From positions 1 through 64,000 of the forward strand of contig NZ_RRYH01000021.1 in NCBI RefSeq assembly GCF_004010155.1: a DNA stretch of 64,000 nt, given 5' to 3'. The DNA is from Solirhodobacter olei (GTDB lineage: Bacteria > Pseudomonadota > Alphaproteobacteria > Rhodobacterales > Rhodobacteraceae). The notes under the pieces are model-generated. The model searched no databases. It worked only from the letters and a program-made list of their open reading frames with translations, and was not told where the DNA came from. Positions 1 to 64,000 of the stretch are shown in pieces. Position 1 is the stretch's first letter. Every line of letters begins with the position of its first letter. The position numbers and the translations under genes are program-made.

Positions 1-156
1 TGCTCGGCGATCAGCCACATGCAGAACATGTCCGCGCTCGACGCCGCCTATGCCGAGGCCGTCGTCGCCGGCGTCGTCAACACCCAGCCCGCCGCGCGCG
101 AACGGCTCGAGGCCTTCGCCAACAAGACCGCCGCAAGGGTGCGACCGCAGGGCTGA
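1..156 (+). CDS. C-terminal fragment of a protein, possibly enoyl-CoA hydratase/isomerase family
   Basis: The reading frame is open from the window edge and ends at a TGA at 154-156, so about 51 C-terminal residues are visible. The tail (an Ala-rich helix, then [18 protein letters not shown]) resembles the C-terminal helix of crotonase-fold enoyl-CoA hydratases, but no active-site segment is in view and the family call is tentative. It ends 10 bp before the convergent kynB gene. Confidence 0.4.
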
Positions 157-166
157 GGGCGCGCCC

Positions 167-985
167 TCAGCCCCCCGCCACGGCGAGGGTCAGCGGGTGC
201 CCGGCCTCTTCCAGCCCCTCGATCACATTGAAATGGTGCCGCCCGGGATCGGCGACGAGCCGGGCCGCGACACCCTTCCGGGACCAGATGTCCGCCAGCA
301 GCGCGGACTGGCGCAGGAACTCCGGCCGCTCCGCTGCCCCGACCCAGGCGGTCACATCGACGCCCGGGCGCGGCGCCTGCAAGGCCGGGCTTTCGGCCAC
401 CGCCTCCGTCGAGTCGAGGCCGAGCACGCCCGCCATCGAATGCAGCAGCAAGGGCCGCAGGTCGTGCAGCCCGCTGATCGACACCACGCGCTCCACCCGC
501 GCCGCGATATCCTCCGCCAGCGGGCCTTCCGCGCAGACCATCCGCGAGGCCAGATGCCCCCCCGCCGAATGCCCGGTAAGCCGGATCGGCCCGGCGACCT
601 GCGCCCCCGCCGCCGCCACCGCCGCGCCGATCTGCCGGGTCATCGCCCCGATCCGCGCCTCGGGGGCCAGGGTATAGCCGGGCATCGCCACCGCCCAGCC
701 ACGGGCCAGCGGCCCGGCGGCAAGATGTGACCAGCTCGACTTGTCGAAGGTGTGCCAGTAGCCGCCATGGATGAAGACGACGAGGCCACGCGGCGCGCCT
801 TCGGGCAGGAACAGGTCGAACCGTTCGCGGGGAAGGTCGCCATAGGCGAGATCCTCCGCCCCGCATACGCCCGCGCGAAACGCCGCCGCCGCGGCTGCCC
901 AGCGGGCCGGATACTCCGCGCCATCCGGGATATAGGCCCCGTTTGAAAACGCATCCTCCCAGTCGATCCCCGCATCCGCCACCAT
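167..985 (-). CDS. kynB: Arylformamidase-like alpha/beta hydrolase (N-formylkynurenine formamidase)
   Basis: A 272-aa alpha/beta hydrolase. An HGGYW oxyanion-hole motif lies at residues 73-77, the nucleophile elbow GHSAGG at 138-143 (Ser140), and a C-terminal RHHF motif supplies the likely catalytic His. Hydrolases with an HGGYW motif and this length include arylformamidases, which convert N-formylkynurenine to kynurenine and formate. The assignment rests mainly on position: the gene is divergent from tryptophan 2,3-dioxygenase, which makes its substrate. No kynureninase gene is visible, so the rest of the pathway must lie elsewhere. A generic esterase with the same fold remains possible. Confidence 0.8.
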   Translation of the reverse strand: MVADAGIDWEDAFSNGAYIPDGAEYPARWAAAAAAFRAGVCGAEDLAYGDLPRERFDLFLPEGAPRGLVVFIHGGYWHTFDKSSWSHLAAGPLARGWAVAMPGYTLAPEARIGAMTRQIGAAVAAAGAQVAGPIRLTGHSAGGHLASRMVCAEGPLAEDIAARVERVVSISGLHDLRPLLLHSMAGVLGLDSTEAVAESPALQAPRPGVDVTAWVGAAERPEFLRQSALLADIWSRKGVAARLVADPGRHHFNVIEGLEEAGHPLTLAVAGG

Positions 986-1139
986 CGCCTGTCCCTCTCG
1001 CCTCTGTCATCTCCTGCACCCATGGCTAGGGGCAAACCGATCACCTTTCAAGCTTGAAGCAAAGCCCCGGAAGCGGATACACCGATGTGCAAGGCCGCCG
1101 CCCATCCCCGCGGACGGCCCCGGGCGGAAGGAGCGCGAG

Positions 1140-1982
1140 ATGACCGACAAGACGGCATATGATCCCGGCACCGACGGGGCCGAGATGACCTTCCGGGGTG
1201 TCATGTCCTACGGCGACTACCTGCATATCGACCAGTTGCTCTCGCATCAGCGCCCGCTGACCGAGGCGCATGACGAGATGCTCTTCATCATCCAGCACCA
1301 GACCAGCGAGCTTTGGATGAAGCTCGCCATCCACGAACTCTCTGCCGCGCGGGAGGAGCTGAAGGCAGGCGCCACCGCGCATATGTTCAAGATCCTTGCC
1401 CGGGTCTGCCGCATCTTCGAGCAGCTGAATGGCGCCTGGGACGTGCTGCGCACCCTGACGCCCGCGGACTACTCGATCTTCCGCGAGGCACTCGGCCAGT
1501 CCTCGGGCTTCCAGTCCTGGCAGTACCGGATGATCGAATACGTGCTGGGCAACCGGAACCCCAACATGCTGAAGCCGCACGAGCATGTACCCGAGGTCCA
1601 CCGCCGGCTGTCTGAAGAGCTTGACCGGACCAGCTTCTACGATGACGTGGTCCACCTGCTTTTCACCACCATCGATGGGCCCGATGCCGAGGTCCCCGCA
1701 CCGCAGCTGCGCACCCCGCACCGGGCACTGCCGGAGATCCAGGCGAAGTGGAAGCAGGTCTACTGCGATATCGAGCGCTACTGGACCCTCTACGAGTTGG
1801 CCGAGAAACTGATGGACCTGGAGGATTACTTCCGCCGCTGGCGCTTCAACCACGTGACGACCGTCGAGCGCGTGATCGGCTTCAAGCGCGGCACCGGCGG
1901 CACATCCGGCGTGCAATACCTGCGCCGGATGCTGGAGGTGGAGCTTTTCCCCGAGCTCTGGCACCTGCGCGGGGAGCTCTGA
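1140..1982 (+). CDS. kynA: Tryptophan 2,3-dioxygenase
   Basis: A 280-aa cytosolic haem dioxygenase that opens the indole ring of L-tryptophan to give N-formylkynurenine. Family landmarks are present: HQTSELWMKL with the distal His at residue 53, RRWRFNHVTTVERVIG with the proximal haem ligand at about His238, and the substrate-loop GTGGTSG just after it. The length equals the usual bacterial enzyme. The ATG is preceded by GGAAGGAGCGCGAG, a good ribosome binding site. The product of this enzyme is the substrate of the divergent kynB hydrolase. The nitrile hydratase genes follow 90 bp downstream on the same strand. Confidence 0.95.
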   Translation: MTDKTAYDPGTDGAEMTFRGVMSYGDYLHIDQLLSHQRPLTEAHDEMLFIIQHQTSELWMKLAIHELSAAREELKAGATAHMFKILARVCRIFEQLNGAWDVLRTLTPADYSIFREALGQSSGFQSWQYRMIEYVLGNRNPNMLKPHEHVPEVHRRLSEELDRTSFYDDVVHLLFTTIDGPDAEVPAPQLRTPHRALPEIQAKWKQVYCDIERYWTLYELAEKLMDLEDYFRRWRFNHVTTVERVIGFKRGTGGTSGVQYLRRMLEVELFPELWHLRGEL

Positions 1983-2072
1983 ACACCGCCCGGCCCGCGG
2001 CGAAGGGCGCGCATCCCGCGCGCCACACCGTTTCGTGGTGGACAGCCTTCCGTCCGCGGGCAATCTTGCGCC

Positions 2073-2696
2073 ATGCCACACGATTCTCACGATCATGACC
2101 ACGACGCCCACGCCCTGCTGCCGCCCGATCCGGCGCTGTGGGTGAAGGCGCTGGAAACACTCCTCTCGCGCAAGGGCTACGTCGACCCTGCCGCAATGGA
2201 TGCGATCCTCGAATTCTACGAGGAGAAGATCGGTCCCCGCATCGGCGCCCGGGTCGTGGCCCGGGCCTGGTCCGATCCGGACTACCGCGCGGCCCTGCAG
2301 GCCGATCCCACCGCGACGCTCGCCGCCGACGGGCTGCTCGGCCGGCAGGGCGAACATGTGGTGGTGGTGGAGAACACGCCCGAGGTCCATAACGTCGTCG
2401 TCTGCACGCTCTGCTCCTGCTACCCGTGGCCGCTCCTCGGGATCCCGCCGAGCTGGTACAAGTCCGACGCCTACCGCGCCCGCGTCGTACGCGAGCCGCG
2501 CAAGGTCCTTGCCGAATTCGGGCTGGAACTGCCCGAGGGCCAATCCGTCCGCGTCTGGGATTCGACCGCCGAGATCCGTTACCTCGTCCTGCCGATGCGC
2601 CCCTCGGGCACCGAGGGGCTTGGGGCAGAGGCTCTGGCCGCCTGGGTCACCCGCAATTCCATGATCGGCACCGGCCTGCCGGAGCGCCCGGCATGA
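2073..2696 (+). CDS. nthA: Nitrile hydratase alpha subunit, cobalt type
   Basis: A 207-aa metal-binding subunit of nitrile hydratase, which hydrates nitriles to amides. The metal-claw motif [10 protein letters not shown] sits at residues 110-119, with Cys111, Cys114 and Cys116. Thr after the first Cys and Tyr after the last are the cobalt-type signature, whereas iron enzymes have Ser and Thr. The N-terminus is His/Asp-rich ([13 protein letters not shown]). The gene overlaps the beta subunit by ATGA at 2693-2696. No amidase is adjacent, so the fate of the amide is not shown here. Confidence 0.95.
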
Positions 2697-3373
2697 CCCG
2701 CGTCCATGACATGGGCGGCCGATACGGCGACGGGCCGGTCGACCCGGCCCCGGGCGAGCCTCTCTTTCACGCCCCCTGGCAGCGCCGGGCAATGGCGCTG
2801 ACGCTGGCCTTCGGCGCGCTCGGCCGCTTCAGCATCGACAGTTCGCGCTTCACCCGCGAGTCGCTCGCCCCGCGCGACTACAGCCGCTTCTCCTATTACG
2901 AGAAATGGATCGCGGCGGTGGCGAACCTCGCGCTCGCCTGCGGGCTGGTCACGCGGGAGGAGCTGGCCGGCGCCCCGGTGGCAGAGGCCCCGCTTGACCC
3001 CAAGGCGCTCCGCCCCGCTGCCGTCGAACCCGCGTTGCGGCGCGGCAGCCCCAGCCTGCGCGACGGCGCGGCGCCGCGCTTCGCCCCGGGCGATGCGATC
3101 CGCACCCGCCTGCCTGCGCGCAATACCCTTGTCGAGGGCGGCCACACCCGCCTTCCCGCCTATGCCGCCGGCCACACGGGACGGATCCTTCGCCGCCACG
3201 GCGCCCATGTCCTGCCCGACAGCAACGCCCATCGCCTCGGCGAGGCGCCAGAGCCGCTTTATGCCGTGGCATTCGACGCCGCCGACCTATGGGGCGCGGC
3301 GGAACGGGCGGGGGACGAGGTGATCCTGGACCTCTGGGAAAGCTACCTCTCCCCAGCGGAAGCAACCACATGA
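2693..3373 (+). CDS. nthB: Nitrile hydratase beta subunit
   Basis: A 226-aa beta subunit that pairs with the alpha subunit to form the active site. It begins [16 protein letters not shown], the typical N-terminus, and contains EKWIAAV. Its C-terminal half holds the SH3-like barrel with [17 protein letters not shown] and [14 protein letters not shown] chose the ATG at 2693 because it overlaps the nthA stop as ATGA. An in-frame extension upstream would run through nthA and is not real. Confidence 0.93.
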
Positions 3374-3702
3374 GCGATCCCCACGAGGTCACCCGCTTCG
3401 ACGAGCCTTGGCATGCCCAGCTCTTCGCCCTGACGGTCGCGCTTTCCGAGGCGGGCCGGTTCTCGTGGCCGGACTGGACGGAGGCCTTCGGCGCCACTCT
3501 CGCCCGCCACGGCCTTTCGCGCGAGCTTGATGGCGGCGCGGATTACTACGCCGCCTGGCTCGAGGCGCTGGAGGGCCTGCTGGCCCGGCTCGACCTGGCG
3601 GAGCCCGGCAAGGTCGAGGCACTGCGCAACGCCTGGGAAGCCGCCTATCTCTCCACCCCGCATGGCAAGCCGGTGCATCTGGCCGACGAGGACGCAGCCT
3701 AG
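3370..3702 (+). CDS. Nitrile hydratase accessory (activator) protein
   Basis: A 110-aa protein with the FDEPWHAQLFALTVALSEAG N-terminus of nitrile hydratase accessory proteins, followed by F.W..W...FG and YYAAWLEALE. Members are distantly related to the beta-subunit N-terminal half and act as chaperones that deliver cobalt and promote Cys oxidation in the alpha subunit. The start overlaps the nthB stop by ATGA at 3370-3373. Its stop codon TAG at 3700-3702 interlocks with the stop of the convergent dehydratase within a single CTAG. Confidence 0.88.
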   Translation: MSDPHEVTRFDEPWHAQLFALTVALSEAGRFSWPDWTEAFGATLARHGLSRELDGGADYYAAWLEALEGLLARLDLAEPGKVEALRNAWEAAYLSTPHGKPVHLADEDAA

Positions 3703-5438
3703 AATATGTCCGGTTCACCGGCCGCGCGGCCGAAATCGGATTGCAGGAAGTCGAAATCGCAGCCCTGGTCGGCCTGCGTCACATGTCGAGAATAAAGCCA
3801 GCCCCAGCCGCGCTCGAAGCGCGGCTCGGGTGGGGTCCATTCGGCTCGGCGGCGGGTGAGTTCCGCCTCGTCCACCAGCATGTCGAGCCGGCGGGCGGCA
3901 AGATCGAGGCGCACGGTGTCGCCGGTCCTGAGCAGCCCCAGCGGCCCGCCGACGAAGCTTTCCGGCGCGACGTGGAGGACGCAGGCGCCATAGGAGGTGC
4001 CCGACATCCGCGCGTCGGAGATCCGCAGCATGTCGCGGTAACCCTGCTTGATCAGCGCCTTGGGGATCGGCAGCATCCCCCATTCCGGCATCCCCGGTCC
4101 CCCCAGCGGCCCGGCGTTGCGCAGCACCAGAACCGTGTCCGGTGTGACCGCGAGATTTTCGTCGTCGATCGCCGTCTTCATCTCCGGATAGCTGTCGAAG
4201 ACCAGCGCCGGCCCCTCGTGCCGGTGGAACTTCGGATCACAGGCCGCGGGCTTGATCACCGCGCCATCCGGGCAGAGGTTGCCGCGCAGCACGGCCAGCG
4301 AGCCCTCGTGATAGACCGGGTTCGAAAGCGGGCGGATCACGTCGTCATTATAGACCTCGGCGCCCGCGAGGTTCTCGCCGAGGCTCCTGCCGGTCACCGT
4401 CAGCGCGGAGGTGTCGAGCCGGTCCTCCATCTGCTTCATCAGCGCGCGCAGCCCGCCCGCGTAGAAGAAGTCCTCCATCAGGTACTCCGTGCCCGAGGGG
4501 CGGACATTGGCGATGAGCGGGGTGACCCGCCCCAGCGCGTCGAGATCGTCGAGGTCCAGATCAATGCCGGCGCGGCGCGCCATGGCGATCAGGTGAACGA
4601 CGGCATTGGTGGAGCATCCGGTCGCCATGGCGACGATCGCGGCGTTCTTCACCGCCGCTTCGGTCACGATCCGGCCGGGGGTCAGATCCTCCCAGACCAT
4701 CTCCACGATCCGCCGTCCGCAGGCCGAGGCCATGCGCTGGTGGCCCGAATCCACCGCCGGGATCGAGGAGGCGCCAGGCAATGTCAGCCCCAGCGCATCG
4801 GTGATCGCCATCATGGTCGAGGCGGTGCCCATCGTCATGCAGGTCCCGGCCGACCGGGCGATCCCGCCCTGAACGCCCAGCCATTCCTCGTCACTGATAT
4901 TGCCGGCCCGCCGCTCGTCCCAATACTTCCAGGCATCCGAGCCGGAGCCGAGGACGCGGCCGGCATAATTGCCGCGCAGCATCGGCCCGGCGGGCAGATA
5001 GATCATCGGCACCCCGGCCGAGAGCGCCCCCATCACCAGCCCCGGCGTGGTCTTGTCGCAGCCCCCCATCAGCACAACGCCGTCGAGCGGATGCGAGCGG
5101 ATCATCTCCTCGGTCTCCATCGCCAGCATGTTGCGGTACAGCATCGAGGTGGGCTTGGTGTAGCTCTCGTCGACCGACAGCGCCGGCATCTCGACGGCAA
5201 AGCCACCCGCCTGCAGCACCCCGCGCTTCACGTCCTTCACGCGCTCGGGGAAGTGCGCGTGACAGGTGTTCAGCTCCGACCAGGTGTTCAGGATGCCGAT
5301 GACGGGCTTGCCCTGATACTCCTCGTCCGAATAGCCAAGCTGCATCATCCGCGACCGGTGGCCGAAACTGCGCAGATCGTCCGGCGCAAACCAGCGCGCG
5401 CTCCGCAGGTACCGCCCTCTTTCGTCGCCCTTCGCCAA
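3699..5438 (-). CDS. IlvD/Edd-family sugar-acid dehydratase, L-arabinonate dehydratase-like
   Basis: An iron-sulfur dehydratase of the IlvD/Edd family, which turns a sugar acid into a 2-keto-3-deoxy acid. Cluster cysteines lie in ELNTCHAHF, MGGCDKTTPG and AGTCMTMG, and the catalytic SGTSYG motif is near the C-terminus. The frame is open to an ATG at 5498, but I prefer the TTG at 5438: GAGGGGGG lies 5 nt upstream, the protein becomes 579 aa, and the cysteines become 59, 127 and 200. Those numbers match what I recall for Rhizobium L-arabinonate dehydratase. The 20 residues before that start are Cys/Arg-rich and unlike the family. The downstream half of its pathway is not here. Its stop interlocks with that of the nitrile hydratase accessory gene. 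Confidence 0.85.
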   Translation of the reverse strand: MAKGDERGRYLRSARWFAPDDLRSFGHRSRMMQLGYSDEEYQGKPVIGILNTWSELNTCHAHFPERVKDVKRGVLQAGGFAVEMPALSVDESYTKPTSMLYRNMLAMETEEMIRSHPLDGVVLMGGCDKTTPGLVMGALSAGVPMIYLPAGPMLRGNYAGRVLGSGSDAWKYWDERRAGNISDEEWLGVQGGIARSAGTCMTMGTASTMMAITDALGLTLPGASSIPAVDSGHQRMASACGRRIVEMVWEDLTPGRIVTEAAVKNAAIVAMATGCSTNAVVHLIAMARRAGIDLDLDDLDALGRVTPLIANVRPSGTEYLMEDFFYAGGLRALMKQMEDRLDTSALTVTGRSLGENLAGAEVYNDDVIRPLSNPVYHEGSLAVLRGNLCPDGAVIKPAACDPKFHRHEGPALVFDSYPEMKTAIDDENLAVTPDTVLVLRNAGPLGGPGMPEWGMLPIPKALIKQGYRDMLRISDARMSGTSYGACVLHVAPESFVGGPLGLLRTGDTVRLDLAARRLDMLVDEAELTRRRAEWTPPEPRFERGWGWLYSRHVTQADQGCDFDFLQSDFGRAAGEPDIF

Positions 5439-5498
5439 ACCAGCCCCCCTCGATGCTCTTCGGGCTGGAGTGCATGCACACGCCCAAAAGCCCGCCAT

Positions 5499-5523
5499 TT
5501 GATCTGGCCGGTGACCACATCAA
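5499..5523 (-). promoter_or_regulatory. Inverted-repeat operator candidate upstream of the dehydratase
   Basis: TTGATCTGG and CCACATCAA form 9-bp arms with one mismatch around a 7-bp spacer. The AT-rich tract 5524-5556 on its upstream side (for the minus-strand gene) looks like a promoter. The core TGG...CCA layout resembles GntR-type operators, but no regulator is adjacent. Confidence 0.5.
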
Positions 5524-5559
5524 TACATATTATTATTACATCATCATAGCTTACGAATG

Positions 5560-5586
5560 AACCTGCCGCCCGAAGGCGGCCTGGTT
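5560..5586 (-). terminator. Hairpin downstream of the hydroxyacid dehydrogenase
   Basis: GCCGCC and GGCGGC pair around a CGAA loop, with flanking AACC/GGTT extending the stem. It lies 17 bp after the dehydrogenase stop. No T-run follows on the minus strand, so it may be an intercistronic hairpin rather than a strong intrinsic terminator. Confidence 0.4.
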
Positions 5587-5602
5587 CCTCCGCCTCGCCC
5601 CT

Positions 5603-6574
5603 TCAGTCGCCCGCCCGGGGCACGTAGCCCGCCAGATCCACCGGCGTCAGCAGCGGCCGGCCCGCGAAGAAGGCGGCGAGGTTGTCCACCACCAGCTGCG
5701 CCATCGCATCGCGCGTCTCGACCGTGCCGGAGGCATGGTGCGGATAAAGCGTCACGTTGCGCAGCGCGACGAGCCGCGGCTCGGCCGTCGGCTCCTCCTC
5801 GAACACGTCGAGTCCTGCATGGCCCAGCCGCCCGGCCGCCAGCGCCTCGATCAACGCCTCCTGGTCGACCGTGCTGCCGCGCGAGACATTGACGAGGAGG
5901 CCCTCTGGTCCCAGAGCCTCGATCACCTCGCGCGAAATGATGCCCCGCGTCGCCGGTCCGCCGGCGAGGGCGACAACGAGGTGGTCGCACTCCCGCGCGA
6001 GGGTCACCAGATCGGCCACCTGCCGCCAGGGCGTGGTTTTGGCGCTGCGGTTCCAGAAGGCGATCTGTAGCCCGAAGACCTCGGCGCGGCGCGCGATGGC
6101 CTGCCCGATGGTGCCCAGCCCGACGATTCCCAGCCGCGTGCCGGCCACCCGGCGCTGCAGCGGGTACATCCCCTCGCGCACCCATTCGCCGGAGCGGACA
6201 TAGGCATCCGCCCCGACCAGCCCGCGCCGGGCGGCCAGCAGAAGGAGTATCGCCGTATCGGCCACGTCGTCGCAGAGCGCGGCAGAGGTATTGGTCAGCG
6301 CGATCCCACGCTCGGCCAGCGCGGCCAGGTCGAACCCCTCGAAACCCGCCGAGGCGCAGGCGACGATCCCGAGCTTCGGCATCGCCGTCAGCATCTCGCG
6401 GGTCAGCGGCACATGGCCATTGGTCGCCAGGGCCCGGCATGCGGCGCCGTGCGCGGCCAGGAAGGCCGCCGGGTCGTCGGCACGGTCCCAGCGGTGAACG
6501 GTATAGGCCGCCTCCACCTGCACCATCGCCCTGGGGCGCAGGTCGTGCAGCATCATCAGATCCGGCTTGGTCAT
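5603..6574 (-). CDS. D-2-hydroxyacid dehydrogenase (glyoxylate/hydroxypyruvate reductase-like)
   Basis: A 323-aa NAD(P)-dependent reductase of the D-isomer 2-hydroxyacid dehydrogenase family. The Rossmann motif GLGTIGQAIARRAEVFG is mid-protein. It is followed by VNVSRGSTVDQEALIEAL and the HHASGTVETRDAM segment that holds the catalytic His. I start at ATG 6574 because GAGGGGGCGAGCT precedes it; the ATG at 6610 lies inside the neighbour's stop region. It lies between the sugar-acid dehydratase and a 50-aa gene on the same strand, so a shared sugar-acid or 2-ketoacid role is likely. The exact substrate cannot be read from the sequence. Confidence 0.85.
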   Translation of the reverse strand: MTKPDLMMLHDLRPRAMVQVEAAYTVHRWDRADDPAAFLAAHGAACRALATNGHVPLTREMLTAMPKLGIVACASAGFEGFDLAALAERGIALTNTSAALCDDVADTAILLLLAARRGLVGADAYVRSGEWVREGMYPLQRRVAGTRLGIVGLGTIGQAIARRAEVFGLQIAFWNRSAKTTPWRQVADLVTLARECDHLVVALAGGPATRGIISREVIEALGPEGLLVNVSRGSTVDQEALIEALAAGRLGHAGLDVFEEEPTAEPRLVALRNVTLYPHHASGTVETRDAMAQLVVDNLAAFFAGRPLLTPVDLAGYVPRAGD

Positions 6575-6606
6575 AGCTCGCCCCCTCAGCGCCTGTTTGC
6601 CCGGCG

Positions 6607-6759
6607 TCATTCGCCGAAGGCCGCCAGATGCACGTCCTTCGCGCGCCGGTAAAGGCCGATGATCGTCTCGCCCGGGAAGACCGGCGCGCCGCCGCAGCCG
6701 GTCGGGCCCTTGATCCCGATCGCGACGCCCATCAGCTTGTCGCGGGTGACTTCCTTCAT
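6607..6759 (-). CDS. Small protein of unknown function (50 aa)
   Basis: A 50-residue frame starting MKEVTRDKLMGVAIGIKG and containing the Cys/Gly turn PTGCGGAPVFPG. The start has a strong ribosome binding site (GAGGAGATCGAG directly before the ATG), and the stop is 32 bp upstream of the hydroxyacid dehydrogenase start, so the two look cotranscribed. I do not recognise a family. The good start signal and the spacing support a real gene. Confidence 0.55.
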   Translation of the reverse strand: MKEVTRDKLMGVAIGIKGPTGCGGAPVFPGETIIGLYRRAKDVHLAAFGE

Positions 6760-7151
6760 CTCGATCTCCTCAGGCAAGTTCCGCAGGCCGCAGGCCAGCG
6801 GGAACGTTCCGATAGCAGACAGAGCGCAGGAAGCGCCGGATGGAAAGGGCTCCAGCCGAGGGCGCCCCGAAATTGGCGGGCCGGAGCGGAAGATGATCCG
6901 GGGCGCCGTGCGCGTCCGCCGGCAAACTGGTCGTGCGGCGATGATGAACGCCATGCCTGTGACACCCCGAGGCGCTTCCGTTGCGCGGGCGCGGGTTGAC
7001 CACGGGTCCGCATGGCCGGCCCGGCCCGCAGAACCTGACCTTCGCGTCACGGGCAAGGCCTCCGGCCGATGACCAGCGGTGGGTCGGCAACACCCGGTGT
7101 TCCGGCTATGCTCATTGAAAGGGCGTAATCAGCTTCGATCGGAGGCAAGGC
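6760..7151. other. Divergent intergenic region, 392 bp
   Basis: It separates the minus-strand 50-aa gene from the plus-strand oxidoreductase and must hold both promoters. It contains a perfect 10-bp palindrome GGAACGTTCC at 6801-6810, about 42 bp before the small gene. No coding frame with a credible start is visible. Confidence 0.5.
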
Positions 7152-8243
7152 ATGGGCGATGAAGATACGGGCGCCAACGTGAGCGGCAGGATGTGGGCGG
7201 TCGTCACGATGGGGACAGGCGGATACGAGCAGCTCGTGTACCGGCAGGTCCAGGTCCCGAAGCCCGGCCCGGGCGAAGTGGTGCTGGCCGTGCTCGCAGC
7301 CGGCATCAACAACACCGACATCAACACCCGGCTGGGCTGGTATGCTTCCTCCGTCACGACGGGCACGGATGACGCCCCGACGGAACCGAACCACACCGAC
7401 GGCGGCTGGAGCGGGGCAACGCCGTTTCCCCTGATCCAGGGCACCGACTGCTGCGGCAGGGTCGTATCGGTCGGCCCGGGCGTGGAGCCGGGCAGGGTCG
7501 GTTCCCGCGTTCTGGTCCGGTCCTGCATGCGCAAGGCCGGGTTCGGCTCGATGGACACCGTCTGGCTCGGATCGGACTTCGATGGCGCCTTCGCGCAATA
7601 CGTCAAGGTGCCTGAACAGGAGATATTCGCGGTCGACTGCGACTGGAGCGATGCGGAGCTTGCCACCATTCCCTGTGCCTACGGAACCGCAGAGAACATG
7701 GTTCACCGCGCCCGTGTCGCCCCGGGCGAGCGCGTGCTGGTTCCCGGCGCGTCGGGCGGCGTCGGCTCTGCCCTGATCCAGCTTATCAAGCGGCGTGGCG
7801 CCGAAGTGATCGCGGTCACGAGCGCCTCCAAGAAGCAGGCGGTCACGGAGATCGGCGCAGATCGCGTCCTGCTCCGGGACGATGACCCGGTTGCCGCCCT
7901 CGGCGAAAACAGCGTCGACGTCGTGATCGACAATGTTGCCGGGCCGGCCTTCGGCGAGATGCTGAAGGTTCTCAAGCGCGGCGGGCGCTACGTGTCCTCT
8001 GGCGCGATCGCAGGCCCGGTCGTCCAGCTGGACATGCGCGACATGTATCTCAAGGACATCACCCTGATCGGCTGCACCGCATGGGATGAGCCGGTCTTTG
8101 CCAACCTGATCTCCTATATCGAGAAGGGCGAGATCCGCCCTCTGCTGGCGGGCACCTACCCGCTCGACCGGATCGCCGAGGCGCAGCGCGCGTTCCAGGA
8201 GAAACGGCACGCCGGCAAGATCGTCCTGCTCCCCGCGCCCTGA
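7152..8243 (+). CDS. MDR-superfamily alcohol dehydrogenase / quinone oxidoreductase
   Basis: A 363-aa medium-chain dehydrogenase/reductase. The GroES-like half carries GINNTDINTRLGWY and GTDCCGRVVSVG. The nucleotide-binding half has GASGGVGSALIQLIKRRGAE. There is no structural-zinc cysteine lobe, which favours the zinc-independent quinone-oxidoreductase branch using NADPH. The start is preceded by GGAGGCAAGGC. The LysR gene downstream is convergent and may or may not control it. Substrate unknown. Confidence 0.8.
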   Translation: MGDEDTGANVSGRMWAVVTMGTGGYEQLVYRQVQVPKPGPGEVVLAVLAAGINNTDINTRLGWYASSVTTGTDDAPTEPNHTDGGWSGATPFPLIQGTDCCGRVVSVGPGVEPGRVGSRVLVRSCMRKAGFGSMDTVWLGSDFDGAFAQYVKVPEQEIFAVDCDWSDAELATIPCAYGTAENMVHRARVAPGERVLVPGASGGVGSALIQLIKRRGAEVIAVTSASKKQAVTEIGADRVLLRDDDPVAALGENSVDVVIDNVAGPAFGEMLKVLKRGGRYVSSGAIAGPVVQLDMRDMYLKDITLIGCTAWDEPVFANLISYIEKGEIRPLLAGTYPLDRIAEAQRAFQEKRHAGKIVLLPAP

Positions 8244-8327
8244 TCGTCGGTGCCGCCATCCGGGGTCCGGGCATTCAGCGGACGGGCTAATCCCAATGAT
8301 GGCACGGGACGTATTGGCACCGCCTGG

Positions 8328-9260
8328 TCAATTTAACTGCACCCCCAGAAGGGCCGAGGCTTCGGCCACGAATTCGTCGCGTTCCGCGGCGATCCAGGCA
8401 AGGAACGCACGCATCGCCCGGTTGGGACGCCGGGTCTTTGGCCAGATCACGCGATACATGTAGGAGCCCCGGCGCATCACGCGGGGACCAAGGGGCGCGA
8501 CAAGCCGGCCCTCGCGCATGTCGTTGAACACCTCCGTCAGGCCGGTCAGCACCAGTCCCGCCCCCGATACGGCCGTATTTTGGCCGGTGGTGTGCTGACC
8601 GCCGAACGGGTCCGTCGAGGTCAATCCGAAATCCTTCATCCACGCTGCCCAGTCACGCCATTCCGGGTCGGTCGTCCGGTCGTACAGGATGAAAAGCGGC
8701 ACGCCGGTTAGGTCACGCGTCTCCTGGGTGATCCCGTGCGCTTCCGCGAAGCCCGGCGTGCAGACGGGAAGATAGCAGCCGTGACAGATTTCGAGCGCGT
8801 CGAAGCCTTGGCCCGCATCGCGTGAAAAACGGATGGCCATGTCGATGTTTTCCGCGCGCAGGTCGACCAGCGCGTCACTCGCCTCGATCTTGATCTCGAT
8901 ATCGGGATAGGCCCCGTAAAACGACGTCAGCCGGTTGGAAAGCCAGTGGTCGAGGTAATGGTAGGTCAGCGAGATGGTCAGATGCCGGCCGTCGCGCCCG
9001 CCGCGCAACTGGGCCAGCGCCTCGTCTACTGCGCCAAAGCCCATGGTCAGCTGCTCGGCCACCTCGCGGGCCTCCACCGTCGGCCGCACGCCCGATGGAA
9101 GCCGGTCGAACAACCGCAGGCCGAGGTAGTCTTCCAACCCTCTGAGTTGCTGTCCGATCGCGCCGACGGTCACGCCGAGTTCATCGGCGGCCGCGCTGAA
9201 GGTGCCGCAGCGCAGGGTCGCTTCGAGGGCTCTGAGTGCATTCAGGTGCGACAGCTTCAT
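8328..9260 (-). CDS. LysR-family transcriptional regulator
   Basis: A 310-aa regulator with the N-terminal winged helix-turn-helix at about residues 3-60 (SHLNALRALEATLRCGTFSA, then AIGQQLRGLE) and a C-terminal substrate-binding domain. The wording LNALRALEA and the DHWLSNRL segment resemble the GcvA-like branch. It is convergent with the MDR oxidoreductase and divergent from the DUF4242 gene, and the latter promoter is its most natural target. Confidence 0.9.
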   Translation of the reverse strand: MKLSHLNALRALEATLRCGTFSAAADELGVTVGAIGQQLRGLEDYLGLRLFDRLPSGVRPTVEAREVAEQLTMGFGAVDEALAQLRGGRDGRHLTISLTYHYLDHWLSNRLTSFYGAYPDIEIKIEASDALVDLRAENIDMAIRFSRDAGQGFDALEICHGCYLPVCTPGFAEAHGITQETRDLTGVPLFILYDRTTDPEWRDWAAWMKDFGLTSTDPFGGQHTTGQNTAVSGAGLVLTGLTEVFNDMREGRLVAPLGPRVMRRGSYMYRVIWPKTRRPNRAMRAFLAWIAAERDEFVAEASALLGVQLN

Positions 9261-9364
9261 GAGGCACTATAGCAGAGATCGAGATGTCTAAAGAAAATCT
9301 GACCTGACCTTGCGGCAAAGCGATGGAATGCTCTGTGCGGTACTCAGGAAAAAGGGACTGTGCG

Positions 9365-9637
9365 ATGAAACGCTATGTGATCGAACGCGACATCAACGGG
9401 GTCGGCGCGCTCAGCGATGAAGAGCTCGCAGGGGCCGCGAAGACCTCCAACGCGGCGCTCGCCGAACTGGCGCCGCGGGTACAGTGGGAACATTCCTACG
9501 TCGCCGGGGACAAGACCTTCTGCATCTATCTCGCCGAGAACGAGGATGCGATCCGCCGCCACGCCGAGATCAGCGGCTTCCCCGCGACGAAGATCACCCT
9601 TGTCTCGGGCATCATCGACCCGACGACAGCGGGCTAG
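9365..9637 (+). CDS. DUF4242 family protein
   Basis: A 90-aa single-domain protein starting MKRYVIERDINGVGALS, with VQWEHSYVAGDKTFCIYLA and AEISGFPATKI, the layout of DUF4242 ferredoxin-like proteins. A related Streptomyces protein has been described as nickel-binding; function here is unknown. I use the ATG at 9365 because the upstream in-frame extension (from 9323) does not look like the family. AGGGACTGTGCG precedes the start. The gene is divergent from the LysR regulator. Confidence 0.75.
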   Translation: MKRYVIERDINGVGALSDEELAGAAKTSNAALAELAPRVQWEHSYVAGDKTFCIYLAENEDAIRRHAEISGFPATKITLVSGIIDPTTAG

Positions 9638-9706
9638 GCAGCCCCGCGGCGCGCATCGGCCCAAGGCCTGCGCCACAGGTGCCCGCCAGGCCCCAGTGGC
9701 GCAGGT

Positions 9707-9913
9707 TCAACGCCGGAGCATCCGTCTGAGGCTGAGCGCGAGGATCACGATACAGCCAAGCAGAAGCAGCCCGGCCCCCGCCAGCGGCATGAGGCCGCCC
9801 AGCCGTACAGCCAGCGCCACGATCACGATCAGCCCAAGGACCTGCAGCGCGAGGTTGCCGTCATCGACAAAAAGCCCCAGCAGCTCGCTGAATATCGACT
9901 TGATGAATTGCAT
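9707..9913 (-). CDS. Small integral membrane protein (68 aa)
   Basis: The protein has two predicted membrane helices (about residues 20-38 and 42-60) and a basic C-terminus RRMLRR. Its start codon overlaps the stop of the upstream membrane protein as ATGA at 9910-9913, so translation is coupled. Family not recognised; it probably assists or binds the larger partner. Confidence 0.65.
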   Translation of the reverse strand: MQFIKSIFSELLGLFVDDGNLALQVLGLIVIVALAVRLGGLMPLAGAGLLLLGCIVILALSLRRMLRR

Positions 9914-10656
9914 CAGACGGCCTCCTGCCGGCCGCAGGTCCCGTTCATCACGCTGACCGCGACAAGCGAAACGATGAGCAGAATGACCAGTATGGCCAGG
10001 ATGGACAGATCGGCGCCGGGCCAGGCGGCCCCGAGGCCCTCGCCCGTCCAGAAGATCCCGAAGGACGTCAGCATCAGCCCTACGGCGAATTTAAGCGTGT
10101 TCTCCGGCACGGTGCTGAGCGGCTTGTGAACGACCGCCCCGACCAGCAGCACCGCGACGGCCGCGGCCAGCGCCCCGAGTCCCGCGATCCAGGTCATGTG
10201 ATGCGCGGTGCCGACGGCGATGACGATGAAGACCACCTCCACGCCTTCGAGAAGCACGGCCTTGAAGGCCGCCATTCCCGCCAGCCAGTCCGCGCGCTTG
10301 TCGGCGGCAAGCTTCGTCAAGGCGTCGGTTTCCTTGGCAAAGGCGGCTTCCTCATCGTGCAGTGCGATGAACCCGCTGGCACGCAGGATTGCCTTTCTCA
10401 GCCAGCGCATCCCGAACAGGACGAGCAGCGTGCCGACCACGAACTGCATCACTCCGAGGGGGATCAGCGCGAACAGCGGGCCGAAGATCAGCACCAGCAC
10501 GACGAGCAGCCCGAGCGCGGCGAATGTGCCCGTCAGCGCCGGCCGCCAGCTTCGCGTCAGCGCCACGGCCAGCACGATGGTGAACGCCTCGACGACTTCG
10601 ACGACAGAGGCGAGGAATGCCGCCGTCAGCGTCGGGAGGATGGAGGTGAGGTGCAT
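9913..10656 (-). CDS. Polytopic membrane protein, COG4280/FTR1-like
   Basis: A 247-aa membrane protein with about six to seven helices. It has two related acidic intramembrane motifs, EVVEAFTIVLA near the N-terminus and EGVEVVFIVIA after the central soluble loop. A duplicated ExVE in an internally repeated fold recalls FTR1 iron permeases (REGLE) and related cation transporters, and COG4280 membrane proteins have this pattern. A role in metal-ion transport is inferred, not shown. The central loop (about residues 90-125) is charged. The gene ends by overlapping the 68-aa membrane gene. Confidence 0.6.
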   Translation of the reverse strand: MHLTSILPTLTAAFLASVVEVVEAFTIVLAVALTRSWRPALTGTFAALGLLVVLVLIFGPLFALIPLGVMQFVVGTLLVLFGMRWLRKAILRASGFIALHDEEAAFAKETDALTKLAADKRADWLAGMAAFKAVLLEGVEVVFIVIAVGTAHHMTWIAGLGALAAAVAVLLVGAVVHKPLSTVPENTLKFAVGLMLTSFGIFWTGEGLGAAWPGADLSILAILVILLIVSLVAVSVMNGTCGRQEAV

Positions 10657-10719
10657 ATCAATCCTTTCGATCTCGGTGCCGGCCTTTCGGCGGCATGAAG
10701 GCTTGCCCAGGCCCGGGCC

Positions 10720-11646
10720 TCAGCTTCTGTCGTTCGTCTCCCCGGCCCCTGCAGGGCGCCGCGTTCCGCGTTTGAGCCAGTTGCGATCGACCTGGCCGCG
10801 CAGGCGGCTCAGGGCGTCGAGGCTCGCGACGGCGCCCGCGCGGTTCCTCGCGGCAAGGCCAAGCGTCAGGGCCTCGATCAGCACGAGCGTCGCGCCATGA
10901 AGCGCCAGGTGGTCCGACCGGCCCCGCGGCACGTACAGCACCGTCTCCACCCGAGAGCCGATCAGCGGGCCGAGACTGTCCGAGATCAGAACGACCTTCG
11001 CCCCGACCTCCGCCGCATGGTCCAGCAGGACCTCGACCTCCCGATAGACTGGCGCATAAGCCAGCATCAGGACAACGTCACCCGAGGTGACCCAGGCCAG
11101 CTTGTCGGCCATCCCGACGCCCGCGGAGGTCATCGCCATAGTGCGCAGGCCGATGCGGTTGAACTGAAGCGCCACGTAGTCGGCGATACACCCCGAGGGC
11201 CCGATGCCGAACACGTGCCGCGTTGGGGCGCTGCCGATCAGCTCGACCGCATCGGCAAAAGCCTCGGCCAGATCGGGGCGGCGCAGCGCGTTCACCCCGT
11301 CTTCGTGCAGATCGAGCAGGTGATGCAGGATCGCCGCCGGCTCTCCCGTCGTCGCATCGAGCGTCCGCGACAGCAGACGCGAGGGCGAGGACGCGCCGGT
11401 CAGCTCGGCCAGCAGATCCTCACGAAGATCCGGCAATCCGGCATAGCCGAGCGATCGCGCCGTGCGCACGACGGTCGCGTCGCTTGTCCCGGCCGCCTCG
11501 GCGATCAGCGCGGCGGAGTTCAGCACCACCACGTCCTTGTGGGCCGCGAAGAACGTGGCCACGCGCGCCTCGGAAGGCGGCAAACGCGGAACTATAGCCT
11601 CGACGCGCCGATCGAACGGCAGCCGGTCGTTACCCTCTCGTCCCAT
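10720..11646 (-). CDS. RpiR/MurR-family transcriptional regulator (HTH plus SIS)
   Basis: A 308-aa regulator. The N-terminal RpiR helix-turn-helix spans about residues 10-85 (ARVATFFAAHKDVVVLNSAA, then SDATVVRTARSLGYAG). The C-terminal SIS domain, about 120-260, contains HVFGIGPSGCIADYVA and VVLISDSLGPLI. SIS regulators sense phosphorylated sugars or related anions. The gene lies downstream of the ABC importer on the same strand with a 166-bp gap, enough for its own promoter. It probably regulates that importer. Confidence 0.9.
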   Translation of the reverse strand: MGREGNDRLPFDRRVEAIVPRLPPSEARVATFFAAHKDVVVLNSAALIAEAAGTSDATVVRTARSLGYAGLPDLREDLLAELTGASSPSRLLSRTLDATTGEPAAILHHLLDLHEDGVNALRRPDLAEAFADAVELIGSAPTRHVFGIGPSGCIADYVALQFNRIGLRTMAMTSAGVGMADKLAWVTSGDVVLMLAYAPVYREVEVLLDHAAEVGAKVVLISDSLGPLIGSRVETVLYVPRGRSDHLALHGATLVLIEALTLGLAARNRAGAVASLDALSRLRGQVDRNWLKRGTRRPAGAGETNDRS

Positions 11647-11678
11647 GGCGCGCCTTCTCAGGATATTTCCGGATCATT

Positions 11679-11687
11679 CACTACAGA
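11679..11687 (-). promoter_or_regulatory. Possible RpiR site in front of the regulator gene
   Basis: CACTACAGA occurs here, 33 bp upstream of the RpiR start, and again (as TCTGTAGTG) at 15775-15783 upstream of the importer's binding-protein gene. Only 9 bp match, so this is a weak candidate. Confidence 0.25.
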
Positions 11688-11812
11688 TTTTACAACTTGA
11701 ACCAAATGCTACAACCCAAATCGTGGACCCATTCGGCTGACCATCCTGCGTGTCGGCCCTTGTCTGATCTCCCAGCGTCTGATGTCCCTCGGTCGCTTGC
11801 GGGACCGCACCG

Positions 11813-12850
11813 CTAGTCTTCCCGAAAAACCAGGCACCGCGCCCAGTCCACGTGGAAGGCAACGCGCTCCCCCGCCGCGATCCGGCGGTCGAGCCGGAGG
11901 TGGATCGTGCCGCCGGGCAGATCCACAAGCGCCTGCCAGCCGCCGCCGGCATAGCCGCAGACCCTTACCCTGCCGGCCAGCGTGCCGGGCCCCTCATCCA
12001 TCGGCGTGAGCCATTGCGGCCGCAGGAAGAGCTGCGCCTTTCCGGGGGCCTGCCCGACCGGGCGCGGCGCCCGGGCGCTGCCCCAGACAAGCGCATCGTC
12101 CGTGACCTCGACCGGGAAGGGCCCGGCAGCCCCGGTGAAATGCGCGACGAACGGTGTAGCCGGGTGGTCGTAAACCCTGTCGGGCGCGTCGATCTGCAGC
12201 AGATTGCCGTTGTGCAGAACACCGACCTGATCGCCAAGAAAGAAGGCCTCTGACTGGTCGTGCGTGATGTAGAGCGCCGCAATGCCGGCGTCGCGTACCG
12301 TCGCGGCGATCATGTCCCGCAGCTCGTCGCGCAGTTTCGCATCGAGGTTGGACAGCGGCTCATCGAACAGCAAAAGCCGCGGCTGCGCCGCCAGCGCCCG
12401 GGCAAGCGACACGCGTTGCTGCTGTCCGCCCGACAGTTCGTGCGGATAGCGCGCGCCAAGCCGGTCGAGGCCGACCGCCGCCAGCGCCGCGGCACCGGCC
12501 GCGCGCCAGTTCGGCACGCGTCTTTCACGCAGGGGCAGGCCGACGTTGTCGGCCGCCGTGAGATGCGGCCAAAGGGCGTAATCCTGGAACACCATGCCCA
12601 GCGCGCGCTGCTCCGGGGTCGCGAACCGCGGCCCGGCGTCATCCACAAGCGCACCGGAAACCGCGATCTCTCCGCCATCGAGCCGCTCAAGACCGGCCAC
12701 CAGCCGCAGAAGGCTGGTCTTGCCCGACCCGGACGGCCCGAGAAGGCACAGGATCCGGCCCGGCGCCAGATCGAGAGAGACGTCGGCGACCGCCCGGGTC
12801 TGCCCGTAACTCTTGCGCGCGTTGCGGATTTCAAGGGCGCGGGCGCTCAT
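11813..12850 (-). CDS. ABC transporter ATP-binding protein (Fe3+/phosphonate-importer type)
   Basis: A 345-aa importer ATPase. The Walker A motif is GPSGSGKTS, followed by the Q-loop in MVFQDYALWPHL, the signature LSGGQQQR, Walker B LLLFDEP and the switch His in YITHDQSEA. A C-terminal TOBE domain follows (about residues 245-345). I start at ATG 12850, which overlaps the permease stop (12847-12849) as ATGA. The long frame continuing upstream is only an antisense-phase shadow of the permease. It energises the fused permease next door. Confidence 0.92.
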   Translation of the reverse strand: MSARALEIRNARKSYGQTRAVADVSLDLAPGRILCLLGPSGSGKTSLLRLVAGLERLDGGEIAVSGALVDDAGPRFATPEQRALGMVFQDYALWPHLTAADNVGLPLRERRVPNWRAAGAAALAAVGLDRLGARYPHELSGGQQQRVSLARALAAQPRLLLFDEPLSNLDAKLRDELRDMIAATVRDAGIAALYITHDQSEAFFLGDQVGVLHNGNLLQIDAPDRVYDHPATPFVAHFTGAAGPFPVEVTDDALVWGSARAPRPVGQAPGKAQLFLRPQWLTPMDEGPGTLAGRVRVCGYAGGGWQALVDLPGGTIHLRLDRRIAAGERVAFHVDWARCLVFRED

Positions 12851-14526
12851 CGGGTCGGCTCCGTTGAAAGGCGCTGCCATGCGCACGGCGTCAGCCGGGC
12901 GAAGGCGAAGCGGGCGAGAAGAACGGCGCCCCCGACCATCGCGATGGCGGTCAACTGCAGCGCGGCCTCGGTTTCGAAGTTGAAGCCGTGCAGATAGGCG
13001 ATCAGCGCGACGGCAAGAGGCGGCGAGCCGGGCGGGTAGAGCAGCTCCGACGCCGGAAGTTCGAACACGATATGGCTGGCCGTCAGCAGGAAGGCGAACA
13101 TGATCGGCGTCGCCAGAAGCGGCAGCCGGATCCGGAGCCAGCGGCGCCCGGCGGAGACGCCGTGAACCGCCGCGGCCTCGTGCATGCTGCGGTGTTGCTG
13201 GCCCACTGGGCCAAGCAGCATGCGAGAGGTGACCGGCAGGGCGCCGGTGACATAGGCCATCGCCAGGGCTGCGGAGGTGCCGTAAAGCGGCAGCCAGGGC
13301 TGGTTGAACGCGAAGATGTAGCCCGCCGCAAGGATCAGGCCGGGCAGCGCCATGATCGTCAGCAGCCCCCAGTCGAGAACGCGCGCAAGCCCGGTCGGCC
13401 GCATCAGCGCCAGTGCCACCCCGAGGCCAAGCAGAATGGCCCCAGCCGAAGCAACGAGCGACAGCTTGGCCGAGTAGAGCAGCGCCCCGAAGACCTCGGG
13501 CACCCGGAACACGTTGGCGTAGTGGGCGAAGCTGATGTTCGACAGCGAGAAGGGCTTCGAGATGTCCCCGACGAGGGAGACGGAGTCGGCCGAGAAGACC
13601 GGGATGCCGAGCGCGAGCGTCATCACCACCGCCACGCCCCCCAGCTGTACCGCGATCTGGCCCCGGGAGAGCCGGCGACGGCGCGGCGGGCGGGCGCGTC
13701 CGGTGATGATGCGGTAGCGCTCCGCCCGGCGGTTGACGCGGGTCTGCAGCCAGACGGCGGGAAGAACGAGGCTGAGGAGCAGCCAGCTGTCCGCCGCGGC
13801 GAGCCCGAAGTTGAGGGGCATCGCATTGAGCGCCGCGTAGATCGAATAGGTCGCCATCGGAAAGTTGACCCCCGCGGCCAGCGTGTCGGCGACACCGAAA
13901 TCCGCCAGCGACTCGGCATAGACCATTGCGAAGGCGGCCAGGATGCTGGGGACCAGCAGGCCAAGCGCCAGCCTGACCCGCGTCCGGCCGGAAATCCCGT
14001 GGACCCGGCCGGCCTCGTCGATCTCCTCGGGCACGGCCAGCCAGGCCGCGACAAGCGTGAGATAGGCGAAGGGAATGAGCTTGAGCCCCAGCACCAGCAT
14101 CACGCCGAAGGCGCTGATCATGATCGTCGAGGCCCAGGGCATGTCGATCAGCCCACCGGGCGCCAGCAGGAACTGCCAGCCGACAGCCATGAAATAGGAA
14201 GGCAGCAGCAGGATCGCCCAAACCGCGCCCTCGATCAGGCGCCGCCCGGGCAATGTGGTGCGGCTGGTGAGCCATGACAGCCAAAGCCCGGTCGAGGTGG
14301 CGATCACCCCTGCCCCCGCTCCGATCCACATGGAGTTCAGGAGTGCGCGCAGGTTGTAGCTGCTCAGCGCCTCCGCAAAGCTGTGCAGGCTGACGATACC
14401 GCCGCTTGCGGTCTGCCCGAACAGGTGGGGAAAGACCGCGAGGGCCAGGAAGCTCAGCAGCGGATAGCCCAGCAGCAGCGCCACGATGGCAATGCCGAGC
14501 AGCGGCAGGATCAGCCGCTTCGCCAT
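12847..14526 (-). CDS. Fused double-domain ABC permease, Fe3+/2-aminoethylphosphonate importer type
   Basis: A permease of about 559 aa with two homologous halves, each carrying an EAA coupling loop: EEIDEAGRVHGISGRTRVR in the first and SMHEAAAVHGVSAGRRWLR in the second. Fused permeases of this size occur in ferric-iron (AfuB/FbpB) and some 2-aminoethylphosphonate importers. The frame is open to an ATG at 14628, but those extra 34 residues would be translated from two strong hairpins at 14552-14599. The hydrophobic protein begins at MAKRLILPLLG, so I choose ATG 14526. Confidence 0.85.
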   Translation of the reverse strand: MAKRLILPLLGIAIVALLLGYPLLSFLALAVFPHLFGQTASGGIVSLHSFAEALSSYNLRALLNSMWIGAGAGVIATSTGLWLSWLTSRTTLPGRRLIEGAVWAILLLPSYFMAVGWQFLLAPGGLIDMPWASTIMISAFGVMLVLGLKLIPFAYLTLVAAWLAVPEEIDEAGRVHGISGRTRVRLALGLLVPSILAAFAMVYAESLADFGVADTLAAGVNFPMATYSIYAALNAMPLNFGLAAADSWLLLSLVLPAVWLQTRVNRRAERYRIITGRARPPRRRRLSRGQIAVQLGGVAVVMTLALGIPVFSADSVSLVGDISKPFSLSNISFAHYANVFRVPEVFGALLYSAKLSLVASAGAILLGLGVALALMRPTGLARVLDWGLLTIMALPGLILAAGYIFAFNQPWLPLYGTSAALAMAYVTGALPVTSRMLLGPVGQQHRSMHEAAAVHGVSAGRRWLRIRLPLLATPIMFAFLLTASHIVFELPASELLYPPGSPPLAVALIAYLHGFNFETEAALQLTAIAMVGGAVLLARFAFARLTPCAWQRLSTEPTR

Positions 14527-14551
14527 ACGCCCGCCATCCCGAAGCAGGACG

Positions 14552-14599
14552 GCCGGGGCCGTCCGGCCCCGGCGGAGACGCGGGGGCATGACCCCCGCG
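14552..14599 (-). terminator. Two hairpins between binding-protein and permease genes
   Basis: GCCGGGGCC/GGCCCCGGC (14552-14573) is a 9-bp stem with a 4-nt loop. CGCGGGGG/CCCCCGCG (14579-14599) is an 8-bp stem with a 5-nt loop. They follow the binding-protein stop by 34 bp. This is the usual place for an attenuating or mRNA-stabilising structure that lets the binding protein be made in excess. Confidence 0.65.
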
Positions 14600-14632
14600 A
14601 ACCCGTTATCTAAATCTTCCGAGCTCATCTGC

Positions 14633-15655
14633 TCAGTGGACGATGTTGTTGGTGAACCAGGTAACGACGCTCGCCTCGCGCGGCCCCCAGACCATCGGGT
14701 CCAGATACTGCGTCTTCAGTGTCGCGACCGACACGACACCGGCATCGGCCTTTTCGCCTTTGACCACCGGGTTGAAGAGCGAGTCGCCGCCCGCATCGCC
14801 GGTCAGCGCGATCTTCTGCCCCTCGGGCGACATCACGAACTGAATGAACCGCTCGGCTTCCTTCTGAACCTCGGGCGAGGCTCCGGAAGAGATCGCGATG
14901 GTGCGCGGCAGCAGGCTGACCGGGTTCGGATAGATGATCTCGAAGGGCTTACCCTTGATCTTGCGGCCGATGCCGGCGCTGTCCTGCGCGATGGCGACCG
15001 AGGTCACGCCGAGGCCGAGCGCACGCAGGTTCGGGCCATTGGTATCGAAGACCTTCACGTCGTTGGCCTTCATCTTCTTCCACCAGGCTTTGCCCTGATC
15101 GACACCGCCCTGCCACTGCATCATGCCGGCGACCATCGGGTAGGTGGGCCCGGAAATCGCCGGGTTGTTGATGCCGACCTTGCCCTTGAACTGCGGCTTG
15201 AGCAGATCGTCCCAGCTGGTCGGCCAGTCAGCCTTGTTCGGCAGTTTCTTGGTGTTGACGACGATCGCGCCGGCGACCGAGACGGCCGTGGCGGTATAGG
15301 CGTGATCCTTCGGCTGCAGCTCGGCGCCGGTCGCGGTCCAGTCGGCCCTGGGCGCGAAGGGTTTCAGTAGCCCCTGGCTGGCCAGGGCGCGCATTCCCTG
15401 GGCCCCGTCGACCCAGATGACGCCCCATTGCGGGTTCTGCTTTTCCGCAGCGACCTTGGCCAGAAGCGGGCCGGTGCTGCCGTCGACGACCTTTGTCGGG
15501 ATGCCCGTGGCCTTTTCAAAGGCCTTGCCCATCGCGGTGTCGTAGCCAATCGCGGCATAGACGACGAGCGGCTGGGCCGCATTGGCGGCCGAAGCAACGC
15601 CGCAGGCAATGGCGGTGGTGGCGGCGAGTATCTTGAGCGAGATGCGTGAGCGCAT
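14633..15655 (-). CDS. ABC transporter periplasmic substrate-binding protein (Fe3+/phosphonate class)
   Basis: A 340-aa secreted binding protein. The signal peptide is MRSRISLKILAATTAIACG followed by an Ala-rich cleavage region ending near ANAA. The mature part is of the extracellular type-1 class (TGIPTKVVDGSTGPLLAKVAAE, WGVIWVDGAQGM). The start follows a perfect GAGGAG site. It is the first gene of a binding protein, permease and ATPase operon. Iron, 2-aminoethylphosphonate or a similar anion are all possible. The neighbouring SIS-domain regulator slightly favours a phosphorylated or phosphonate ligand. Confidence 0.88.
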   Translation of the reverse strand: MRSRISLKILAATTAIACGVASAANAAQPLVVYAAIGYDTAMGKAFEKATGIPTKVVDGSTGPLLAKVAAEKQNPQWGVIWVDGAQGMRALASQGLLKPFAPRADWTATGAELQPKDHAYTATAVSVAGAIVVNTKKLPNKADWPTSWDDLLKPQFKGKVGINNPAISGPTYPMVAGMMQWQGGVDQGKAWWKKMKANDVKVFDTNGPNLRALGLGVTSVAIAQDSAGIGRKIKGKPFEIIYPNPVSLLPRTIAISSGASPEVQKEAERFIQFVMSPEGQKIALTGDAGGDSLFNPVVKGEKADAGVVSVATLKTQYLDPMVWGPREASVVTWFTNNIVH

Positions 15656-16216
15656 GAATTCCTCCTCAGCGGGAATTGCGGTCAGACAGTGCGGATGACT
15701 GACCCACGGACTTCAGTTTCACAAAGGCCTTGCCGCTCTCGCATACGAGCGATTCATTACGTGCACGTGACAGTTCTGTAGTGTTTGCGACGAGGCGCCA
15801 GGGATCACACGATCGTGAGGTCGCTCCAATCGCGACCCAAAGGATTGCCTGAAGTCATCGACCCAGCATCGCTTCAAAGCCCGACGCAAGAAGTGCTGCC
15901 GAAGAGCCGCAATAAGGCATGAGGGATTTCAATACGGCTGCCAGTCAGCCGAATTGGGTTTGAGATCATATGAATTCAAAAAATTGAATATTATTTGCAC
16001 GGCCATAATTACCCCGGATGAACAATACAATACATTGATTTTAATACATTTATTATATTCAAGTCGTGTGCGACAATCTGTCAGGCCGAAATTGATTCAC
16101 ATCAAAGTTTCACGAAGACCTGAGAAGTATTGATTTCGACGGAGGGCAAAGGAGCCCCCACGCAAGCTGTGATATCCGGAAGGGGTTTCGGATATGACGA
16201 GATAGGAGTGTCCGAA
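15656..16216. other. Divergent intergenic region, 561 bp, with an AT-rich tract
   Basis: It carries the promoters of the ABC importer (leftward) and the cupredoxin (rightward). The segment at about 15960-16080 is strikingly AT-rich for this genome. It includes ATTCAA-AAAA-TTGAAT (15974-15989) and repeated AATACATT. No gene is evident. A short hairpin ATATCCG/CGGATAT (16172-16195) lies in the expected 5' leader of the cupredoxin mRNA. Confidence 0.6.
16092..16105 (+). promoter_or_regulatory. FNR/FnrL-type box at a class II promoter
   Basis: TTGATTCACATCAA is a perfect FNR-family palindrome (TTGAT-N4-ATCAA). A -10-like TATTGA lies at 16128-16133, placing the box near -41.5 of a start at about 16140, the geometry of an activated class II promoter. 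It would switch on the cupredoxin when oxygen is low, or in response to NO if read by a Dnr/NnrR-type factor. Confidence 0.75.
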
Positions 16217-16711
16217 ATGACAAAGCTTGGGACGAAATTTCTGATTGCCGCCACTTTCGCCGCCACGACCGCGTTCAGCGCGGGTGCGGCCATGGCAACG
16301 GCCACGCAAGCTCAGCCCGTGACGAAAACCATCTATGTCCTGGCTGACGACATGGGCCTTCTCGGGCCCGACAAGCAGCATCATGACAGCTTCCTGCCCT
16401 CGAGCTTCGTTCTTAAGGCCGGCCAGCAGGTCAAGCTCGTGTTCGTCAACTACGATGACATGCCGCACAGCTTCACCGCGCCGGGTCTGCATGTGAACGT
16501 GATCGTGAAAGCGGCCACCCACAAGGCCGGCAGCGACGCCGTCGTCCCGACCGAGACGACCTACACCTTCACCCCGTCGAAGGCGGGCCAGTTCCGCTGG
16601 CACTGCAACTTCCCCTGCGACAAGGGTGACGGTGCGGGCTGGGCGATGAAGGCCAGCGCCACGGGCCAGGACGCGGTCGGCTACATGGCTGGCTATGTCG
16701 TGGTGATGTAA
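16217..16711 (+). CDS. Periplasmic cupredoxin-domain protein
   Basis: A 164-aa protein with a signal peptide (about residues 1-29, MTKLGTKFLIAATFAATTAF...) and a cupredoxin fold. Likely copper ligands are His84 (MPHSF), Cys130 and/or Cys134 (WHCNFPCDK) and Met144. The C-x3-C spacing is that of CuA sites (COX2, NosZ), but the His expected four residues after the second Cys is missing, so the site may be type 1 or unusual. I start at ATG 16217 with AGGAG upstream; an in-frame ATG at 16130 precedes it without secretion features. An FNR-box promoter lies upstream and a strong terminator downstream, so it is probably monocistronic. An electron-carrier or copper-handling role under low oxygen is inferred. 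Confidence 0.8.
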   Translation: MTKLGTKFLIAATFAATTAFSAGAAMATATQAQPVTKTIYVLADDMGLLGPDKQHHDSFLPSSFVLKAGQQVKLVFVNYDDMPHSFTAPGLHVNVIVKAATHKAGSDAVVPTETTYTFTPSKAGQFRWHCNFPCDKGDGAGWAMKASATGQDAVGYMAGYVVVM

Positions 16712-16737
16712 TCCACGAAACAGGTCGCAGATCTGGA

Positions 16738-16774
16738 GGCGCAGCCGTAAAGAGCGGCTGCGCCGATTTCTTTT
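16738..16774 (+). terminator. Rho-independent terminator of the cupredoxin gene
   Basis: GGCGCAGCCG and CGGCTGCGCC form a perfect 10-bp stem with a 7-nt loop, followed by GATTTCTTTT. It starts 26 bp after the cupredoxin stop. Confidence 0.9.
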
Positions 16775-17058
16775 CCGGATCACGCGCATCTTTCCGGTGA
16801 AACCCATTCACGACAAATGGACCTGCGCCATCGCGGGACCGTTTGCTGCGACCCCGGGGCAGCCCGGCATTGCCGCCACCCGCCCGGAGCGCCGCCAAGG
16901 TGCGGGTCAGGCCCCGGCGTCTTCATGCGGCACGGGCAAGATCCCCGATCCGCCCGGCAATGCGAGACGTCAATGCGGCGGCGCCTTTCACCCGTCAAGT
17001 TCGCCCGACTGCCGCACTTTTCCCACGGCGCAGCATTCTGGCAGAAAGGAGAACCCAC
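16775..17058. other. Intergenic region without recognised features
   Basis: The 284 bp between the cupredoxin terminator and the next start contain only GC-rich open frames with no credible start. A promoter for the 125-aa protein should lie here, but I see no clear -35/-10 pair. Confidence 0.4.
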
Positions 17059-17436
17059 ATGCGTATCCTTTACATCGCCGCCATTGCCCTCCTTCTGAGC
17101 AGCGGCCCGGGGTTGGCGCAGACCGGTCTCGGGCCGGTTTATCAGGCGTTGCGGGACCAAGGCTTCAGCCAGATGCAGACCTACCAGGAGCAGGGCCGGA
17201 TCCGCGTGACCGCGCGCCGGGGCGGGGCCCTTCGCCAACTCGTCTACGACGCCGGGACCGGCAGGCTGTTATGGGACAGCATGGACCCGCGGGACCGCGC
17301 CCATGATTATCTCTTCATGCGCTCCCAGGATCAGCTTCACATGGAGCACCATGAGAGCGAGGGAGACCGCGATCATGATGGCGGCATGGGCGGGGGAGAC
17401 GGGGGAATGGGCGGAGGCGGCATGCACGGCCACTGA
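17059..17436 (+). CDS. Secreted PepSY-like protein with His/Met/Gly tail
   Basis: A 125-aa protein with signal peptide MRILYIAAIALLLSSGPGLAQ. A short alpha/beta domain (VYQALRDQGFSQMQTYQEQG, then VTARRGGALRQLVYDAGTG) follows, resembling PepSY-type domains. The last 30 residues are dominated by His, Met, Asp and Gly (HMEHHESEGDRDHD, then GGMGGG repeats ending MHGH), a plausible metal-binding tail. The ATG at 17059 follows AAAGGAGAACCCAC. The upstream in-frame extension is GC-rich noise. Function unknown; copper or other metal binding in the periplasm is inferred from composition. Confidence 0.65.
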   Translation: MRILYIAAIALLLSSGPGLAQTGLGPVYQALRDQGFSQMQTYQEQGRIRVTARRGGALRQLVYDAGTGRLLWDSMDPRDRAHDYLFMRSQDQLHMEHHESEGDRDHDGGMGGGDGGMGGGGMHGH

Positions 17437-17568
17437 ACCGGCCCCATTCGCGAAGGGGGGGCTCGCACAATTCGGCAGCCTTCCATTGCCCGTCGGCTTT
17501 GATCCGGATCATGGCGGCCAGCCCTGCGCTCAGGCGAAAATCTCGCCAGAGATACGATGGAGAGAACC

Positions 17569-17889
17569 ATGAAACTCCTGAAGACGCTGGCAATTGCGCT
17601 TCCGCTCAACGCTGTTGCGATCGCGGCGCTGGCTGATGCGCCGGGTCCCGGTAATTACTATGGTCACATGATGGGCGGCTACGGATACGGGCCCGGTTTC
17701 TTCGGTATGGGCGTAATGATCCTGTTCTGGGCGATCCTCATTGGCGCCGTTGTGATTGCAGTCCGCTGGCTGATGGAACGGGACCATAAACGCAGCAACA
17801 GCGCGCTCGACATCCTCAAGGAACGACTCGCGCGCGGCGAAATCGAACCCGAGGAATACGAGGCCCGGCGCAAGGTGCTCGAGGCCTAG
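17569..17889 (+). CDS. SHOCT-domain membrane protein
   Basis: A 106-aa protein. It has an N-terminal signal/anchor (MKLLKTLAIALPLNAVAIAAL), a Gly/Tyr/His/Met-rich linker (YYGHMMGGYGYGPG), one membrane helix (about residues 50-70), and a C-terminal SHOCT motif (ALDILKERLARGEIEPEEYE). I start at ATG 17569, preceded by GGAGAGAACC, rather than the ATG four codons earlier. Small SHOCT proteins of this layout often sit near metal-efflux and cupredoxin genes. Role unknown. Confidence 0.75.
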   Translation: MKLLKTLAIALPLNAVAIAALADAPGPGNYYGHMMGGYGYGPGFFGMGVMILFWAILIGAVVIAVRWLMERDHKRSNSALDILKERLARGEIEPEEYEARRKVLEA

Positions 17890-17957
17890 GGCGCAGCCCC
17901 GCCGATTGCCGCCGTCCGGCCTTGGCGCCGGCACAGGTTGGCCAGGCGGCTTATCGA

Positions 17958-18533
17958 TCAGGGGTGCGGGTTCTGGCCGGTCGCGATCATCAGGTGATGC
18001 GCCTGATGGTGGCTGCCGAGGGCAAGCACCCCGATGAAGCCGAGGGCCTTCACCTTGACGATGTCCCGTGGATCGCGGACGGCGATGGTCAGGGCCGCGC
18101 CCTGCGGGATGTCGTGTGCGGCGTAGGTCCAGCCACCGACGCCATTCATCGTCTTTGCATGCGCCGCGACCATGCGGCGGATCGAGCCAGCCGTATCGCC
18201 CTGGCCGGTCACTACGAAGCGGACCCCCTCCGCCACATCCTCGGTTTTCACGCGGGAGCGCAGCGTGACGTTGTCCATGTCGATAAGGTGCTGGCGAAGC
18301 GCCTCGATGTTCACCTTCGACCAGTCAGTCTTGGGGTCCGCCACGAGCATGTTCACGATCTCATGGATCGCGGCAAAGGCTGCCTGGCCGCCCTCGCGGG
18401 GCATTTGACCGGGCGGCATGACCATGTGGGTGCCGTGATCCATCGCCTGCATCTGGCCGGCGACGCCGGGCATCTGGTCGGCGAAGGCCCCGGGGGCGGC
18501 AAGAAGGAGGGCAAGGAGGAGGAGGCGCTTCAT
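17958..18533 (-). CDS. Periplasmic protein of unknown function
   Basis: A 191-aa protein with signal peptide MKRLLLLALLLAAPGAFA. The mature N-terminus is rich in Met and His (QMQAMDHGTHMVMPPGQMP), and the C-terminus carries ALGSHHQAHHLMIATGQ. Both are candidate metal sites. GGAGCTCCGA precedes ATG 18533; an in-frame ATG 19 codons upstream lacks a secretion signal. I do not recognise the family. It is divergent from the Crp/Fnr-like gene with 65 bp between starts, so that regulator may control it. Confidence 0.65.
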   Translation of the reverse strand: MKRLLLLALLLAAPGAFADQMPGVAGQMQAMDHGTHMVMPPGQMPREGGQAAFAAIHEIVNMLVADPKTDWSKVNIEALRQHLIDMDNVTLRSRVKTEDVAEGVRFVVTGQGDTAGSIRRMVAAHAKTMNGVGGWTYAAHDIPQGAALTIAVRDPRDIVKVKALGFIGVLALGSHHQAHHLMIATGQNPHP

Positions 18534-18598
18534 TCGGAGCTCCGATACGGGCGTGGGATTGAGGCCCCCACTCTTGCGCAGGCTTCGCACAGATCCAC

Positions 18599-19147
18599 AT
18601 GATCGCCATCATGCCCATGCCCCTTGTTTCCTATTTCGCCACCCTGCCCCACGGCGAGCGCCACCTGAACCCGGGCGCCTTCCTCTTTCATCAGGGGGAC
18701 GCGGTGACGCGCCTGTTCCTCGTCGTCGAGGGCGGCGTCGAACTCGTCCGACATCAGCAGGACGGAACGACGGTGATCCTTCAACGCGCGGGCGAGGGCG
18801 CCATCGCTGCTGAAGCTTCGGTCTTTTCGACGGCTTACCACTGCGACGCGGTCGCCATTGCCCCCACCCGGGTGGTCTCCGCGCCAATGGCGGAGGTTCG
18901 GGAGCTGTTCGCGCGATCCCCGGAGTTCGCGGAAGCCTGGGCGCGTCACCTGACCACAGAGGTTCAGCGAGCGCGGCTCCGCAGTGAGATCCTGACCCTT
19001 CGCACCGTCGCGGAACGCCTCGACGCCTGGGTGGCCGGCCAGGGCCAGGACCTGCCCGCCAAAGGCGAATGGAAGTCCCTCGCCCGGCAGATCGGGGTCA
19101 GTCCGGAAGCGCTTTACCGGGAACTGGCGCGGCGACGGGCAAGCTGA
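18599..19147 (+). CDS. Crp/Fnr-family transcriptional regulator (short)
   Basis: A 182-aa protein. The cyclic-nucleotide-binding fold covers about residues 18-110 (PGAFLFHQGDAVTRLFLVVE and GAIAAEASVFSTAYHC). A compact C-terminal helix-turn-helix follows (WKSLARQIGVSPEALYRELA). It lacks the Cys cluster of oxygen-sensing FNR and is about 40 residues shorter than typical Crp. The start is uncertain: ATGs at 18599, 18611 and 18617 all lack a clear ribosome binding site. It is divergent from the Met/His-rich periplasmic gene. Confidence 0.8.
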   Translation: MIAIMPMPLVSYFATLPHGERHLNPGAFLFHQGDAVTRLFLVVEGGVELVRHQQDGTTVILQRAGEGAIAAEASVFSTAYHCDAVAIAPTRVVSAPMAEVRELFARSPEFAEAWARHLTTEVQRARLRSEILTLRTVAERLDAWVAGQGQDLPAKGEWKSLARQIGVSPEALYRELARRRAS

Positions 19148-19313
19148 GCGCTAAGAGCCTGAAACCCGACATGGCCCGCGCAAAGGATCAGCCACGGCAG
19201 CCCCCCTTCGAACCGGAGCGCATGGCACCGTGCGGTAGCCCCAACAGACGCGACAGTCGCCGCGCAGGTGTCTGGGATACCTGACCCCGGCGGAGGTCTT
19301 CCAACGCCACCTG

Positions 19314-19336
19314 AAAAGGGGATCCGGACCGGATCC
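19314..19336 (-). terminator. Candidate terminator of tRNA-Met
   Basis: The perfect palindrome GGATCCGG-A-CCGGATCC (19320-19336) can fold with a 6-bp stem and 5-nt loop. On the minus strand it is followed by CCTTTTC. It starts 33 bp after the tRNA 3' end. Confidence 0.5.
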
Positions 19337-19369
19337 AACCTCGTTAGTCGATACAGAAGATCGGTGGAT

Positions 19370-19446
19370 TGGTAGCGGAGGAGGGACTTGAACCCCCGAC
19401 ACGCGGATTATGATTCCGCTGCTCTAACCAGCTGAGCTACTCCGCC
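19370..19446 (-). tRNA. tRNA-Met(CAT), elongator
   Basis: Read on the minus strand it is a 77-nt cloverleaf with acceptor GGCGGAG/CTCCGCT and encoded CCA. The anticodon stem GCGGA/TCCGC closes the loop ATCATAA (anticodon CAT), and the T-arm GGGGGTTCAAGTCCCTC is present. It lacks the initiator features and the tRNA-Ile2 identity pattern, so elongator Met is the best call. Confidence 0.93.
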
Positions 19447-19630
19447 ACGGTGGCGCGGTAGGTAGGGGACGCCGGCGAAGGCGTCAAGAGGAAAACCGCC
19501 ACGCGCACATCCGCGTCAGCACCCTGCGACGGAAGGCCCCGCGTCAGCCGTTTGTCAGGTTGAAAACCTATATCGCTGCGGGCATCTTGCGGGGTGCCTT
19601 CCTCCTCCTCCTCGACCGAAAGGCAAGCCT

Positions 19631-20263
19631 ATGTCCTCCACTGCCGATACCCCTCGCCGCTATGCCCCGGCCCGTCCCGCACGCGCGCCGCGCCACAGCC
19701 GGCTGACACGGCTCTCTCATGCCGCGCTCGTGCTGGCGGTGATCGTCCAGCTGGCGAGCAGCCTCGTCATGCGCCGCCCGTATGGCGGCAATCCGGGCAA
19801 CGGGTTTTTCCAGATCCATGAATATGCCGGCCTCGTTGCCATGGCGATCATCGTGGTGTTCTGGCTGAACGTGATCGGCCGCCGCCTCGGCACCGCGCCG
19901 GCCGCCCTGATGCCGTGGTTCTCCGCCGAACGCCGCCGGGCCCTGCACGCGGATATCCTCCGCCATATCGAGGCCGCCAAGCGCCTGCGTCTGCCGGAGC
20001 ATGACGAGCGCGCTGCCCTGCCCTCGGCGATCCACGGGATGGGCCTGCTGCTGATGACCTACATGGCCGCCTCCGGCACCGTCTGGTACGCGATGACCGC
20101 AAACGGCCTCGGCCACGTGGCGTTCGTCCGCCCGATGATGGAGATCCACGGCGCCTTCGGGAACCTGGTCTGGGTCTATCTCTTCGGCCATGCCGCGCTG
20201 GGTGTTCTCCAGCACGTGACGAGCAGTCAGCCGCTTTCGGTGATGTGGTCGGCCAGGGACTGA
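19631..20263 (+). CDS. Cytochrome b561-family membrane protein
   Basis: A 210-aa protein with four membrane helices and paired haem-ligand histidines in family positions: RLSHAALV in helix 1, FQIHEYAGL in helix 2, AIHGMGLL in helix 3, and MEIHGAFGN with LFGHAALG at helix 4. These transfer electrons across or along the inner membrane. The Arg-rich N-terminus is cytosolic. The last 37 bp overlap the 3' end of the convergent mprF-like gene. Confidence 0.88.
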   Translation: MSSTADTPRRYAPARPARAPRHSRLTRLSHAALVLAVIVQLASSLVMRRPYGGNPGNGFFQIHEYAGLVAMAIIVVFWLNVIGRRLGTAPAALMPWFSAERRRALHADILRHIEAAKRLRLPEHDERAALPSAIHGMGLLLMTYMAASGTVWYAMTANGLGHVAFVRPMMEIHGAFGNLVWVYLFGHAALGVLQHVTSSQPLSVMWSARD

Positions 20264-22923
20264 GCCCCGTCCCCGCCGTCCGCACGGCCGCCGCCGTCCG
20301 CGCCGCCCCCGCGGCGCGGCGCGCCCCGCCCGCTGCCCGAGATCGCCCGCGTCACATCGCGCAGCGCGGTCAGCGGCGGCAGCGAGCCCGGCACCGCGAA
20401 GTAGCGCGAACGCCAGTCCGGCCCGAACTTCTGCTTGAAGGCACGCAGCCCGGCGAAATTGTAGAATGCGCTGCCGTATTTGAAGAGGACGGAGCCGAAG
20501 CGGTTCCAGAGCCGCGCGCCGTACTTGACCTCCAGCCCGGCCAGGGGCGCCATGCCCAGGCTGAACGTCGCCACACCTTCGGCCCGCATCCGCTCCATCA
20601 GCGCGACGAAGAGGTATTGCATGACGTTGGCCGGCGCCTCAGGGGCGAAGCGCATCAGGTCCACCGTCGCCGCCGCCTGGCTCGGCACTTCAAGGACATT
20701 GGCGAAGGCGATCACCCGCCCCTCGCGCCGGACCAGCGCCAGCCGGAAGCGCTGCAGGTAGCCCGGATCGAACCGCCCGACCGAGAAGCGCTTCTCCCGC
20801 CCCTTCTTGCCGGCAAGCCAGCGGGCCGAGACATCGGCCAGTTCCGCCATGAGCGCCGGTGAATGCGGCGGGGCGGAAAGGGCGAAGCTGACCCCCTCCC
20901 GCTCCAGCTGGTTCTGGGCGGCGCGCATCGCCTTGTACTTGCGGCCGGACAGCGAGAACCCGGCCAGATCGACAATCGCCTCCTCGCCGATTTTGTTCAC
21001 CGTCAGGCCCATCTCGACCCAGATCGGCAGATAGGCGTCGGTGATCTCGTAGAAGACCGGACGGCAGCCGGCGGCGTAGGCGGCGTCGAAGAAGGCCCAG
21101 GCGAGGTCATGCACGGCCGCCTTCGGCCCGACGGGGTCGCCATAGGCGATCCAGGACTTGCCCTGCACGACGTACATGATGAAGGCGTCGCCGGCTTCGG
21201 AGAAGAAGAAGGTCTTGTCGCCGCTCAGCGCCAGGTTCGCGATCGGCAGGTCCTGCCCCGCCACGATCGCCTCCACCCGCTCGATCGTCTCGGCATCGGC
21301 CGAGACGGAGCGCCCCCGCGCCGGCTGCAGCGCAAGGTAGATCAGCGCGAAGACCATCAGGGCAGAGGCTGTCAGCGCGGCCCGCAGCGCGCGGGGCGCA
21401 TTGGCCTCCGGCGAGAAGCTCAGCAGCAGTTCCTTCGAATAGGGCGCGTTCTCCTGCATCAGGAACAGGAACGCCCCGGCCGCCAGCGCGATCGCCGCGA
21501 TCAGTACGAACCATCCGGGCGACAGCAGGTTCTGCGTCAGCCGCGCGGCGCGGTAGAACTCTCCCCTCAGCGGCCAGAAGATCACCGCCGCAGCCAGGAA
21601 GATCCCGGCGCTGACGAAGGCCAGCCCGTTCAGGACAGAGGCCACCGCCCCGGCCACCAGCGCGATTTCGGTCAGCCAGAACGCCGCCGAGATCCGCCGC
21701 ATCAGCCCCTGCGCCAGCAGGATCAGGATCACCCCGAGCACGGCGGAAAGCATCGCCCCGCCCTCGAGCAGCATCGCCACGATCAGGTTGTGCGGATTGA
21801 TCTCGTGCGGCCGAACCGAGGGCATCAGCGCCAGCGCCAGAAGGTAGCTGCCAAGCCCCAGCACCGTCGCCCCGGTCGCCCCCGGCGCCACGGTCGTCAG
21901 AACCCGGCTGACCGGCGCCATCGTGTCCGAGAACTCGCCCAGAAGCCGCGAAACCGGCCCGCGCGCCAGCCGCGCCTCGTTCACCGAGATCACGATCATC
22001 GCCAGCGCGAAGGGCGTAAGATAGTAGATCATCCGGAACACCAGCAGCGCCACCGCCGCCTGTTCCACCGGCACCGTGGCCGGAAGCGCGCCCAGCACCA
22101 CACTCTCGAACACGCCGATGCCGCCGGGCACATGGCTCATCACGCCCGTCATCGCCGCCGTGGTGTAGATGGCCAGGAAGGTGACGAAATCCGGCGCCCC
22201 CTGCGGCAGCAGGACGTAAAGCGCCAGCGCCGCCATGCAGGTGTCTGCGGCGGTGAAGGCAAGCTGGCCCAGCAGGATCCCCGGCGAGGGCGCGCGCAGC
22301 TCGAACCGCCAGATCCGGATCGCATGCCCCGCGACCGAGGCCATGGCCAGCACCCCCAGCGTGGCCGCCAGCGCGATCAGCGCGACGATCCGCATCCGGT
22401 CCGGCGCGATGCCGAAGATCCCGGTAAGCGCTCCGGGGTGGGCGGCAAGCGCGGCCAGCCCCAGGACGGAGATCCCCACCCCGAAGGCCAGCGACACGAA
22501 GGTGGAGATTGCCGCCACCTCCAGCGCATTGACCCCGAAAGCAGAATAGATCCGGTAGCGGACCGCACCCCCGGACAGGACCGAGATCCCGATGGTGTTG
22601 CCAAGCGAATAGCCCAGGAAGGCGCCGACGCCGACGACCGGGAAGGGCAGCTTCCGCCCGATATGGCGCAGCGCCGACCAGTCGTAGCCGATCAGCGCGG
22701 TATAGCTCGCCGCCGTGGCGGCGAAGGCCGCGATCAGCGCGCCGATCGGCATCCGCCCGGCATCGCGGACCACGTCATGCAGCTTGATCGGGCCAAGCAG
22801 ATGCAGCAGCGCACCGATCCCGGCCGCGAACAGCGCGATGCCGACAACGAAGGGCGCCGCCTTCTGCAGCCGTGCAAGCCACGCGGAGCGGGGCGGATCG
22901 CGGTCTGAAAACTGCTCGGTCAT
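20227..22923 (-). CDS. mprF: MprF-like bifunctional phospholipid aminoacyltransferase/flippase
   Basis: An 898-aa protein. The N-terminal half (to about residue 530) has a dozen or more membrane helices with the flippase-domain motif LGYSLGNTIGISVLSGGAVRY. The C-terminal cytosolic DUF2156 domain carries FFFSEAGDAFIMYVVQGKSW, YGDPVGP, KIGEEA and LAGLEVKYGARLWNRFGS. Such proteins attach Lys or Ala from aminoacyl-tRNA to phosphatidylglycerol and flip the product, lowering surface charge. I use ATG 22923 (MTEQFSDRD) rather than the Arg-rich extension to 22977. The C-terminus ends in an unusual Gly/Arg/Asp tail of about 40 residues, part of it antisense to the b561 gene. Confidence 0.88.
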   Translation of the reverse strand: MTEQFSDRDPPRSAWLARLQKAAPFVVGIALFAAGIGALLHLLGPIKLHDVVRDAGRMPIGALIAAFAATAASYTALIGYDWSALRHIGRKLPFPVVGVGAFLGYSLGNTIGISVLSGGAVRYRIYSAFGVNALEVAAISTFVSLAFGVGISVLGLAALAAHPGALTGIFGIAPDRMRIVALIALAATLGVLAMASVAGHAIRIWRFELRAPSPGILLGQLAFTAADTCMAALALYVLLPQGAPDFVTFLAIYTTAAMTGVMSHVPGGIGVFESVVLGALPATVPVEQAAVALLVFRMIYYLTPFALAMIVISVNEARLARGPVSRLLGEFSDTMAPVSRVLTTVAPGATGATVLGLGSYLLALALMPSVRPHEINPHNLIVAMLLEGGAMLSAVLGVILILLAQGLMRRISAAFWLTEIALVAGAVASVLNGLAFVSAGIFLAAAVIFWPLRGEFYRAARLTQNLLSPGWFVLIAAIALAAGAFLFLMQENAPYSKELLLSFSPEANAPRALRAALTASALMVFALIYLALQPARGRSVSADAETIERVEAIVAGQDLPIANLALSGDKTFFFSEAGDAFIMYVVQGKSWIAYGDPVGPKAAVHDLAWAFFDAAYAAGCRPVFYEITDAYLPIWVEMGLTVNKIGEEAIVDLAGFSLSGRKYKAMRAAQNQLEREGVSFALSAPPHSPALMAELADVSARWLAGKKGREKRFSVGRFDPGYLQRFRLALVRREGRVIAFANVLEVPSQAAATVDLMRFAPEAPANVMQYLFVALMERMRAEGVATFSLGMAPLAGLEVKYGARLWNRFGSVLFKYGSAFYNFAGLRAFKQKFGPDWRSRYFAVPGSLPPLTALRDVTRAISGSGRGAPRRGGGADGGGRADGGDGAQSLADHITESG

Positions 22924-23145
22924 CGAAAGACGCTCGGGCCTTCTCTGGCTCCACCTCCGGCGGCCCGGCCGGGCCACCCCTGTCGCTTTGCCCGGCCCGG
23001 CGAAAATGTCCGGCCCGCGCCGGGCGAGACATGCCCTTCATTCAGCGCAAAAATCAAGAGCCGCAGCCGCCGGCGCACACCATGTCGCGGGCTTTCCGCC
23101 GAAGCTCTGGACGGCGCGCCCCGGCCAAGGCTAACGTGGCCCACC

Positions 23146-23850
23146 ATGCCAGAGACAGAGCTTGTCATCTTCGATTGCGACGGCGTGCTGATCGACTCCG
23201 AGGTCATCAGCGCCAACATGCTCATTGCCGAGCTGAAGCTCTATGGCGTCGAGATGGACCTCGACTTCGTCAGCCGCCATTTCCTCGGCCGCTCCTACCC
23301 GGTGGTGCTGAAGGAGGTGCGCGAGCAATTCGGCGTCGCGCTGCCCGATCATTTCGAGGCCGACTACCGCCGCCGCCTCCTCGCCGCCTTCGCCGAGGGC
23401 CTGCGCGTCATGCCCGGCGCGCCGGAGCTTCTCTCCCGCCTCGCCCGGCCCTATGCGCTCGCCACCTCGTCCAGCCCGGAACGCACGGCCCGTGCGCTTG
23501 CCCTTACCGGGCTCGATCACGCCTTCGGCGACCGGGTGTTCACCGCCTCGCAGGTCGCCCGCGGCAAGCCCGCGCCGGATCTTTTTCTCCATGTGGCCGA
23601 GGTCATGGGCGTGGCCCCCGCGGCCTGCCTGGTGGTGGAGGACAGCCTCAACGGCGTCCGTGCCGGCCTGGCCGCGGGAATGGAGGTCTGGCGCTTCACC
23701 GGCGGCAGCCATCTTGCCGGGCGCCTGTCGCAGGAGCCGGCCGACGCCACCCCGCACCGGCACCTGTCGGATTTCGGCGATTTCCTGACCCTGCGCCCGG
23801 ACCTCGCCCAGCCCCTGCCCGATCGCCGGCCAGCCGCGGTGGCACCATGA
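23146..23850 (+). CDS. HAD-superfamily phosphatase (subfamily IA)
   Basis: A 234-aa HAD hydrolase with all motifs: FDCDGVLIDSE (nucleophile Asp), ATSSSPERT, GKPAPDLFL and VVEDSLNGVRAG. It is of the beta-phosphoglucomutase/sugar-phosphatase type. The regulator gene starts inside its stop (ATGA, 23847-23850), and the polyol transporter follows, so a hexitol-phosphate or sugar-phosphate substrate is likely. Confidence 0.88.
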   Translation: MPETELVIFDCDGVLIDSEVISANMLIAELKLYGVEMDLDFVSRHFLGRSYPVVLKEVREQFGVALPDHFEADYRRRLLAAFAEGLRVMPGAPELLSRLARPYALATSSSPERTARALALTGLDHAFGDRVFTASQVARGKPAPDLFLHVAEVMGVAPAACLVVEDSLNGVRAGLAAGMEVWRFTGGSHLAGRLSQEPADATPHRHLSDFGDFLTLRPDLAQPLPDRRPAAVAP

Positions 23851-24809
23851 GCCGCGGCAACGACACCGACGCGCCGCTGGACGAGGCCGCCCGCGCCGGC
23901 TGGCTCTACTACGTCGCCGGCATGACCCAGGACCAGATCGCCCGCGACATGGGGATCTCGCGCCAGCGCGCGCAGCGGCTGGTGTCGCGCGCCGTGGCCG
24001 AGCAGCTGATCCACGTCCGGCTGGAGCATCCGATCGTCGCCTGCCTGGAGCTTGAACGCGAGCTCTGCCGTCGCTTCGACCTGCTGAGCTGCCGCGTCGC
24101 GCCCTCGCTCGGCCCCGGCACCGATCCGCTGCGCGCCATCGCACCCGTCGCGGCGGCGGAAATGGAGCGCGTGCTGCGCTCTACCCAGCCGCTGGTCATC
24201 GCGCTCGGCACCGGCCGGGCGCTGCGGGCAACGGTAGAGGAGCTGGCGCCGGTCTCTGCCGAACAGCACCGCCTGGTCTCGCTGATCGGCAACATCGCGC
24301 CCGACGGATCCGCCTCCTTCTTCGACGTGATCATGCGCATCGCCGACAAGGTCCACGCCCCCCACTACCCGATGCCGGTGCCGGTGCTGGCCGAGACGGC
24401 CGAGCAGAACGCGCTCTTCCACGATCTCGCGCCCATCCGCCGGGTGGTGGAGCTTGCCCGTTCCGCCAATGTCTGCTTCGTCGGCGTCGGCCAGCTTTCC
24501 GACGACGCGCCGCTGCACCAGGACGGCTTCGTCAGCCGCGACGAACTCTCCGAAATGCGCCGCATGGGCGCGATCGGCGAAATCGCCGGCTGGGTCTATG
24601 ATTCGCAGGGCCGCTATCTCGACCTCGCGATGAACCAGCGCGTCGGCGGTGTCCGCGTCGATCCCACCCGGGCCGACCGCATCATCGCCATCGCCGGAGG
24701 CCGGCCCAAGTATGCCGCGCTGCAGGCCGCGCTTAAGGGCCGGATTATCAACGGCTTGATTACCGACGAAGACAGCGCCCGCGCCGTTCTCGCTGCACAG
24801 CAGCGTTAA
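23847..24809 (+). CDS. SorC-family sugar-binding transcriptional regulator
   Basis: A 320-aa regulator. The N-terminal helix-turn-helix (WLYYVAGMTQDQIARDMGI, then SRQRAQRLVSRAV) is at about residues 18-60, with a C-terminal DeoR/SorC sugar-binding domain after it (VIALGTGRALRATVEEL, CFVGVGQL, IIAIAGGRPKYAALQAAL). It is the natural controller of the smo operon that begins 118 bp downstream, through the palindrome at 24859-24893. Likely effectors are phosphorylated or free polyols. Confidence 0.9.
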   Translation: MSRGNDTDAPLDEAARAGWLYYVAGMTQDQIARDMGISRQRAQRLVSRAVAEQLIHVRLEHPIVACLELERELCRRFDLLSCRVAPSLGPGTDPLRAIAPVAAAEMERVLRSTQPLVIALGTGRALRATVEELAPVSAEQHRLVSLIGNIAPDGSASFFDVIMRIADKVHAPHYPMPVPVLAETAEQNALFHDLAPIRRVVELARSANVCFVGVGQLSDDAPLHQDGFVSRDELSEMRRMGAIGEIAGWVYDSQGRYLDLAMNQRVGGVRVDPTRADRIIAIAGGRPKYAALQAALKGRIINGLITDEDSARAVLAAQQR

Positions 24810-24858
24810 ATCCCCTCACACCAGCGCGATGTCTCGGTTGACTTTGTCATGCCCATAA

Positions 24859-24893
24859 GTGAGCATATGCCCACTGTGCGATCATATGCTCAC
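24859..24893 (+). promoter_or_regulatory. Operator of the polyol operon: perfect inverted repeat
   Basis: GTGAGCATATG (24859-24869) and CATATGCTCAC (24883-24893) are perfect 11-bp arms with a 13-bp spacer, 34 bp before the smoE start codon. A TTGACT at 24838-24843 could be the -35. The arms would then cover the -10 region, fitting repression by the SorC-type regulator encoded just upstream. Confidence 0.75.
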
Positions 24894-24926
24894 ATCGAGC
24901 AGCCATCGTGAACTGGGAGGATTCTG

Positions 24927-26243
24927 ATGACTTCAACGCTTCGCGCGCTCTTCGGCGCGTGTGCTGTTGCCGCTTTGGCGACGGTGGCAAGTGCCGAAAC
25001 CACGATCACCGTTGCGACGGTGAACAACGGCGACATGATCCGGATGCAGAAGCTGATGCCGGACTTCTACGCCGAACATCCCGACATCAAGGTGAACTGG
25101 GTCACGCTTGAAGAGAACGTGCTTCGGCAGAAGGTGACGACCGACATCGCCACCCATGGCGGCCAGTACGACGTGATGACCATCGGCACCTACGAGGTTC
25201 CGATCTGGGCCAAGCAGGGCTGGCTCACGAGCCTCAACGATCTGCCCGCCAGCTATGACGTGAACGACCTGCTGCCGGCGATCCGCAAGGGCCTCAGCTA
25301 CGACGGCAAGCTCTACGCCTCGCCCTTCTACGGCGAAAGCTCCTTCATCATGTACCGCAAGGACCTGATGAAGAAGGCCGGCATGACCATGCCGGAAGCG
25401 CCGACCTGGTCCTTCGTCCGCAAGGCCGCCGATGCGATGACCGACAAGGCCAAGGGCATCTACGGCATCTGCCTGCGCGGCAAGGCCGGCTGGGGCGAGA
25501 ACATGGCCTTCCTGACCGCCATGTCGAACTCCTTCGGCGCGCGCTGGTTTGACATGAAGTGGAAGCCGCAGTTCGACACCAAGCCGTGGCATGACACGCT
25601 GTCGTTCTACGTCGACATGATGAAGAAGGACGGCCCTCCCGGCGCCTCCAACAACGGCTTCAACGAGAACCTGGCGCTCTTCCAGCAGGGCAAGTGCGGC
25701 ATGTGGATCGACGCCACCGTCGCGGGTTCCTTCGTGACCGGCAAGGATTCGAAGGTCGCCAACGAGGTCGGCTTCGCCCTGGCGCCGAACAAGGAAGGCA
25801 TCGCGAAGCACGCCAACTGGCTGTGGTCCTGGGCCCTCGCCATTCCGACCGGCACCAAGCACGCTGCCGCGGCGAAGACCTTCATCGACTGGGCGACCAG
25901 CAAGCACTACCTCGACCTCGTCGCCTCGAAGGACGGCTGGGCCAACGTGCCTCCGGGAACCCGGACCTCTCTCTATGAGAACCAGAAGTACCTGGATGCC
26001 GCGCCCTTCGCCAAGCTGACGCTGAAGAGCATGCAACTGGCCGACCCGACCCATCCGACGGTCGATCCGGTGCCCTATGTCGGCGTGCAGTTCGTCGCCA
26101 TCCCCGAATTCCAGGGCATGGCCACCGCGATCGGCCAGCAGTTCTCGGCCGCCGTCGCCGGCACGACCAGCGTCGACACCGCGCTGAAGAACGCCCAGGC
26201 GATCGCCACGCGCGAAATGAAGAAGGCCGGCTACCTCAAGTAG
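24927..26243 (+). CDS. smoE: Polyol (sorbitol/mannitol) ABC transporter substrate-binding protein
   Basis: A 438-aa secreted binding protein with a signal peptide at about residues 1-23 (MTSTLRALFGACAVAAL...). The mature protein is a family-1 extracellular binding protein (TVNNGDMIRMQKLMPDFYAE, YGESSFIMYRKDLMKKAGM, GKCGMWIDATVAG). The order binding protein, two permeases, ATPase, SmoS, MtlK matches the R. sphaeroides smo operon. GGAGG lies 7 nt before the ATG. A strong hairpin after the stop fits overproduction relative to the permeases. Confidence 0.92.
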   Translation: MTSTLRALFGACAVAALATVASAETTITVATVNNGDMIRMQKLMPDFYAEHPDIKVNWVTLEENVLRQKVTTDIATHGGQYDVMTIGTYEVPIWAKQGWLTSLNDLPASYDVNDLLPAIRKGLSYDGKLYASPFYGESSFIMYRKDLMKKAGMTMPEAPTWSFVRKAADAMTDKAKGIYGICLRGKAGWGENMAFLTAMSNSFGARWFDMKWKPQFDTKPWHDTLSFYVDMMKKDGPPGASNNGFNENLALFQQGKCGMWIDATVAGSFVTGKDSKVANEVGFALAPNKEGIAKHANWLWSWALAIPTGTKHAAAAKTFIDWATSKHYLDLVASKDGWANVPPGTRTSLYENQKYLDAAPFAKLTLKSMQLADPTHPTVDPVPYVGVQFVAIPEFQGMATAIGQQFSAAVAGTTSVDTALKNAQAIATREMKKAGYLK

Positions 26244-26258
26244 AGGCCTCTCTCCCAG

Positions 26259-26292
26259 GGGGCCGGGCGTCACGACCCGGCCCCCAATTTTC
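26259..26292 (+). terminator. Intercistronic hairpin/attenuator after smoE
   Basis: GGGGGCCGGG and CCCGGCCCCC form a perfect 10-bp GC stem with an 8-nt loop, followed by AATTTT. It probably stops most transcripts, with readthrough supplying smoFGK. Confidence 0.85.
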
Positions 26293-26372
26293 CGTTCCGA
26301 TTATCCCGACCCCGGCGCCCGCGCGCCCCCTGATAACAGCCCGAAACGGGCCATGAGGGAGGAGGAAACCCC

Positions 26373-27245
26373 ATGGCGACCCAGCATTCCCGTGCTGCCG
26401 CACGTCTGATGATCTCGCCCGCCGTCATCCTGCTGTTTCTGTGGATGGCCGTTCCGCTGGGCATGACGATCTATTTCTCCTTCCTGAACTACAACCTGCT
26501 CATCCCCAGCGCGCATAACTTCATCGGGCTGCAGAACTACGACTTCTTCGTCACCGATCCCGCCTTCGTCACCGCGCTGGTCAACACGCTGGTGCTGGTG
26601 CTCGGCGTGCTCGTCATCACCACGGTCGGCGGCGTCCTGATGGCGCTGCTGCTCGACCGCCCGATGTGGGGCCAGGGGATCGTCCGCATCCTCGTCATCG
26701 CGCCGTTCTTCGTCATGCCGACCGTCTCCGCGCTGGTCTGGAAGAACATGTTCATGAACCCGGTGAACGGCATCTTCGCCTGGGTCTTCCATCTGCTCGG
26801 CATCCAGCCCTTCGACTTCCTCGCCCAGGCGCCGCTCTTCTCGATCATCATGATCGTCTCCTGGGAATGGCTGCCCTTCGCCGCGCTGATCCTCTTGACC
26901 GCGCTGCAGTCGCTCGACAGCGAGCAGATCGAGGCCGCCGAGATGGACGGCGCCTCCGCCTTCTCGCGCTTCATCTACATCACCGTGCCGCACCTGACGC
27001 GCTCGATCACCGTGGTGATCCTGATCCAGACGATCTTCCTGCTGTCGATCTTCGCCGAGATCTACGTCACCACAAACGGCGGCCCCGGCAACGCCTCCAC
27101 CAACATCCCGTTCATGATCTACTCCCAGTCGCTCCTGCAGTTCGACGTGGGCGGCGGCTCCGCCGGCGGCATCATCGCCGTGATCCTGGCCAACATCGTC
27201 GCGATCTTCCTGATGCGGATGATCGGCAAGAACCTGGAGGCTTGA
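26373..27245 (+). CDS. smoF: Polyol ABC transporter permease 1
   Basis: A 290-aa permease with six membrane helices. The EAA loop EQIEAAEMDGASAFSRFIYI contacts the ATPase. The helix-1 wording MISPAVILLFLWMAVPLGM is typical of MalF/UgpA-type sugar permeases. GGAGGAGGAAACCCC precedes the start. smoG follows 3 bp after the stop. Confidence 0.93.
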   Translation: MATQHSRAAARLMISPAVILLFLWMAVPLGMTIYFSFLNYNLLIPSAHNFIGLQNYDFFVTDPAFVTALVNTLVLVLGVLVITTVGGVLMALLLDRPMWGQGIVRILVIAPFFVMPTVSALVWKNMFMNPVNGIFAWVFHLLGIQPFDFLAQAPLFSIIMIVSWEWLPFAALILLTALQSLDSEQIEAAEMDGASAFSRFIYITVPHLTRSITVVILIQTIFLLSIFAEIYVTTNGGPGNASTNIPFMIYSQSLLQFDVGGGSAGGIIAVILANIVAIFLMRMIGKNLEA

Positions 27246-27248
27246 GAG

Positions 27249-28079
27249 ATGGCCCGTCGCGTCACAACCCGCGCCAAGCTCACCAACACCATCATCGCCT
27301 GGTTCGTCGGTCTCACGATCTTCTTCCCGATCCTCTGGACCTTCCTGACCTCCTTCAAGACCGAAGGCGACGCGGTGGCGATCCCGCCGAAGTTCCTCGA
27401 CTTCCACTGGACGCTGGAGAACTACATCCAGGTCAACGACCGCTCCGACTACCTCTTGCACTTCTGGAACTCGGTGGTGATCTCCGTCGGCTCCACGCTG
27501 ATCGGGCTGGCCATCGCCATCCCCGCCGCCTGGGCCATGGCCTTCGTCCCCGGCAAGCGGACCAAGGACGTGCTGATGTGGATGCTGTCGACCAAGATGA
27601 TGCCCGCCGTCGGCGTGCTGGTCCCGATCTACCTGATGTTCAAGAACACCGGCCTGCTCGACACCCGCATCGGCCTCGTCATCATCCTGACGCTCATCGA
27701 CCTGCCGATCATCGTCTGGATGCTGTTCACCTACTTCAAGGAGATCCCCGGCGAGATCCTCGAGGCCGCGCGGATGGACGGCGCCACGCTGCGCTCCGAG
27801 ATCCTCTACGTGCTGACGCCGATGGCGATCCCCGGCATCGCCTCGACCTTCCTTCTGAACGTCATCCTGGCCTGGAACGAAGCCTTCTGGACCCTGCTTC
27901 TGACCGCCGCCAACGCCGCACCCCTGACAGCCTTCATTGCCTCCTTCTCCGCTCCCGAGGGCCTGTTCTACGCCAAGCTCTCGGCCGCCTCGACGATGGC
28001 CATCGCCCCCATCCTGATCCTGGGATGGTTCAGCCAGAAACAACTTGTCCGCGGCCTGACCTTCGGCGCGGTGAAATAG
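27249..28079 (+). CDS. smoG: Polyol ABC transporter permease 2
   Basis: A 276-aa MalG-type permease with six helices and the EAA loop [20 protein letters not shown]. It pairs with the preceding permease to form the channel. A gap of only 3 bp separates it from smoF. Confidence 0.93.
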
Positions 28080-28092
28080 GGAGGGACACCCC

Positions 28093-29094
28093 ATGGGCAA
28101 GATCAGCCTCAAGCAGGTGGTCAAGAAGTTCGGCGAGGTCGAGGTGATCCCGCCGCTGGACCTGGAGATCGAGGACGGCGAGTTCGTCGTCTTCGTCGGG
28201 CCCTCGGGCTGCGGCAAGTCGACCCTGCTGCGCCTCATCGCCGGGCTGGAGGATGTCTCCGACGGCCGGATCGAGATCGACGGCAAGGACGCGACCGATC
28301 TCGCCCCGGCAGAGCGGCGCCTCGCCATGGTGTTCCAGTCCTATGCGCTCTACCCGCACATGACGGTCCGCAAGAACATCGCCTTCCCGCTGAAGATGGC
28401 CGGCGTCGATCATGCCGAGCAGGAACGCCGCATCGCCTCCGCCGCCAAGGCGCTGAACCTCACCGACTACCTCGACCGTCGCCCCGGCCAGCTCTCCGGC
28501 GGCCAGCGCCAGCGCGTCGCCATCGGCCGCGCCATCGTGCGCGAGCCCGCGGCCTTCCTCTTCGACGAGCCGCTCTCGAACCTCGACGCGGCGCTGCGCG
28601 TCGGCATGCGGCTGGAGATCACCGAGCTGCACCACCGCCTCGCCACCACGATGATCTACGTCACCCACGACCAGGTCGAGGCGATGACCATGGCCGACAA
28701 GATCGTGGTGCTGCGCGCCGGCGTGGTCGAGCAGGTCGGCTCGCCGCTGGAGCTTTACCGCACGCCGCAGAACCTCTTCGTCGCGGGCTTCATCGGCTCG
28801 CCGAAGATGAACTTCGTCACCGGCAAGGACGCCGCCGCCCATGACGCCCACACCATCGGCGTGCGCCCCGAGCACGTCAAGCTGTCCAAGGACACGGGCC
28901 ACTGGGCCGGCACCGTCGGCGTCTCCGAACACCTCGGATCGGACACCTTCGTCCATGTCGAGACCGAGGGCGGCCTCGGCCTGATGACCGTCCGCGTCGA
29001 CGGCGAGATGGACGTGCATCACGGCGACCGCGTCTTCCTCACCCCGGAAGAGGACAAGATCCACCGCTTCGACGAAAAGGGGCAGCGCCTGTGA
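28093..29094 (+). CDS. smoK: Polyol ABC transporter ATP-binding protein
   Basis: A 333-aa MalK-type ATPase: GPSGCGKST (Walker A), [14 protein letters not shown] (signature), [13 protein letters not shown] (Walker B and D-loop), [15 protein letters not shown] (switch). A C-terminal regulatory/TOBE region follows from about residue 235. It overlaps smoS by GTGA at 29091-29094. Confidence 0.94.
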
Positions 29095-29861
29095 GACTCG
29101 CCGGACGCACAGCCCTGATCACCGGCGCCGCCCGCGGCATCGGCCAGGCCTTCGCCGAGGCCTATGTCCGCGAGGGCGCGCGCGTCGCCATCGCCGATAT
29201 CGACATCGCCCGCGCCCGCAGCACCGCCGCCGGCCTCGGCGAGGACGCCATCGCGGTCGAGATGGACGTGACCCGCCAGGAAAGCATCGACACCGCCGTG
29301 GCCGAGACCGTCGACGGCCTCGGCCATATCGACATCCTGATCAACAACGCGGCGATCTTCACCGCCGCCCCCATCGCCGAGATCACCCGCGCCGATTACG
29401 AACGGGCGTTCGCGATCAACGTCTCCGGCACTCTCTTCACGATGCAGGCGGTGGCGCGGCACATGATCGCCCGCGGCCAGGGCGGCAAGATCATCAACAT
29501 GGCCTCGCAGGCCGGCCGGCGCGGCGAGCCGCTGGTGGCGGTCTACTGCGCCACCAAGGCGGCCGTGATCTCGCTCACCCAGTCCGCCGGCCTCAACCTG
29601 ATCTCCCACGGCATCAACGTGAACGCCATCGCCCCCGGCGTGGTGGACGGCGAGCACTGGGACGGCGTCGACGCCTTCTTCGCCAGATACGAGGGCAAGG
29701 CCCCCGGCCAGAAGAAGAAAGAGGTCGGCGAGGCCGTCCCCTTCGGCCGAATGGGAACCGCCCAGGACCTCACCGGCATGGCCATCTTCCTGGCCACTCC
29801 AGAAGCCGATTACATCGTCGCCCAATGCTACAACGTCGACGGCGGACAGTGGATGAGTTGA
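29091..29861 (+). CDS. smoS: Sorbitol dehydrogenase (SDR family)
   Basis: A 256-aa short-chain dehydrogenase closely resembling R. sphaeroides SmoS, which oxidises D-glucitol to D-fructose with NAD. The cofactor motif is [15 protein letters not shown] and the catalytic motifs are [11 protein letters not shown] (Ser) and YCATKAAV (Tyr, Lys). [20 protein letters not shown] is typical of the family. It starts with GTG, overlapping the smoK stop. Confidence 0.93.
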
Positions 29862-29862
29862 G

Positions 29863-30648
29863 ATGGACCTGGGGCTCGACGGCAAGGTTGCGGTAGTCAC
29901 CGGCGCAAGCAAGGGCATCGGCCTCGGCGTCTCGCGCGCACTCGCCCGCGAAGGTGCGGTGGTCCTGATGGCCGCCCGCGACGAAGCGCGCGTGGCCGCG
30001 GCCGCCCGCGAGGTCTCGGCCGAGTTCGGCACCGAGACGCTCGGCCTCGCCGCCGATGTCTCCACCGCCGAGGGCTGCGCCCGGGTCGTCGAGGCCGCGC
30101 GCGAATTCGGCGGCGCCGACATCCTGGTCAACAATGCCGGCACCGGATCGAACGAGACCGTGCTCGAGGCGCCGGACGAGAAATGGCAGGCCTACTGGGA
30201 TCTCCACGTCATGGCCGCCGTCCGCCTCGCCCGCGGCCTCGCCCCGCAGATGATCGCCAGGGGCGGCGGCGCGGTCCTGAACAACGCCTCGATCTGCGCC
30301 GTCCAGCCGCTCTGGTACGAGCCGATCTACAACGTCACCAAGGCCGCCCTGATGATGTTCTCGAAGACCCTGTCGACCGAGCTCATCCCCCACAACATCC
30401 GGGTGAACTGCATCAACCCCGGCCTGATCCTCACCCCTGACTGGGAAAACACCGCGCGCGAGCTTTCGGGCCCCGGCGGCGACTGGCAGGGCTACCTGCA
30501 ATCCGTCGCCGACGAACACGCCCCGATCCGCCGCTTCGGCACGGTCGAGGAACTGGCGGACTTCTTCGTCTTCCTCTGCTCCGACCGCGCCTCCTACTCG
30601 GTCGGCTCAACCTACCACGTCGACGGCGGAATGCTGCGGACCATTTGA
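29863..30648 (+). CDS. SDR-family oxidoreductase of unknown substrate
   Basis: A 261-aa short-chain dehydrogenase beginning MDLGLDGKVAVVTGASKGIG. It has NNAG, NNASICAV (Ser) and YNVTK (Tyr, Lys), so it should be active. It lies 1 bp after smoS and just before mtlK, a position where I recall no gene in the R. sphaeroides operon. It may act on another polyol or a keto-sugar. Confidence 0.88.
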   Translation: MDLGLDGKVAVVTGASKGIGLGVSRALAREGAVVLMAARDEARVAAAAREVSAEFGTETLGLAADVSTAEGCARVVEAAREFGGADILVNNAGTGSNETVLEAPDEKWQAYWDLHVMAAVRLARGLAPQMIARGGGAVLNNASICAVQPLWYEPIYNVTKAALMMFSKTLSTELIPHNIRVNCINPGLILTPDWENTARELSGPGGDWQGYLQSVADEHAPIRRFGTVEELADFFVFLCSDRASYSVGSTYHVDGGMLRTI

Positions 30649-30659
30649 AAGGCGCCCCC

Positions 30660-32138
<1,479 letters not shown>

Positions 32139-32200
32139 GCAGCCGGGCTCCGGCCCGCCCCTTCCCACTTTCCGTCCCCAAATATCCGGACTTATGCATC

Positions 32201-32226
32201 AAACGCACCAGCCCTCCGGAGCTGGT
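32201..32226 (-). terminator. Terminator of the low-GC membrane-protein gene
   Basis: ACCAGC/GCTGGT pair around an 8-nt loop, and GTTT follows on the minus strand. It lies 80 bp past the stop of the membrane protein. Confidence 0.45.
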
Positions 32227-32306
32227 CGTCGCTCACTCTAACGGGTGAGGGATGACCAATGCGCAAGATCATACTCGCGACGCTCGGGTCCGCCCTTCTT
32301 TGCGCT

Positions 32307-33248
32307 TCAGCGGATGTAACGCAGAGAAGCCATTTCGTTGGCGAAGTGGCTAGGGCCGCCATCGATGCTAAAACAAGGAACGAGGTGATAGACGCGAGCA
32401 TCTACCCCCCTGACAGAATGATCGTCTCCGGGGGAAAGGTTATAAGTCGTGCACGTAATAAGATAAAGCAGCTCAGGAGCGCCGTCATCCGGACTCGATT
32501 TATCAACCTTTCCGGCTGGGATCAGGTTGGGTTCAGTCGGAAAAGGCGTTTTTTCACCCGGGAAAATTATGGCAATGCTGGAAAGAGATTTCTTTCTCTC
32601 TTCAGATGCGACAAATGCATCTCTTGCGGCTATCAGATCAGTTGGATGCCTCATCGCAACGATTTTAGGGGCCGCGCGGACTTGGTAAGCAGCAGTTTTC
32701 CCCCTGTTGAAAAATTGGGTCTTCCAGTAAAGGCCGTAGCCGTTGTCGCCAATCGTCCGAGTGCATTGAGGATCAAGGTAGAAATCGATCAGGGGCCTTT
32801 GCTCCAGTCGGCTGATCTCGTTCGCCTCAGAGGCGTGGCGAAGCCCGGCGTTAGTCTGAAAAATGGCATACAGAACCCCCCCTACCCCAAAAATGCTCAA
32901 GACAAACGTGAAGATGCCCACAAGGAAGGAACCATAGTTCCATTCAGCAATATCCTGCTGCGCCTTCAGGTCATACTGGGCTTGGGAGTCGCCTTGATTG
33001 GCGGATACCTTTTCTATGACACATGCAAGCCAGCCAGAAACGCCATGCTTAGACAGAGGGAGCAGGCAGGATTGGTTGGCTATCTCGCTTTGGCTTGTAT
33101 AGTATGCGGCAGCGCTTTGGCGCTCATGCGCATGTTCGTTTTGATAAGCTAGAAATGAACTTGCGGCTCGGTAGACACTGACGCTGCCAAGCAGCATGAA
33201 AAGTGCTAATCCAACCGCAGCGATGTACGCCCAAGCGCGACAAGACAT
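32307..33248 (-). CDS. Two-TM membrane protein of unknown function (low GC)
   Basis: A 313-aa protein with an N-terminal membrane helix (about residues 6-28, AYIAAVGLALFMLLGSVSVY) and a second one (about 107-132, FLVGIFTFVLSIFGVGGVLY). A C-terminal cytosolic domain of about 180 residues follows, with FNRGKTAAYQVRAAPKIVAM. The helices make the minus frame far more credible than the plus frame covering the same DNA. Base composition is clearly more AT-rich than the surroundings, which suggests acquisition. It overlaps the DUF6471 gene by 43 bp, so the two form a unit. Family not recognised. Confidence 0.7.
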   Translation of the reverse strand: MSCRAWAYIAAVGLALFMLLGSVSVYRAASSFLAYQNEHAHERQSAAAYYTSQSEIANQSCLLPLSKHGVSGWLACVIEKVSANQGDSQAQYDLKAQQDIAEWNYGSFLVGIFTFVLSIFGVGGVLYAIFQTNAGLRHASEANEISRLEQRPLIDFYLDPQCTRTIGDNGYGLYWKTQFFNRGKTAAYQVRAAPKIVAMRHPTDLIAARDAFVASEERKKSLSSIAIIFPGEKTPFPTEPNLIPAGKVDKSSPDDGAPELLYLITCTTYNLSPGDDHSVRGVDARVYHLVPCFSIDGGPSHFANEMASLRYIR

Positions 33249-33451
33249 TGTAAGAAGAACCTAGCCGTGAACTTACCTCGGCTTACCTTATTGCGCAGAT
33301 TCCGCTCGTTGTCTTCTACTCCTACGGCAGCAAGCTTCTCGACCAGTCCCGCATAGGTAACGTTCCGGCGGGCCATCTCGGCCCGTAGCAGGCCCTTGGC
33401 GATCAGCCCCCTCGACGTCCGCGGGCATCCCAGCCGGAACGCCGGTGCCAT
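33206..33451 (-). CDS. DUF6471 domain protein, putative DNA-binding
   Basis: An 81-aa protein, most of it the DUF6471 domain: KGLLRAEMARRNVTYAGLVE, then DNERNLRNKVSRGKFTARFF and LQCLVALGRTSLRL. The fold resembles a small helix-turn-helix of Xre type. The ATG at 33451 lies inside the repeat array at 33443-33491, so either the array is its operator or the true start is further in (Met26 or an alternative codon). It is coupled to the following membrane protein by a 43-bp overlap. Confidence 0.7.
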   Translation of the reverse strand: MAPAFRLGCPRTSRGLIAKGLLRAEMARRNVTYAGLVEKLAAVGVEDNERNLRNKVSRGKFTARFFLQCLVALGRTSLRLD

Positions 33452-33491
33452 ACGGTGCGAAAGCGGTGCAAAAGCGGTGCTGTTACGGTAT
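33443..33491 (-). repeat. Phased 11-bp hexamer array upstream of the DUF6471 gene
   Basis: On the minus strand the hexamers run ATACCG, GCACCG, GCACCG, GCACCG, GCACCG. Their plus-strand positions are 33486-33491, 33475-33480, 33464-33469, 33453-33458 and 33443-33448, so the spacing is 11, 11, 11 and 10 bp. Upstream, TTGTCG lies 17 bp before TACCGT, a possible promoter pair. The same hexamers and spacing recur at 52422-52470. Confidence 0.7.
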
Positions 33492-33574
33492 CGCCTTTTT
33501 CGAGTTCCGACAAAGGCTTACCCGCCCGAAGGCGCTCCCGCCCCCGGCTCCGGGCACGCCCCGGCAGGATTGCG

Positions 33575-34225
33575 TTAACTGGTCAGATGCCGCAGCCCCT
33601 GCGTCACGTCGGTGCGGACCGCGAGGCGCAGCCCCGGCTCGTCTCCGGCCCTGAGCGCAGCAAGGATCATCCGGTGATGCTGCGGCGGCTCGTTCCGCCT
33701 GAGCCGCCCGTAAAGCGCCCGCATCGTGGGGCCCAGCTGCAGCCAGACCGTCTCGGCGATGGCCAGCATCGCCGGCGCCTGGGCGCGCAGGTAAAGCGTC
33801 CGGTGAAACTCCAGGTTGGTGCGGATATAGCCCACCGCATCCTGCTTCGCGACCGCCTCGGCATTGGCCGCGTTGATCGCCTGAAGCCTTTCTATTAAGG
33901 CGAAATGCGCCCGCGGCAGCGCCCGGCTGGCAAGCTCCGGCTCCAGCAGCGCCCGGATCGCCGCCATCTCCTCGATCCGCTCGTTCGACAGTTCCGGCGC
34001 GGTCACCCGGCCGGAAGAGGACATGGTCAGCGCCCCCTCGGCCACCAGCCGCTGCACCGCCTCCCGCGCCGGGGTCATCGAGACGTCGAAGGTCTTGGCG
34101 ATCCCCCGCAGTGTCAGCGGCTGGCCCGGCGTCATCTCGCCATGCATCACCTGCACCCGCAGCGTCCGGTAGACCCGGTCATGCGCGGCGGGAAGCGAGT
34201 CGGCGGGGCGGGGCTGCAACAGCAT
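33575..34225 (-). CDS. GntR-family regulator (FCD subfamily)
   Basis: A 216-aa regulator. The winged helix-turn-helix is at about residues 15-75 (MTPGQPLTLRGIAKTFDVSM, then TPAREAVQRLVAEGAL). The all-helical FCD ligand domain at about 90-210 has the metal-binding pattern FHRTLYLRAQ. FCD regulators usually sense carboxylates or sugar acids. No catabolic gene is adjacent; the sugar-acid dehydratase operator at 5499 has a compatible style but is far away. Confidence 0.9.
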   Translation of the reverse strand: MLLQPRPADSLPAAHDRVYRTLRVQVMHGEMTPGQPLTLRGIAKTFDVSMTPAREAVQRLVAEGALTMSSSGRVTAPELSNERIEEMAAIRALLEPELASRALPRAHFALIERLQAINAANAEAVAKQDAVGYIRTNLEFHRTLYLRAQAPAMLAIAETVWLQLGPTMRALYGRLRRNEPPQHHRMILAALRAGDEPGLRLAVRTDVTQGLRHLTS

Positions 34226-34255
34226 GGTTCTACCTGATCCTCTGCCCGTCCACGG

Positions 34256-34957
34256 TCAATCCCCGAAGCCCGCCTCGAAGCCCACCGCATGCAGCACATG
34301 CCCCTGCCGCTTCAGCCAGGCCCGCGGCCCCGCATATCCCGGCATAAGCCCTTGAACAACCGCCCAGAATGCCGGCGAATGGTTCATCTCCGCCAGATGG
34401 GCCACCTCGTGGGCCGCGACGTAATCCAGCACCTCCGGCGGCGCCATCACCAACCGCCAGGAGAACATCAGCGCCCCGTCCGGCGCGCAGGACCCCCAGC
34501 GCGATCGCGTGTCGCGCAGCGTGATCCGGCTGTAGCGCCGCCCGATCCGGCCCGCGTGTCGGTCGCAGGCCACCTGCAGCCGCTCCCGCGCCAGCACCTT
34601 CAGGAAAGCCGCGACCCGCGCCGGCACCCGTGCCGGTTCGCCCGGAACCAGAAGATCGCCACCCTCGATCCGCACCAGCCGGCCGGCTCCGGGGCGAATC
34701 ATCAGCTCGCGCCCCTCGACCGGCAGCATCTCGCCGAAGCCCACGCCCCGCGCCGCCGGCATCCGAGCCAGGGCCGCGCGAATCCAGTCGGCCTTCTCCG
34801 CCGCGAAGGCCAGCGCCTCCGCCTCGCGCGCCCAGGAGGGCAGCGACAGCGTCACCCGCCCGTCAACCCGCGAGACTCGCAGCGAAAACCGCCGCGCCCG
34901 CGCGGAGCGGCGCAGAGAAATCTCGACAGGAGGAGAGCCTGGAAGGACCGCCATCAT
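34256..34957 (-). CDS. YgjP-type M48-like metallopeptidase (DUF45)
   Basis: A 233-aa cytosolic protein of the YgjP/SprT-like family. The zinc motif HEVAHLAEMNHSPAFW contains HExxH and the distal His. The preceding RSRWGSCAPDGALMFSWRL is the family hallmark. Physiological role is poorly known. It starts with two adjacent Met codons, and the exact start is not resolved. Confidence 0.88.
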   Translation of the reverse strand: MMAVLPGSPPVEISLRRSARARRFSLRVSRVDGRVTLSLPSWAREAEALAFAAEKADWIRAALARMPAARGVGFGEMLPVEGRELMIRPGAGRLVRIEGGDLLVPGEPARVPARVAAFLKVLARERLQVACDRHAGRIGRRYSRITLRDTRSRWGSCAPDGALMFSWRLVMAPPEVLDYVAAHEVAHLAEMNHSPAFWAVVQGLMPGYAGPRAWLKRQGHVLHAVGFEAGFGD

Positions 34958-35089
34958 ACCCCAGCACCGCCAGATGCGGTCCGTTAAGGATAACCGCGCA
35001 CCGGCGGCCCGGAAAGGCTTTGACAGGCCGCGGGCTTTATGGCAATGGCACCCGACTCCGAACAGCCCAACAAGCGAAAGGGATCATCG

Positions 35090-35416
35090 ATGCCCAAACC
35101 CGAATGGGGTGTAAAGCGCGTTTGCCCGACCACCGGCAAGCGATTCTACGACCTGAACAAAAGCCCGATCGTCAGCCCCTACACCGGCGAAGTGATCGAC
35201 ATCGACAACGCCCGCCGCAAGTCGGTGACCACGGTCTCCCGGGCAACGGCGGACAAGGACGAAGAGACGCTCGTCGAGGACATCGACAACGACGATGACC
35301 TGCTGACCAACGAGACCAGCAACGACGACGATATGGACGATGACCTCCTCGAGGATGACGAGGACGACACCGTTTCGCTCGACGATCTCGCCGACGTTCC
35401 GGACGAGGAAGAGTAG
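35090..35416 (+). CDS. TIGR02300 family acidic protein
   Basis: A 108-aa protein starting MPKPEWGVKRVCPTTGKRFY, with the invariant DLNKSPIVSPYTGE, followed by about 60 residues dominated by Asp and Glu. This family is found in alphaproteobacteria and has no assigned function. AAAGGG precedes the ATG, and the upstream in-frame codons are not conserved. Confidence 0.88.
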   Translation: MPKPEWGVKRVCPTTGKRFYDLNKSPIVSPYTGEVIDIDNARRKSVTTVSRATADKDEETLVEDIDNDDDLLTNETSNDDDMDDDLLEDDEDDTVSLDDLADVPDEEE

Positions 35417-35445
35417 GGCGCAAGGCGGCGTTTTTCGCTTGCGCC
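35417..35445 (+). terminator. Hairpin after the TIGR02300 gene
   Basis: GGCGCAAG/CTTGCGCC form an 8-bp stem directly after the stop codon. The loop contains TTTTT, but no T-run follows the stem, so it is an imperfect intrinsic terminator. Confidence 0.5.
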
Positions 35446-35499
35446 GTACGCCGGGCTTCACTACATAGCCCGAGCGCTCCGAAGGGAGCGCAACCCGGT

Positions 35500-35575
<76 letters not shown>

Positions 35576-35595
35576 AACAAATAAACGGCTTGGCG

Positions 35596-35622
35596 GGCGT
35601 CCTTCGGGGCGCCTTTCTTGTT
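35596..35622 (+). terminator. Terminator of tRNA-Ala(GGC)
   Basis: GGCGTCC and GGGCGCC pair (one G-T) around a TTCG tetraloop, followed by TTTCTTGTTT. It begins 20 bp after the tRNA. Confidence 0.85.
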
Positions 35623-35760
35623 TCCGGCCTAGCGCCGCAAAGACGGGTCCGGCAGGCCCGTCTTCGCCGTTTTCGCTAATAATCGCACGATCGGGCTGGC
35701 AACGCCCCCGCGGCGCGGTGTTCAATGGAACCACGGGGATCCGCCCCGGCAGGACATTGC

Positions 35761-36876
35761 ATGGCACCACCCCTCACGCCGCTTTCCGCCAAGGGCATCT
35801 CGGTCGCCCTCGACGAAGACTGCGGCCTTCTCGCCGCCTTCACGGTGGAACGCCCCGGCGCGCCCATCCGTCCGCTCGCCCGGGTGCCCTGGGCCGATGA
35901 CCTGCCGGACTGCGAGGCAATCCGCACCGCGCCGCATCTCGCCCGCATGTCGGGTGATTTCTTCTGTGCCCCCTTCGGCCCCTCGGACTTCATCGGCGGC
36001 CCGCCGCATGGCGCCCCTGCCAACGGCCGCTGGCGCCTCCTGACCCGCGAAACCCTGCCCGACGGCGCGCGGGCGGTGTGGGAGCTGGGGAACACCGTCC
36101 TCGGCGCGCGGCTCCTTAAGGAATGGCGGCTGATCGACCATCACCCCGTGCTCTACCAGGCCCATGTCTTCGAGGGCGGCACGGGCGAAATCAGCCTCGC
36201 CCATCACGCGCTGATCGACGTGGCACGGGGTGCCCGGCTCAGCCTCTCGCCCCGCGCCTTCGGTGAGACGCCTGAGATGGACCTCGACGCCTCGGACGAT
36301 TTCCGATCGGCGATCCTGCGCTACCCCGCGCATTTCGCCGATCTCGCCCACGTGCCGCTCATGGCAGGGGGGACGGCCGACCTCACCCGCCTTCCCGTCG
36401 CGCCCCGGCACGAAGATTTCGCGATGCTGGTCGATCAGGTTCCCGCGCCGCCGCCCGGCACGCTCGCCTGGGCAGCCGTCGCACGCCTCGCCACGCAAGA
36501 CGCGGTTGTGCTGGTCAAGCCCGCAGCCCTTCTGCCCGAGACGATGCTCTGGTTCTCGCAGGGCGGGCGGCAGGCCCCGCCCTGGTCCGGGCGCCACAGC
36601 GGCGTGCTGGGGGTTGAGGATGCCTGCGCCTACTCGATCCACGGCCATGCCGCGGCCATCGCCGAGAATCCGCTCAGCCGGGCCGGGGTGCCGACCTCGA
36701 TCCGCCTCTGCGGTCGGCTGCGCATCCCCTATGCGATCTGCGCGCTCGATCTGGGCGAAGGCGAGGGCAGCGACAGCCTTGCGGTCGAGGTCGGCCCCGA
36801 CCACCTCTTGCTCACCGACGCGGCGGGCCGGCGGATCGAGACGCCCTTCCACGCGGGCTGGTTCGCCCAGGGCTGA
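35761..36876 (+). CDS. Conserved-looking protein of unknown function (371 aa)
   Basis: A soluble protein without signal peptide or membrane helices. It has segments such as FCAPFGPSDFIGGPPHGAPAN, ARLLKEWRLIDHHPVLYQ and SGVLGVEDACAYSIHGHA, whose His/Asp/Glu spacing is reminiscent of galactose-mutarotase-like beta sandwiches. That is only an impression. I start at ATG 35761 because AGGACATTGC precedes it. The Asp-box protein follows 79 bp later on the same strand, so the two may act on related carbohydrates. Confidence 0.6.
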   Translation: MAPPLTPLSAKGISVALDEDCGLLAAFTVERPGAPIRPLARVPWADDLPDCEAIRTAPHLARMSGDFFCAPFGPSDFIGGPPHGAPANGRWRLLTRETLPDGARAVWELGNTVLGARLLKEWRLIDHHPVLYQAHVFEGGTGEISLAHHALIDVARGARLSLSPRAFGETPEMDLDASDDFRSAILRYPAHFADLAHVPLMAGGTADLTRLPVAPRHEDFAMLVDQVPAPPPGTLAWAAVARLATQDAVVLVKPAALLPETMLWFSQGGRQAPPWSGRHSGVLGVEDACAYSIHGHAAAIAENPLSRAGVPTSIRLCGRLRIPYAICALDLGEGEGSDSLAVEVGPDHLLLTDAAGRRIETPFHAGWFAQG

Positions 36877-36955
36877 GCCGCACGCTCCAGAAGTTCCCCC
36901 TCCGGCGGTTCGCCGCGCCGTGGTATGCTCCCACCGAGATCTGGAGGGAGGCACC

Positions 36956-38092
36956 ATGTCGTCATCGCTCACGCTACTCATCGGCACCACCAAGGGCGCC
37001 TTCCTGATGGACGGCTCGGCCGGACGGGAGGCGTGGGCGGTCCGCGGCCCGTTCTGCGGCGGCTGGCCGATCAACCATGCCATCGGCGACCCGGAGAGCG
37101 GCGCGATCTGGGCCGCGGGCGGGGGCGACTGGCACGGCGCGGGTGTCTGGCGCTCCACCGACGGCGGGCAAAGCTGGGAGCTTTCGAAGCTCGCCAATGG
37201 CCAAGCCGACCGCTGGATGGCCGAGAACCCCGAGATCGCGGCCCAGATCGGCATGCAGCCCTCGCCACCTGCGCCTTTCACCGGCAACCTCGATGCGCTC
37301 TGGTCGCTCGGCCGGGCGGGCGGAACGCTCTACGCCGGGGCCAAGCCTGCCGCGCTCTACGCCAGCGGTGACGGCGGCGAAAGCTGGGCCAAGGTCGAGG
37401 GGCTGACCGACCATCCCTCGGCCGGAGAATGGGAGCCGGGTGGGGCGGGGCTGACGCTGCATACGATCGTCACGGATCCGGCCCGGCCGGAACGGCTCTG
37501 GCTCGGCATCTCGGCCGCAGGGGTCTTCGCCAGCGAGGACGGCGGGCTGCAATGGGACCGTCGCAACCGCCGCGCCAACGCCGCACCGGAAAGCGGTGAC
37601 GTGGGCCATTGCGTCCACAACATGGTGCGCGCGCCCGCGGCGGCGGGGGAGGACCTGCTCTACCAGCAGAACCACCACGGAGTTTTCCGAAGCCCCGATG
37701 GCGGGCGCAGCTGGCAAGAGATCAGCACCGGACTGCCCTCGACCTTCGGCTTCCCGATCGCGGTCCATCCGCGCGACCCGAAGGCGATCTGGGTGCTGCC
37801 GCTGAACGGCGACACCCTGGGCCGCTACCCGCCCGGCTCGGCCGCCGCGGTCTGGCACTCCCGCGACGGCGGCGAAAGCTGGGTCGCCCAGCGCGAGGGG
37901 CTGCCGCAGAAGTCCTGCTTCTTCACCGTGCTGCGTCAGGCGATGGCGACGGACCGAGGCACGCCGGCGGGGGTCTATTTCGGCACCAACAGCGGCTCTG
38001 TCTTCGCCAGCAGAAACGAGGGCGAAAACTGGGAAGAGATCGCCCGCCATCTGCCCACCGTGCTCTGCGTCGAGGTGCTGGAACGCGGCTGA
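36956..38092 (+). CDS. Asp-box (BNR-like) beta-propeller protein
   Basis: A 378-aa protein with at least six Asp-box motifs: RSTDGGQSW (about residue 66), ASGDGGESW (136), ASEDGGLQW (192), RSPDGGRSW (250), HSRDGGESW (314) and a degenerate ASRNEGENW near 360. These mark a sialidase/sortilin/YCF48-type propeller. No signal peptide is visible, so it is probably cytosolic, and the sialidase catalytic Arg triad is not evident. Substrate unknown. The start follows GGAGGGAGGCACC; the frame open further upstream runs antisense-phase through the neighbour. Confidence 0.8.
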   Translation: MSSSLTLLIGTTKGAFLMDGSAGREAWAVRGPFCGGWPINHAIGDPESGAIWAAGGGDWHGAGVWRSTDGGQSWELSKLANGQADRWMAENPEIAAQIGMQPSPPAPFTGNLDALWSLGRAGGTLYAGAKPAALYASGDGGESWAKVEGLTDHPSAGEWEPGGAGLTLHTIVTDPARPERLWLGISAAGVFASEDGGLQWDRRNRRANAAPESGDVGHCVHNMVRAPAAAGEDLLYQQNHHGVFRSPDGGRSWQEISTGLPSTFGFPIAVHPRDPKAIWVLPLNGDTLGRYPPGSAAAVWHSRDGGESWVAQREGLPQKSCFFTVLRQAMATDRGTPAGVYFGTNSGSVFASRNEGENWEEIARHLPTVLCVEVLERG

Positions 38093-38166
38093 CGCCGCCA
38101 TCAACGCGATGCGCCGGGCCCCAGCGCCCTCCCGCTGGCGGCGCGGCGGCGCGACGAACGCGGGCC

Positions 38167-38484
38167 CTAGAACACCGCCGAGACCTCGTACATCACCGGC
38201 TCGAAGCGCGAGCAGAGCGAGGCGATGTGGCGGTTCCTCTCCCGCATCTCCGGGCTGCGCAGCATGGCCTGGAAATCCTCCCGCCGGCGCCATTTGGAGT
38301 AATTGGCGATGCGGGTCTGGGCGTCGTTCACATGCAGCGCGGCCTCGATGAACCCCGGCCATTTCGAGATGCAGTTCTCATAGGCGTCCTTCAGCGCGTC
38401 CATCAAGTCGTCGCAGGTTCCCGGTGTCATCTCGAAGGTGGTCAGCACGGTCTGGCCGCTGAAATCGTCGCTGATGGTCGCCAT
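38167..38484 (-). CDS. Antibiotic-biosynthesis-monooxygenase (ABM) fold protein
   Basis: A 105-aa ferredoxin-like dimeric alpha/beta barrel protein: TVLTTFEMTPGTCDDLMDAL, WPGFIEAALHVNDAQTRIAN, then YSKWRRREDFQAMLRSPEM. Members range from monooxygenases to stress proteins, and no catalytic residue pins down a function. A GGAGGAG site precedes the start. Confidence 0.78.
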   Translation of the reverse strand: MATISDDFSGQTVLTTFEMTPGTCDDLMDALKDAYENCISKWPGFIEAALHVNDAQTRIANYSKWRRREDFQAMLRSPEMRERNRHIASLCSRFEPVMYEVSAVF

Positions 38485-38580
38485 CTGCTCCTCCTTTGCG
38501 CTGCCCCCCGACTATCGCGCCAGGCCCGGGGCCTGTAAACGCGCTTTTCAGGCCGCCCTGCCCGGCGTAGGGTGCCGCCC

Positions 38581-38778
38581 ATGCAGCTTCTCGACCCCAA
38601 CGATCCATTCTTCCGGCCGGTCTGGCGCCGCTGGGCAACAACGCTCGTCCCCGCGCTCTGGGCCTGTGTCGAGGCGGCCCATGGCAGCGGCACCTGGGCC
38701 GTGGCCTTCCTGCTGATCGCGGCCTTCGCGTGGTGGAAGCTGATCTTTCAGGGCCCGGACGAGGGCAAGGACGGCTAG
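38581..38778 (+). CDS. Small membrane protein of unknown function (65 aa)
   Basis: It starts MQLLDPNDPFFRPVWRRW and has two hydrophobic segments (about residues 19-34 and 39-56) with a charged C-terminus DEGKDG. Its composition suggests a real inner-membrane protein. No ribosome binding site is obvious. Confidence 0.55.
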   Translation: MQLLDPNDPFFRPVWRRWATTLVPALWACVEAAHGSGTWAVAFLLIAAFAWWKLIFQGPDEGKDG

Positions 38779-38801
38779 AGGCCCCCTCGCCCCGCCCGGC
38801 C

Positions 38802-39119
38802 CTATCGGTAGAACCTGCGCCGCGCCTCTTCCTCGACGGCAAGCCGCTGCTGAAGTTCCGCGAGCTTCGCCATCTCCCGCTTGCGCTCCGCCTCGCCCGT
38901 GGTCTGCCGGAGCACCTCGGCCTGGACGTCGATCGCCTTTCGCAACTCGATCTCGCGCGGAAGCGCACCGGCTTCGGCCATGATCCGGAAGCCCACCGCC
39001 TCGGCACTGCCCGCCGCCTCGCCCATGTCGAGCGGCTTGCCCGCACCCTTCAGCGCGTCGAACTGCCCCTCTGCCTGGGCCTTTCTGATCTGCCGTTCCG
39101 CGAGTTCGGAGAATTTCAT
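38802..39119 (-). CDS. DUF1992 / DnaJ-related domain protein
   Basis: A 105-aa protein with the pattern AERQIRKAQAEGQFDALKGA, GKPLDMGEAA, FRIMAEAGALPREIELRKAI of DUF1992 (DnaJ-homologue, conserved-domain) proteins. A C-terminal amphipathic helix rich in Arg/Glu follows. GGGGAAGACAC precedes ATG 39119. It lies 25 bp downstream of the ParA-like gene on the same strand. Function not established. Confidence 0.78.
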   Translation of the reverse strand: MKFSELAERQIRKAQAEGQFDALKGAGKPLDMGEAAGSAEAVGFRIMAEAGALPREIELRKAIDVQAEVLRQTTGEAERKREMAKLAELQQRLAVEEEARRRFYR

Positions 39120-39144
39120 GTGTCTTCCCCTTCCGCCGCCCGCC

Positions 39145-39777
39145 TCAGACGTCGAGCAGCCCCAGCACTTCCGCGGCCAGCGCCTCCACCTCGTCGCTCG
39201 CCCCGCCCCGACGGCCCTCCAGCACTCCGAGGCCCCGGCCCAGCGTCTCGGCATAAGCGACACGATTGGCGAGCCGCGTCTCCGCCACCTCGGCGTTGAG
39301 ATCCAAGGCAGCCGCCGCCACCTCGGACGCGAGCCTCGTGTTGGCCTTGGCGCGGTTCAGCACCACTGTCACCCGGCGGCTTTCGCGGGCAGCAAGATCC
39401 AGCACCCCCTCCGTCGCCCAGAGGTCGACATGGCTCGCCGCCACCGGCACCAGGATCAGGTCCGCCTCCCGAAGCGCCGGACGCAGGTCGGCGTCGACCT
39501 TGGGCGGCGTGTCGACGATCACCACCTCCACCAGCTTCCTCAGCTTTTCGCATTCGTAGGAGACGCCCCAGGCCGAGGCGGTGGCGAAGTCGAGCCCGTC
39601 ATCCTCCACCCTCTCGCGGCGCGCCATGAACCAGCGGCCGAGGCTGCCCTGCGGGTCGGTATCGAGCAGTGCCACGGACAGGCCCCGCTTGCGGAAGGCG
39701 ACGGCGAGATTGGCCGCGAGCGTCGTCTTGCCCGAGCCGCCCTTCTGCTGGGCGAGGGTAATCACCTTGCCGGCCAT
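39145..39777 (-). CDS. ParA/MinD-like partitioning ATPase (orphan)
   Basis: A 210-aa ATPase with the deviant Walker A LAQQKGGSGKTTLAANLA, switch I LLDTDPQGSLGRW, and Walker B VVIVDTPP. There is no ParB or replication gene nearby, so it is an orphan member, as used for positioning proteins or storage granules in alphaproteobacteria. Cargo unknown. It heads a two-gene unit with the DUF1992 protein. Confidence 0.88.
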   Translation of the reverse strand: MAGKVITLAQQKGGSGKTTLAANLAVAFRKRGLSVALLDTDPQGSLGRWFMARRERVEDDGLDFATASAWGVSYECEKLRKLVEVVIVDTPPKVDADLRPALREADLILVPVAASHVDLWATEGVLDLAARESRRVTVVLNRAKANTRLASEVAAAALDLNAEVAETRLANRVAYAETLGRGLGVLEGRRGGASDEVEALAAEVLGLLDV

Positions 39778-39900
39778 CGCGCTGTCCTTCCCGTTCGCAC
39801 GGTGCTGCAGCGCAGCATAGAGCGATTCGCCCCCCTGCGCATCGGAAAAGGCGAGGGTGCGGCAAGGGGGCCGCCGCCGCCCCGCCCAGCCGGTTCCGGC

Positions 39901-40980
39901 TCAGCCGAAGTCGCTGTAGCCGAACAGCCGCGGCAGCGGGTCGCGCAACGTATGGGCCAGCATCCGCAGGTCCATATGCCCCGGCGGGCGGAGCCGCAGC
40001 GCCCGCCGCGCGATCCCGTGCAGCGTGCCGACCGAGCGCCCGGCCAGCGGATTCCGAGGGCCCTTCCCCGGCCACAGCGTCTCGGCGAAGAAATTCATCC
40101 CCGCGATCTGGGCGAAATCCATCGAATGCCAGAAACGCGGATTGCATTCCGTCATCCACACCTCGCCGCCCGCATCGATCCGCGCGCCGAAGTTCAGCAC
40201 ACCGGAGACCCCGAGCCGCGCCACGATGATTTCGACATAGCCGATCAGCGCCGCGTTCTCGATGTAATGGACCCGTCCGCCCGCCTTTCGGTATATGCAG
40301 TAGCGTTCCACCAGCCCGTCGCGGGCGATCACGCTGATGTCGATGTCCTCGCCCGGGATGAAGGCCTGGAAGAGGATCGGCGCATAGTCGATCTCCGCCA
40401 GATCCGCGTGGCTGCCGATACGGAGAATCCCGAGCCCGCCATAGAGGTTCAGCGGCTTCGCCATCCCCGGCATGGAATTGGGATTGCGGGCCAGAAAGGC
40501 CTCCAGCTCGCCCCGCGCGGCAAAGCGGCGGGTCTTCGGCGCCGGCACCCCCAGCGCGGTGCAAAGGCAGTAGAACCGCCACTTGTCATCCAGCCGGTCG
40601 AAGTCCTCCGGCCCCGGCGTCGGAAAGCAGGCGCGCAGGATCCTGCGCCGCTCGATCGCAAGATAGCGCGTGGTCAGCCCGTCCGCCGGAACGATGAGGT
40701 CGATGCCGTGCTCCACGCAGATCGCCTCGATCTGCTCGAGCGAGGCCGCGGTCTGGAACGCCCCCTCGGGCAGCGCGTGATAGCGCCGGCCGTACCGCGA
40801 CCAGGTCAGAAGACGGGCGCTACCGGTGCCGGCGACGATCACCCGCGGAACCACGGCTGCGACCGCCCGAAGCGCGCGGTACTGCACCGAGAAGCCGGAG
40901 GCGAGCAACAGTGCGGCGCGGGGCGGCGCCTTGGGGGGTGTGAAAAGCAAGGAAGGCTGCCAGTCGAGTTCCGCGCTCAT
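39901..40980 (-). CDS. ATP-grasp domain protein
   Basis: A protein of about 359 aa. The N-terminal preATP-grasp region includes LLLASGFSVQYRALRAV. The ATP-grasp core includes FDRLDDKWRFYCLCTALGVP, FQAFIPGEDIDISVIARDG and VWMTECNPRFWHSMDFAQIA (the Mg-binding E.N.R). It should ligate a carboxylate to an amine or thiol; the substrate is unknown. The frame is open to 41211, but that extension would run antisense through a tRNA gene. I use ATG 40980, which follows GAGGCAC; ATG 40995 is an alternative. Confidence 0.75.
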   Translation of the reverse strand: MSAELDWQPSLLFTPPKAPPRAALLLASGFSVQYRALRAVAAVVPRVIVAGTGSARLLTWSRYGRRYHALPEGAFQTAASLEQIEAICVEHGIDLIVPADGLTTRYLAIERRRILRACFPTPGPEDFDRLDDKWRFYCLCTALGVPAPKTRRFAARGELEAFLARNPNSMPGMAKPLNLYGGLGILRIGSHADLAEIDYAPILFQAFIPGEDIDISVIARDGLVERYCIYRKAGGRVHYIENAALIGYVEIIVARLGVSGVLNFGARIDAGGEVWMTECNPRFWHSMDFAQIAGMNFFAETLWPGKGPRNPLAGRSVGTLHGIARRALRLRPPGHMDLRMLAHTLRDPLPRLFGYSDFG

Positions 40981-41150
40981 GTGCCTCGGGTCCATGTCCG
41001 AGCCAACGTAGCATCCGGCCACGGCGCCACGCATGACCGCGCTCAACGATGCCGCATTTCGTTCGGCGCAGCGACGGCAGAGACGCGGGAGGATGGCCAA
41101 AGGAAAGGGCGCCCGAAGGCGCCCCGATCCGTCCGTCTGGCGGAAAATCC

Positions 41151-41226
41151 TGGTGGAGCTGAGGGGAATCGAACCCCTGACCTCATCATTGCGAACGATG
41201 CGCTCTCCCAACTGAGCTACAGCCCC
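41151..41226 (-). tRNA. tRNA-Ala(CGC)
   Basis: Read on the minus strand: acceptor GGGGCTG/CAGCTCC, anticodon stem CATCG/TGATG around loop TTCGCAA (anticodon CGC), T-arm CAGGGGTTCGATTCCCCTC and an encoded CCA. It decodes GCG, a frequent alanine codon in this genome. Confidence 0.95.
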
Positions 41227-41287
41227 ACAGGTGCCGCTGTTTGGCCCAAGGGCTGCGGCTTGTCAAGCGAGGGAAAGCGAATTTTGC

Positions 41288-41734
41288 TTACGCCGGAAGG
41301 GCGACGTGTTCACGCACGAAACGCTCGATCTCGGCGGCCGGACGGGCGCCGGAAAGCCGTGCCACCTCGCGGCCGCGATGGAACAGAATCAGCAGCGGAA
41401 TGCCCCGGATCCCGAAGCTTTGCGAGGCCTGCGGATGCCGCTCGGTATCGATCTTGGCGAAGCGCGCGCGGCCGGCCAGTGCCTTGCCTGCGCGGGCGAA
41501 TTCCGGCGCCATCATCCGGCAGGGTCCGCACCAGGGCGCCCAGAAATCCACGATGAGCGGCAGGTCGTCGCCCTTCACCGCCTTGGACAGCGTGGTCATG
41601 TCGAACGTGCCCACCGCGCCATCGGCAAGCTTCGCGCCACAGACCCCGCATTTCGGCCCGGCGGAGAGCTTCCCCACCGGCACCCGGTTGGCCTGCCCGC
41701 ATTCAGGGCAGGTCAGTCGCACTGCCTCGGCCAT
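41288..41734 (-). CDS. trxC: Thioredoxin 2-like protein with N-terminal zinc finger
   Basis: A 148-aa thioredoxin. An N-terminal zinc ribbon (CPECGQ...CGVCGA) precedes the thioredoxin fold, whose active site is FWAPWCGPCRMMAPE and whose cis-Pro loop is IRGIPLLILF. This layout is that of TrxC, which reduces cytosolic disulfides, often under oxidative stress. GGAGGCGAAG precedes ATG 41734. Confidence 0.93.
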   Translation of the reverse strand: MAEAVRLTCPECGQANRVPVGKLSAGPKCGVCGAKLADGAVGTFDMTTLSKAVKGDDLPLIVDFWAPWCGPCRMMAPEFARAGKALAGRARFAKIDTERHPQASQSFGIRGIPLLILFHRGREVARLSGARPAAEIERFVREHVALPA

Positions 41735-41788
41735 CTTCGCCTCCAAACATTCATCCCGCGGAATATATCGGCAGGGCGGAGACCTCGT

Positions 41789-43213
41789 TCAAGTCCCCTG
41801 CTCTGCCGCGCGGTCTGCCTCTCCGCCCCGCGCCACCATTGCCGCGGCAAGCGCGATCAGCGCGAAGACGGCGGCAAGGCCCCACTGCCAGAGAATCGGC
41901 CCCGCCGCCCCCCCGGGGACCAGTGCGGCAACCAGCCCGCTCGCCCCCGCCACCGCCCCGCCGATCCCTGCGCCAACAGCACGACCGGACTCGGCTACTG
42001 CCGGAAGGATCGCGCCTGCGCGGTCGCGTTCATCCCGCGGCACGGCCTCCATCGCGGCATGGTTCATCGCGCCATAGGCCAGCCCGAACCCCGCACCCCG
42101 AAGGCCCAGCCCGATGGCGAAGAGCCAGAGCGTCTCCCCGGCAAGGCCCGCGGCAGAGATCAGCAGCCCGATCACCAGCACCGCCGGCCCGGCCCGGCGC
42201 AGCGCGGCCTGCTGACCGGGCGCGGTCATGGCCCCCACCGGGATGGCTATCGCGCTCCAGACCAGCGGCCCTACGACAACGAGATAGCCCACCGCCGTAG
42301 GCCCCAGCACGAAACGGCTGCCCAGCGCGAGGGCCTGGAACGAATAGACCAGCGACGAGGCGCAGGGCATCAGGAACAGGCTCCAGAGCACCCGCCCGAA
42401 CGGGTGGCGGAACGAAAAGGCCCCCTCGGGAAACAACCGCGCCGGGGCCAGTGCGTCGATGCGAAGCGCCAGCCGGAACAGGGCGATGCCGGCGAGGATC
42501 GGCAGCGGCGCCAGCTCTGGCCAGGGAAGCGCCGCGGGAAGTGCCAGTGCTCCGGCAGCCCCGAGGCAGAGGAGCAGGACCAGCGGCCGCGCCGCCGTCT
42601 CCCGCCCCCGCCTTTCCGTCGGCGCCACGCGCAGCGTCAGCGCGAGGAAGGCCAGCGCCAGCGGCAGCGCCGCGGCCATGGCGGCGCGCCAGGAGAGATG
42701 CGCCACCGCCTGCCCGCCGACAAGCGGTCCAAGCAGCGCCGCCAGCGCCCAGACCACCGCCTCCACCGCGAAGACCCGGGGAACAAGCACAGAGGCGAAA
42801 ACCTCGGGAATGATGGCGTAGCACATGGCGATGACCAGCCCGTCCGCCAGCCCCTGCAGGCCCCGCCCCGCCAGAACCCAGCCCCAGGCCGGGGCGAGCG
42901 CCGCCATGGCGAGGCCCGCGAGGAACAGACAGGCCGCCCCCGCCATCGCCACCCGCGCCCCCGCATGCCGCTTCAGCGACCCGCCAAGCACCCCGCCGGC
43001 GATGGAGCAGACGTAGTAGAGCCCGTAGACCCAGGCGATCCGCTCGATCCCGCCGACCTCCTTCAGCCCGATCGGCAGCGCCGCGGCGATGGCAAATTCG
43101 TTGAAGGCATGCAGGCCCACGCCCGCCGTCACGAGGCCGAGGCGGACCGCCGCACCACCGCTCAGAAGCGCGCCCCAGCCCTCCGCCGCCCGGGGGCCCG
43201 ATCTCTCCGCCAT
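41789..43213 (-). CDS. Major facilitator superfamily transporter
   Basis: A protein of about 474 aa with some 12-14 membrane helices and the MFS cytoplasmic-loop pattern GGSLKRHAGARVAMAG. The wording is closest to drug/proton antiporters (the EmrB/QacA branch), but the substrate cannot be read. I start at ATG 43213 because GAGGGAGACAGGC precedes it. Confidence 0.83.
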   Translation of the reverse strand: MAERSGPRAAEGWGALLSGGAAVRLGLVTAGVGLHAFNEFAIAAALPIGLKEVGGIERIAWVYGLYYVCSIAGGVLGGSLKRHAGARVAMAGAACLFLAGLAMAALAPAWGWVLAGRGLQGLADGLVIAMCYAIIPEVFASVLVPRVFAVEAVVWALAALLGPLVGGQAVAHLSWRAAMAAALPLALAFLALTLRVAPTERRGRETAARPLVLLLCLGAAGALALPAALPWPELAPLPILAGIALFRLALRIDALAPARLFPEGAFSFRHPFGRVLWSLFLMPCASSLVYSFQALALGSRFVLGPTAVGYLVVVGPLVWSAIAIPVGAMTAPGQQAALRRAGPAVLVIGLLISAAGLAGETLWLFAIGLGLRGAGFGLAYGAMNHAAMEAVPRDERDRAGAILPAVAESGRAVGAGIGGAVAGASGLVAALVPGGAAGPILWQWGLAAVFALIALAAAMVARGGEADRAAEQGT

Positions 43214-43300
43214 GCCTGTCTCCCTCATCAGACCGGCGGGCAGGCTAATTTCTCAAGCCTGCTTCAGGTCAAGCGCAAATCTTTCGCATTTCCTTGGCGA

Positions 43301-43358
43301 AAATACTCCCGCCGAAGGCGCCCCGTGAGTGCCACGGGACGCTCCGCTGGGAGTATTT
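43301..43358. terminator. Rhodobacteraceae-type inverted repeat after gcvP
   Basis: AAATACTCCC (43301-43310) and GGGAGTATTT (43349-43358) are perfect 10-bp arms. The flanks TTGGC/GCCAG extend the pairing, and an inner hairpin CCCGTG/CACGGG lies between. It follows the gcvP stop by 23 bp and probably ends the gcv transcript. Confidence 0.65.
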
Positions 43359-43381
43359 GGGCCAGCGAAAACCCGGAAGCC

Positions 43382-46222
<2,841 letters not shown>

Positions 46223-46223
46223 C

Positions 46224-46580
46224 TCAACCTCGGGTATTGCTCAGGACGTTGACAAGATTTCCCTCCGGATCCCGGAGGTAGAAGCGGCGCAGGCCCCAGG
46301 GCTCGTCCGCCGGTCCGTAGACCACCGTGGCCCCGGCTGCCCGGGCCGCGCTTTCCGCGCCGGTGAGATCGTCGACCTCGATCGAGATCGCCGGCAGATC
46401 TGTGTCCGATCCGCCCTGCGAGGCGGTGTGCAGCTCGATCTTCTGGCCCCCGTCCGCGGTCAGGAACCCGATCCAGCCCATGTCGTGGGCCAGATCGAGT
46501 CCGAAGACATCGGCGTAGAATCGGGCAAGGGCGAGCGGATCGCGCGCGGGTAGGTTCGGCACGATCCGCAGGACGCTCAC
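46224..46580 (-). CDS. VOC-fold (glyoxalase/bleomycin resistance) protein inside the gcv operon
   Basis: A 118-aa protein with two beta-alpha-beta-beta-beta units: [59 protein letters not shown] and [17 protein letters not shown]. It looks like a glyoxalase-superfamily enzyme, with the C-terminal RDPEGN as usual. The start overlaps the gcvH stop as ATGA, and gcvP follows at once, so it is fully embedded in the operon. Substrate unknown; detoxifying an aldehyde arising from glycine/one-carbon metabolism is one guess. Confidence 0.85.
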
Positions 46581-46936
46581 GCGATGGACTCGTTGTATTC
46601 GTCCTCGTCCATGAAGTCGTCGAGTGCGGACATGTCCTCGACCTTCATCTTGAAGAACCAGGCGTCGCCCAGCGGGTCCTCGTTCACCAAGCCCGGGTTG
46701 TCGCCGAGCTTGTCGTTGACCGCGACGATTTCGCCCTCCAGCGGGGCTGAGATGTCGGAGGCGGCCTTGACGCTCTCGATCACCACGACCTCGTCGCCCT
46801 GGGCAACCTGGGTCTCGACCTCGGGCAGCTCGACGAAGACGACGTCGCCCAGCTGCTGGGCGGCATATTCGGTGATGCCGACGACGACGAGGTCACCCTC
46901 GACGCGCAACCACTCGTGATCTTCGGTGTATTTCAT
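46577..46936 (-). CDS. gcvH: Glycine cleavage system H protein
   Basis: A 119-aa lipoyl carrier. The lipoylated lysine is Lys57 in VVVIESVKAASDISAP, and the C-terminal WFFKMKVED motif is present. It shuttles the aminomethyl group between GcvP, GcvT and the L protein (lpd, not in this window). It starts 12 bp after gcvT and overlaps the VOC gene. Confidence 0.97.
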   Translation of the reverse strand: MKYTEDHEWLRVEGDLVVVGITEYAAQQLGDVVFVELPEVETQVAQGDEVVVIESVKAASDISAPLEGEIVAVNDKLGDNPGLVNEDPLGDAWFFKMKVEDMSALDDFMDEDEYNESIA

Positions 46937-46948
46937 GCGGAACCCTCT

Positions 46949-48076
46949 TCAGCGTTTGTAATTGGCGGGACGGAACGGCAGCGCGGCGACGGTCACGGGA
47001 AGGCGGCGGCCGCGCAGCTCGCCCCATATTGTGGTGCCCGGCGCGCAAAGGGAAGCCGGCAGGTAGCCCATGGCGACGGGCGCCTCCAGGCTGGGCCCGA
47101 AGCCACCGGAAGTGACGGTGCCGACCGGCTCGCCCCCTGCATTCGCGGCGAAAAGCTCCGTGCCCTCGCGCATCGGTGCACGGCCCTCGGGGCGCAGGCC
47201 CACGCGCTTGCGCGCCGGTCCTTCGGAGAGTTCCCTGAGAATGCGATCCGCACCGGGAAAACCGCCCGCTCGGGTCCCGCCCGCGCGGCGGGCCTTCTGG
47301 ATCGCCCAGTTGAGCCCCGCCTCGATGGGCGAAGTCTCCTCATCTATGTCATGGCCGTAGAGGCAGAGCCCGGCCTCGAGCCTCAGGCTGTCGCGCGCGC
47401 CGAGCCCGATCGGCGCCACGGCGGGATCCTCCAGCAGCCGGCGGGCGAAGGCCTCGGCCGCGCTGTCGGGCAGCGAGATCTCATAGCCGTCCTCGCCGGT
47501 ATAACCGGAGCGGGAGATCCAGAGCTCCACCCCCTGCCAGTTGCGGATGCCGTGATCCATGAACGCGAAGTCCGCCGCATCGGGCACCAGCCGCGAAAGC
47601 GCCGCCTCCGCCGCCGGCCCCTGCAGCGCCAGCAGGGCGCGGCCGGTGACTTCGCCCACGTCGCAATCCGGCAGCCCGGCCTTGAGCGCGGCCAGATCCT
47701 CCGCCTTCCGCGCGGCATTGACCACGACGTAGAGGTGATCGCCGCGGTTGGTCATCATCAGGTCGTCGATGATCCCGCCGGCCGGCGTGGTCAGGAACCC
47801 GTAGCGCTGGCGGCCTTCACCGAGCCCGGCGATGTCGACCGGGATCAGCCGCTCCAGCGCCAGCGCCGCGTCTTCCGCCCGCCCGCTCTTCGCGGCGACG
47901 ATGACCTGGCCCATGTGGCTGACGTCGAAAAGGCCCGCGGCGGCGCGACAGTGCAGATGCTCCTTCAGCACGCCCATCGGGTATTGCACCGGCATCTCGT
48001 AGCCGGCGAAAGGCACCATCTTGCCGCCAAGCTCGAGATGCAGCGCCCTGAGCGCCAGCTGCTTCAACTCCGTCAT
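46949..48076 (-). CDS. gcvT: Aminomethyltransferase, T protein
   Basis: A 375-aa folate-dependent enzyme. FAGYEMPVQYPMGVLKEHLH and FDVSHMGQV mark the N-terminus, and YTGEDGYEISLPD and RDSLRLEAGLCLYGHDI are conserved core motifs. I start at ATG 48076, preceded by GAGGGGGCGGA; the frame extends to 48115 without family resemblance. It is the first gene after the glycine riboswitch. Confidence 0.96.
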   Translation of the reverse strand: MTELKQLALRALHLELGGKMVPFAGYEMPVQYPMGVLKEHLHCRAAAGLFDVSHMGQVIVAAKSGRAEDAALALERLIPVDIAGLGEGRQRYGFLTTPAGGIIDDLMMTNRGDHLYVVVNAARKAEDLAALKAGLPDCDVGEVTGRALLALQGPAAEAALSRLVPDAADFAFMDHGIRNWQGVELWISRSGYTGEDGYEISLPDSAAEAFARRLLEDPAVAPIGLGARDSLRLEAGLCLYGHDIDEETSPIEAGLNWAIQKARRAGGTRAGGFPGADRILRELSEGPARKRVGLRPEGRAPMREGTELFAANAGGEPVGTVTSGGFGPSLEAPVAMGYLPASLCAPGTTIWGELRGRRLPVTVAALPFRPANYKR

Positions 48077-48133
48077 TCCGCCCCCTCTGGCCCGCGTCGG
48101 GCCGGCATCATACAACCGGGGTTTCCCGGCGCT

Positions 48134-48316
48134 CGATGCCCCCTCTGTCCTTCCGCCTGAGATCGTTATCCCTTCGGCGCCCCGGGCATGCCGGGATCTC
48201 TCCAGAGTCCATGCGCCAGGACGGTTCTTGCGCCTGAGAGTTTACCGGGGCGGTTGCTCCTTCGGCACCGGCTCCGGGCCCGGCCTGCGCCCTGCCCCGC
48301 CGGATTCTCCCGATCC
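48134..48316 (-). promoter_or_regulatory. Tandem glycine riboswitch
   Basis: On the minus strand, aptamer I contains CCGAAGGAGCAA, then AAACTCTCAGGC, then GACTCTGGAGAG. Aptamer II contains GCGCCGAAGGGATAA, then TCTCAGGC, then AGGACAGAG. These are the conserved cores of the cooperative two-aptamer glycine riboswitch. It lies 58 bp before gcvT and should raise gcvTHP expression when glycine is abundant. No obvious terminator stem separates it from gcvT, so control may act on translation. Confidence 0.93.
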
Positions 48317-48398
48317 TGACGCACCCCGCTTATCCGCTTCGCCCCTGCTCTGGCAAGAGGCTTGCGCAGAAAGCGGCATTCAGAGAGGACTGGGCGAC

Positions 48399-48959
48399 AT
48401 GACGGATCGTTTCTTCGGCTATGGCTCTCTCGTGAACCGCCGGACGCATGACTATGCGCCGGCCCATCCCGCCCGTGTCTCCGGCTGGCGCCGGGTCTGG
48501 CGGGGAACCCGGCTCCGGCGGCTCGCCTTCCTCTCGGTCGAACCCGCCCCGGGGGTGGAGATCGAGGGGCTGGTCGCGCCCGTGCCCGGCGGCGACTGGG
48601 CCGCGCTCGACCAGCGCGAGGCGGCCTATGTGCGCCACCCCCTGGGCCTGGACGAAATCGCGGCGCCCGTGGGCGGCCCGACGGTGATGTATGTCGTCCC
48701 CGACGACCCGGAAGCGCCTGCGCTTCGGGAGCATCCGATCCTGCTCAGCTACCTCGACGTCGTGGTGCAGGGCTTCTTGGACGAATTCGGCAGGGCCGGC
48801 GTGGAGCGTTTCTTCGCCACCACGGCGGGCTGGGAGGTGCCGGTGCTCGACGACCGAGCTTCGCCGCTCTACCCCCGCGCCCAACGGACCGGAGAGGCGG
48901 TGCAGGCGATGGCGGATGCGCATCTCGCGCGGCTCGGGGCGCGGCGGATGACGGAATAA
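48399..48959 (+). CDS. Gamma-glutamylcyclotransferase-fold protein
   Basis: A 186-aa protein beginning MTDRFFGYGSLVNRRTHDYA, the GYGSL substrate-loop signature of the gamma-glutamylcyclotransferase/AIG2 fold. VEPAPGVEIEGLVAPV and ALDQREAAYVRHPL (with the catalytic-position Glu) follow. The exact gamma-glutamyl substrate is unknown. It diverges from the riboswitch-led gcv operon. Confidence 0.78.
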   Translation: MTDRFFGYGSLVNRRTHDYAPAHPARVSGWRRVWRGTRLRRLAFLSVEPAPGVEIEGLVAPVPGGDWAALDQREAAYVRHPLGLDEIAAPVGGPTVMYVVPDDPEAPALREHPILLSYLDVVVQGFLDEFGRAGVERFFATTAGWEVPVLDDRASPLYPRAQRTGEAVQAMADAHLARLGARRMTE

Positions 48960-49016
48960 GGGGGTGCTGCCCCCTCGCCGCCAGCGTGGCTCACCCCCGG
49001 CGTATTTCGGCCAGGA
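48960..49016. repeat. Hairpin plus GTATTT intergenic repeat element
   Basis: GGGGGTGCTGCCCCC (48960-48974) forms a 5-bp hairpin. After a spacer, ACCCCCGGCGTATTTC (48993-49008) follows. It lies between two convergent genes. The same two blocks occur inside the xdhB coding region at 61760-61791. Confidence 0.55.
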
Positions 49017-49022
49017 GAGGGA

Positions 49023-49733
49023 TCAGAGGGGTTCGGGCGGCTCGACCTTCAGCGTGGCCAGAAGCGCCTCGTAGGTTTCGCGGGCGCCGTTCGACCAGTC
49101 GGCAGCGCGGGCCGAGAAAAGCGTCGCCTGCGAGCGGTGAATCAGCCCATCCGAGAGGATCTTGAGATGGTTCGCCCGCAGCGTCTCGCCCGTCGAGGTG
49201 ATGTCGGCGATCGCCTCTGCAGTGAGGTTCTTGACCGTACCCTCGGTCGCGCCCTGGCTGTCGACCAGCTGGTAATCGGCCACCCCCTCGTCGCGCAGGA
49301 ACTCGCGGACCAGGCGGTGGTACTTGGTGGCGATGCGCAGCCGGTGGCCATGCGCGGCGCGGAAGGCCGAAGCCGCCGCGTCAAGATCGTCGAGCGTGTC
49401 GACGTCGATCCAGAAGGCCGGGACCGCGATAATCAGATCGGCAAAGCCGAAGCCCAGCGGGGCGAGTTCCGTCACCTGCTCGTCCCAGTCGGCGAGCTTC
49501 TCACGGACGAGGTCGGAGCCGGTCACGCCAAGGTGGATGCGGCCGGCGGCCAGCTCGCGCGGGATCTCCCCGGCCGAGAGGAGCACGGCCTGCACCCCGT
49601 CTGCCCCGGCGACGGTGGCGGAATATTCCCGCTCCGACCCGTCGCGCCGCATCTCCACGCCGCGGGCGCCGAACCATTCGAAGGTCTTGTCCATCAGCCG
49701 CCCCTTGGACGGCACGCCGATCTTCAGGCTCAT
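49023..49733 (-). CDS. hisG: ATP phosphoribosyltransferase catalytic subunit (short form)
   Basis: A 236-aa enzyme of the first step of histidine synthesis. It begins MSLKIGVPSKGRLMDKTFEW, with LAAGRIHLGVTGSDLV and VDSQGATEGTVKNLTAEAI. The length shows the short form that lacks the C-terminal regulatory domain and needs HisZ, which is encoded immediately upstream with an ATGA overlap (49730-49733). Confidence 0.95.
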   Translation of the reverse strand: MSLKIGVPSKGRLMDKTFEWFGARGVEMRRDGSEREYSATVAGADGVQAVLLSAGEIPRELAAGRIHLGVTGSDLVREKLADWDEQVTELAPLGFGFADLIIAVPAFWIDVDTLDDLDAAASAFRAAHGHRLRIATKYHRLVREFLRDEGVADYQLVDSQGATEGTVKNLTAEAIADITSTGETLRANHLKILSDGLIHRSQATLFSARAADWSNGARETYEALLATLKVEPPEPL

Positions 49734-50830
49734 GCCCCGCCCTCCTGAAGAAGCGCGATCAGGCCGGGCCGGATGACCCCGCCCACGGCCGGAATCTCGC
49801 GCCCCTGGCCAAGAACGCGGGTCAGCGCGTCGTAGCGCCCGCCAGACGCGACAGGCGGCAGGTCCGGCCGACCCTCGGCATGGAACGAGAAGACGAAGCC
49901 GTCGTAATATTCCAGCGTCGTCCGGCCGTGGCTGGCCTCGAAATCCAGCGTGTCGACGTCAATCCCGTGGCTGGCGAGCGCGTCGAGCCGGCGTGCGAAA
50001 CGGTCCACGGCGGGGGCGATGGTGGGCAGGTCCACCGCCATGTCCCGCAGCCGGCCAAGCGCCATGGGCGCGGTGTCGCGCAGGTGCAGCACGTCGTCGA
50101 GGATGTCGACCTCCGCGCCCGAAAGCGGCGGCGTCGCCGCATCCTCCAGCAGCGCCGCGGCGCGGGCCGCGACTTCTCCCGCCTCGCGCAGCCCGATGGC
50201 GGGGCCCGCACTCGCGATAAGCTCGGTGGCCGGGGCCTCCTGCAACTCCTTCAGCAGCCGGGCGCGCGGCTCCGGCATCCGACTGCGGCCGCCGAAACGG
50301 TCCAGCAGCGCCCGGAACCGGCGCGGCCGCCAGACATGTCGCAGGAGCGCCGCACGGCGGCGGGGGCTGGTCGACAGCCCCCGGACGGCGGCCATCAGGA
50401 TGCCGATATCGCCGGTTGCCGCGTGCAGCCCAAGCGGCGAAAGGACCTTGGCGAAGAGCGCGAAGACCTCGGCATCGGCCTGCTCCGGCATCTCGCGAGC
50501 GAAGACCTCGTAGCCGACCTGCAGGTATTCGCGGGCCCGCAGCCCGTGATGTTCCTGCCGGCGGAAGACCTCGCCCATATAGGTGTAGCGGGCAGGCTCG
50601 GCGCCATGGGCCATATGCTTCTGCACGACCGGCACGGTGAAGTCGGGCCTGAGCATCATCTCGCCCTCGAGCGGGTCGGAGGTGACATAGGCGCGGGCGC
50701 GGATGTCCTCTCCGTAAAGGTCGAGGAGCGTGTCGGCGGGCAGCAGGATGTCCGCCTCCACCGGCTGCGCGCCGGCCGCCCGGAAATGGGCGAACAGACG
50801 TTCGGCTTCGGCGCGGTCGTTGCTGTGCAT
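49730..50830 (-). CDS. hisZ: ATP phosphoribosyltransferase regulatory subunit
   Basis: A 366-aa HisRS-like protein without synthetase activity that forms the octameric enzyme with short HisG. Class II synthetase remnants include MMLRPDFTVPVV and YMGEVFRRQEHHGLRAREYL, and GGRYDALTRVLGQG lies at the end. The start ATG 50830 is 1 bp after the hisS stop; the Arg/Ser-rich frame further upstream is a hisS shadow. Confidence 0.94.
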   Translation of the reverse strand: MHSNDRAEAERLFAHFRAAGAQPVEADILLPADTLLDLYGEDIRARAYVTSDPLEGEMMLRPDFTVPVVQKHMAHGAEPARYTYMGEVFRRQEHHGLRAREYLQVGYEVFAREMPEQADAEVFALFAKVLSPLGLHAATGDIGILMAAVRGLSTSPRRRAALLRHVWRPRRFRALLDRFGGRSRMPEPRARLLKELQEAPATELIASAGPAIGLREAGEVAARAAALLEDAATPPLSGAEVDILDDVLHLRDTAPMALGRLRDMAVDLPTIAPAVDRFARRLDALASHGIDVDTLDFEASHGRTTLEYYDGFVFSFHAEGRPDLPPVASGGRYDALTRVLGQGREIPAVGGVIRPGLIALLQEGGA

Positions 50831-50831
50831 C

Positions 50832-52337
50832 TCAGCCGCCCGACGCGCGACGGGCGAGGATCGCGCGCACGGCCGCGACCAGATCTGCCCGCGCCACCTC
50901 GGTCTGCGCCGGCTGGGCCTTCCATTCCTCATGGCTCGCCGCGGCGGCGATCTCGGCACCGAGGATGAGGTCCTTGAGCTGGACGACACCGCGCGCCGCC
51001 TCGTCCCCGCCCTGAATGACGGCGACGGGAGAGGCGCGTTTATCGGCGTATTTCAACTGGTTGCCGAAGTTCTTCGGGTTGCCGAGGTAGACCTCGGCCC
51101 GGATCCCGGCGGCACGCAGCTCGCCGACCATGGCCATGTAATCGGCCATCCGGTCGCGGTCCATCACGGTGACGACGACAGGGCCCGGCGCGGCCTCCTG
51201 CCCGATCCGGCCCTTGGCGCGCAGCGCGGCAAGGAGCCGGTCGACGCCGATGGAGATGCCGGTGGCCGGCACCGACTGGCCGGTGAAGCGCTTGACCAGA
51301 TCGTCATAACGCCCTCCGCCGGAAACCGAGCCGAAGCTGCGCTTGCGGCCCTTCTCGTCGAGGATTTCGAACGTCAGTTCGGCTTCGAAAACCGGGCCGG
51401 TGTAATAGCCCAGACCCCGCACCACGGCCGGGTCGACGATGATCCTGTCCGGCCCGTAGCCCTGCGCGTCGAGGAGTTCTGCGATGGTCTCCAGCTCCCG
51501 CACGCCTTCTGAGCCGATGGCGGAGGGGCCGACGAGGCCGCGCAGGTTCGCGGCCGTGGCCTCGCCGTTCGCGCCCTGGGCGGCCATGAAGCCCATGACG
51601 ACCTCGGCCTGCTCGGCGCCGAGGCCGGCGCCCTTGGTATAGTCGCCCGACTCGTCCATCCGGCCCTTGCCGAGGAGCGCCCGGACGCCCTCGTCCCCAA
51701 GCCGGTCGAACTTGTCGACGGCGCGCAGGACGATGCCGCGTTGATGCGAAAACCGTTCCGGATCAGAGGGATCGAGGATTCCCGCGACCTCCATCACGCC
51801 GTTCAGAACCTTGCGGTTGTTGACCCGGATGACGTAATCGCCGCGCGGGATGCCGACATGTTCCAGCGCGTCGGAGAGCATGGCGCAGATCTCGGCATCG
51901 GCCGCCACGGTGGGGGCGCCGACGGTATCCGCATCGCATTGATAGAACTGGCGAAAACGCCCCGGCCCCGGCTTCTCGTTGCGCCAGACCGGGCCCATGG
52001 CGTAGCGCCGGTAGGGCGAGGGCAGGTCGTTGCGGTATTGCGCGGCGACGCGCGCCAGCGGCGCCGTCAGGTCGTAGCGCAGCGCCAGCCAGTCGCTGTC
52101 CTCTTCCTGCCAGGCGAAGACACCCTCGTTCGGGCGGTCGACGTCGGGGAGGAATTTTCCAAGCGCCTCAACGGTTTCGACGGCCGAAGTCTCCAGAGGG
52201 TCGAAGCCGTAGCGGTGGTAGACCTCGGCAATGCGGCCGAGCATCTCGGTGCGCTCGGTCACTTCCGCGCCGAAATAGTCGCGGAACCCCTTCGGGGTCT
52301 CGGCACGGGGCCGGCGGGGGGCTTTGTCCTTGGCCAT
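50832..52337 (-). CDS. hisS: Histidyl-tRNA synthetase
   Basis: A 501-aa class II synthetase. Motif 1 lies in [20 protein letters not shown]. Motif 2 includes [36 protein letters not shown] and [17 protein letters not shown] complete the histidine and ATP site, and the C-terminal anticodon-binding domain begins near residue 400. It leads the hisS-hisZ-hisG operon, so tRNA charging and histidine synthesis are coexpressed. Confidence 0.96.
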
Positions 52338-52421
52338 GGGCTATGCACCTGCTTGTCGCGCGGGTCCATAGCGCGTGCATGGCGGCGGGGCAAGGCGGCG
52401 GGTTGACGGGGCGTACGGTGC

Positions 52422-52470
52422 ATACCGTAAATGCACCGCTTTCGCACAGTAACCGCACCGTAGCTTACCG
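52422..52470 (+). repeat. Second phased 11-bp hexamer array, between hisS and slyX
   Basis: The hexamers ATACCG (52422), GCACCG (52433), GCACAG (52444), GCACCG (52455) and TTACCG (52465) have spacing 11, 11, 11 and 10 bp. This matches the array at 33443-33491, including the 16-bp identity TGCACCGCTTTCGCAC. It lies 85 bp before the hisS start on one side and 39 bp before slyX on the other. Confidence 0.65.
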
Positions 52471-52508
52471 CCCTTCTGGCCGCCCGGGATCTGGGCTAGG
52501 ATCGCGCC

Positions 52509-52715
52509 ATGACCGACCGCATCACCGACCTCGAAGAACAGCTCGCGCATCTTTCGCGCAACGTCGACGACCTTTCGGAAGTCGTCGCCCGGCAGGCGCG
52601 CGAGATCGACCTGCTCTCCCGCCGCCTCGGCCTGCTGATGGAGCGCGAGGCGGAGCGGGAGGTGGCCGAGGGCGGCACGATCCCGCTCGCCGACCAGCGC
52701 CCGCCGCATTGGTGA
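52509..52715 (+). CDS. slyX: SlyX family protein
   Basis: A 68-aa coiled-coil protein: TDRITDLEEQLAHLSRNVDD and LSRRLGLLMEREAEREV are heptad-like, and the C-terminus ADQRPPHW is the family hallmark (PPHY/W). Function is unknown. It is divergent from hisS and convergent with the Lrp gene. Confidence 0.88.
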   Translation: MTDRITDLEEQLAHLSRNVDDLSEVVARQAREIDLLSRRLGLLMEREAEREVAEGGTIPLADQRPPHW

Positions 52716-52722
52716 GACCCGC

Positions 52723-53181
52723 TCAGAGCGGCAGCTCGGTCGTGGCCTTGATCTCGCGCAGCACGAAGCTCGAGACGACGGAGCGGACATAGGGGCTGCG
52801 CAACAGGTTGTGGGACATGAAGGCCTCATAGGCCTCCACATCCGCCACCCGGACCTTCAGGATGTAATCGGCACTACCCGAAACCGAATGGCATTCGAGG
52901 ATCTCCGGGTGATGCGCCACCATGCGCGCGAAGCCCGCGACCGCCTCTTCCGAATGGTCGTGCAGGCGGATCGAGGCCAGGACGCAGAGCTTCGCCCCGG
53001 CCCGCGCCGGGTCCAGAAGCGCCACGCGGGCGCGGATCAGGCCCGCCGCCTCGAACTCCTGCAGCTTCCGCCAGACGGTGCTTTGCGCCATGCCGCATTG
53101 CGCCGCCATCTCGGCGAGCGAGAGCGAGGCATCGCGCTGTATGATCCGCAGAAGCACCCTCTCCTGATCATTAAATTCCAT
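52723..53181 (-). CDS. Lrp/AsnC-family transcriptional regulator
   Basis: A 152-aa regulator with an N-terminal helix-turn-helix (LSLAEMAAQCGMAQSTVWRK, about residues 18-38) and a C-terminal RAM ligand domain (CHSVSGSADYILKVRVADVE). It diverges from phenylalanine 4-monooxygenase, and a palindrome lies directly between them, so it probably activates phhA in response to an aromatic amino acid. Confidence 0.9.
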   Translation of the reverse strand: MEFNDQERVLLRIIQRDASLSLAEMAAQCGMAQSTVWRKLQEFEAAGLIRARVALLDPARAGAKLCVLASIRLHDHSEEAVAGFARMVAHHPEILECHSVSGSADYILKVRVADVEAYEAFMSHNLLRSPYVRSVVSSFVLREIKATTELPL

Positions 53182-53215
53182 GATATGGCCTGTTAGTGAG
53201 AATATCTTCCATATC
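53182..53215. promoter_or_regulatory. Inverted repeat between lrp-like gene and phhA
   Basis: GATATGG (53182-53188) and CCATATC (53209-53215) are perfect 7-bp arms 20 bp apart, immediately upstream of the Lrp-like start codon and within the shared promoter region. The intervening AATATC is also AT-rich, as Lrp-family sites tend to be. Confidence 0.55.
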
Positions 53216-53296
53216 GTGATCGCATCGGCTTCGGAATGAAAGCCCTTTTCACCCCGCCGGGCCCAAGCTCACCGGAGGTTTGGAAGGGGGGATTCC

Positions 53297-54097
53297 ATGT
53301 CTGGAAAGACGCAAGCGGATCGGCCGGCATATCGCTCCAAGGAGCCGGATGCCGCGGGCTACTACGCCTATAGCGCGGCGGAGGATACGGTCTGGGGCGC
53401 GCTCTTCGACCGGCAGATGGACTACCTGCCCGGCCGCGTCGCGCCGGACTACCTTGCGGGGGTCGAGGCGCTGGGGCTGACCCGGGCGCATGTGCCGCAG
53501 GTCAGGGAGATCGACGCGCGGCTCGCCGGGCTGACCGGCGCGGGGGTCGAGGGCGTGCCCGCGATCATCCCGCCCTCGCGGTTCTTCGAGCTGCTCTCGC
53601 AGAAGAAATTCCCGGTCGCCACCTTCCTGCGGCGGCGCGAGGAGATGGACTACATCGAGGAGCCGGACATCTTTCACGAGGTCTTCGGCCATTGCCCGCT
53701 GCTGACCAACCCGGCCTATGCCGCCTTCATCGAGAAATTCGGCAAGCTCGGCGCGACGCTCGGAAAGCCTTACAGCTGGCGGCTGTTCCGGCTGTTCTGG
53801 TTCACGGTGGAATTCGGGATGATCCGCACGCCCGATGGGCTGCGCGCCTTCGGGGCCGGCATCGTGTCGTCGCCCGCCGAGGCGGAACATGCGACCTCTG
53901 GCAGGGCGGAGATGCTGGATTTCGACCTGATGACGATCTTCCGCACGCCCTACCGGATCGACATCCTGCAGCCGGTCTATTTCGTCATCGACAGCTTCGA
54001 GCAGATCGAGGCCGCGCTCGACGCCGATATCGCCGGCATGATCGACGAGGCCAAGCGCCTGGGCGACCTGCCGCCGCGCTTCGAGGCGGCCGCCTGA
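53297..54097 (+). CDS. phhA: Phenylalanine 4-monooxygenase
   Basis: A 266-aa monomeric, pterin-dependent iron enzyme that hydroxylates phenylalanine to tyrosine. The iron ligands are the two His of DIFHEVFGHCPLL and a Glu in WFTVEFGMI. VPAIIPPSRFFELLSQKKFP and FDLMTIFRTPYRIDILQPVY match the family. The start has GGAAGGGGGGATTCC upstream. Confidence 0.95.
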   Translation: MSGKTQADRPAYRSKEPDAAGYYAYSAAEDTVWGALFDRQMDYLPGRVAPDYLAGVEALGLTRAHVPQVREIDARLAGLTGAGVEGVPAIIPPSRFFELLSQKKFPVATFLRRREEMDYIEEPDIFHEVFGHCPLLTNPAYAAFIEKFGKLGATLGKPYSWRLFRLFWFTVEFGMIRTPDGLRAFGAGIVSSPAEAEHATSGRAEMLDFDLMTIFRTPYRIDILQPVYFVIDSFEQIEAALDADIAGMIDEAKRLGDLPPRFEAAA

Positions 54098-54109
54098 GGC
54101 CTCCGGCGG

Positions 54110-54157
54110 GGATATTCGGGCCAAGATGAAAAACCCTTTCACCTTGGCAAAATATCC
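54110..54157. terminator. Bidirectional terminator between phhA and dnaE
   Basis: GGATATT...GCCAAG.TGAAA and TTTCA.CTTGGC..AATATCC form a long imperfect inverted repeat centred near 54134 between two convergent genes. It belongs to the same GGATATTT/GGAGTATTT class as the elements at 43301 and 48960. Confidence 0.65.
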
Positions 54158-54183
54158 TCGGGGGTGAATTGGCCAGAGGCCAA

Positions 54184-54208
54184 AAGGGGGCGGACAGCCC
54201 CCTTCTTT
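54184..54208 (+). terminator. Intrinsic terminator near the dnaE 3' end
   Basis: AAGGGGGC/GCCCCCTT form an 8-bp stem with a 5-nt loop, followed by CTTT. It backs up termination of phhA transcripts before they enter dnaE antisense. Confidence 0.6.
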
Positions 54209-54210
54209 CC

Positions 54211-57200
54211 TCAGAGGTCCTCGACCAGCACGACGCCTGCGACATGCTTCAGCGCGCCCTTGATCTGGGGCGAGACCGGGAAGCCGTCACCGGCGGCGAT
54301 GTCGATCTCGCGCCCCTGCTCGTCGGCGACGCAGAAGGTGATCGGGCCGCGCAGCCGCGCCGCCGCGCGGTCCTCGGCGAAGCGGGCGAGGATGCTGGCC
54401 ACGGCCGCCGGCGCCTCGGGCCCGCCAAGGTGGATGCGCAGGCCGGAGCTGCCCGCCTGGGCCGCGACCTGGTCGATCGGCTGCACGCCCCGGGCAAGCA
54501 GCTTCAGCGTGTCGCCCTCGAGGTTGGCCTCCACCACCATCACCACCTTGTTGCCGGTCTCCAGCAGGTCGCGCGCGGCTTCCAGCGTGTCGGAGAAGAC
54601 GGTGACCTCGTAGCGCCCGGTCGGGTCGGAGGCCTGCACGAAGGCGAAGCGGTTGCCGCGCGCCGATTTCCGCTCCTGCCGGCCGGAGACGGCGCCGGCA
54701 ATCTTCGCCACCAGCGGCCCGCGGCGCGCGGCCTCCGTCACCTCGGCCAGCGTCTTCACGTCCTTGCGCTTCAGCGGCGCCATGTAATCGTCCAGCGGAT
54801 GGCCCGAGAGGTAGAAGCCGATCGCCTGCTGCTCCTGGTCCAGCCGCTCGTTCAGGAACCAGTCGTCGCATTGTGCCAGCCGCGGCTCCGGCAGGTCCTC
54901 CCCCGCCTCGCCGAAGAGCGAGACCTGGCTGGAGGCCTTCTGCTCGTGGATCGCGGCGGAATAGGCGGCAAGCGCGTCGAGCGAGGCGAAGACGCGGTGG
55001 CGGTTGGCGTCGAGCTGGTCGAAAGCGCCGGCGCGGGCGAGCATTTCCAGCGGCCGCTTGCCGATGCGCTTCAGGTCGCAGCGGCGCGCGAAGTCGAAAA
55101 GCGTGACGAAGGGCTTGCCGTCGCGGGCTTCCACGATCAGCCGCATCGCCTCCACGCCCACGTTCTTCAGCGCGCCAAGCGCATAGACCACGCGGCCCTC
55201 TTTGACCGAGAAGGTGGCCAGCGAGCGGTTGACGCAGGGCGGGTCGATCTTGATACCAAGACCCTTGCGCACCTCCTCGGCATAGGCGCCGAGCTTGTCG
55301 GTAAGGTGGATATCGCAGTTCATGACCCCGGCCATGAACTCCACCGGGTGGTTGGCCTTCAGCCAGGCGGTCTGGTAGCTGACCACGGCATAGGCCGCGG
55401 CGTGGGACTTGTTGAAGCCGTAGTTGGCGAATTTCTCCAGCAGGTCGAAGACCTCGGAGGCTTTGCGCGCGTCCACCCCGTTCTTCTTCGCGCCCTCGAC
55501 GAACTTGGGGCGCTCGGCGTCCATCGCCTCCTTGATCTTCTTGCCCATGGCGCGGCGCAGAAGGTCGGCGCCACCGAGCGAATAGCCCGCCATGACCTGG
55601 GCGATCTGCATCACCTGTTCCTGGTAAACGATGATGCCCTGCGTCTCGGCCAGGATGTGGTCGATCGTGGGGTGGATCGACTCGAGGTCCTTCAGCCCGT
55701 TCTTCACCTCGCAATAGGTCGGGATGTTCTCCATCGGGCCGGGCCGGTAGAGCGCCACGAGGGCGACGATATCCTCGATGCAGGTGGGCTTCATGCGCCG
55801 GAGCGCATCCATCATGCCCGAGCTTTCCACCTGGAAGACGGCGACGGTCTTGGCGCCCGCGTAAAGCTCGTAGGTCGGTTTGTCGTCGAGCGGGATGGCG
55901 TTGATCTCGTCCACCGCGCCCTCGGGGGGCTGGTAGAGCTCGGTCCCGTCGGCGGCGATGTGCAGGTGCCGGCCGGTGCCGCGGATCAGGTCCACGGCGT
56001 TCTGGATGACGGTGAGGGTCTTCAGCCCGAGGAAGTCGAACTTCACGAGACCCGCCGATTCGACCCATTTCATGTTGAACTGGGTGGCCGGCATGTCCGA
56101 CCGCGGATCCTGGTAGAGCGGCACCAGCGCGTCGAGCGGCCGGTCGCCGATCACCACGCCCGCGGCATGGGTGGAGGCGTTGCGGAGCAGCCCCTCGATC
56201 TTCTGCGCGATCTCCAGCAGGCGCGCCACGACCTCCTCCGCCTTCGCGGCCTCGCGCAGGCGCGGCTCGTCGCTCATCGCCTTCTCGACGGAGACGGGCT
56301 TCACCCCCTCGACCGGGATCATCTTGGAAAGCCGGTCGACCTGCCCGTAGGGCATCTGCAGCACGCGGCCGACGTCACGCACCGCGGCCTTGGACAGCAG
56401 CGCGCCGAAGGTGATGATCTGCCCCACCTTGTCGCGGCCGTATTTCTCCTGGACGTAGTGGATCACCTCCTCGCGCCGGTCCATGCAGAAGTCGATGTCG
56501 AAGTCGGGCATGGAGACCCGCTCGGGGTTCAGGAACCGCTCGAAAAGCAGCGAGTAGCGTAGCGGGTCGAGGTCCGTGATGGTCAGCGCATAGGCCACCA
56601 GCGAGCCCGCGCCGGAGCCCCGGCCGGGACCCACCGGGATGTCATGCTCCTTGGCCCATTTGATGAAGTCGGCAACGATCAGGAAGTAGCCGGGAAAGCC
56701 CATCTGCTCGATGATGCCCAGCTCGAATTTCAGCCGTTCCTGATAGGCCTCGACCGAGGCCGCGTGCGGGATCACCTTCAGTCGCGCCTCGAGGCCCTCC
56801 CAGGCCTGGCGGCGCAGCTCCTCGACCTCGTCATCGGCGAAGCGCGGCAGAATCGGCGCGATCTTCTTCACCCGGTAGGCACAGCGCCGCGCGATCTCCA
56901 CCGTGCTTTCCAGCGCCTCGGGCAGGTCGGCGAAGAGCGCGGCCATCTCCGCCTCGCTCTTGAAGTAATGCTGCGGCGTCAGCCGGCGACGCGGCTCCTG
57001 CTGGTCGACATAGGCGCCGTCGGCGATGCAGAGGAGCGCGTCATGCGCCTCGTACATCTCGGGCCTCGGAAAGTAGACGTCATTGGTCGCGACCAGCGGC
57101 AGGGCCATCGCATAGGCCATCTCGACATGGCCGCGCTCGGTCAGGCGCTCGGCCTCGGGCACCGCGCCGTCCTCGCCCCGGTGGCGCTGCAGCTCGACGT

Positions 57201-57711
57201 AGAGCCGGGTCGGGAAGATCGCGGCAAGACGGGCCATCAGCGCCTCCGCCTTCGGGCGCTGGCCGGCCTGCAACAGGCGGCCCACCGGCCCGTCGGGGCC
57301 GCCGGAGAGGCAGATGAGGCCCTCGGCATGTTCCTCCAGCTCCTCCAGCGTGACCTGCGGCAGAAGGCCGGGCTTGGTCAGGTAGAGGCAGGAGTTGATC
57401 TTCATCAGGTTGCGGTAGCCGGTCTCGGTCTGCGCCAGCAGCACCACCGGCGCGGGGTCGCGCGGCCGCTCGCCCGGCTGCACCGGATCGTAGGTCAGCG
57501 AGACCTGGCAGCCGATGATGGGCTGCAGCCCCGCGCCTGCGGCCAGCGTGGAAAATTCCAGCGCGCAGAACAGGTTGTTGGTGTCGGTCACGGCCACGGC
57601 GGGCATTTCCGCCTTCTGGCAGAGACCGATCAGCTTCTTCACCGGCACCGCCCCTTCGAGGAGCGAATATTCTGTGTGAAGGCGGAGGTGGATGAATCGG
57701 GGCGCGCTCAT
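54211..57711 (-). CDS. dnaE: DNA polymerase III alpha subunit
   Basis: The 1166-aa replicative polymerase. The N-terminal PHP domain begins FIHLRLHTEYSLLEGAVPVK. The palm carries the catalytic aspartates in MPDFDIDFCMDRREEV and the nucleotide-binding PVGPGRGSGAGSLVAYAL. YNFGFNKSHAAAYAVV-type text (here NYGFNKSHAAAYAVVSYQTA) marks the fingers. The OB-fold and tail domains follow. ATG 57711 (MSAPRFIHLRLHTEYS) is the conserved start; the frame runs on to 57783 without similarity. Confidence 0.97.
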   Translation of the reverse strand: MSAPRFIHLRLHTEYSLLEGAVPVKKLIGLCQKAEMPAVAVTDTNNLFCALEFSTLAAGAGLQPIIGCQVSLTYDPVQPGERPRDPAPVVLLAQTETGYRNLMKINSCLYLTKPGLLPQVTLEELEEHAEGLICLSGGPDGPVGRLLQAGQRPKAEALMARLAAIFPTRLYVELQRHRGEDGAVPEAERLTERGHVEMAYAMALPLVATNDVYFPRPEMYEAHDALLCIADGAYVDQQEPRRRLTPQHYFKSEAEMAALFADLPEALESTVEIARRCAYRVKKIAPILPRFADDEVEELRRQAWEGLEARLKVIPHAASVEAYQERLKFELGIIEQMGFPGYFLIVADFIKWAKEHDIPVGPGRGSGAGSLVAYALTITDLDPLRYSLLFERFLNPERVSMPDFDIDFCMDRREEVIHYVQEKYGRDKVGQIITFGALLSKAAVRDVGRVLQMPYGQVDRLSKMIPVEGVKPVSVEKAMSDEPRLREAAKAEEVVARLLEIAQKIEGLLRNASTHAAGVVIGDRPLDALVPLYQDPRSDMPATQFNMKWVESAGLVKFDFLGLKTLTVIQNAVDLIRGTGRHLHIAADGTELYQPPEGAVDEINAIPLDDKPTYELYAGAKTVAVFQVESSGMMDALRRMKPTCIEDIVALVALYRPGPMENIPTYCEVKNGLKDLESIHPTIDHILAETQGIIVYQEQVMQIAQVMAGYSLGGADLLRRAMGKKIKEAMDAERPKFVEGAKKNGVDARKASEVFDLLEKFANYGFNKSHAAAYAVVSYQTAWLKANHPVEFMAGVMNCDIHLTDKLGAYAEEVRKGLGIKIDPPCVNRSLATFSVKEGRVVYALGALKNVGVEAMRLIVEARDGKPFVTLFDFARRCDLKRIGKRPLEMLARAGAFDQLDANRHRVFASLDALAAYSAAIHEQKASSQVSLFGEAGEDLPEPRLAQCDDWFLNERLDQEQQAIGFYLSGHPLDDYMAPLKRKDVKTLAEVTEAARRGPLVAKIAGAVSGRQERKSARGNRFAFVQASDPTGRYEVTVFSDTLEAARDLLETGNKVVMVVEANLEGDTLKLLARGVQPIDQVAAQAGSSGLRIHLGGPEAPAAVASILARFAEDRAAARLRGPITFCVADEQGREIDIAAGDGFPVSPQIKGALKHVAGVVLVEDL

Positions 57712-57837
57712 GGCGCAAGGGTAGTGCGGATCGCCGGGGCTCCGCAACGCCGCTCGGGGCCCGCGCGGGGCGAAAGGCCGCACCGGCTTGGAACCGCGCG
57801 CGCGAGGGCCTAGAGAAGACGGGGGAGAGAGGGCGCC

Positions 57838-58023
57838 ATGAGTTCACAGACAGAGATGGAAGACGCCGGGCCGGAAGAGGCCGAGGGCCCCGCGACCGCG
57901 GCAGAGCAGCGCGTGCAGGTGGCCCGCGGCAACCGCAACCTCGCGCTGATCCTGATCGGCGGCGCGCTGGCGATGCTGGCCGCGGCCTTCGCGGTGGCGC
58001 TTCTGGTGGTCTACGGCGGCTGA
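57838..58023 (+). CDS. Small single-helix membrane protein (61 aa)
   Basis: An acidic N-terminus (QTEMEDAGPEEAEGP) is followed by one membrane helix (about residues 36-58, LALILIGGALAMLAAAFAVA) ending in a short Gly tail. GGGAGAGAGGGCGCC precedes the start. Family not recognised; it is divergent from dnaE. Confidence 0.6.
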   Translation: MSSQTEMEDAGPEEAEGPATAAEQRVQVARGNRNLALILIGGALAMLAAAFAVALLVVYGG

Positions 58024-58032
58024 GCCCGGAGC

Positions 58033-58995
58033 CTAGGCGGCCCGGCCGCGCACCTCCGCCTGGCCGCGCGCCCCGGCCGCGCGCCGCACCTCGACCCGGC
58101 GCATGTTGTTCAGCACCACGATCAGGGCCACCGCGCTCATCATCGCGGGGGGGATCCAGATGATGATCCCGCCGATCTGCTGGTCCATCACCGCCGAGAT
58201 GCCGGGAAAGTACCGCCCGCAGAAGGCGTAGAACGGGTAGATGTCGTGGCCCGCGAAGGTGATCAGCGCGCCGAGCACGATCTGCGGGAACATGACGGCG
58301 ACGGAAAGCGCCGCCCGGGTGCCGAAGCTGGCATGGGCGGCGGGCCGCGCGCGGGTGTCCAGCACCATCGCCCAGAACAGGATCCCGTCCAGCGCCATGG
58401 TCCAGTTCATGAAGTTGTAGATCGGCGTGTTCAGCATCGCGTAGAAATGCACCGGCGGGTAAAGCCAGAAGTAGAACGAGCCGGAGAACAGCACCGTCGC
58501 CACCGCGGGCTGCTGCAGCACCGCCATGACCCGCGCCGAAAAGCGGCTGTTCGCCAGCCGGGTCAGCCAGCCCGGACCACCCTCCAGGATCACCGGCCCG
58601 GCCATGGAGACCCCGATCAGCACCGGCCCGATATGGTGCAGGGCCACGTGCTGGATGCGGTTGAGAAAGAACATCCGCTGCGCCGGGTATTCGAACCCGG
58701 TCTGCACCACCGAATAGAGCAGCACGACCCCGGCAAGGAAGCTTGCCCGCCGCCACAGCGCCGGCCGCCGGGCGGGCGCAAGCCGCATCAGCCCGCGCAG
58801 GTACCAGAACAGCGTGAACGTCGTGGCGAGGTAGATCGAGGGCACGAAGTCATAGGGCCCGATCAGCGGCATGTCCGCCGGCATGCGTTCCGCCACGATC
58901 CACAGGAAGGCGCCGAAGACGAGGATCGCGGCCTGCAGGATCAGCCCCCGGGGATCGGGGCGCGCTTGCGCCGGGGCCTCTGCAGCGATTATCAT
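58033..58995 (-). CDS. CtaG-like (caa3 oxidase assembly type) membrane protein
   Basis: A 320-aa protein with seven or so membrane helices. It shows the CtaG/caa3-assembly pattern: a His-rich helix start NRIQHVALHHIGPVLIG, then GGPGWLTRLANSRF, then YPPVHFYAMLNTPIYNFMNW and LDGILFWAMVLD. In the classical family the middle motif reads HPP..Y....P..H, so some His residues are replaced here, and the call is remote homology. I start at ATG 58995, which has GGAG upstream. Confidence 0.65.
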   Translation of the reverse strand: MIIAAEAPAQARPDPRGLILQAAILVFGAFLWIVAERMPADMPLIGPYDFVPSIYLATTFTLFWYLRGLMRLAPARRPALWRRASFLAGVVLLYSVVQTGFEYPAQRMFFLNRIQHVALHHIGPVLIGVSMAGPVILEGGPGWLTRLANSRFSARVMAVLQQPAVATVLFSGSFYFWLYPPVHFYAMLNTPIYNFMNWTMALDGILFWAMVLDTRARPAAHASFGTRAALSVAVMFPQIVLGALITFAGHDIYPFYAFCGRYFPGISAVMDQQIGGIIIWIPPAMMSAVALIVVLNNMRRVEVRRAAGARGQAEVRGRAA

Positions 58996-59232
58996 GACAT
59001 GGCTCCGCCGCGCACAAGGCGGTGGCGCGGTCTGCGCTGGTGCGGCGAATTCTTCGGCAAAACGTGAAACTCCTTCCCTCGGCGGGTTAAAAGTTGCACT
59101 TGCCATATTCCCGCCGCCCCGGCTTCATGGCCATAAGGGAATTGCAAGTACGGGCACGCGCTTTCGCTTTACGCCGCATCGGGCGAAGGCGCAACGGCCC
59201 AGGACGGGGAGAAGGCGGCGGGTCAAACACCC

Positions 59233-60618
59233 ATGTCGGAGATCTTGTTTCTCCTGAACGGCGCGCCGGTGCGGATCGGCGACGCCCCTGCGACACGGAC
59301 ATTGCTGGACTGGCTGCGCGAGACGCGGCGGCTGACCGGCACGAAGGAAGGCTGCAACGAGGGCGATTGCGGGGCCTGCACCGTCATGGTCACCGATGCC
59401 GAGGGCAGCCGCGCGCTCAACGCCTGCATCCTGTTCCTGCCGCAGCTTCACGGCAAGGCCGTGCGCACGGTCGAGGGCATCGCCGGGCCGGACGGCGCGC
59501 TGCACCCGGTTCAGGCCGCGATGGTCGAGCATCATGGCAGCCAGTGCGGGTTCTGCACGCCGGGCTTCGTCGTCTCCATGGCCGTCGCGCATCTCAATGG
59601 CGAGCACGGGCATGACGACGCGCTGGCCGGCAACCTCTGCCGCTGCACCGGCTACGCGCCGATCGTGCGCGCGGCCGAGGCGGCCGCCGATCAGCCGGTG
59701 CCGGACTGGATGACGGCCGACCGCAAGGCGCTTGCCACCCTCGCCGCGGCAGAGACCGCCGGGGCGGAGTACCGTCCGACCAGCTCCGACGAGCTGGCAG
59801 CCTGGTACCTTGCCCATCCCGAGGCCACCCTGATCGCAGGCGCGACTGACGTGGGCCTCTGGGTCACCAAGTCGCTGCGTGACCTGCCCGAGGTCGCGTT
59901 CCTGAACGGCGTTGCAGACCTGCAGCATATCGAGCGTCGGGGCGAGGTCTTCGGCATTGGTGCGGGCGTCACGATCGAGGCGCTGCGCAAGGCGATGGTC
60001 GAGGTCCACCCCGACTTCGCCGAGATGCTGCGGCGCTTCGGCTCCACCCAGGTCAGGAATGCCGCGACGCTGGGCGGCAACATCGCCAACGGCTCTCCCA
60101 TCGGGGACAGCCCGCCGGCGCTGATCGCGCTGGGGGCCGAGCTCTACCTGCGGCGCGGCGAAGAGATGCGCGCGATCCCGCTGGAGGATTTCTTCCTCGA
60201 CTACGGCAAGCAGGACCGCAAAAAAGGCGAATTCGTGGCGGCGGTCACGATCCCTGCAAGCGCGCCGGCGCTGCGCTGCTACAAGCTGTCGAAAAGGTTC
60301 GATCAGGACATCTCCGCGGTTTGCGGCTGCTTCAATATCACGGTCGAAAACGGCGCGGTCACGGCCGCCCGCATCGCCTTCGGCGGCATGGCCGGAATCC
60401 CGAAGCGGGCCTCGGCGGTGGAGGCCGCGCTGATCGGCAAGCCGTGGAGCGAGCAGACCGTAAAGGCCGCCCTGCCCGCCTTTGCCAAGGATTTCACGCC
60501 GCTTTCCGATATGCGCGCCTCGGCTGACTACCGGCTGGAGAGCGCCCGCAACATGCTTCTGCGCTACTTCGCGGATCTCTCGGGCGCCCCTGTGCGCGTG
60601 CTGGAGGTGAGCGCATGA
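59233..60618 (+). CDS. xdhA: Xanthine dehydrogenase small subunit (2Fe-2S and FAD)
   Basis: A 461-aa subunit. The plant-type [2Fe-2S] domain ([15 protein letters not shown]) and the second [2Fe-2S] domain ([27 protein letters not shown]) come first. The FAD domain follows, with [20 protein letters not shown] and [20 protein letters not shown]. It passes electrons from the molybdenum site to NAD. The two-subunit arrangement is as in Rhodobacter capsulatus. It overlaps xdhB by ATGA. Confidence 0.96.
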
Positions 60619-62954
60619 GCATTTCAAGACCCCTGCCCCATGACGCGGCCGAGCTGCATGTCACCGGCCAGGCCCGCTACGTCGACGACATCCCGGTGCC
60701 GGCGGACTGCCTGTACCTCGCCTTCGGCCTCTCGACGGTGGCGCATGGCGAGATCACGGGCTTGGACCTTTCCGAGGTCCGCGCCGCGCCGGGCGTCCTG
60801 GCCGTGCTTTCGGCTGAAGATTTCGAACATATGCCCGACTGCTCGCCCTCCGCCGAGGACGAGCCGCTGCTGGCGGTCGGAAAGGTCCATTACGTCGGCC
60901 AGCCGGTGTTCCTCGTCGTGGCCGAAAGCCACCTCGCGGCGCGCAAGGCCGCGCGGCTCGGCCGCGTCGACTACCGCGAGCTGCCCGCGATCCTGACCAT
61001 CGACGAGGCCATGGCGGCCGGCAGCCGCTTCGAGGCCGGGCCGGTCACCTGGTCCAAGGGAGACGCCGCGAAGGCGATCGCGGGCGCGGCACGGGTCATC
61101 GAGGGCTCGATCGAGATCGGCGGGCAGGAGCATTTCTACCTCGAGGGGCAGGCCGCGCTGGCGCTGCCGCAGGAGGGGGGCGACATGATCGTCCATTCCT
61201 CCTCGCAACACCCCAGTGAGATCCAGCACAAGGTGGCCCATGCGCTTCACGCGCCGATGAACGCCGTGCGCGTCGAGGTGCGCCGCATGGGCGGGGGCTT
61301 CGGCGGCAAGGAGAGCCAGGGCAACGCGCTGGCCGTCGCCTGCGCCATCGCCGCCGCGCGCACGGGCCGCCCCTGCAAGATGCGCTACGACCGCGATGAC
61401 GACATGGTCATCACCGGCAAGCGCCACGATTTCCGCATCGACTACCGCGTGGGCGTGGAAGAGGACGGGCGTCTCAGGGGCGTCGAGTTCCTGCAGCTCT
61501 GCCGCTGCGGCTGGTCGCAGGATCTGTCGCTGCCGGTCGCGGACCGGGCGATGCTGCATGCCGACAACGCCTATCACATCCCCGATATCCGGATCGAAAG
61601 CCACCGGCTGAAGACCAACACGCAGTCCGCCACCGCCTATCGCGGCTTCGGCGGGCCGCAGGGGATGCTGGGGATCGAGCGGGTGATGGACCATGTCGCG
61701 GCCGTCCTCGGGCGCGATCCGGCCGAGGTGCGGCGGGTGAATTTCTATGAGGAGGCGCCGGGGGCGCTGCCCCCGGACCCCCGGAGTACTTCTCCCAAGA
61801 AAAAGGCCGAAGTGCAGAGCACGCCCTATCATCAGCCTGTCGAGGATTTCATCCTGCATGGGCTGATGGCGCGGCTTGAGGAAACCTCCGGCTATCAGGC
61901 GCGGAAGGCCGAGATCGCGAAGTGGAACGCCTCGAACCCGGTTCTGAAGCGCGGCATCGCGCTGACACCGGTGAAGTTCGGGATCTCCTTCACGCTGACC
62001 CATCTGAATCAGGCCGGCGCGCTGGTGCATGTCTACCAGGACGGCTCCATCCACATGAACCACGGCGGCACCGAGATGGGGCAGGGCCTCTTCCGCAAGG
62101 TGGCCCAGGTGGCGGCGGCGGGCTTCGGCGTCGCGCCGGAGATGGTGAAGATCACAGCGACCGACACGGCGAAGGTGCCCAACACCTCCGCCACCGCGGC
62201 TTCCTCGGGCTCCGACCTGAACGGGATGGCGGTGAAGGCCGCCTGCGACATCATCCGCGGACGGATGGCGGCGTTCCTGGCCGAGCGGCACCAGGTGGCC
62301 GCGGAGGACGTGCATTTCGAGGAGGGCCGCGTCTTCGTCGGCGGGGCGGATTACGCCTTCGCCGAGGTGGCCAAGATGGTCTACGAGGCGCGCATCAGCC
62401 TGTCGGCCACCGGCTTCTACAAGACGCCCAAGATCACCTGGGACCGGATGAACGGCAGCGGCCGGCCGTTCTACTACTTCGCCTACGGCGCGGCGGTGAC
62501 AGAGGTGGTGATCGACACTCTGACCGGCGAGAACCGGATCCTGCGCACCGACATCCTGCACGATTGCGGCGCCAGCCTGAACCCGGCGCTGGACCGCGGC
62601 CAGATCGAGGGCGGCTACGTGCAGGGCGCGGGCTGGCTGACCACCGAGGAACTGGTCTGGGACGGCAAGGGCCGCCTGACGACCCATGCGCCGTCGACCT
62701 ACAAGATCCCGGCCTGCTCCGACCGGCCCGGCATCTTCAACGTCGAGCTCTGGGACGGCCGGAACGTCGAGGACACGATCTACCGCTCCAAGGCCGTGGG
62801 CGAGCCGCCCTTCATGCTGGGCATCTCCGCCTTCCTCGCGCTGAGCGACGCGGTCGCGGCCTGCGGCGACGGAAGCCACTACGTCTCGCTCGACGCGCCG
62901 GCGACGGCGGAGCGGGTGCTGGCCGCCGTGAACCGGGTGCGGGGCGATGTTTGA
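60615..62954 (+). CDS. xdhB: Xanthine dehydrogenase large (molybdenum) subunit
   Basis: A 779-aa molybdopterin subunit oxidising hypoxanthine to xanthine and urate. Signature segments are [32 protein letters not shown] (substrate Arg), [20 protein letters not shown] and the catalytic Glu in [12 protein letters not shown]. Residues about 382-398 ([17 protein letters not shown]) do not fit the family and are encoded by a sequence resembling the intergenic hairpin repeat. The frame is preserved. It overlaps xdhC by 8 bp. Confidence 0.96.
61757..61807 (+). repeat. Intergenic-type repeat sequence inside xdhB
   Basis: GGGGGCGCTGCCCCC (61760-61774) followed by ACCCCCGGAGTACTTC (61777-61792) and an A-rich tail match the two blocks of the intergenic element at 48960-49008. 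It lies in frame between the conserved NFYEE and [11 protein letters not shown] segments of XdhB. Confidence 0.6.
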
Positions 62955-63894
62955 CCTCGCCGCCCTCCGCGCGGCGGTCGCCGCCGAGGGGCGCGTCGCG
63001 CGCGTCGTGATCGCATCGCATGACGGCTCCTCGCCGCGCGAGACCGGGGCCGCGATGCTGGTCTGGCAGGGCGGGCAGTCGGGCACGATCGGCGGCGGCG
63101 CGCTGGAATGGGAAGCCACGCGGCGGGCGCTGGAGCTGCTGGACGCGGGCGGAAGCCGGATCGACCGGCAGGCGCTCGGCCCCGCGCTGGGCCAGTGCTG
63201 CGGCGGGGCGGTGACGGTGCTGACCGAGGTCTATGACGCCCGGGCCGTGGCCGGGCTGGAGGCCCAGGAGGTCATCGCCCGCCCGGTCGATGGCGCGCCG
63301 GCAGAAATGCCCCTTGCCGTGCGTCGGATCCTCAACCGGGCGCGGGCGGAGGGCATCCCTCCCCTGCCCCGGCTGGTGCAGGGCTGGATGGTCGAGCCGC
63401 TCGCCCGGCCCGCGCGCGAGATCTGGATCTGGGGCGCGGGCCATGTCGGCCGCGCGCTGGTTTCGGTGCTGGCGCCCCTGCCGGACGTGGCGATCACCTG
63501 GATCGACGTGGCCGAGGACCGGTTTCCCGCCGAGATCCCCGCGGGCGTGACCCGGCTCTGGGCCGCCAACCCGGCGGACCTGGCCGCCCGGGCGCCGGCC
63601 CGGGCCGAGCACCTGGTTCTGACCTATTCCCATGCGCTCGATCTGGAGCTTTGCCACCGGCTGCTGCGACAGGGCTTCGCCGGGCTCGGCCTGATCGGAT
63701 CGGAGACGAAATGGGCGCGCTTCCGCAGCCGGCTGAAGGCCCTGGGCCATCCGCCGGAACGCATCGCCGCCATCCGGTGCCCGATCGGGGACCGGACGCT
63801 CGGTAAGCACCCACAGGCCATTGCGATCGGCGTCGCCGCGACGGCCCTGAAACATAACGACGCCGCGACAGGGAAGAAGGACAGCGCGGGATGA
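62947..63894 (+). CDS. xdhC: Xanthine dehydrogenase maturation chaperone XdhC
   Basis: A 315-aa chaperone that binds molybdenum cofactor, promotes its sulfuration and inserts it into XdhB. The N-terminal XdhC/CoxI domain has ARVVIASHDGSSPRETGAAM and GTIGGGALEWEATRRALE. The Rossmann half has EIWIWGAGHVGRALVSVLAP and FAGLGLIGSETKWARF. It overlaps the next gene by ATGA at 63891-63894. Confidence 0.95.
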   Translation: MFDLAALRAAVAAEGRVARVVIASHDGSSPRETGAAMLVWQGGQSGTIGGGALEWEATRRALELLDAGGSRIDRQALGPALGQCCGGAVTVLTEVYDARAVAGLEAQEVIARPVDGAPAEMPLAVRRILNRARAEGIPPLPRLVQGWMVEPLARPAREIWIWGAGHVGRALVSVLAPLPDVAITWIDVAEDRFPAEIPAGVTRLWAANPADLAARAPARAEHLVLTYSHALDLELCHRLLRQGFAGLGLIGSETKWARFRSRLKALGHPPERIAAIRCPIGDRTLGKHPQAIAIGVAATALKHNDAATGKKDSAG

Positions 63895-64000
63895 AGGACA
63901 CGGAACTCCTCGCCGTCGAGGGGATCACCAAGGCCTATCCGGGGGTCGTCGCCAACAGCGACGTGTCCTTCCGCATACGCGAGGGCGAGGTGCATTCCCT
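63891..64000 (+). CDS. ABC transporter ATP-binding protein, N-terminal fragment
   Basis: The first 36 residues (MKDTELLAVEGITKAYPGVV, then ANSDVSFRIREGEVHSL) are the start of a ribose/nucleoside-type ABC ATPase. The window ends before Walker A. Overlap with xdhC suggests a purine or nucleoside uptake system transcribed with xdhABC. Confidence 0.8.
   Translation, partial: MKDTELLAVEGITKAYPGVVANSDVSFRIREGEVHS

What the first reader, a model, noticed from the sequence alone, without database searches (positions are those of the whole stretch)
33443..33491. Helically phased hexamer array at the DUF6471 gene, copied in layout at hisS/slyX
Seen directly: five hexamers (ATACCG then four GCACCG on the minus strand) spaced 11, 11, 11 and 10 bp. 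Region 52422-52470 has ATACCG, GCACCG, GCACAG, GCACCG, TTACCG with the same spacing, and TGCACCGCTTTCGCAC is shared. Two loci 19 kb apart agreeing in sequence and period suggest a protein that binds cooperatively on one DNA face. Inference: the DUF6471 protein, a small HTH-like protein encoded within this array, is the binder and autoregulates while also acting at the second site.
Basis: partly seen in the sequence, partly recalled or inferred. Interest (0 to 1): 0.72.

Follow-up and report, generated by a model that had tools for sequence, protein, structure and literature searches.

The report
Genome-wide phased hexamer arrays
The two arrays seen in this window belong to a set of about 74 similar short DNA arrays spread along this bacterium's genome, probably docking sites for a still unidentified protein that acts on the whole chromosome rather than a switch for one small gene.

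Summary
Both arrays are real and above chance, but they are not a private pair. The genome (4.78 Mb) holds 74 strong matches; arrays abound in 3 of 7 species held of one Rhodobacteraceae genus, and no other array-rich genome turned up. The element is 4-5 units of [A/G]CACCG every 11 bp with A/T-rich spacers, usually behind a conserved block of about 35 bp. By my gene of 74 are intergenic; they favour gene 3' ends (25 convergent, 6 divergent gaps) and ignore transcription direction (23 sense, 20 antisense). In this genome no two on one contig lie within 10 kb (11 such pairs expected); a second species shows no such spacing. Some sites are shared between species, yet each species has its own spacer dialect; two loci in array-poor sisters hold decayed arrays. 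DUF6471 as binder is not supported: array-rich G002 lacks it. Best reading: binding arrays of an unidentified, co-evolving, cooperative DNA-binding protein with a chromosome-level role, like Noc/SlmA sites in number and plasmid parC/stbDR repeats in geometry. Main rival: a non-autonomous intergenic repeat.

The parts
33443..33491 (-). Array 1: five hexamers ATACCG, GCACCG x4, spacing 11, 11, 11, 10 bp
   Evidence: (E 1.4e-18; a training array of the model)
33492..33523 (-). Upstream block of array 1 (TAAG..TTG..GAAAAAGGCG), matching the block conserved before many arrays
   Evidence: alignment of 74 arrays
52422..52470 (+). Array 2 between hisS and slyX: ATACCG, GCACCG, GCACAG, GCACCG, TTACCG; preceded by one inverted unit TACGGT at 52414-52419
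   Evidence: (E 3.4e-7); array at the orthologous place in G002
33206..33451 (-). DUF6471 gene; the start codon of the longest ORF lies inside array 1. Not needed to explain the arrays
   Evidence: (PF20075 E 4.2e-28)
32307..33248 (-). ORF for a probable membrane protein, partner of DUF6471 in a likely mobile cassette; not part of the array system
   Evidence: 31% identity over 152 aa to the gene after DUF6471 in G005; no Pfam match
33575..34225 (-). GntR/FCD regulator gene; array 1 lies beyond its 3' end
50832..52337 (-). hisS, left neighbour of array 2
52509..52715 (+). slyX, right neighbour of array 2

Best explanation
The arrays are binding sites for one unidentified sequence-specific protein that binds side by side on one face of the helix: each unit gives a [A/G]CACCG half-site, with an A/T-rich spacer that bends or is read in the minor groove, repeated every 11 bp. 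In G000 sites recur every 10-95 kb along the array-bearing contigs, mostly beyond gene ends and regardless of gene direction, so the likeliest role is chromosome-level (nucleoid organisation, segregation, or a positional signal), not control of a neighbouring gene. Shown here: the arrays, their copy number, placement, spacing in G000, species dialects, partial positional sharing, and decay at two loci. Inferred: that a protein binds, that binding is cooperative, that the role is chromosomal.
For: 111 exact 3-unit hits against 0 in the reversed control; 74 sites. 72 of 74 intergenic by my gene calls. Convergent 25, divergent 6, tandem 43, against array-free gaps of at least 80 bp in the same loci: convergent 26, divergent 70, tandem 82; Fisher P 1.7e-7 for G000, 0.019 for G002. 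Tandem gaps: 23 sense, 20 antisense. Spacing in G000: minimum 10,085 bp, CV 0.54 against 0.90 random, 0 of 2000 placements as even; gaps 10-95 kb over 51 intervals. Shared sites, at least one adjacent gene on the same side and strand: 13 G000/G002, 9 G000/G005, 7 G002/G005, with both neighbours matched in 5, 2 and 3; two places have arrays in all three. Dialect: first spacer base A in 113 of 113 (G005), 91 of 129 (G002), 26 of 182 (G000, where C is 97); at the 9 shared G000/G005 sites A is 3 of 19 against 31 of 31. Decayed arrays at two orthologous loci in array-poor sisters, one in G006 and G004, one in G006. 0 of 9 predicted RNA pairs show a two-sided change in 26 type-B elements. Many neighbours read as housekeeping genes (guaA, lepA, typA, topA, recN, radA, hisA), named by eye from sequence starts.
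Against: No binder found. Even spacing holds only in G000: in G002 CV is 1.33 against 1.23 random, with pairs 1.3 and 2.7 kb apart. The bias to convergent gaps is weak in G002 (11 convergent, 9 divergent of 42). G002's contig with the skew switch is array-poor (3 of 54), but 14 of 74 G000 arrays have a neighbour orthologous to a gene on it, and G000 keeps arrays within roughly 30-50 kb of its own likely terminus, so there is no common terminus rule. G000 has two subfamilies, and type B keeps about 115 bp of shared sequence, which also suits copied elements; gene conversion could also produce the dialects. Of 22 orthologous gaps tested in four sisters (gap and species counted together) 3 hold a clear decayed array, and these were found first by the genome search; 3 more are marginal (P 0.004-0.03) and 16 show nothing.
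Confidence: 0.5

Rival explanations
1. A non-autonomous dispersed intergenic repeat (MITE- or REP-like) spread by a transposase that binds the phased units; transposition immunity (recalled from Tn7/Mu/Tn3) keeps copies at least 10 kb apart in G000, and selection against hitting genes and promoters leaves them at gene 3' ends.
For: Many intergenic copies, two subfamilies, about 115 bp of shared sequence in type B with GCAAG and GCGCAAC ends. Carrier gaps are mostly longer than array-less orthologous gaps, e.g. about 138 against 43 bp and 105 against 60-63 bp (output partly cut). Spacing in G000.
Against: Best ungapped identity within a subfamily of G000 is 0.87 over 83 positions, so no recent duplicates. 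No inverted-repeat ends common to the subfamilies and no target duplication noticed by eye. Gap lengths do not always fit: 138 against 138 and 162 against 270 bp. Orthologous copies carry different species-wide dialects, which dead copies would not. In plasmid, phage and viral collections only weak or single stray hits.
Confidence: 0.27
2. Operators of an ordinary transcription factor other than DUF6471, with an unusually large and mixed regulon.
For: Direct repeats at 11-bp period are typical of OmpR/PhoB-family sites (recalled); some sites are shared at orthologous genes.
Against: Excess at convergent and deficit at divergent gaps, strong in G000 and weaker in G002; equal sense and antisense orientation; neighbours without obvious common function (by eye).
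Confidence: 0.12
3. One reading: the DUF6471 protein binds the arrays, autoregulates and also acts at hisS/slyX.
For: Array 1 overlaps the DUF6471 start; DUF6471 occurs in two of three carriers.
Against: No DUF6471 match in carrier G002; no array in the 2.2 kb held around it in G005; it travels with a membrane-protein gene beside a transposase-like gene.
Confidence: 0.04
4. An RNA-level element such as a 3'-UTR structure, terminator or Rho-loading site.
For: Position beyond gene 3' ends; C-rich units; a short hairpin can be drawn in type B.
Against: No strand preference, no two-sided covariation in 26 elements, no Rfam match but a tRNA in the 10 loci searched.
Confidence: 0.05

Closest known systems
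Noc and SlmA nucleoid-occlusion site sets (NBS, SBS)
   Same: Around 70 (Noc) or 24-52 (SlmA) specific sites dispersed on the chromosome (passages of PMC4726725); 74 here.
   Different: Those are palindromic sites, under-represented in the Ter region. Here: direct-repeat arrays; scarcity on the contig with the skew switch in G002 only; binder unknown.
Plasmid iteron-like centromeres: R1 parC (ParR) and R388 stbDRs (StbA)
   Same: Geometry: R388 stbDRs are two sets of five direct 9-bp repeats spaced by 2 nt, i.e. 11-bp period (passages of PMC3098194); R1 ParR needs at least two 11-bp repeats (passage of PMC9426499).
   Different: Those sit beside the partition operon on a plasmid; here dozens of dispersed copies, no partition operon noticed beside them by eye, and only weak hits in plasmid records.
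OmpR/PhoB-type tandem 11-bp boxes (recalled, no call)
   Same: Direct half-sites every 11 bp with A/T-rich spacers.
   Different: They lie at promoters; these are scarce at divergent promoters and have no fixed orientation.
REP/BIME and MITE intergenic repeats
   Same: Intergenic, many copies, favour gene 3' ends (recalled).
   Different: Phased direct repeats rather than palindromes or inverted ends; species dialects at orthologous sites.

Membership tests
Nucleoid-occlusion site set (Noc/SlmA type) | Dozens of dispersed specific sites in the genome | tested here: met
   74 in G000, 53 in G002, 72 in G005
Nucleoid-occlusion site set (Noc/SlmA type) | Sites scarce around the replication terminus | tested here: inconclusive
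   G002: 3 of 54 on the 912-kb contig with the GC-skew switch; G000: arrays remain near the likely terminus
Nucleoid-occlusion site set (Noc/SlmA type) | Single palindromic site | tested here: not met
   Direct-repeat arrays
Nucleoid-occlusion site set (Noc/SlmA type) | Bound by a ParB-like or TetR-like division inhibitor | not testable with these tools
   Binder unknown
parC/stbDR iteron centromere | About five direct repeats at 11-bp period | tested here: met
parC/stbDR iteron centromere | Plasmid-borne, beside its own partition operon | tested here: not met
   Dispersed beside mixed genes, read by eye; only weak plasmid hits
MITE/REP repeat | Palindrome or terminal inverted repeats with target duplication | tested here: inconclusive
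   None common to the subfamilies, judged by eye on alignments
MITE/REP repeat | Cognate transposase in the genome | not tested
   The 12 genome-search runs were used for other questions
Transcription-factor regulon | Sites concentrated upstream of genes, in a promoter orientation | tested here: not met
   Divergent gaps under-represented, sense and antisense equal
Transcription-factor regulon | Neighbouring genes share a function | tested here: inconclusive
   None obvious, names read by eye only
DUF6471 autoregulated operator | DUF6471 present wherever arrays are, and beside an array | tested here: not met
   No match in carrier G002, 93% complete; no array in 2.2 kb around it in G005

The most novel reading that the evidence does not exclude
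A dispersed, iteron-like centromere or scaffold: a genus-restricted protein coats about 50-100 phased arrays spaced along the chromosome and organises or segregates it through many small docking points, with arrays and protein co-evolving so fast that each species has its own dialect, and the system lost in sister species where leftover arrays decay.
Probability: 0.3. Interest if true: 0.88.

Novelty: new variant of a known kind. Interest (0 to 1): 0.7.

Why it matters
If right, three species carry a chromosome-wide set of regularly built protein-docking arrays that their sister species lack or have lost, a natural experiment for asking what such a system does and how a DNA-binding specificity and some 70 sites can change together. 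The arrays are ready-made bait for finding the protein.

Tried and rejected
Chance: rejected. Private pair of sites: rejected. DUF6471 as binder: not supported. No PADLOC match at E<=1 for the two DUF6471 proteins and the window's membrane protein; no solved-structure relative of DUF6471 by phmmer at E<=1. RNA element: disfavoured. Plasmid or phage origin: only weak hits, the window array in plasmids and one G005 array in plasmids and phages, and 5 single-match viral contigs that I did not inspect. KOPS-like polarity: strands look mixed along contigs in the lists (by eye, not tested). Terminus exclusion: G002 only. At the G002 places on C23 orthologous to G000 or G005 array sites no decayed array stood out except the one intact shared array; three stretches scored P 0.005-0.055. 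One search's identity figures for orthologous pairs are off register by one base and superseded. The ACCG identity (0.99) is circular, because sites were picked by ACCG; only the spacer dialect is used. Fragments that looked like remnants by eye in G003 and at hisS/slyX of G006 did not beat shuffles.

Literature: searches of open-licence papers. None held the array cores (six sixteen-base strings) or DUF6471. For PMC3098194, PMC9426499 and PMC4726725 I saw passages; all others only as search listings. 'Not in print' rests on these searches alone.

Full report
WHAT IS THERE. Both arrays are as described and above chance in the window: 5 matches of the 3-unit pattern with up to 1 mismatch, 4 of them in the two arrays, against a shuffle mean of 0.54. 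The array DNA of the DUF6471 site has 40 matches in its own genome, 40 being the number of its 74 candidates that were scored. The pattern ACCG-N7-ACCG-N7-ACCG has 111 hits in G000 and 0 for the reversed control. A sequence-only model from 23 of these arrays gives 80 matches at E<=1 among 150 scored candidates; I use the 74 with E<=1.1e-4 and drop 6. The DUF6471 array scores best but was a training sequence; the hisS/slyX array was not.

WHO HAS IT. Among 41 genomes (G000 and 40 relatives) only G000 (111), G002 (110) and G005 (177) stand out; the other 38 have 0-8 hits, about the level of the reversed control. In the genus, 7 species held, a stricter pattern (three [A/G]CACCG units) gives 51, 57 and 93 hits in those three and 0 in G001, G003, G004 and G006. 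Of 394 family genomes, drawn evenly and holding only two of this genus, G000 has 11 hits of a 4-unit pattern and three others one each, which look like unrelated tandem repeats. In 84,980 named species a pattern with fixed TTT spacers found 51 stretches, 47 of them in two metagenome assemblies, Rhodobacteraceae bacterium RI_331 and WY4.bin28, and 4 single hits elsewhere. From matching contig lengths and positions I take these two to be G002 and G005. With the model, G002 has 53 and the 70%-complete G005 has 72 matches at E<=0.001.

ANATOMY. Aligning 74 G000 and 42 G002 arrays (output partly cut) and reading 31 G005 arrays shows one element: an upstream block of about 35 bp (GCAAG, TTGG, GGCT, AAAA), then ATACCG and three or four further [A/G]CACCG units at 11-bp steps. 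By eye the A/T stretches of spacers and upstream block keep roughly the same helical phase. In G005 the commonest form is ATACCG-ATTTG-GCACCG-ATTTC-GCACCG-ATTTG-ACACCG-ACGTT-GCACCG. In G000 a rule of mine splits 48 type A from 26 type B; type B goes on with TACCGTATTTCGGGACGGTGG to GCGCAAC, so that most of a 116-bp stretch is shared. No two-sided covariation was found in the 26 type-B elements. The 42 G002 arrays come from 40 fetched loci covering all but two of the sites; the 31 G005 arrays are those met in loci already held, out of 72 model matches.

PLACEMENT. Gene calls are from my own codon-usage script, which misses genes of odd composition such as DUF6471. By it 72 of 74 arrays are intergenic: convergent 25, divergent 6, tandem 43 including two called inside a gene. 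Array-free gaps of at least 80 bp in the same G000 and G002 loci: convergent 26, divergent 70, tandem 82. G002, 42 arrays: 11, 9, 22. G005, 31 arrays: 14, 1, 14, and 2 at contig edges. In tandem gaps the array runs with the genes 23 and against them 20 times in G000, 11 and 11 in G002, 6 and 8 in G005. So placement follows gene ends, strongly in G000 and G005 and weakly in G002, but not transcription direction. Many neighbours read as housekeeping genes, named by eye.

SPACING. In G000 the 51 within-contig intervals range from 10.1 to 95.5 kb; CV 0.54 against 0.90 for random placement, no interval under 10 kb against 10.9 expected, 0 of 2000 placements as extreme. The tool does not merge neighbours: pairs 1.3 kb and 55 bp apart were reported in G002 and G005. 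G002 (53 model matches plus one) shows no such regularity. G005 contigs are too short to tell. Contigs of G000 with arrays sum to 3.46 Mb; about 20 arrays would be expected in the remaining 1.32 Mb if uniform. Of 16 other contigs that I sampled, four exceed 15 kb, one of them 208 kb; the stretches read from those four have GC 0.61-0.64, against 0.67-0.69 in the C40 stretch, and accessory-looking genes by eye. So arrays may be confined to the main chromosome; this is not proven.

TERMINUS. G002's 912-kb contig C23 holds 3 of 54 arrays where 13.7 were expected from array-bearing contigs (binomial P 1.6e-4; 0.0015 if all 4.3 Mb are counted). In the stretches read, GC skew is mostly positive up to about 600 kb and mostly negative after about 618 kb, as at a terminus. 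The best dif-like sequence, at 622.6 kb, has 9 of 28 mismatches to E. coli dif, the next best 10, so it is weak support. But 14 of 74 G000 arrays have a neighbour gene with an orthologue on the 702 kb of C23 that I read, about what chance would give. In G000 contig C40, whose array neighbours match both sides of that switch, the skew changes sign near 50 kb, between arrays at 20.9 and 100.2 kb; no dif-like sequence passed my cut-off there. A general terminus exclusion is not supported.

HISTORY. Sites with at least one adjacent gene matched on the same side and strand number 13 for G000/G002, 9 for G000/G005 and 7 for G002/G005, with both neighbours matched in 5, 2 and 3; two places have arrays in all three. 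hisS/slyX has an array in G000 and G002, none in G005, G006, G003 or G001. An unrooted tree of nine proteins puts G000 and G005 on one side (support 86) and G002 weakly with G004/G006 (70), so carriers may not be one clade. The model finds 4-6 weak matches (E<=1) in each array-poor sister, like the 14 genomes of other genera (0-13). Yet G006's two best and G004's best lie between the same two genes as carrier arrays and read as decayed arrays: 3 of 8 sister loci held have both neighbours matched, against 0 of 22 from other genera, where two have a one-sided match away from the hit; one G003 hit lies inside a gene. In one search, 22 orthologous gaps in the four sisters (gap and species counted together) include these 3 clear cases, 3 marginal ones (P 0.004-0.03) and 16 without signal. 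So some arrays predate the split of these species, and most are gone without trace in the sisters or were never there.

DIALECT. The base after ACCG is A in 113 of 113 spacers in G005 and 91 of 129 in G002, but C in 97, T in 57 and A in 26 of 182 in G000. At the 9 shared G000/G005 sites it is A in 3 of 19 against 31 of 31; at the 13 shared G000/G002 sites, 5 of 34 against 29 of 42. The decayed G006 arrays look mostly of the A kind (by eye), so G000 probably changed. A coordinated change over dozens of unlinked sites is what a binding protein with altered preference would cause; gene conversion among copies is the alternative.

DUF6471. Of the 7 genus genomes the family is in G000 and G005 only. 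In G005 it is beside a gene that reads as an ISXO2-like transposase (named by eye), with no array in the 2.2 kb held. The two DUF6471 proteins are 58% identical over 72 residues, and both are followed by related membrane-protein genes. This looks like a small mobile cassette that landed next to an array.

MECHANISM. Five half-sites at 11-bp steps lie nearly on one face, drifting by about 17 degrees per step (from a 10.5-bp helix, recalled), so side-by-side binding of a protein chain is natural. The geometry matches R388 stbDRs (five 9-bp repeats spaced by 2 nt; passages) and R1 parC (11-bp repeats; passage). The number and scatter match Noc (around 70 sites) and SlmA (24-52) (passages). Since the arrays ignore gene direction and are scarce at divergent promoters, I favour a chromosome-level role. 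No step of binding or function was shown.

Noticed in passing
window 32307-33451 (-); L263 1483-2225: DUF6471 gene followed by a probable membrane-protein gene, a two-gene cassette found also in G005 beside a transposase-like gene; missed by the codon-usage gene caller here, so of atypical composition.
   Followed up: partly
window 54085-54209 (L216 4146-4270): Intergenic stretch between the aromatic amino acid hydroxylase-like ORF and the dnaE-like ORF (named by eye) whose parts match many places in G002, G003, G004 and G006: a second dispersed intergenic repeat of the genus.
   Followed up: no
window 35500-35572 (+) (L217 4531-4603): tRNA gene (Rfam RF00005).
   Followed up: no
G002 C23 about 600-640 kb (L428, L437): GC-skew switch, probable replication terminus of RI_331, with a weak dif-like 28-mer at 622.6 kb.
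   Followed up: partly
L249, L252 (G002): Two arrays 1.3 kb apart with near-identical upstream flanks (local duplication), and two arrays 2.7 kb apart that seem to have counterparts on one G005 contig.
   Followed up: no
L467-L470 (G000 C29, C49, C56, C66): Contigs without strong array matches, of lower GC (0.61-0.64 in the parts read), with accessory-looking genes; possible plasmids or chromids.
   Followed up: partly
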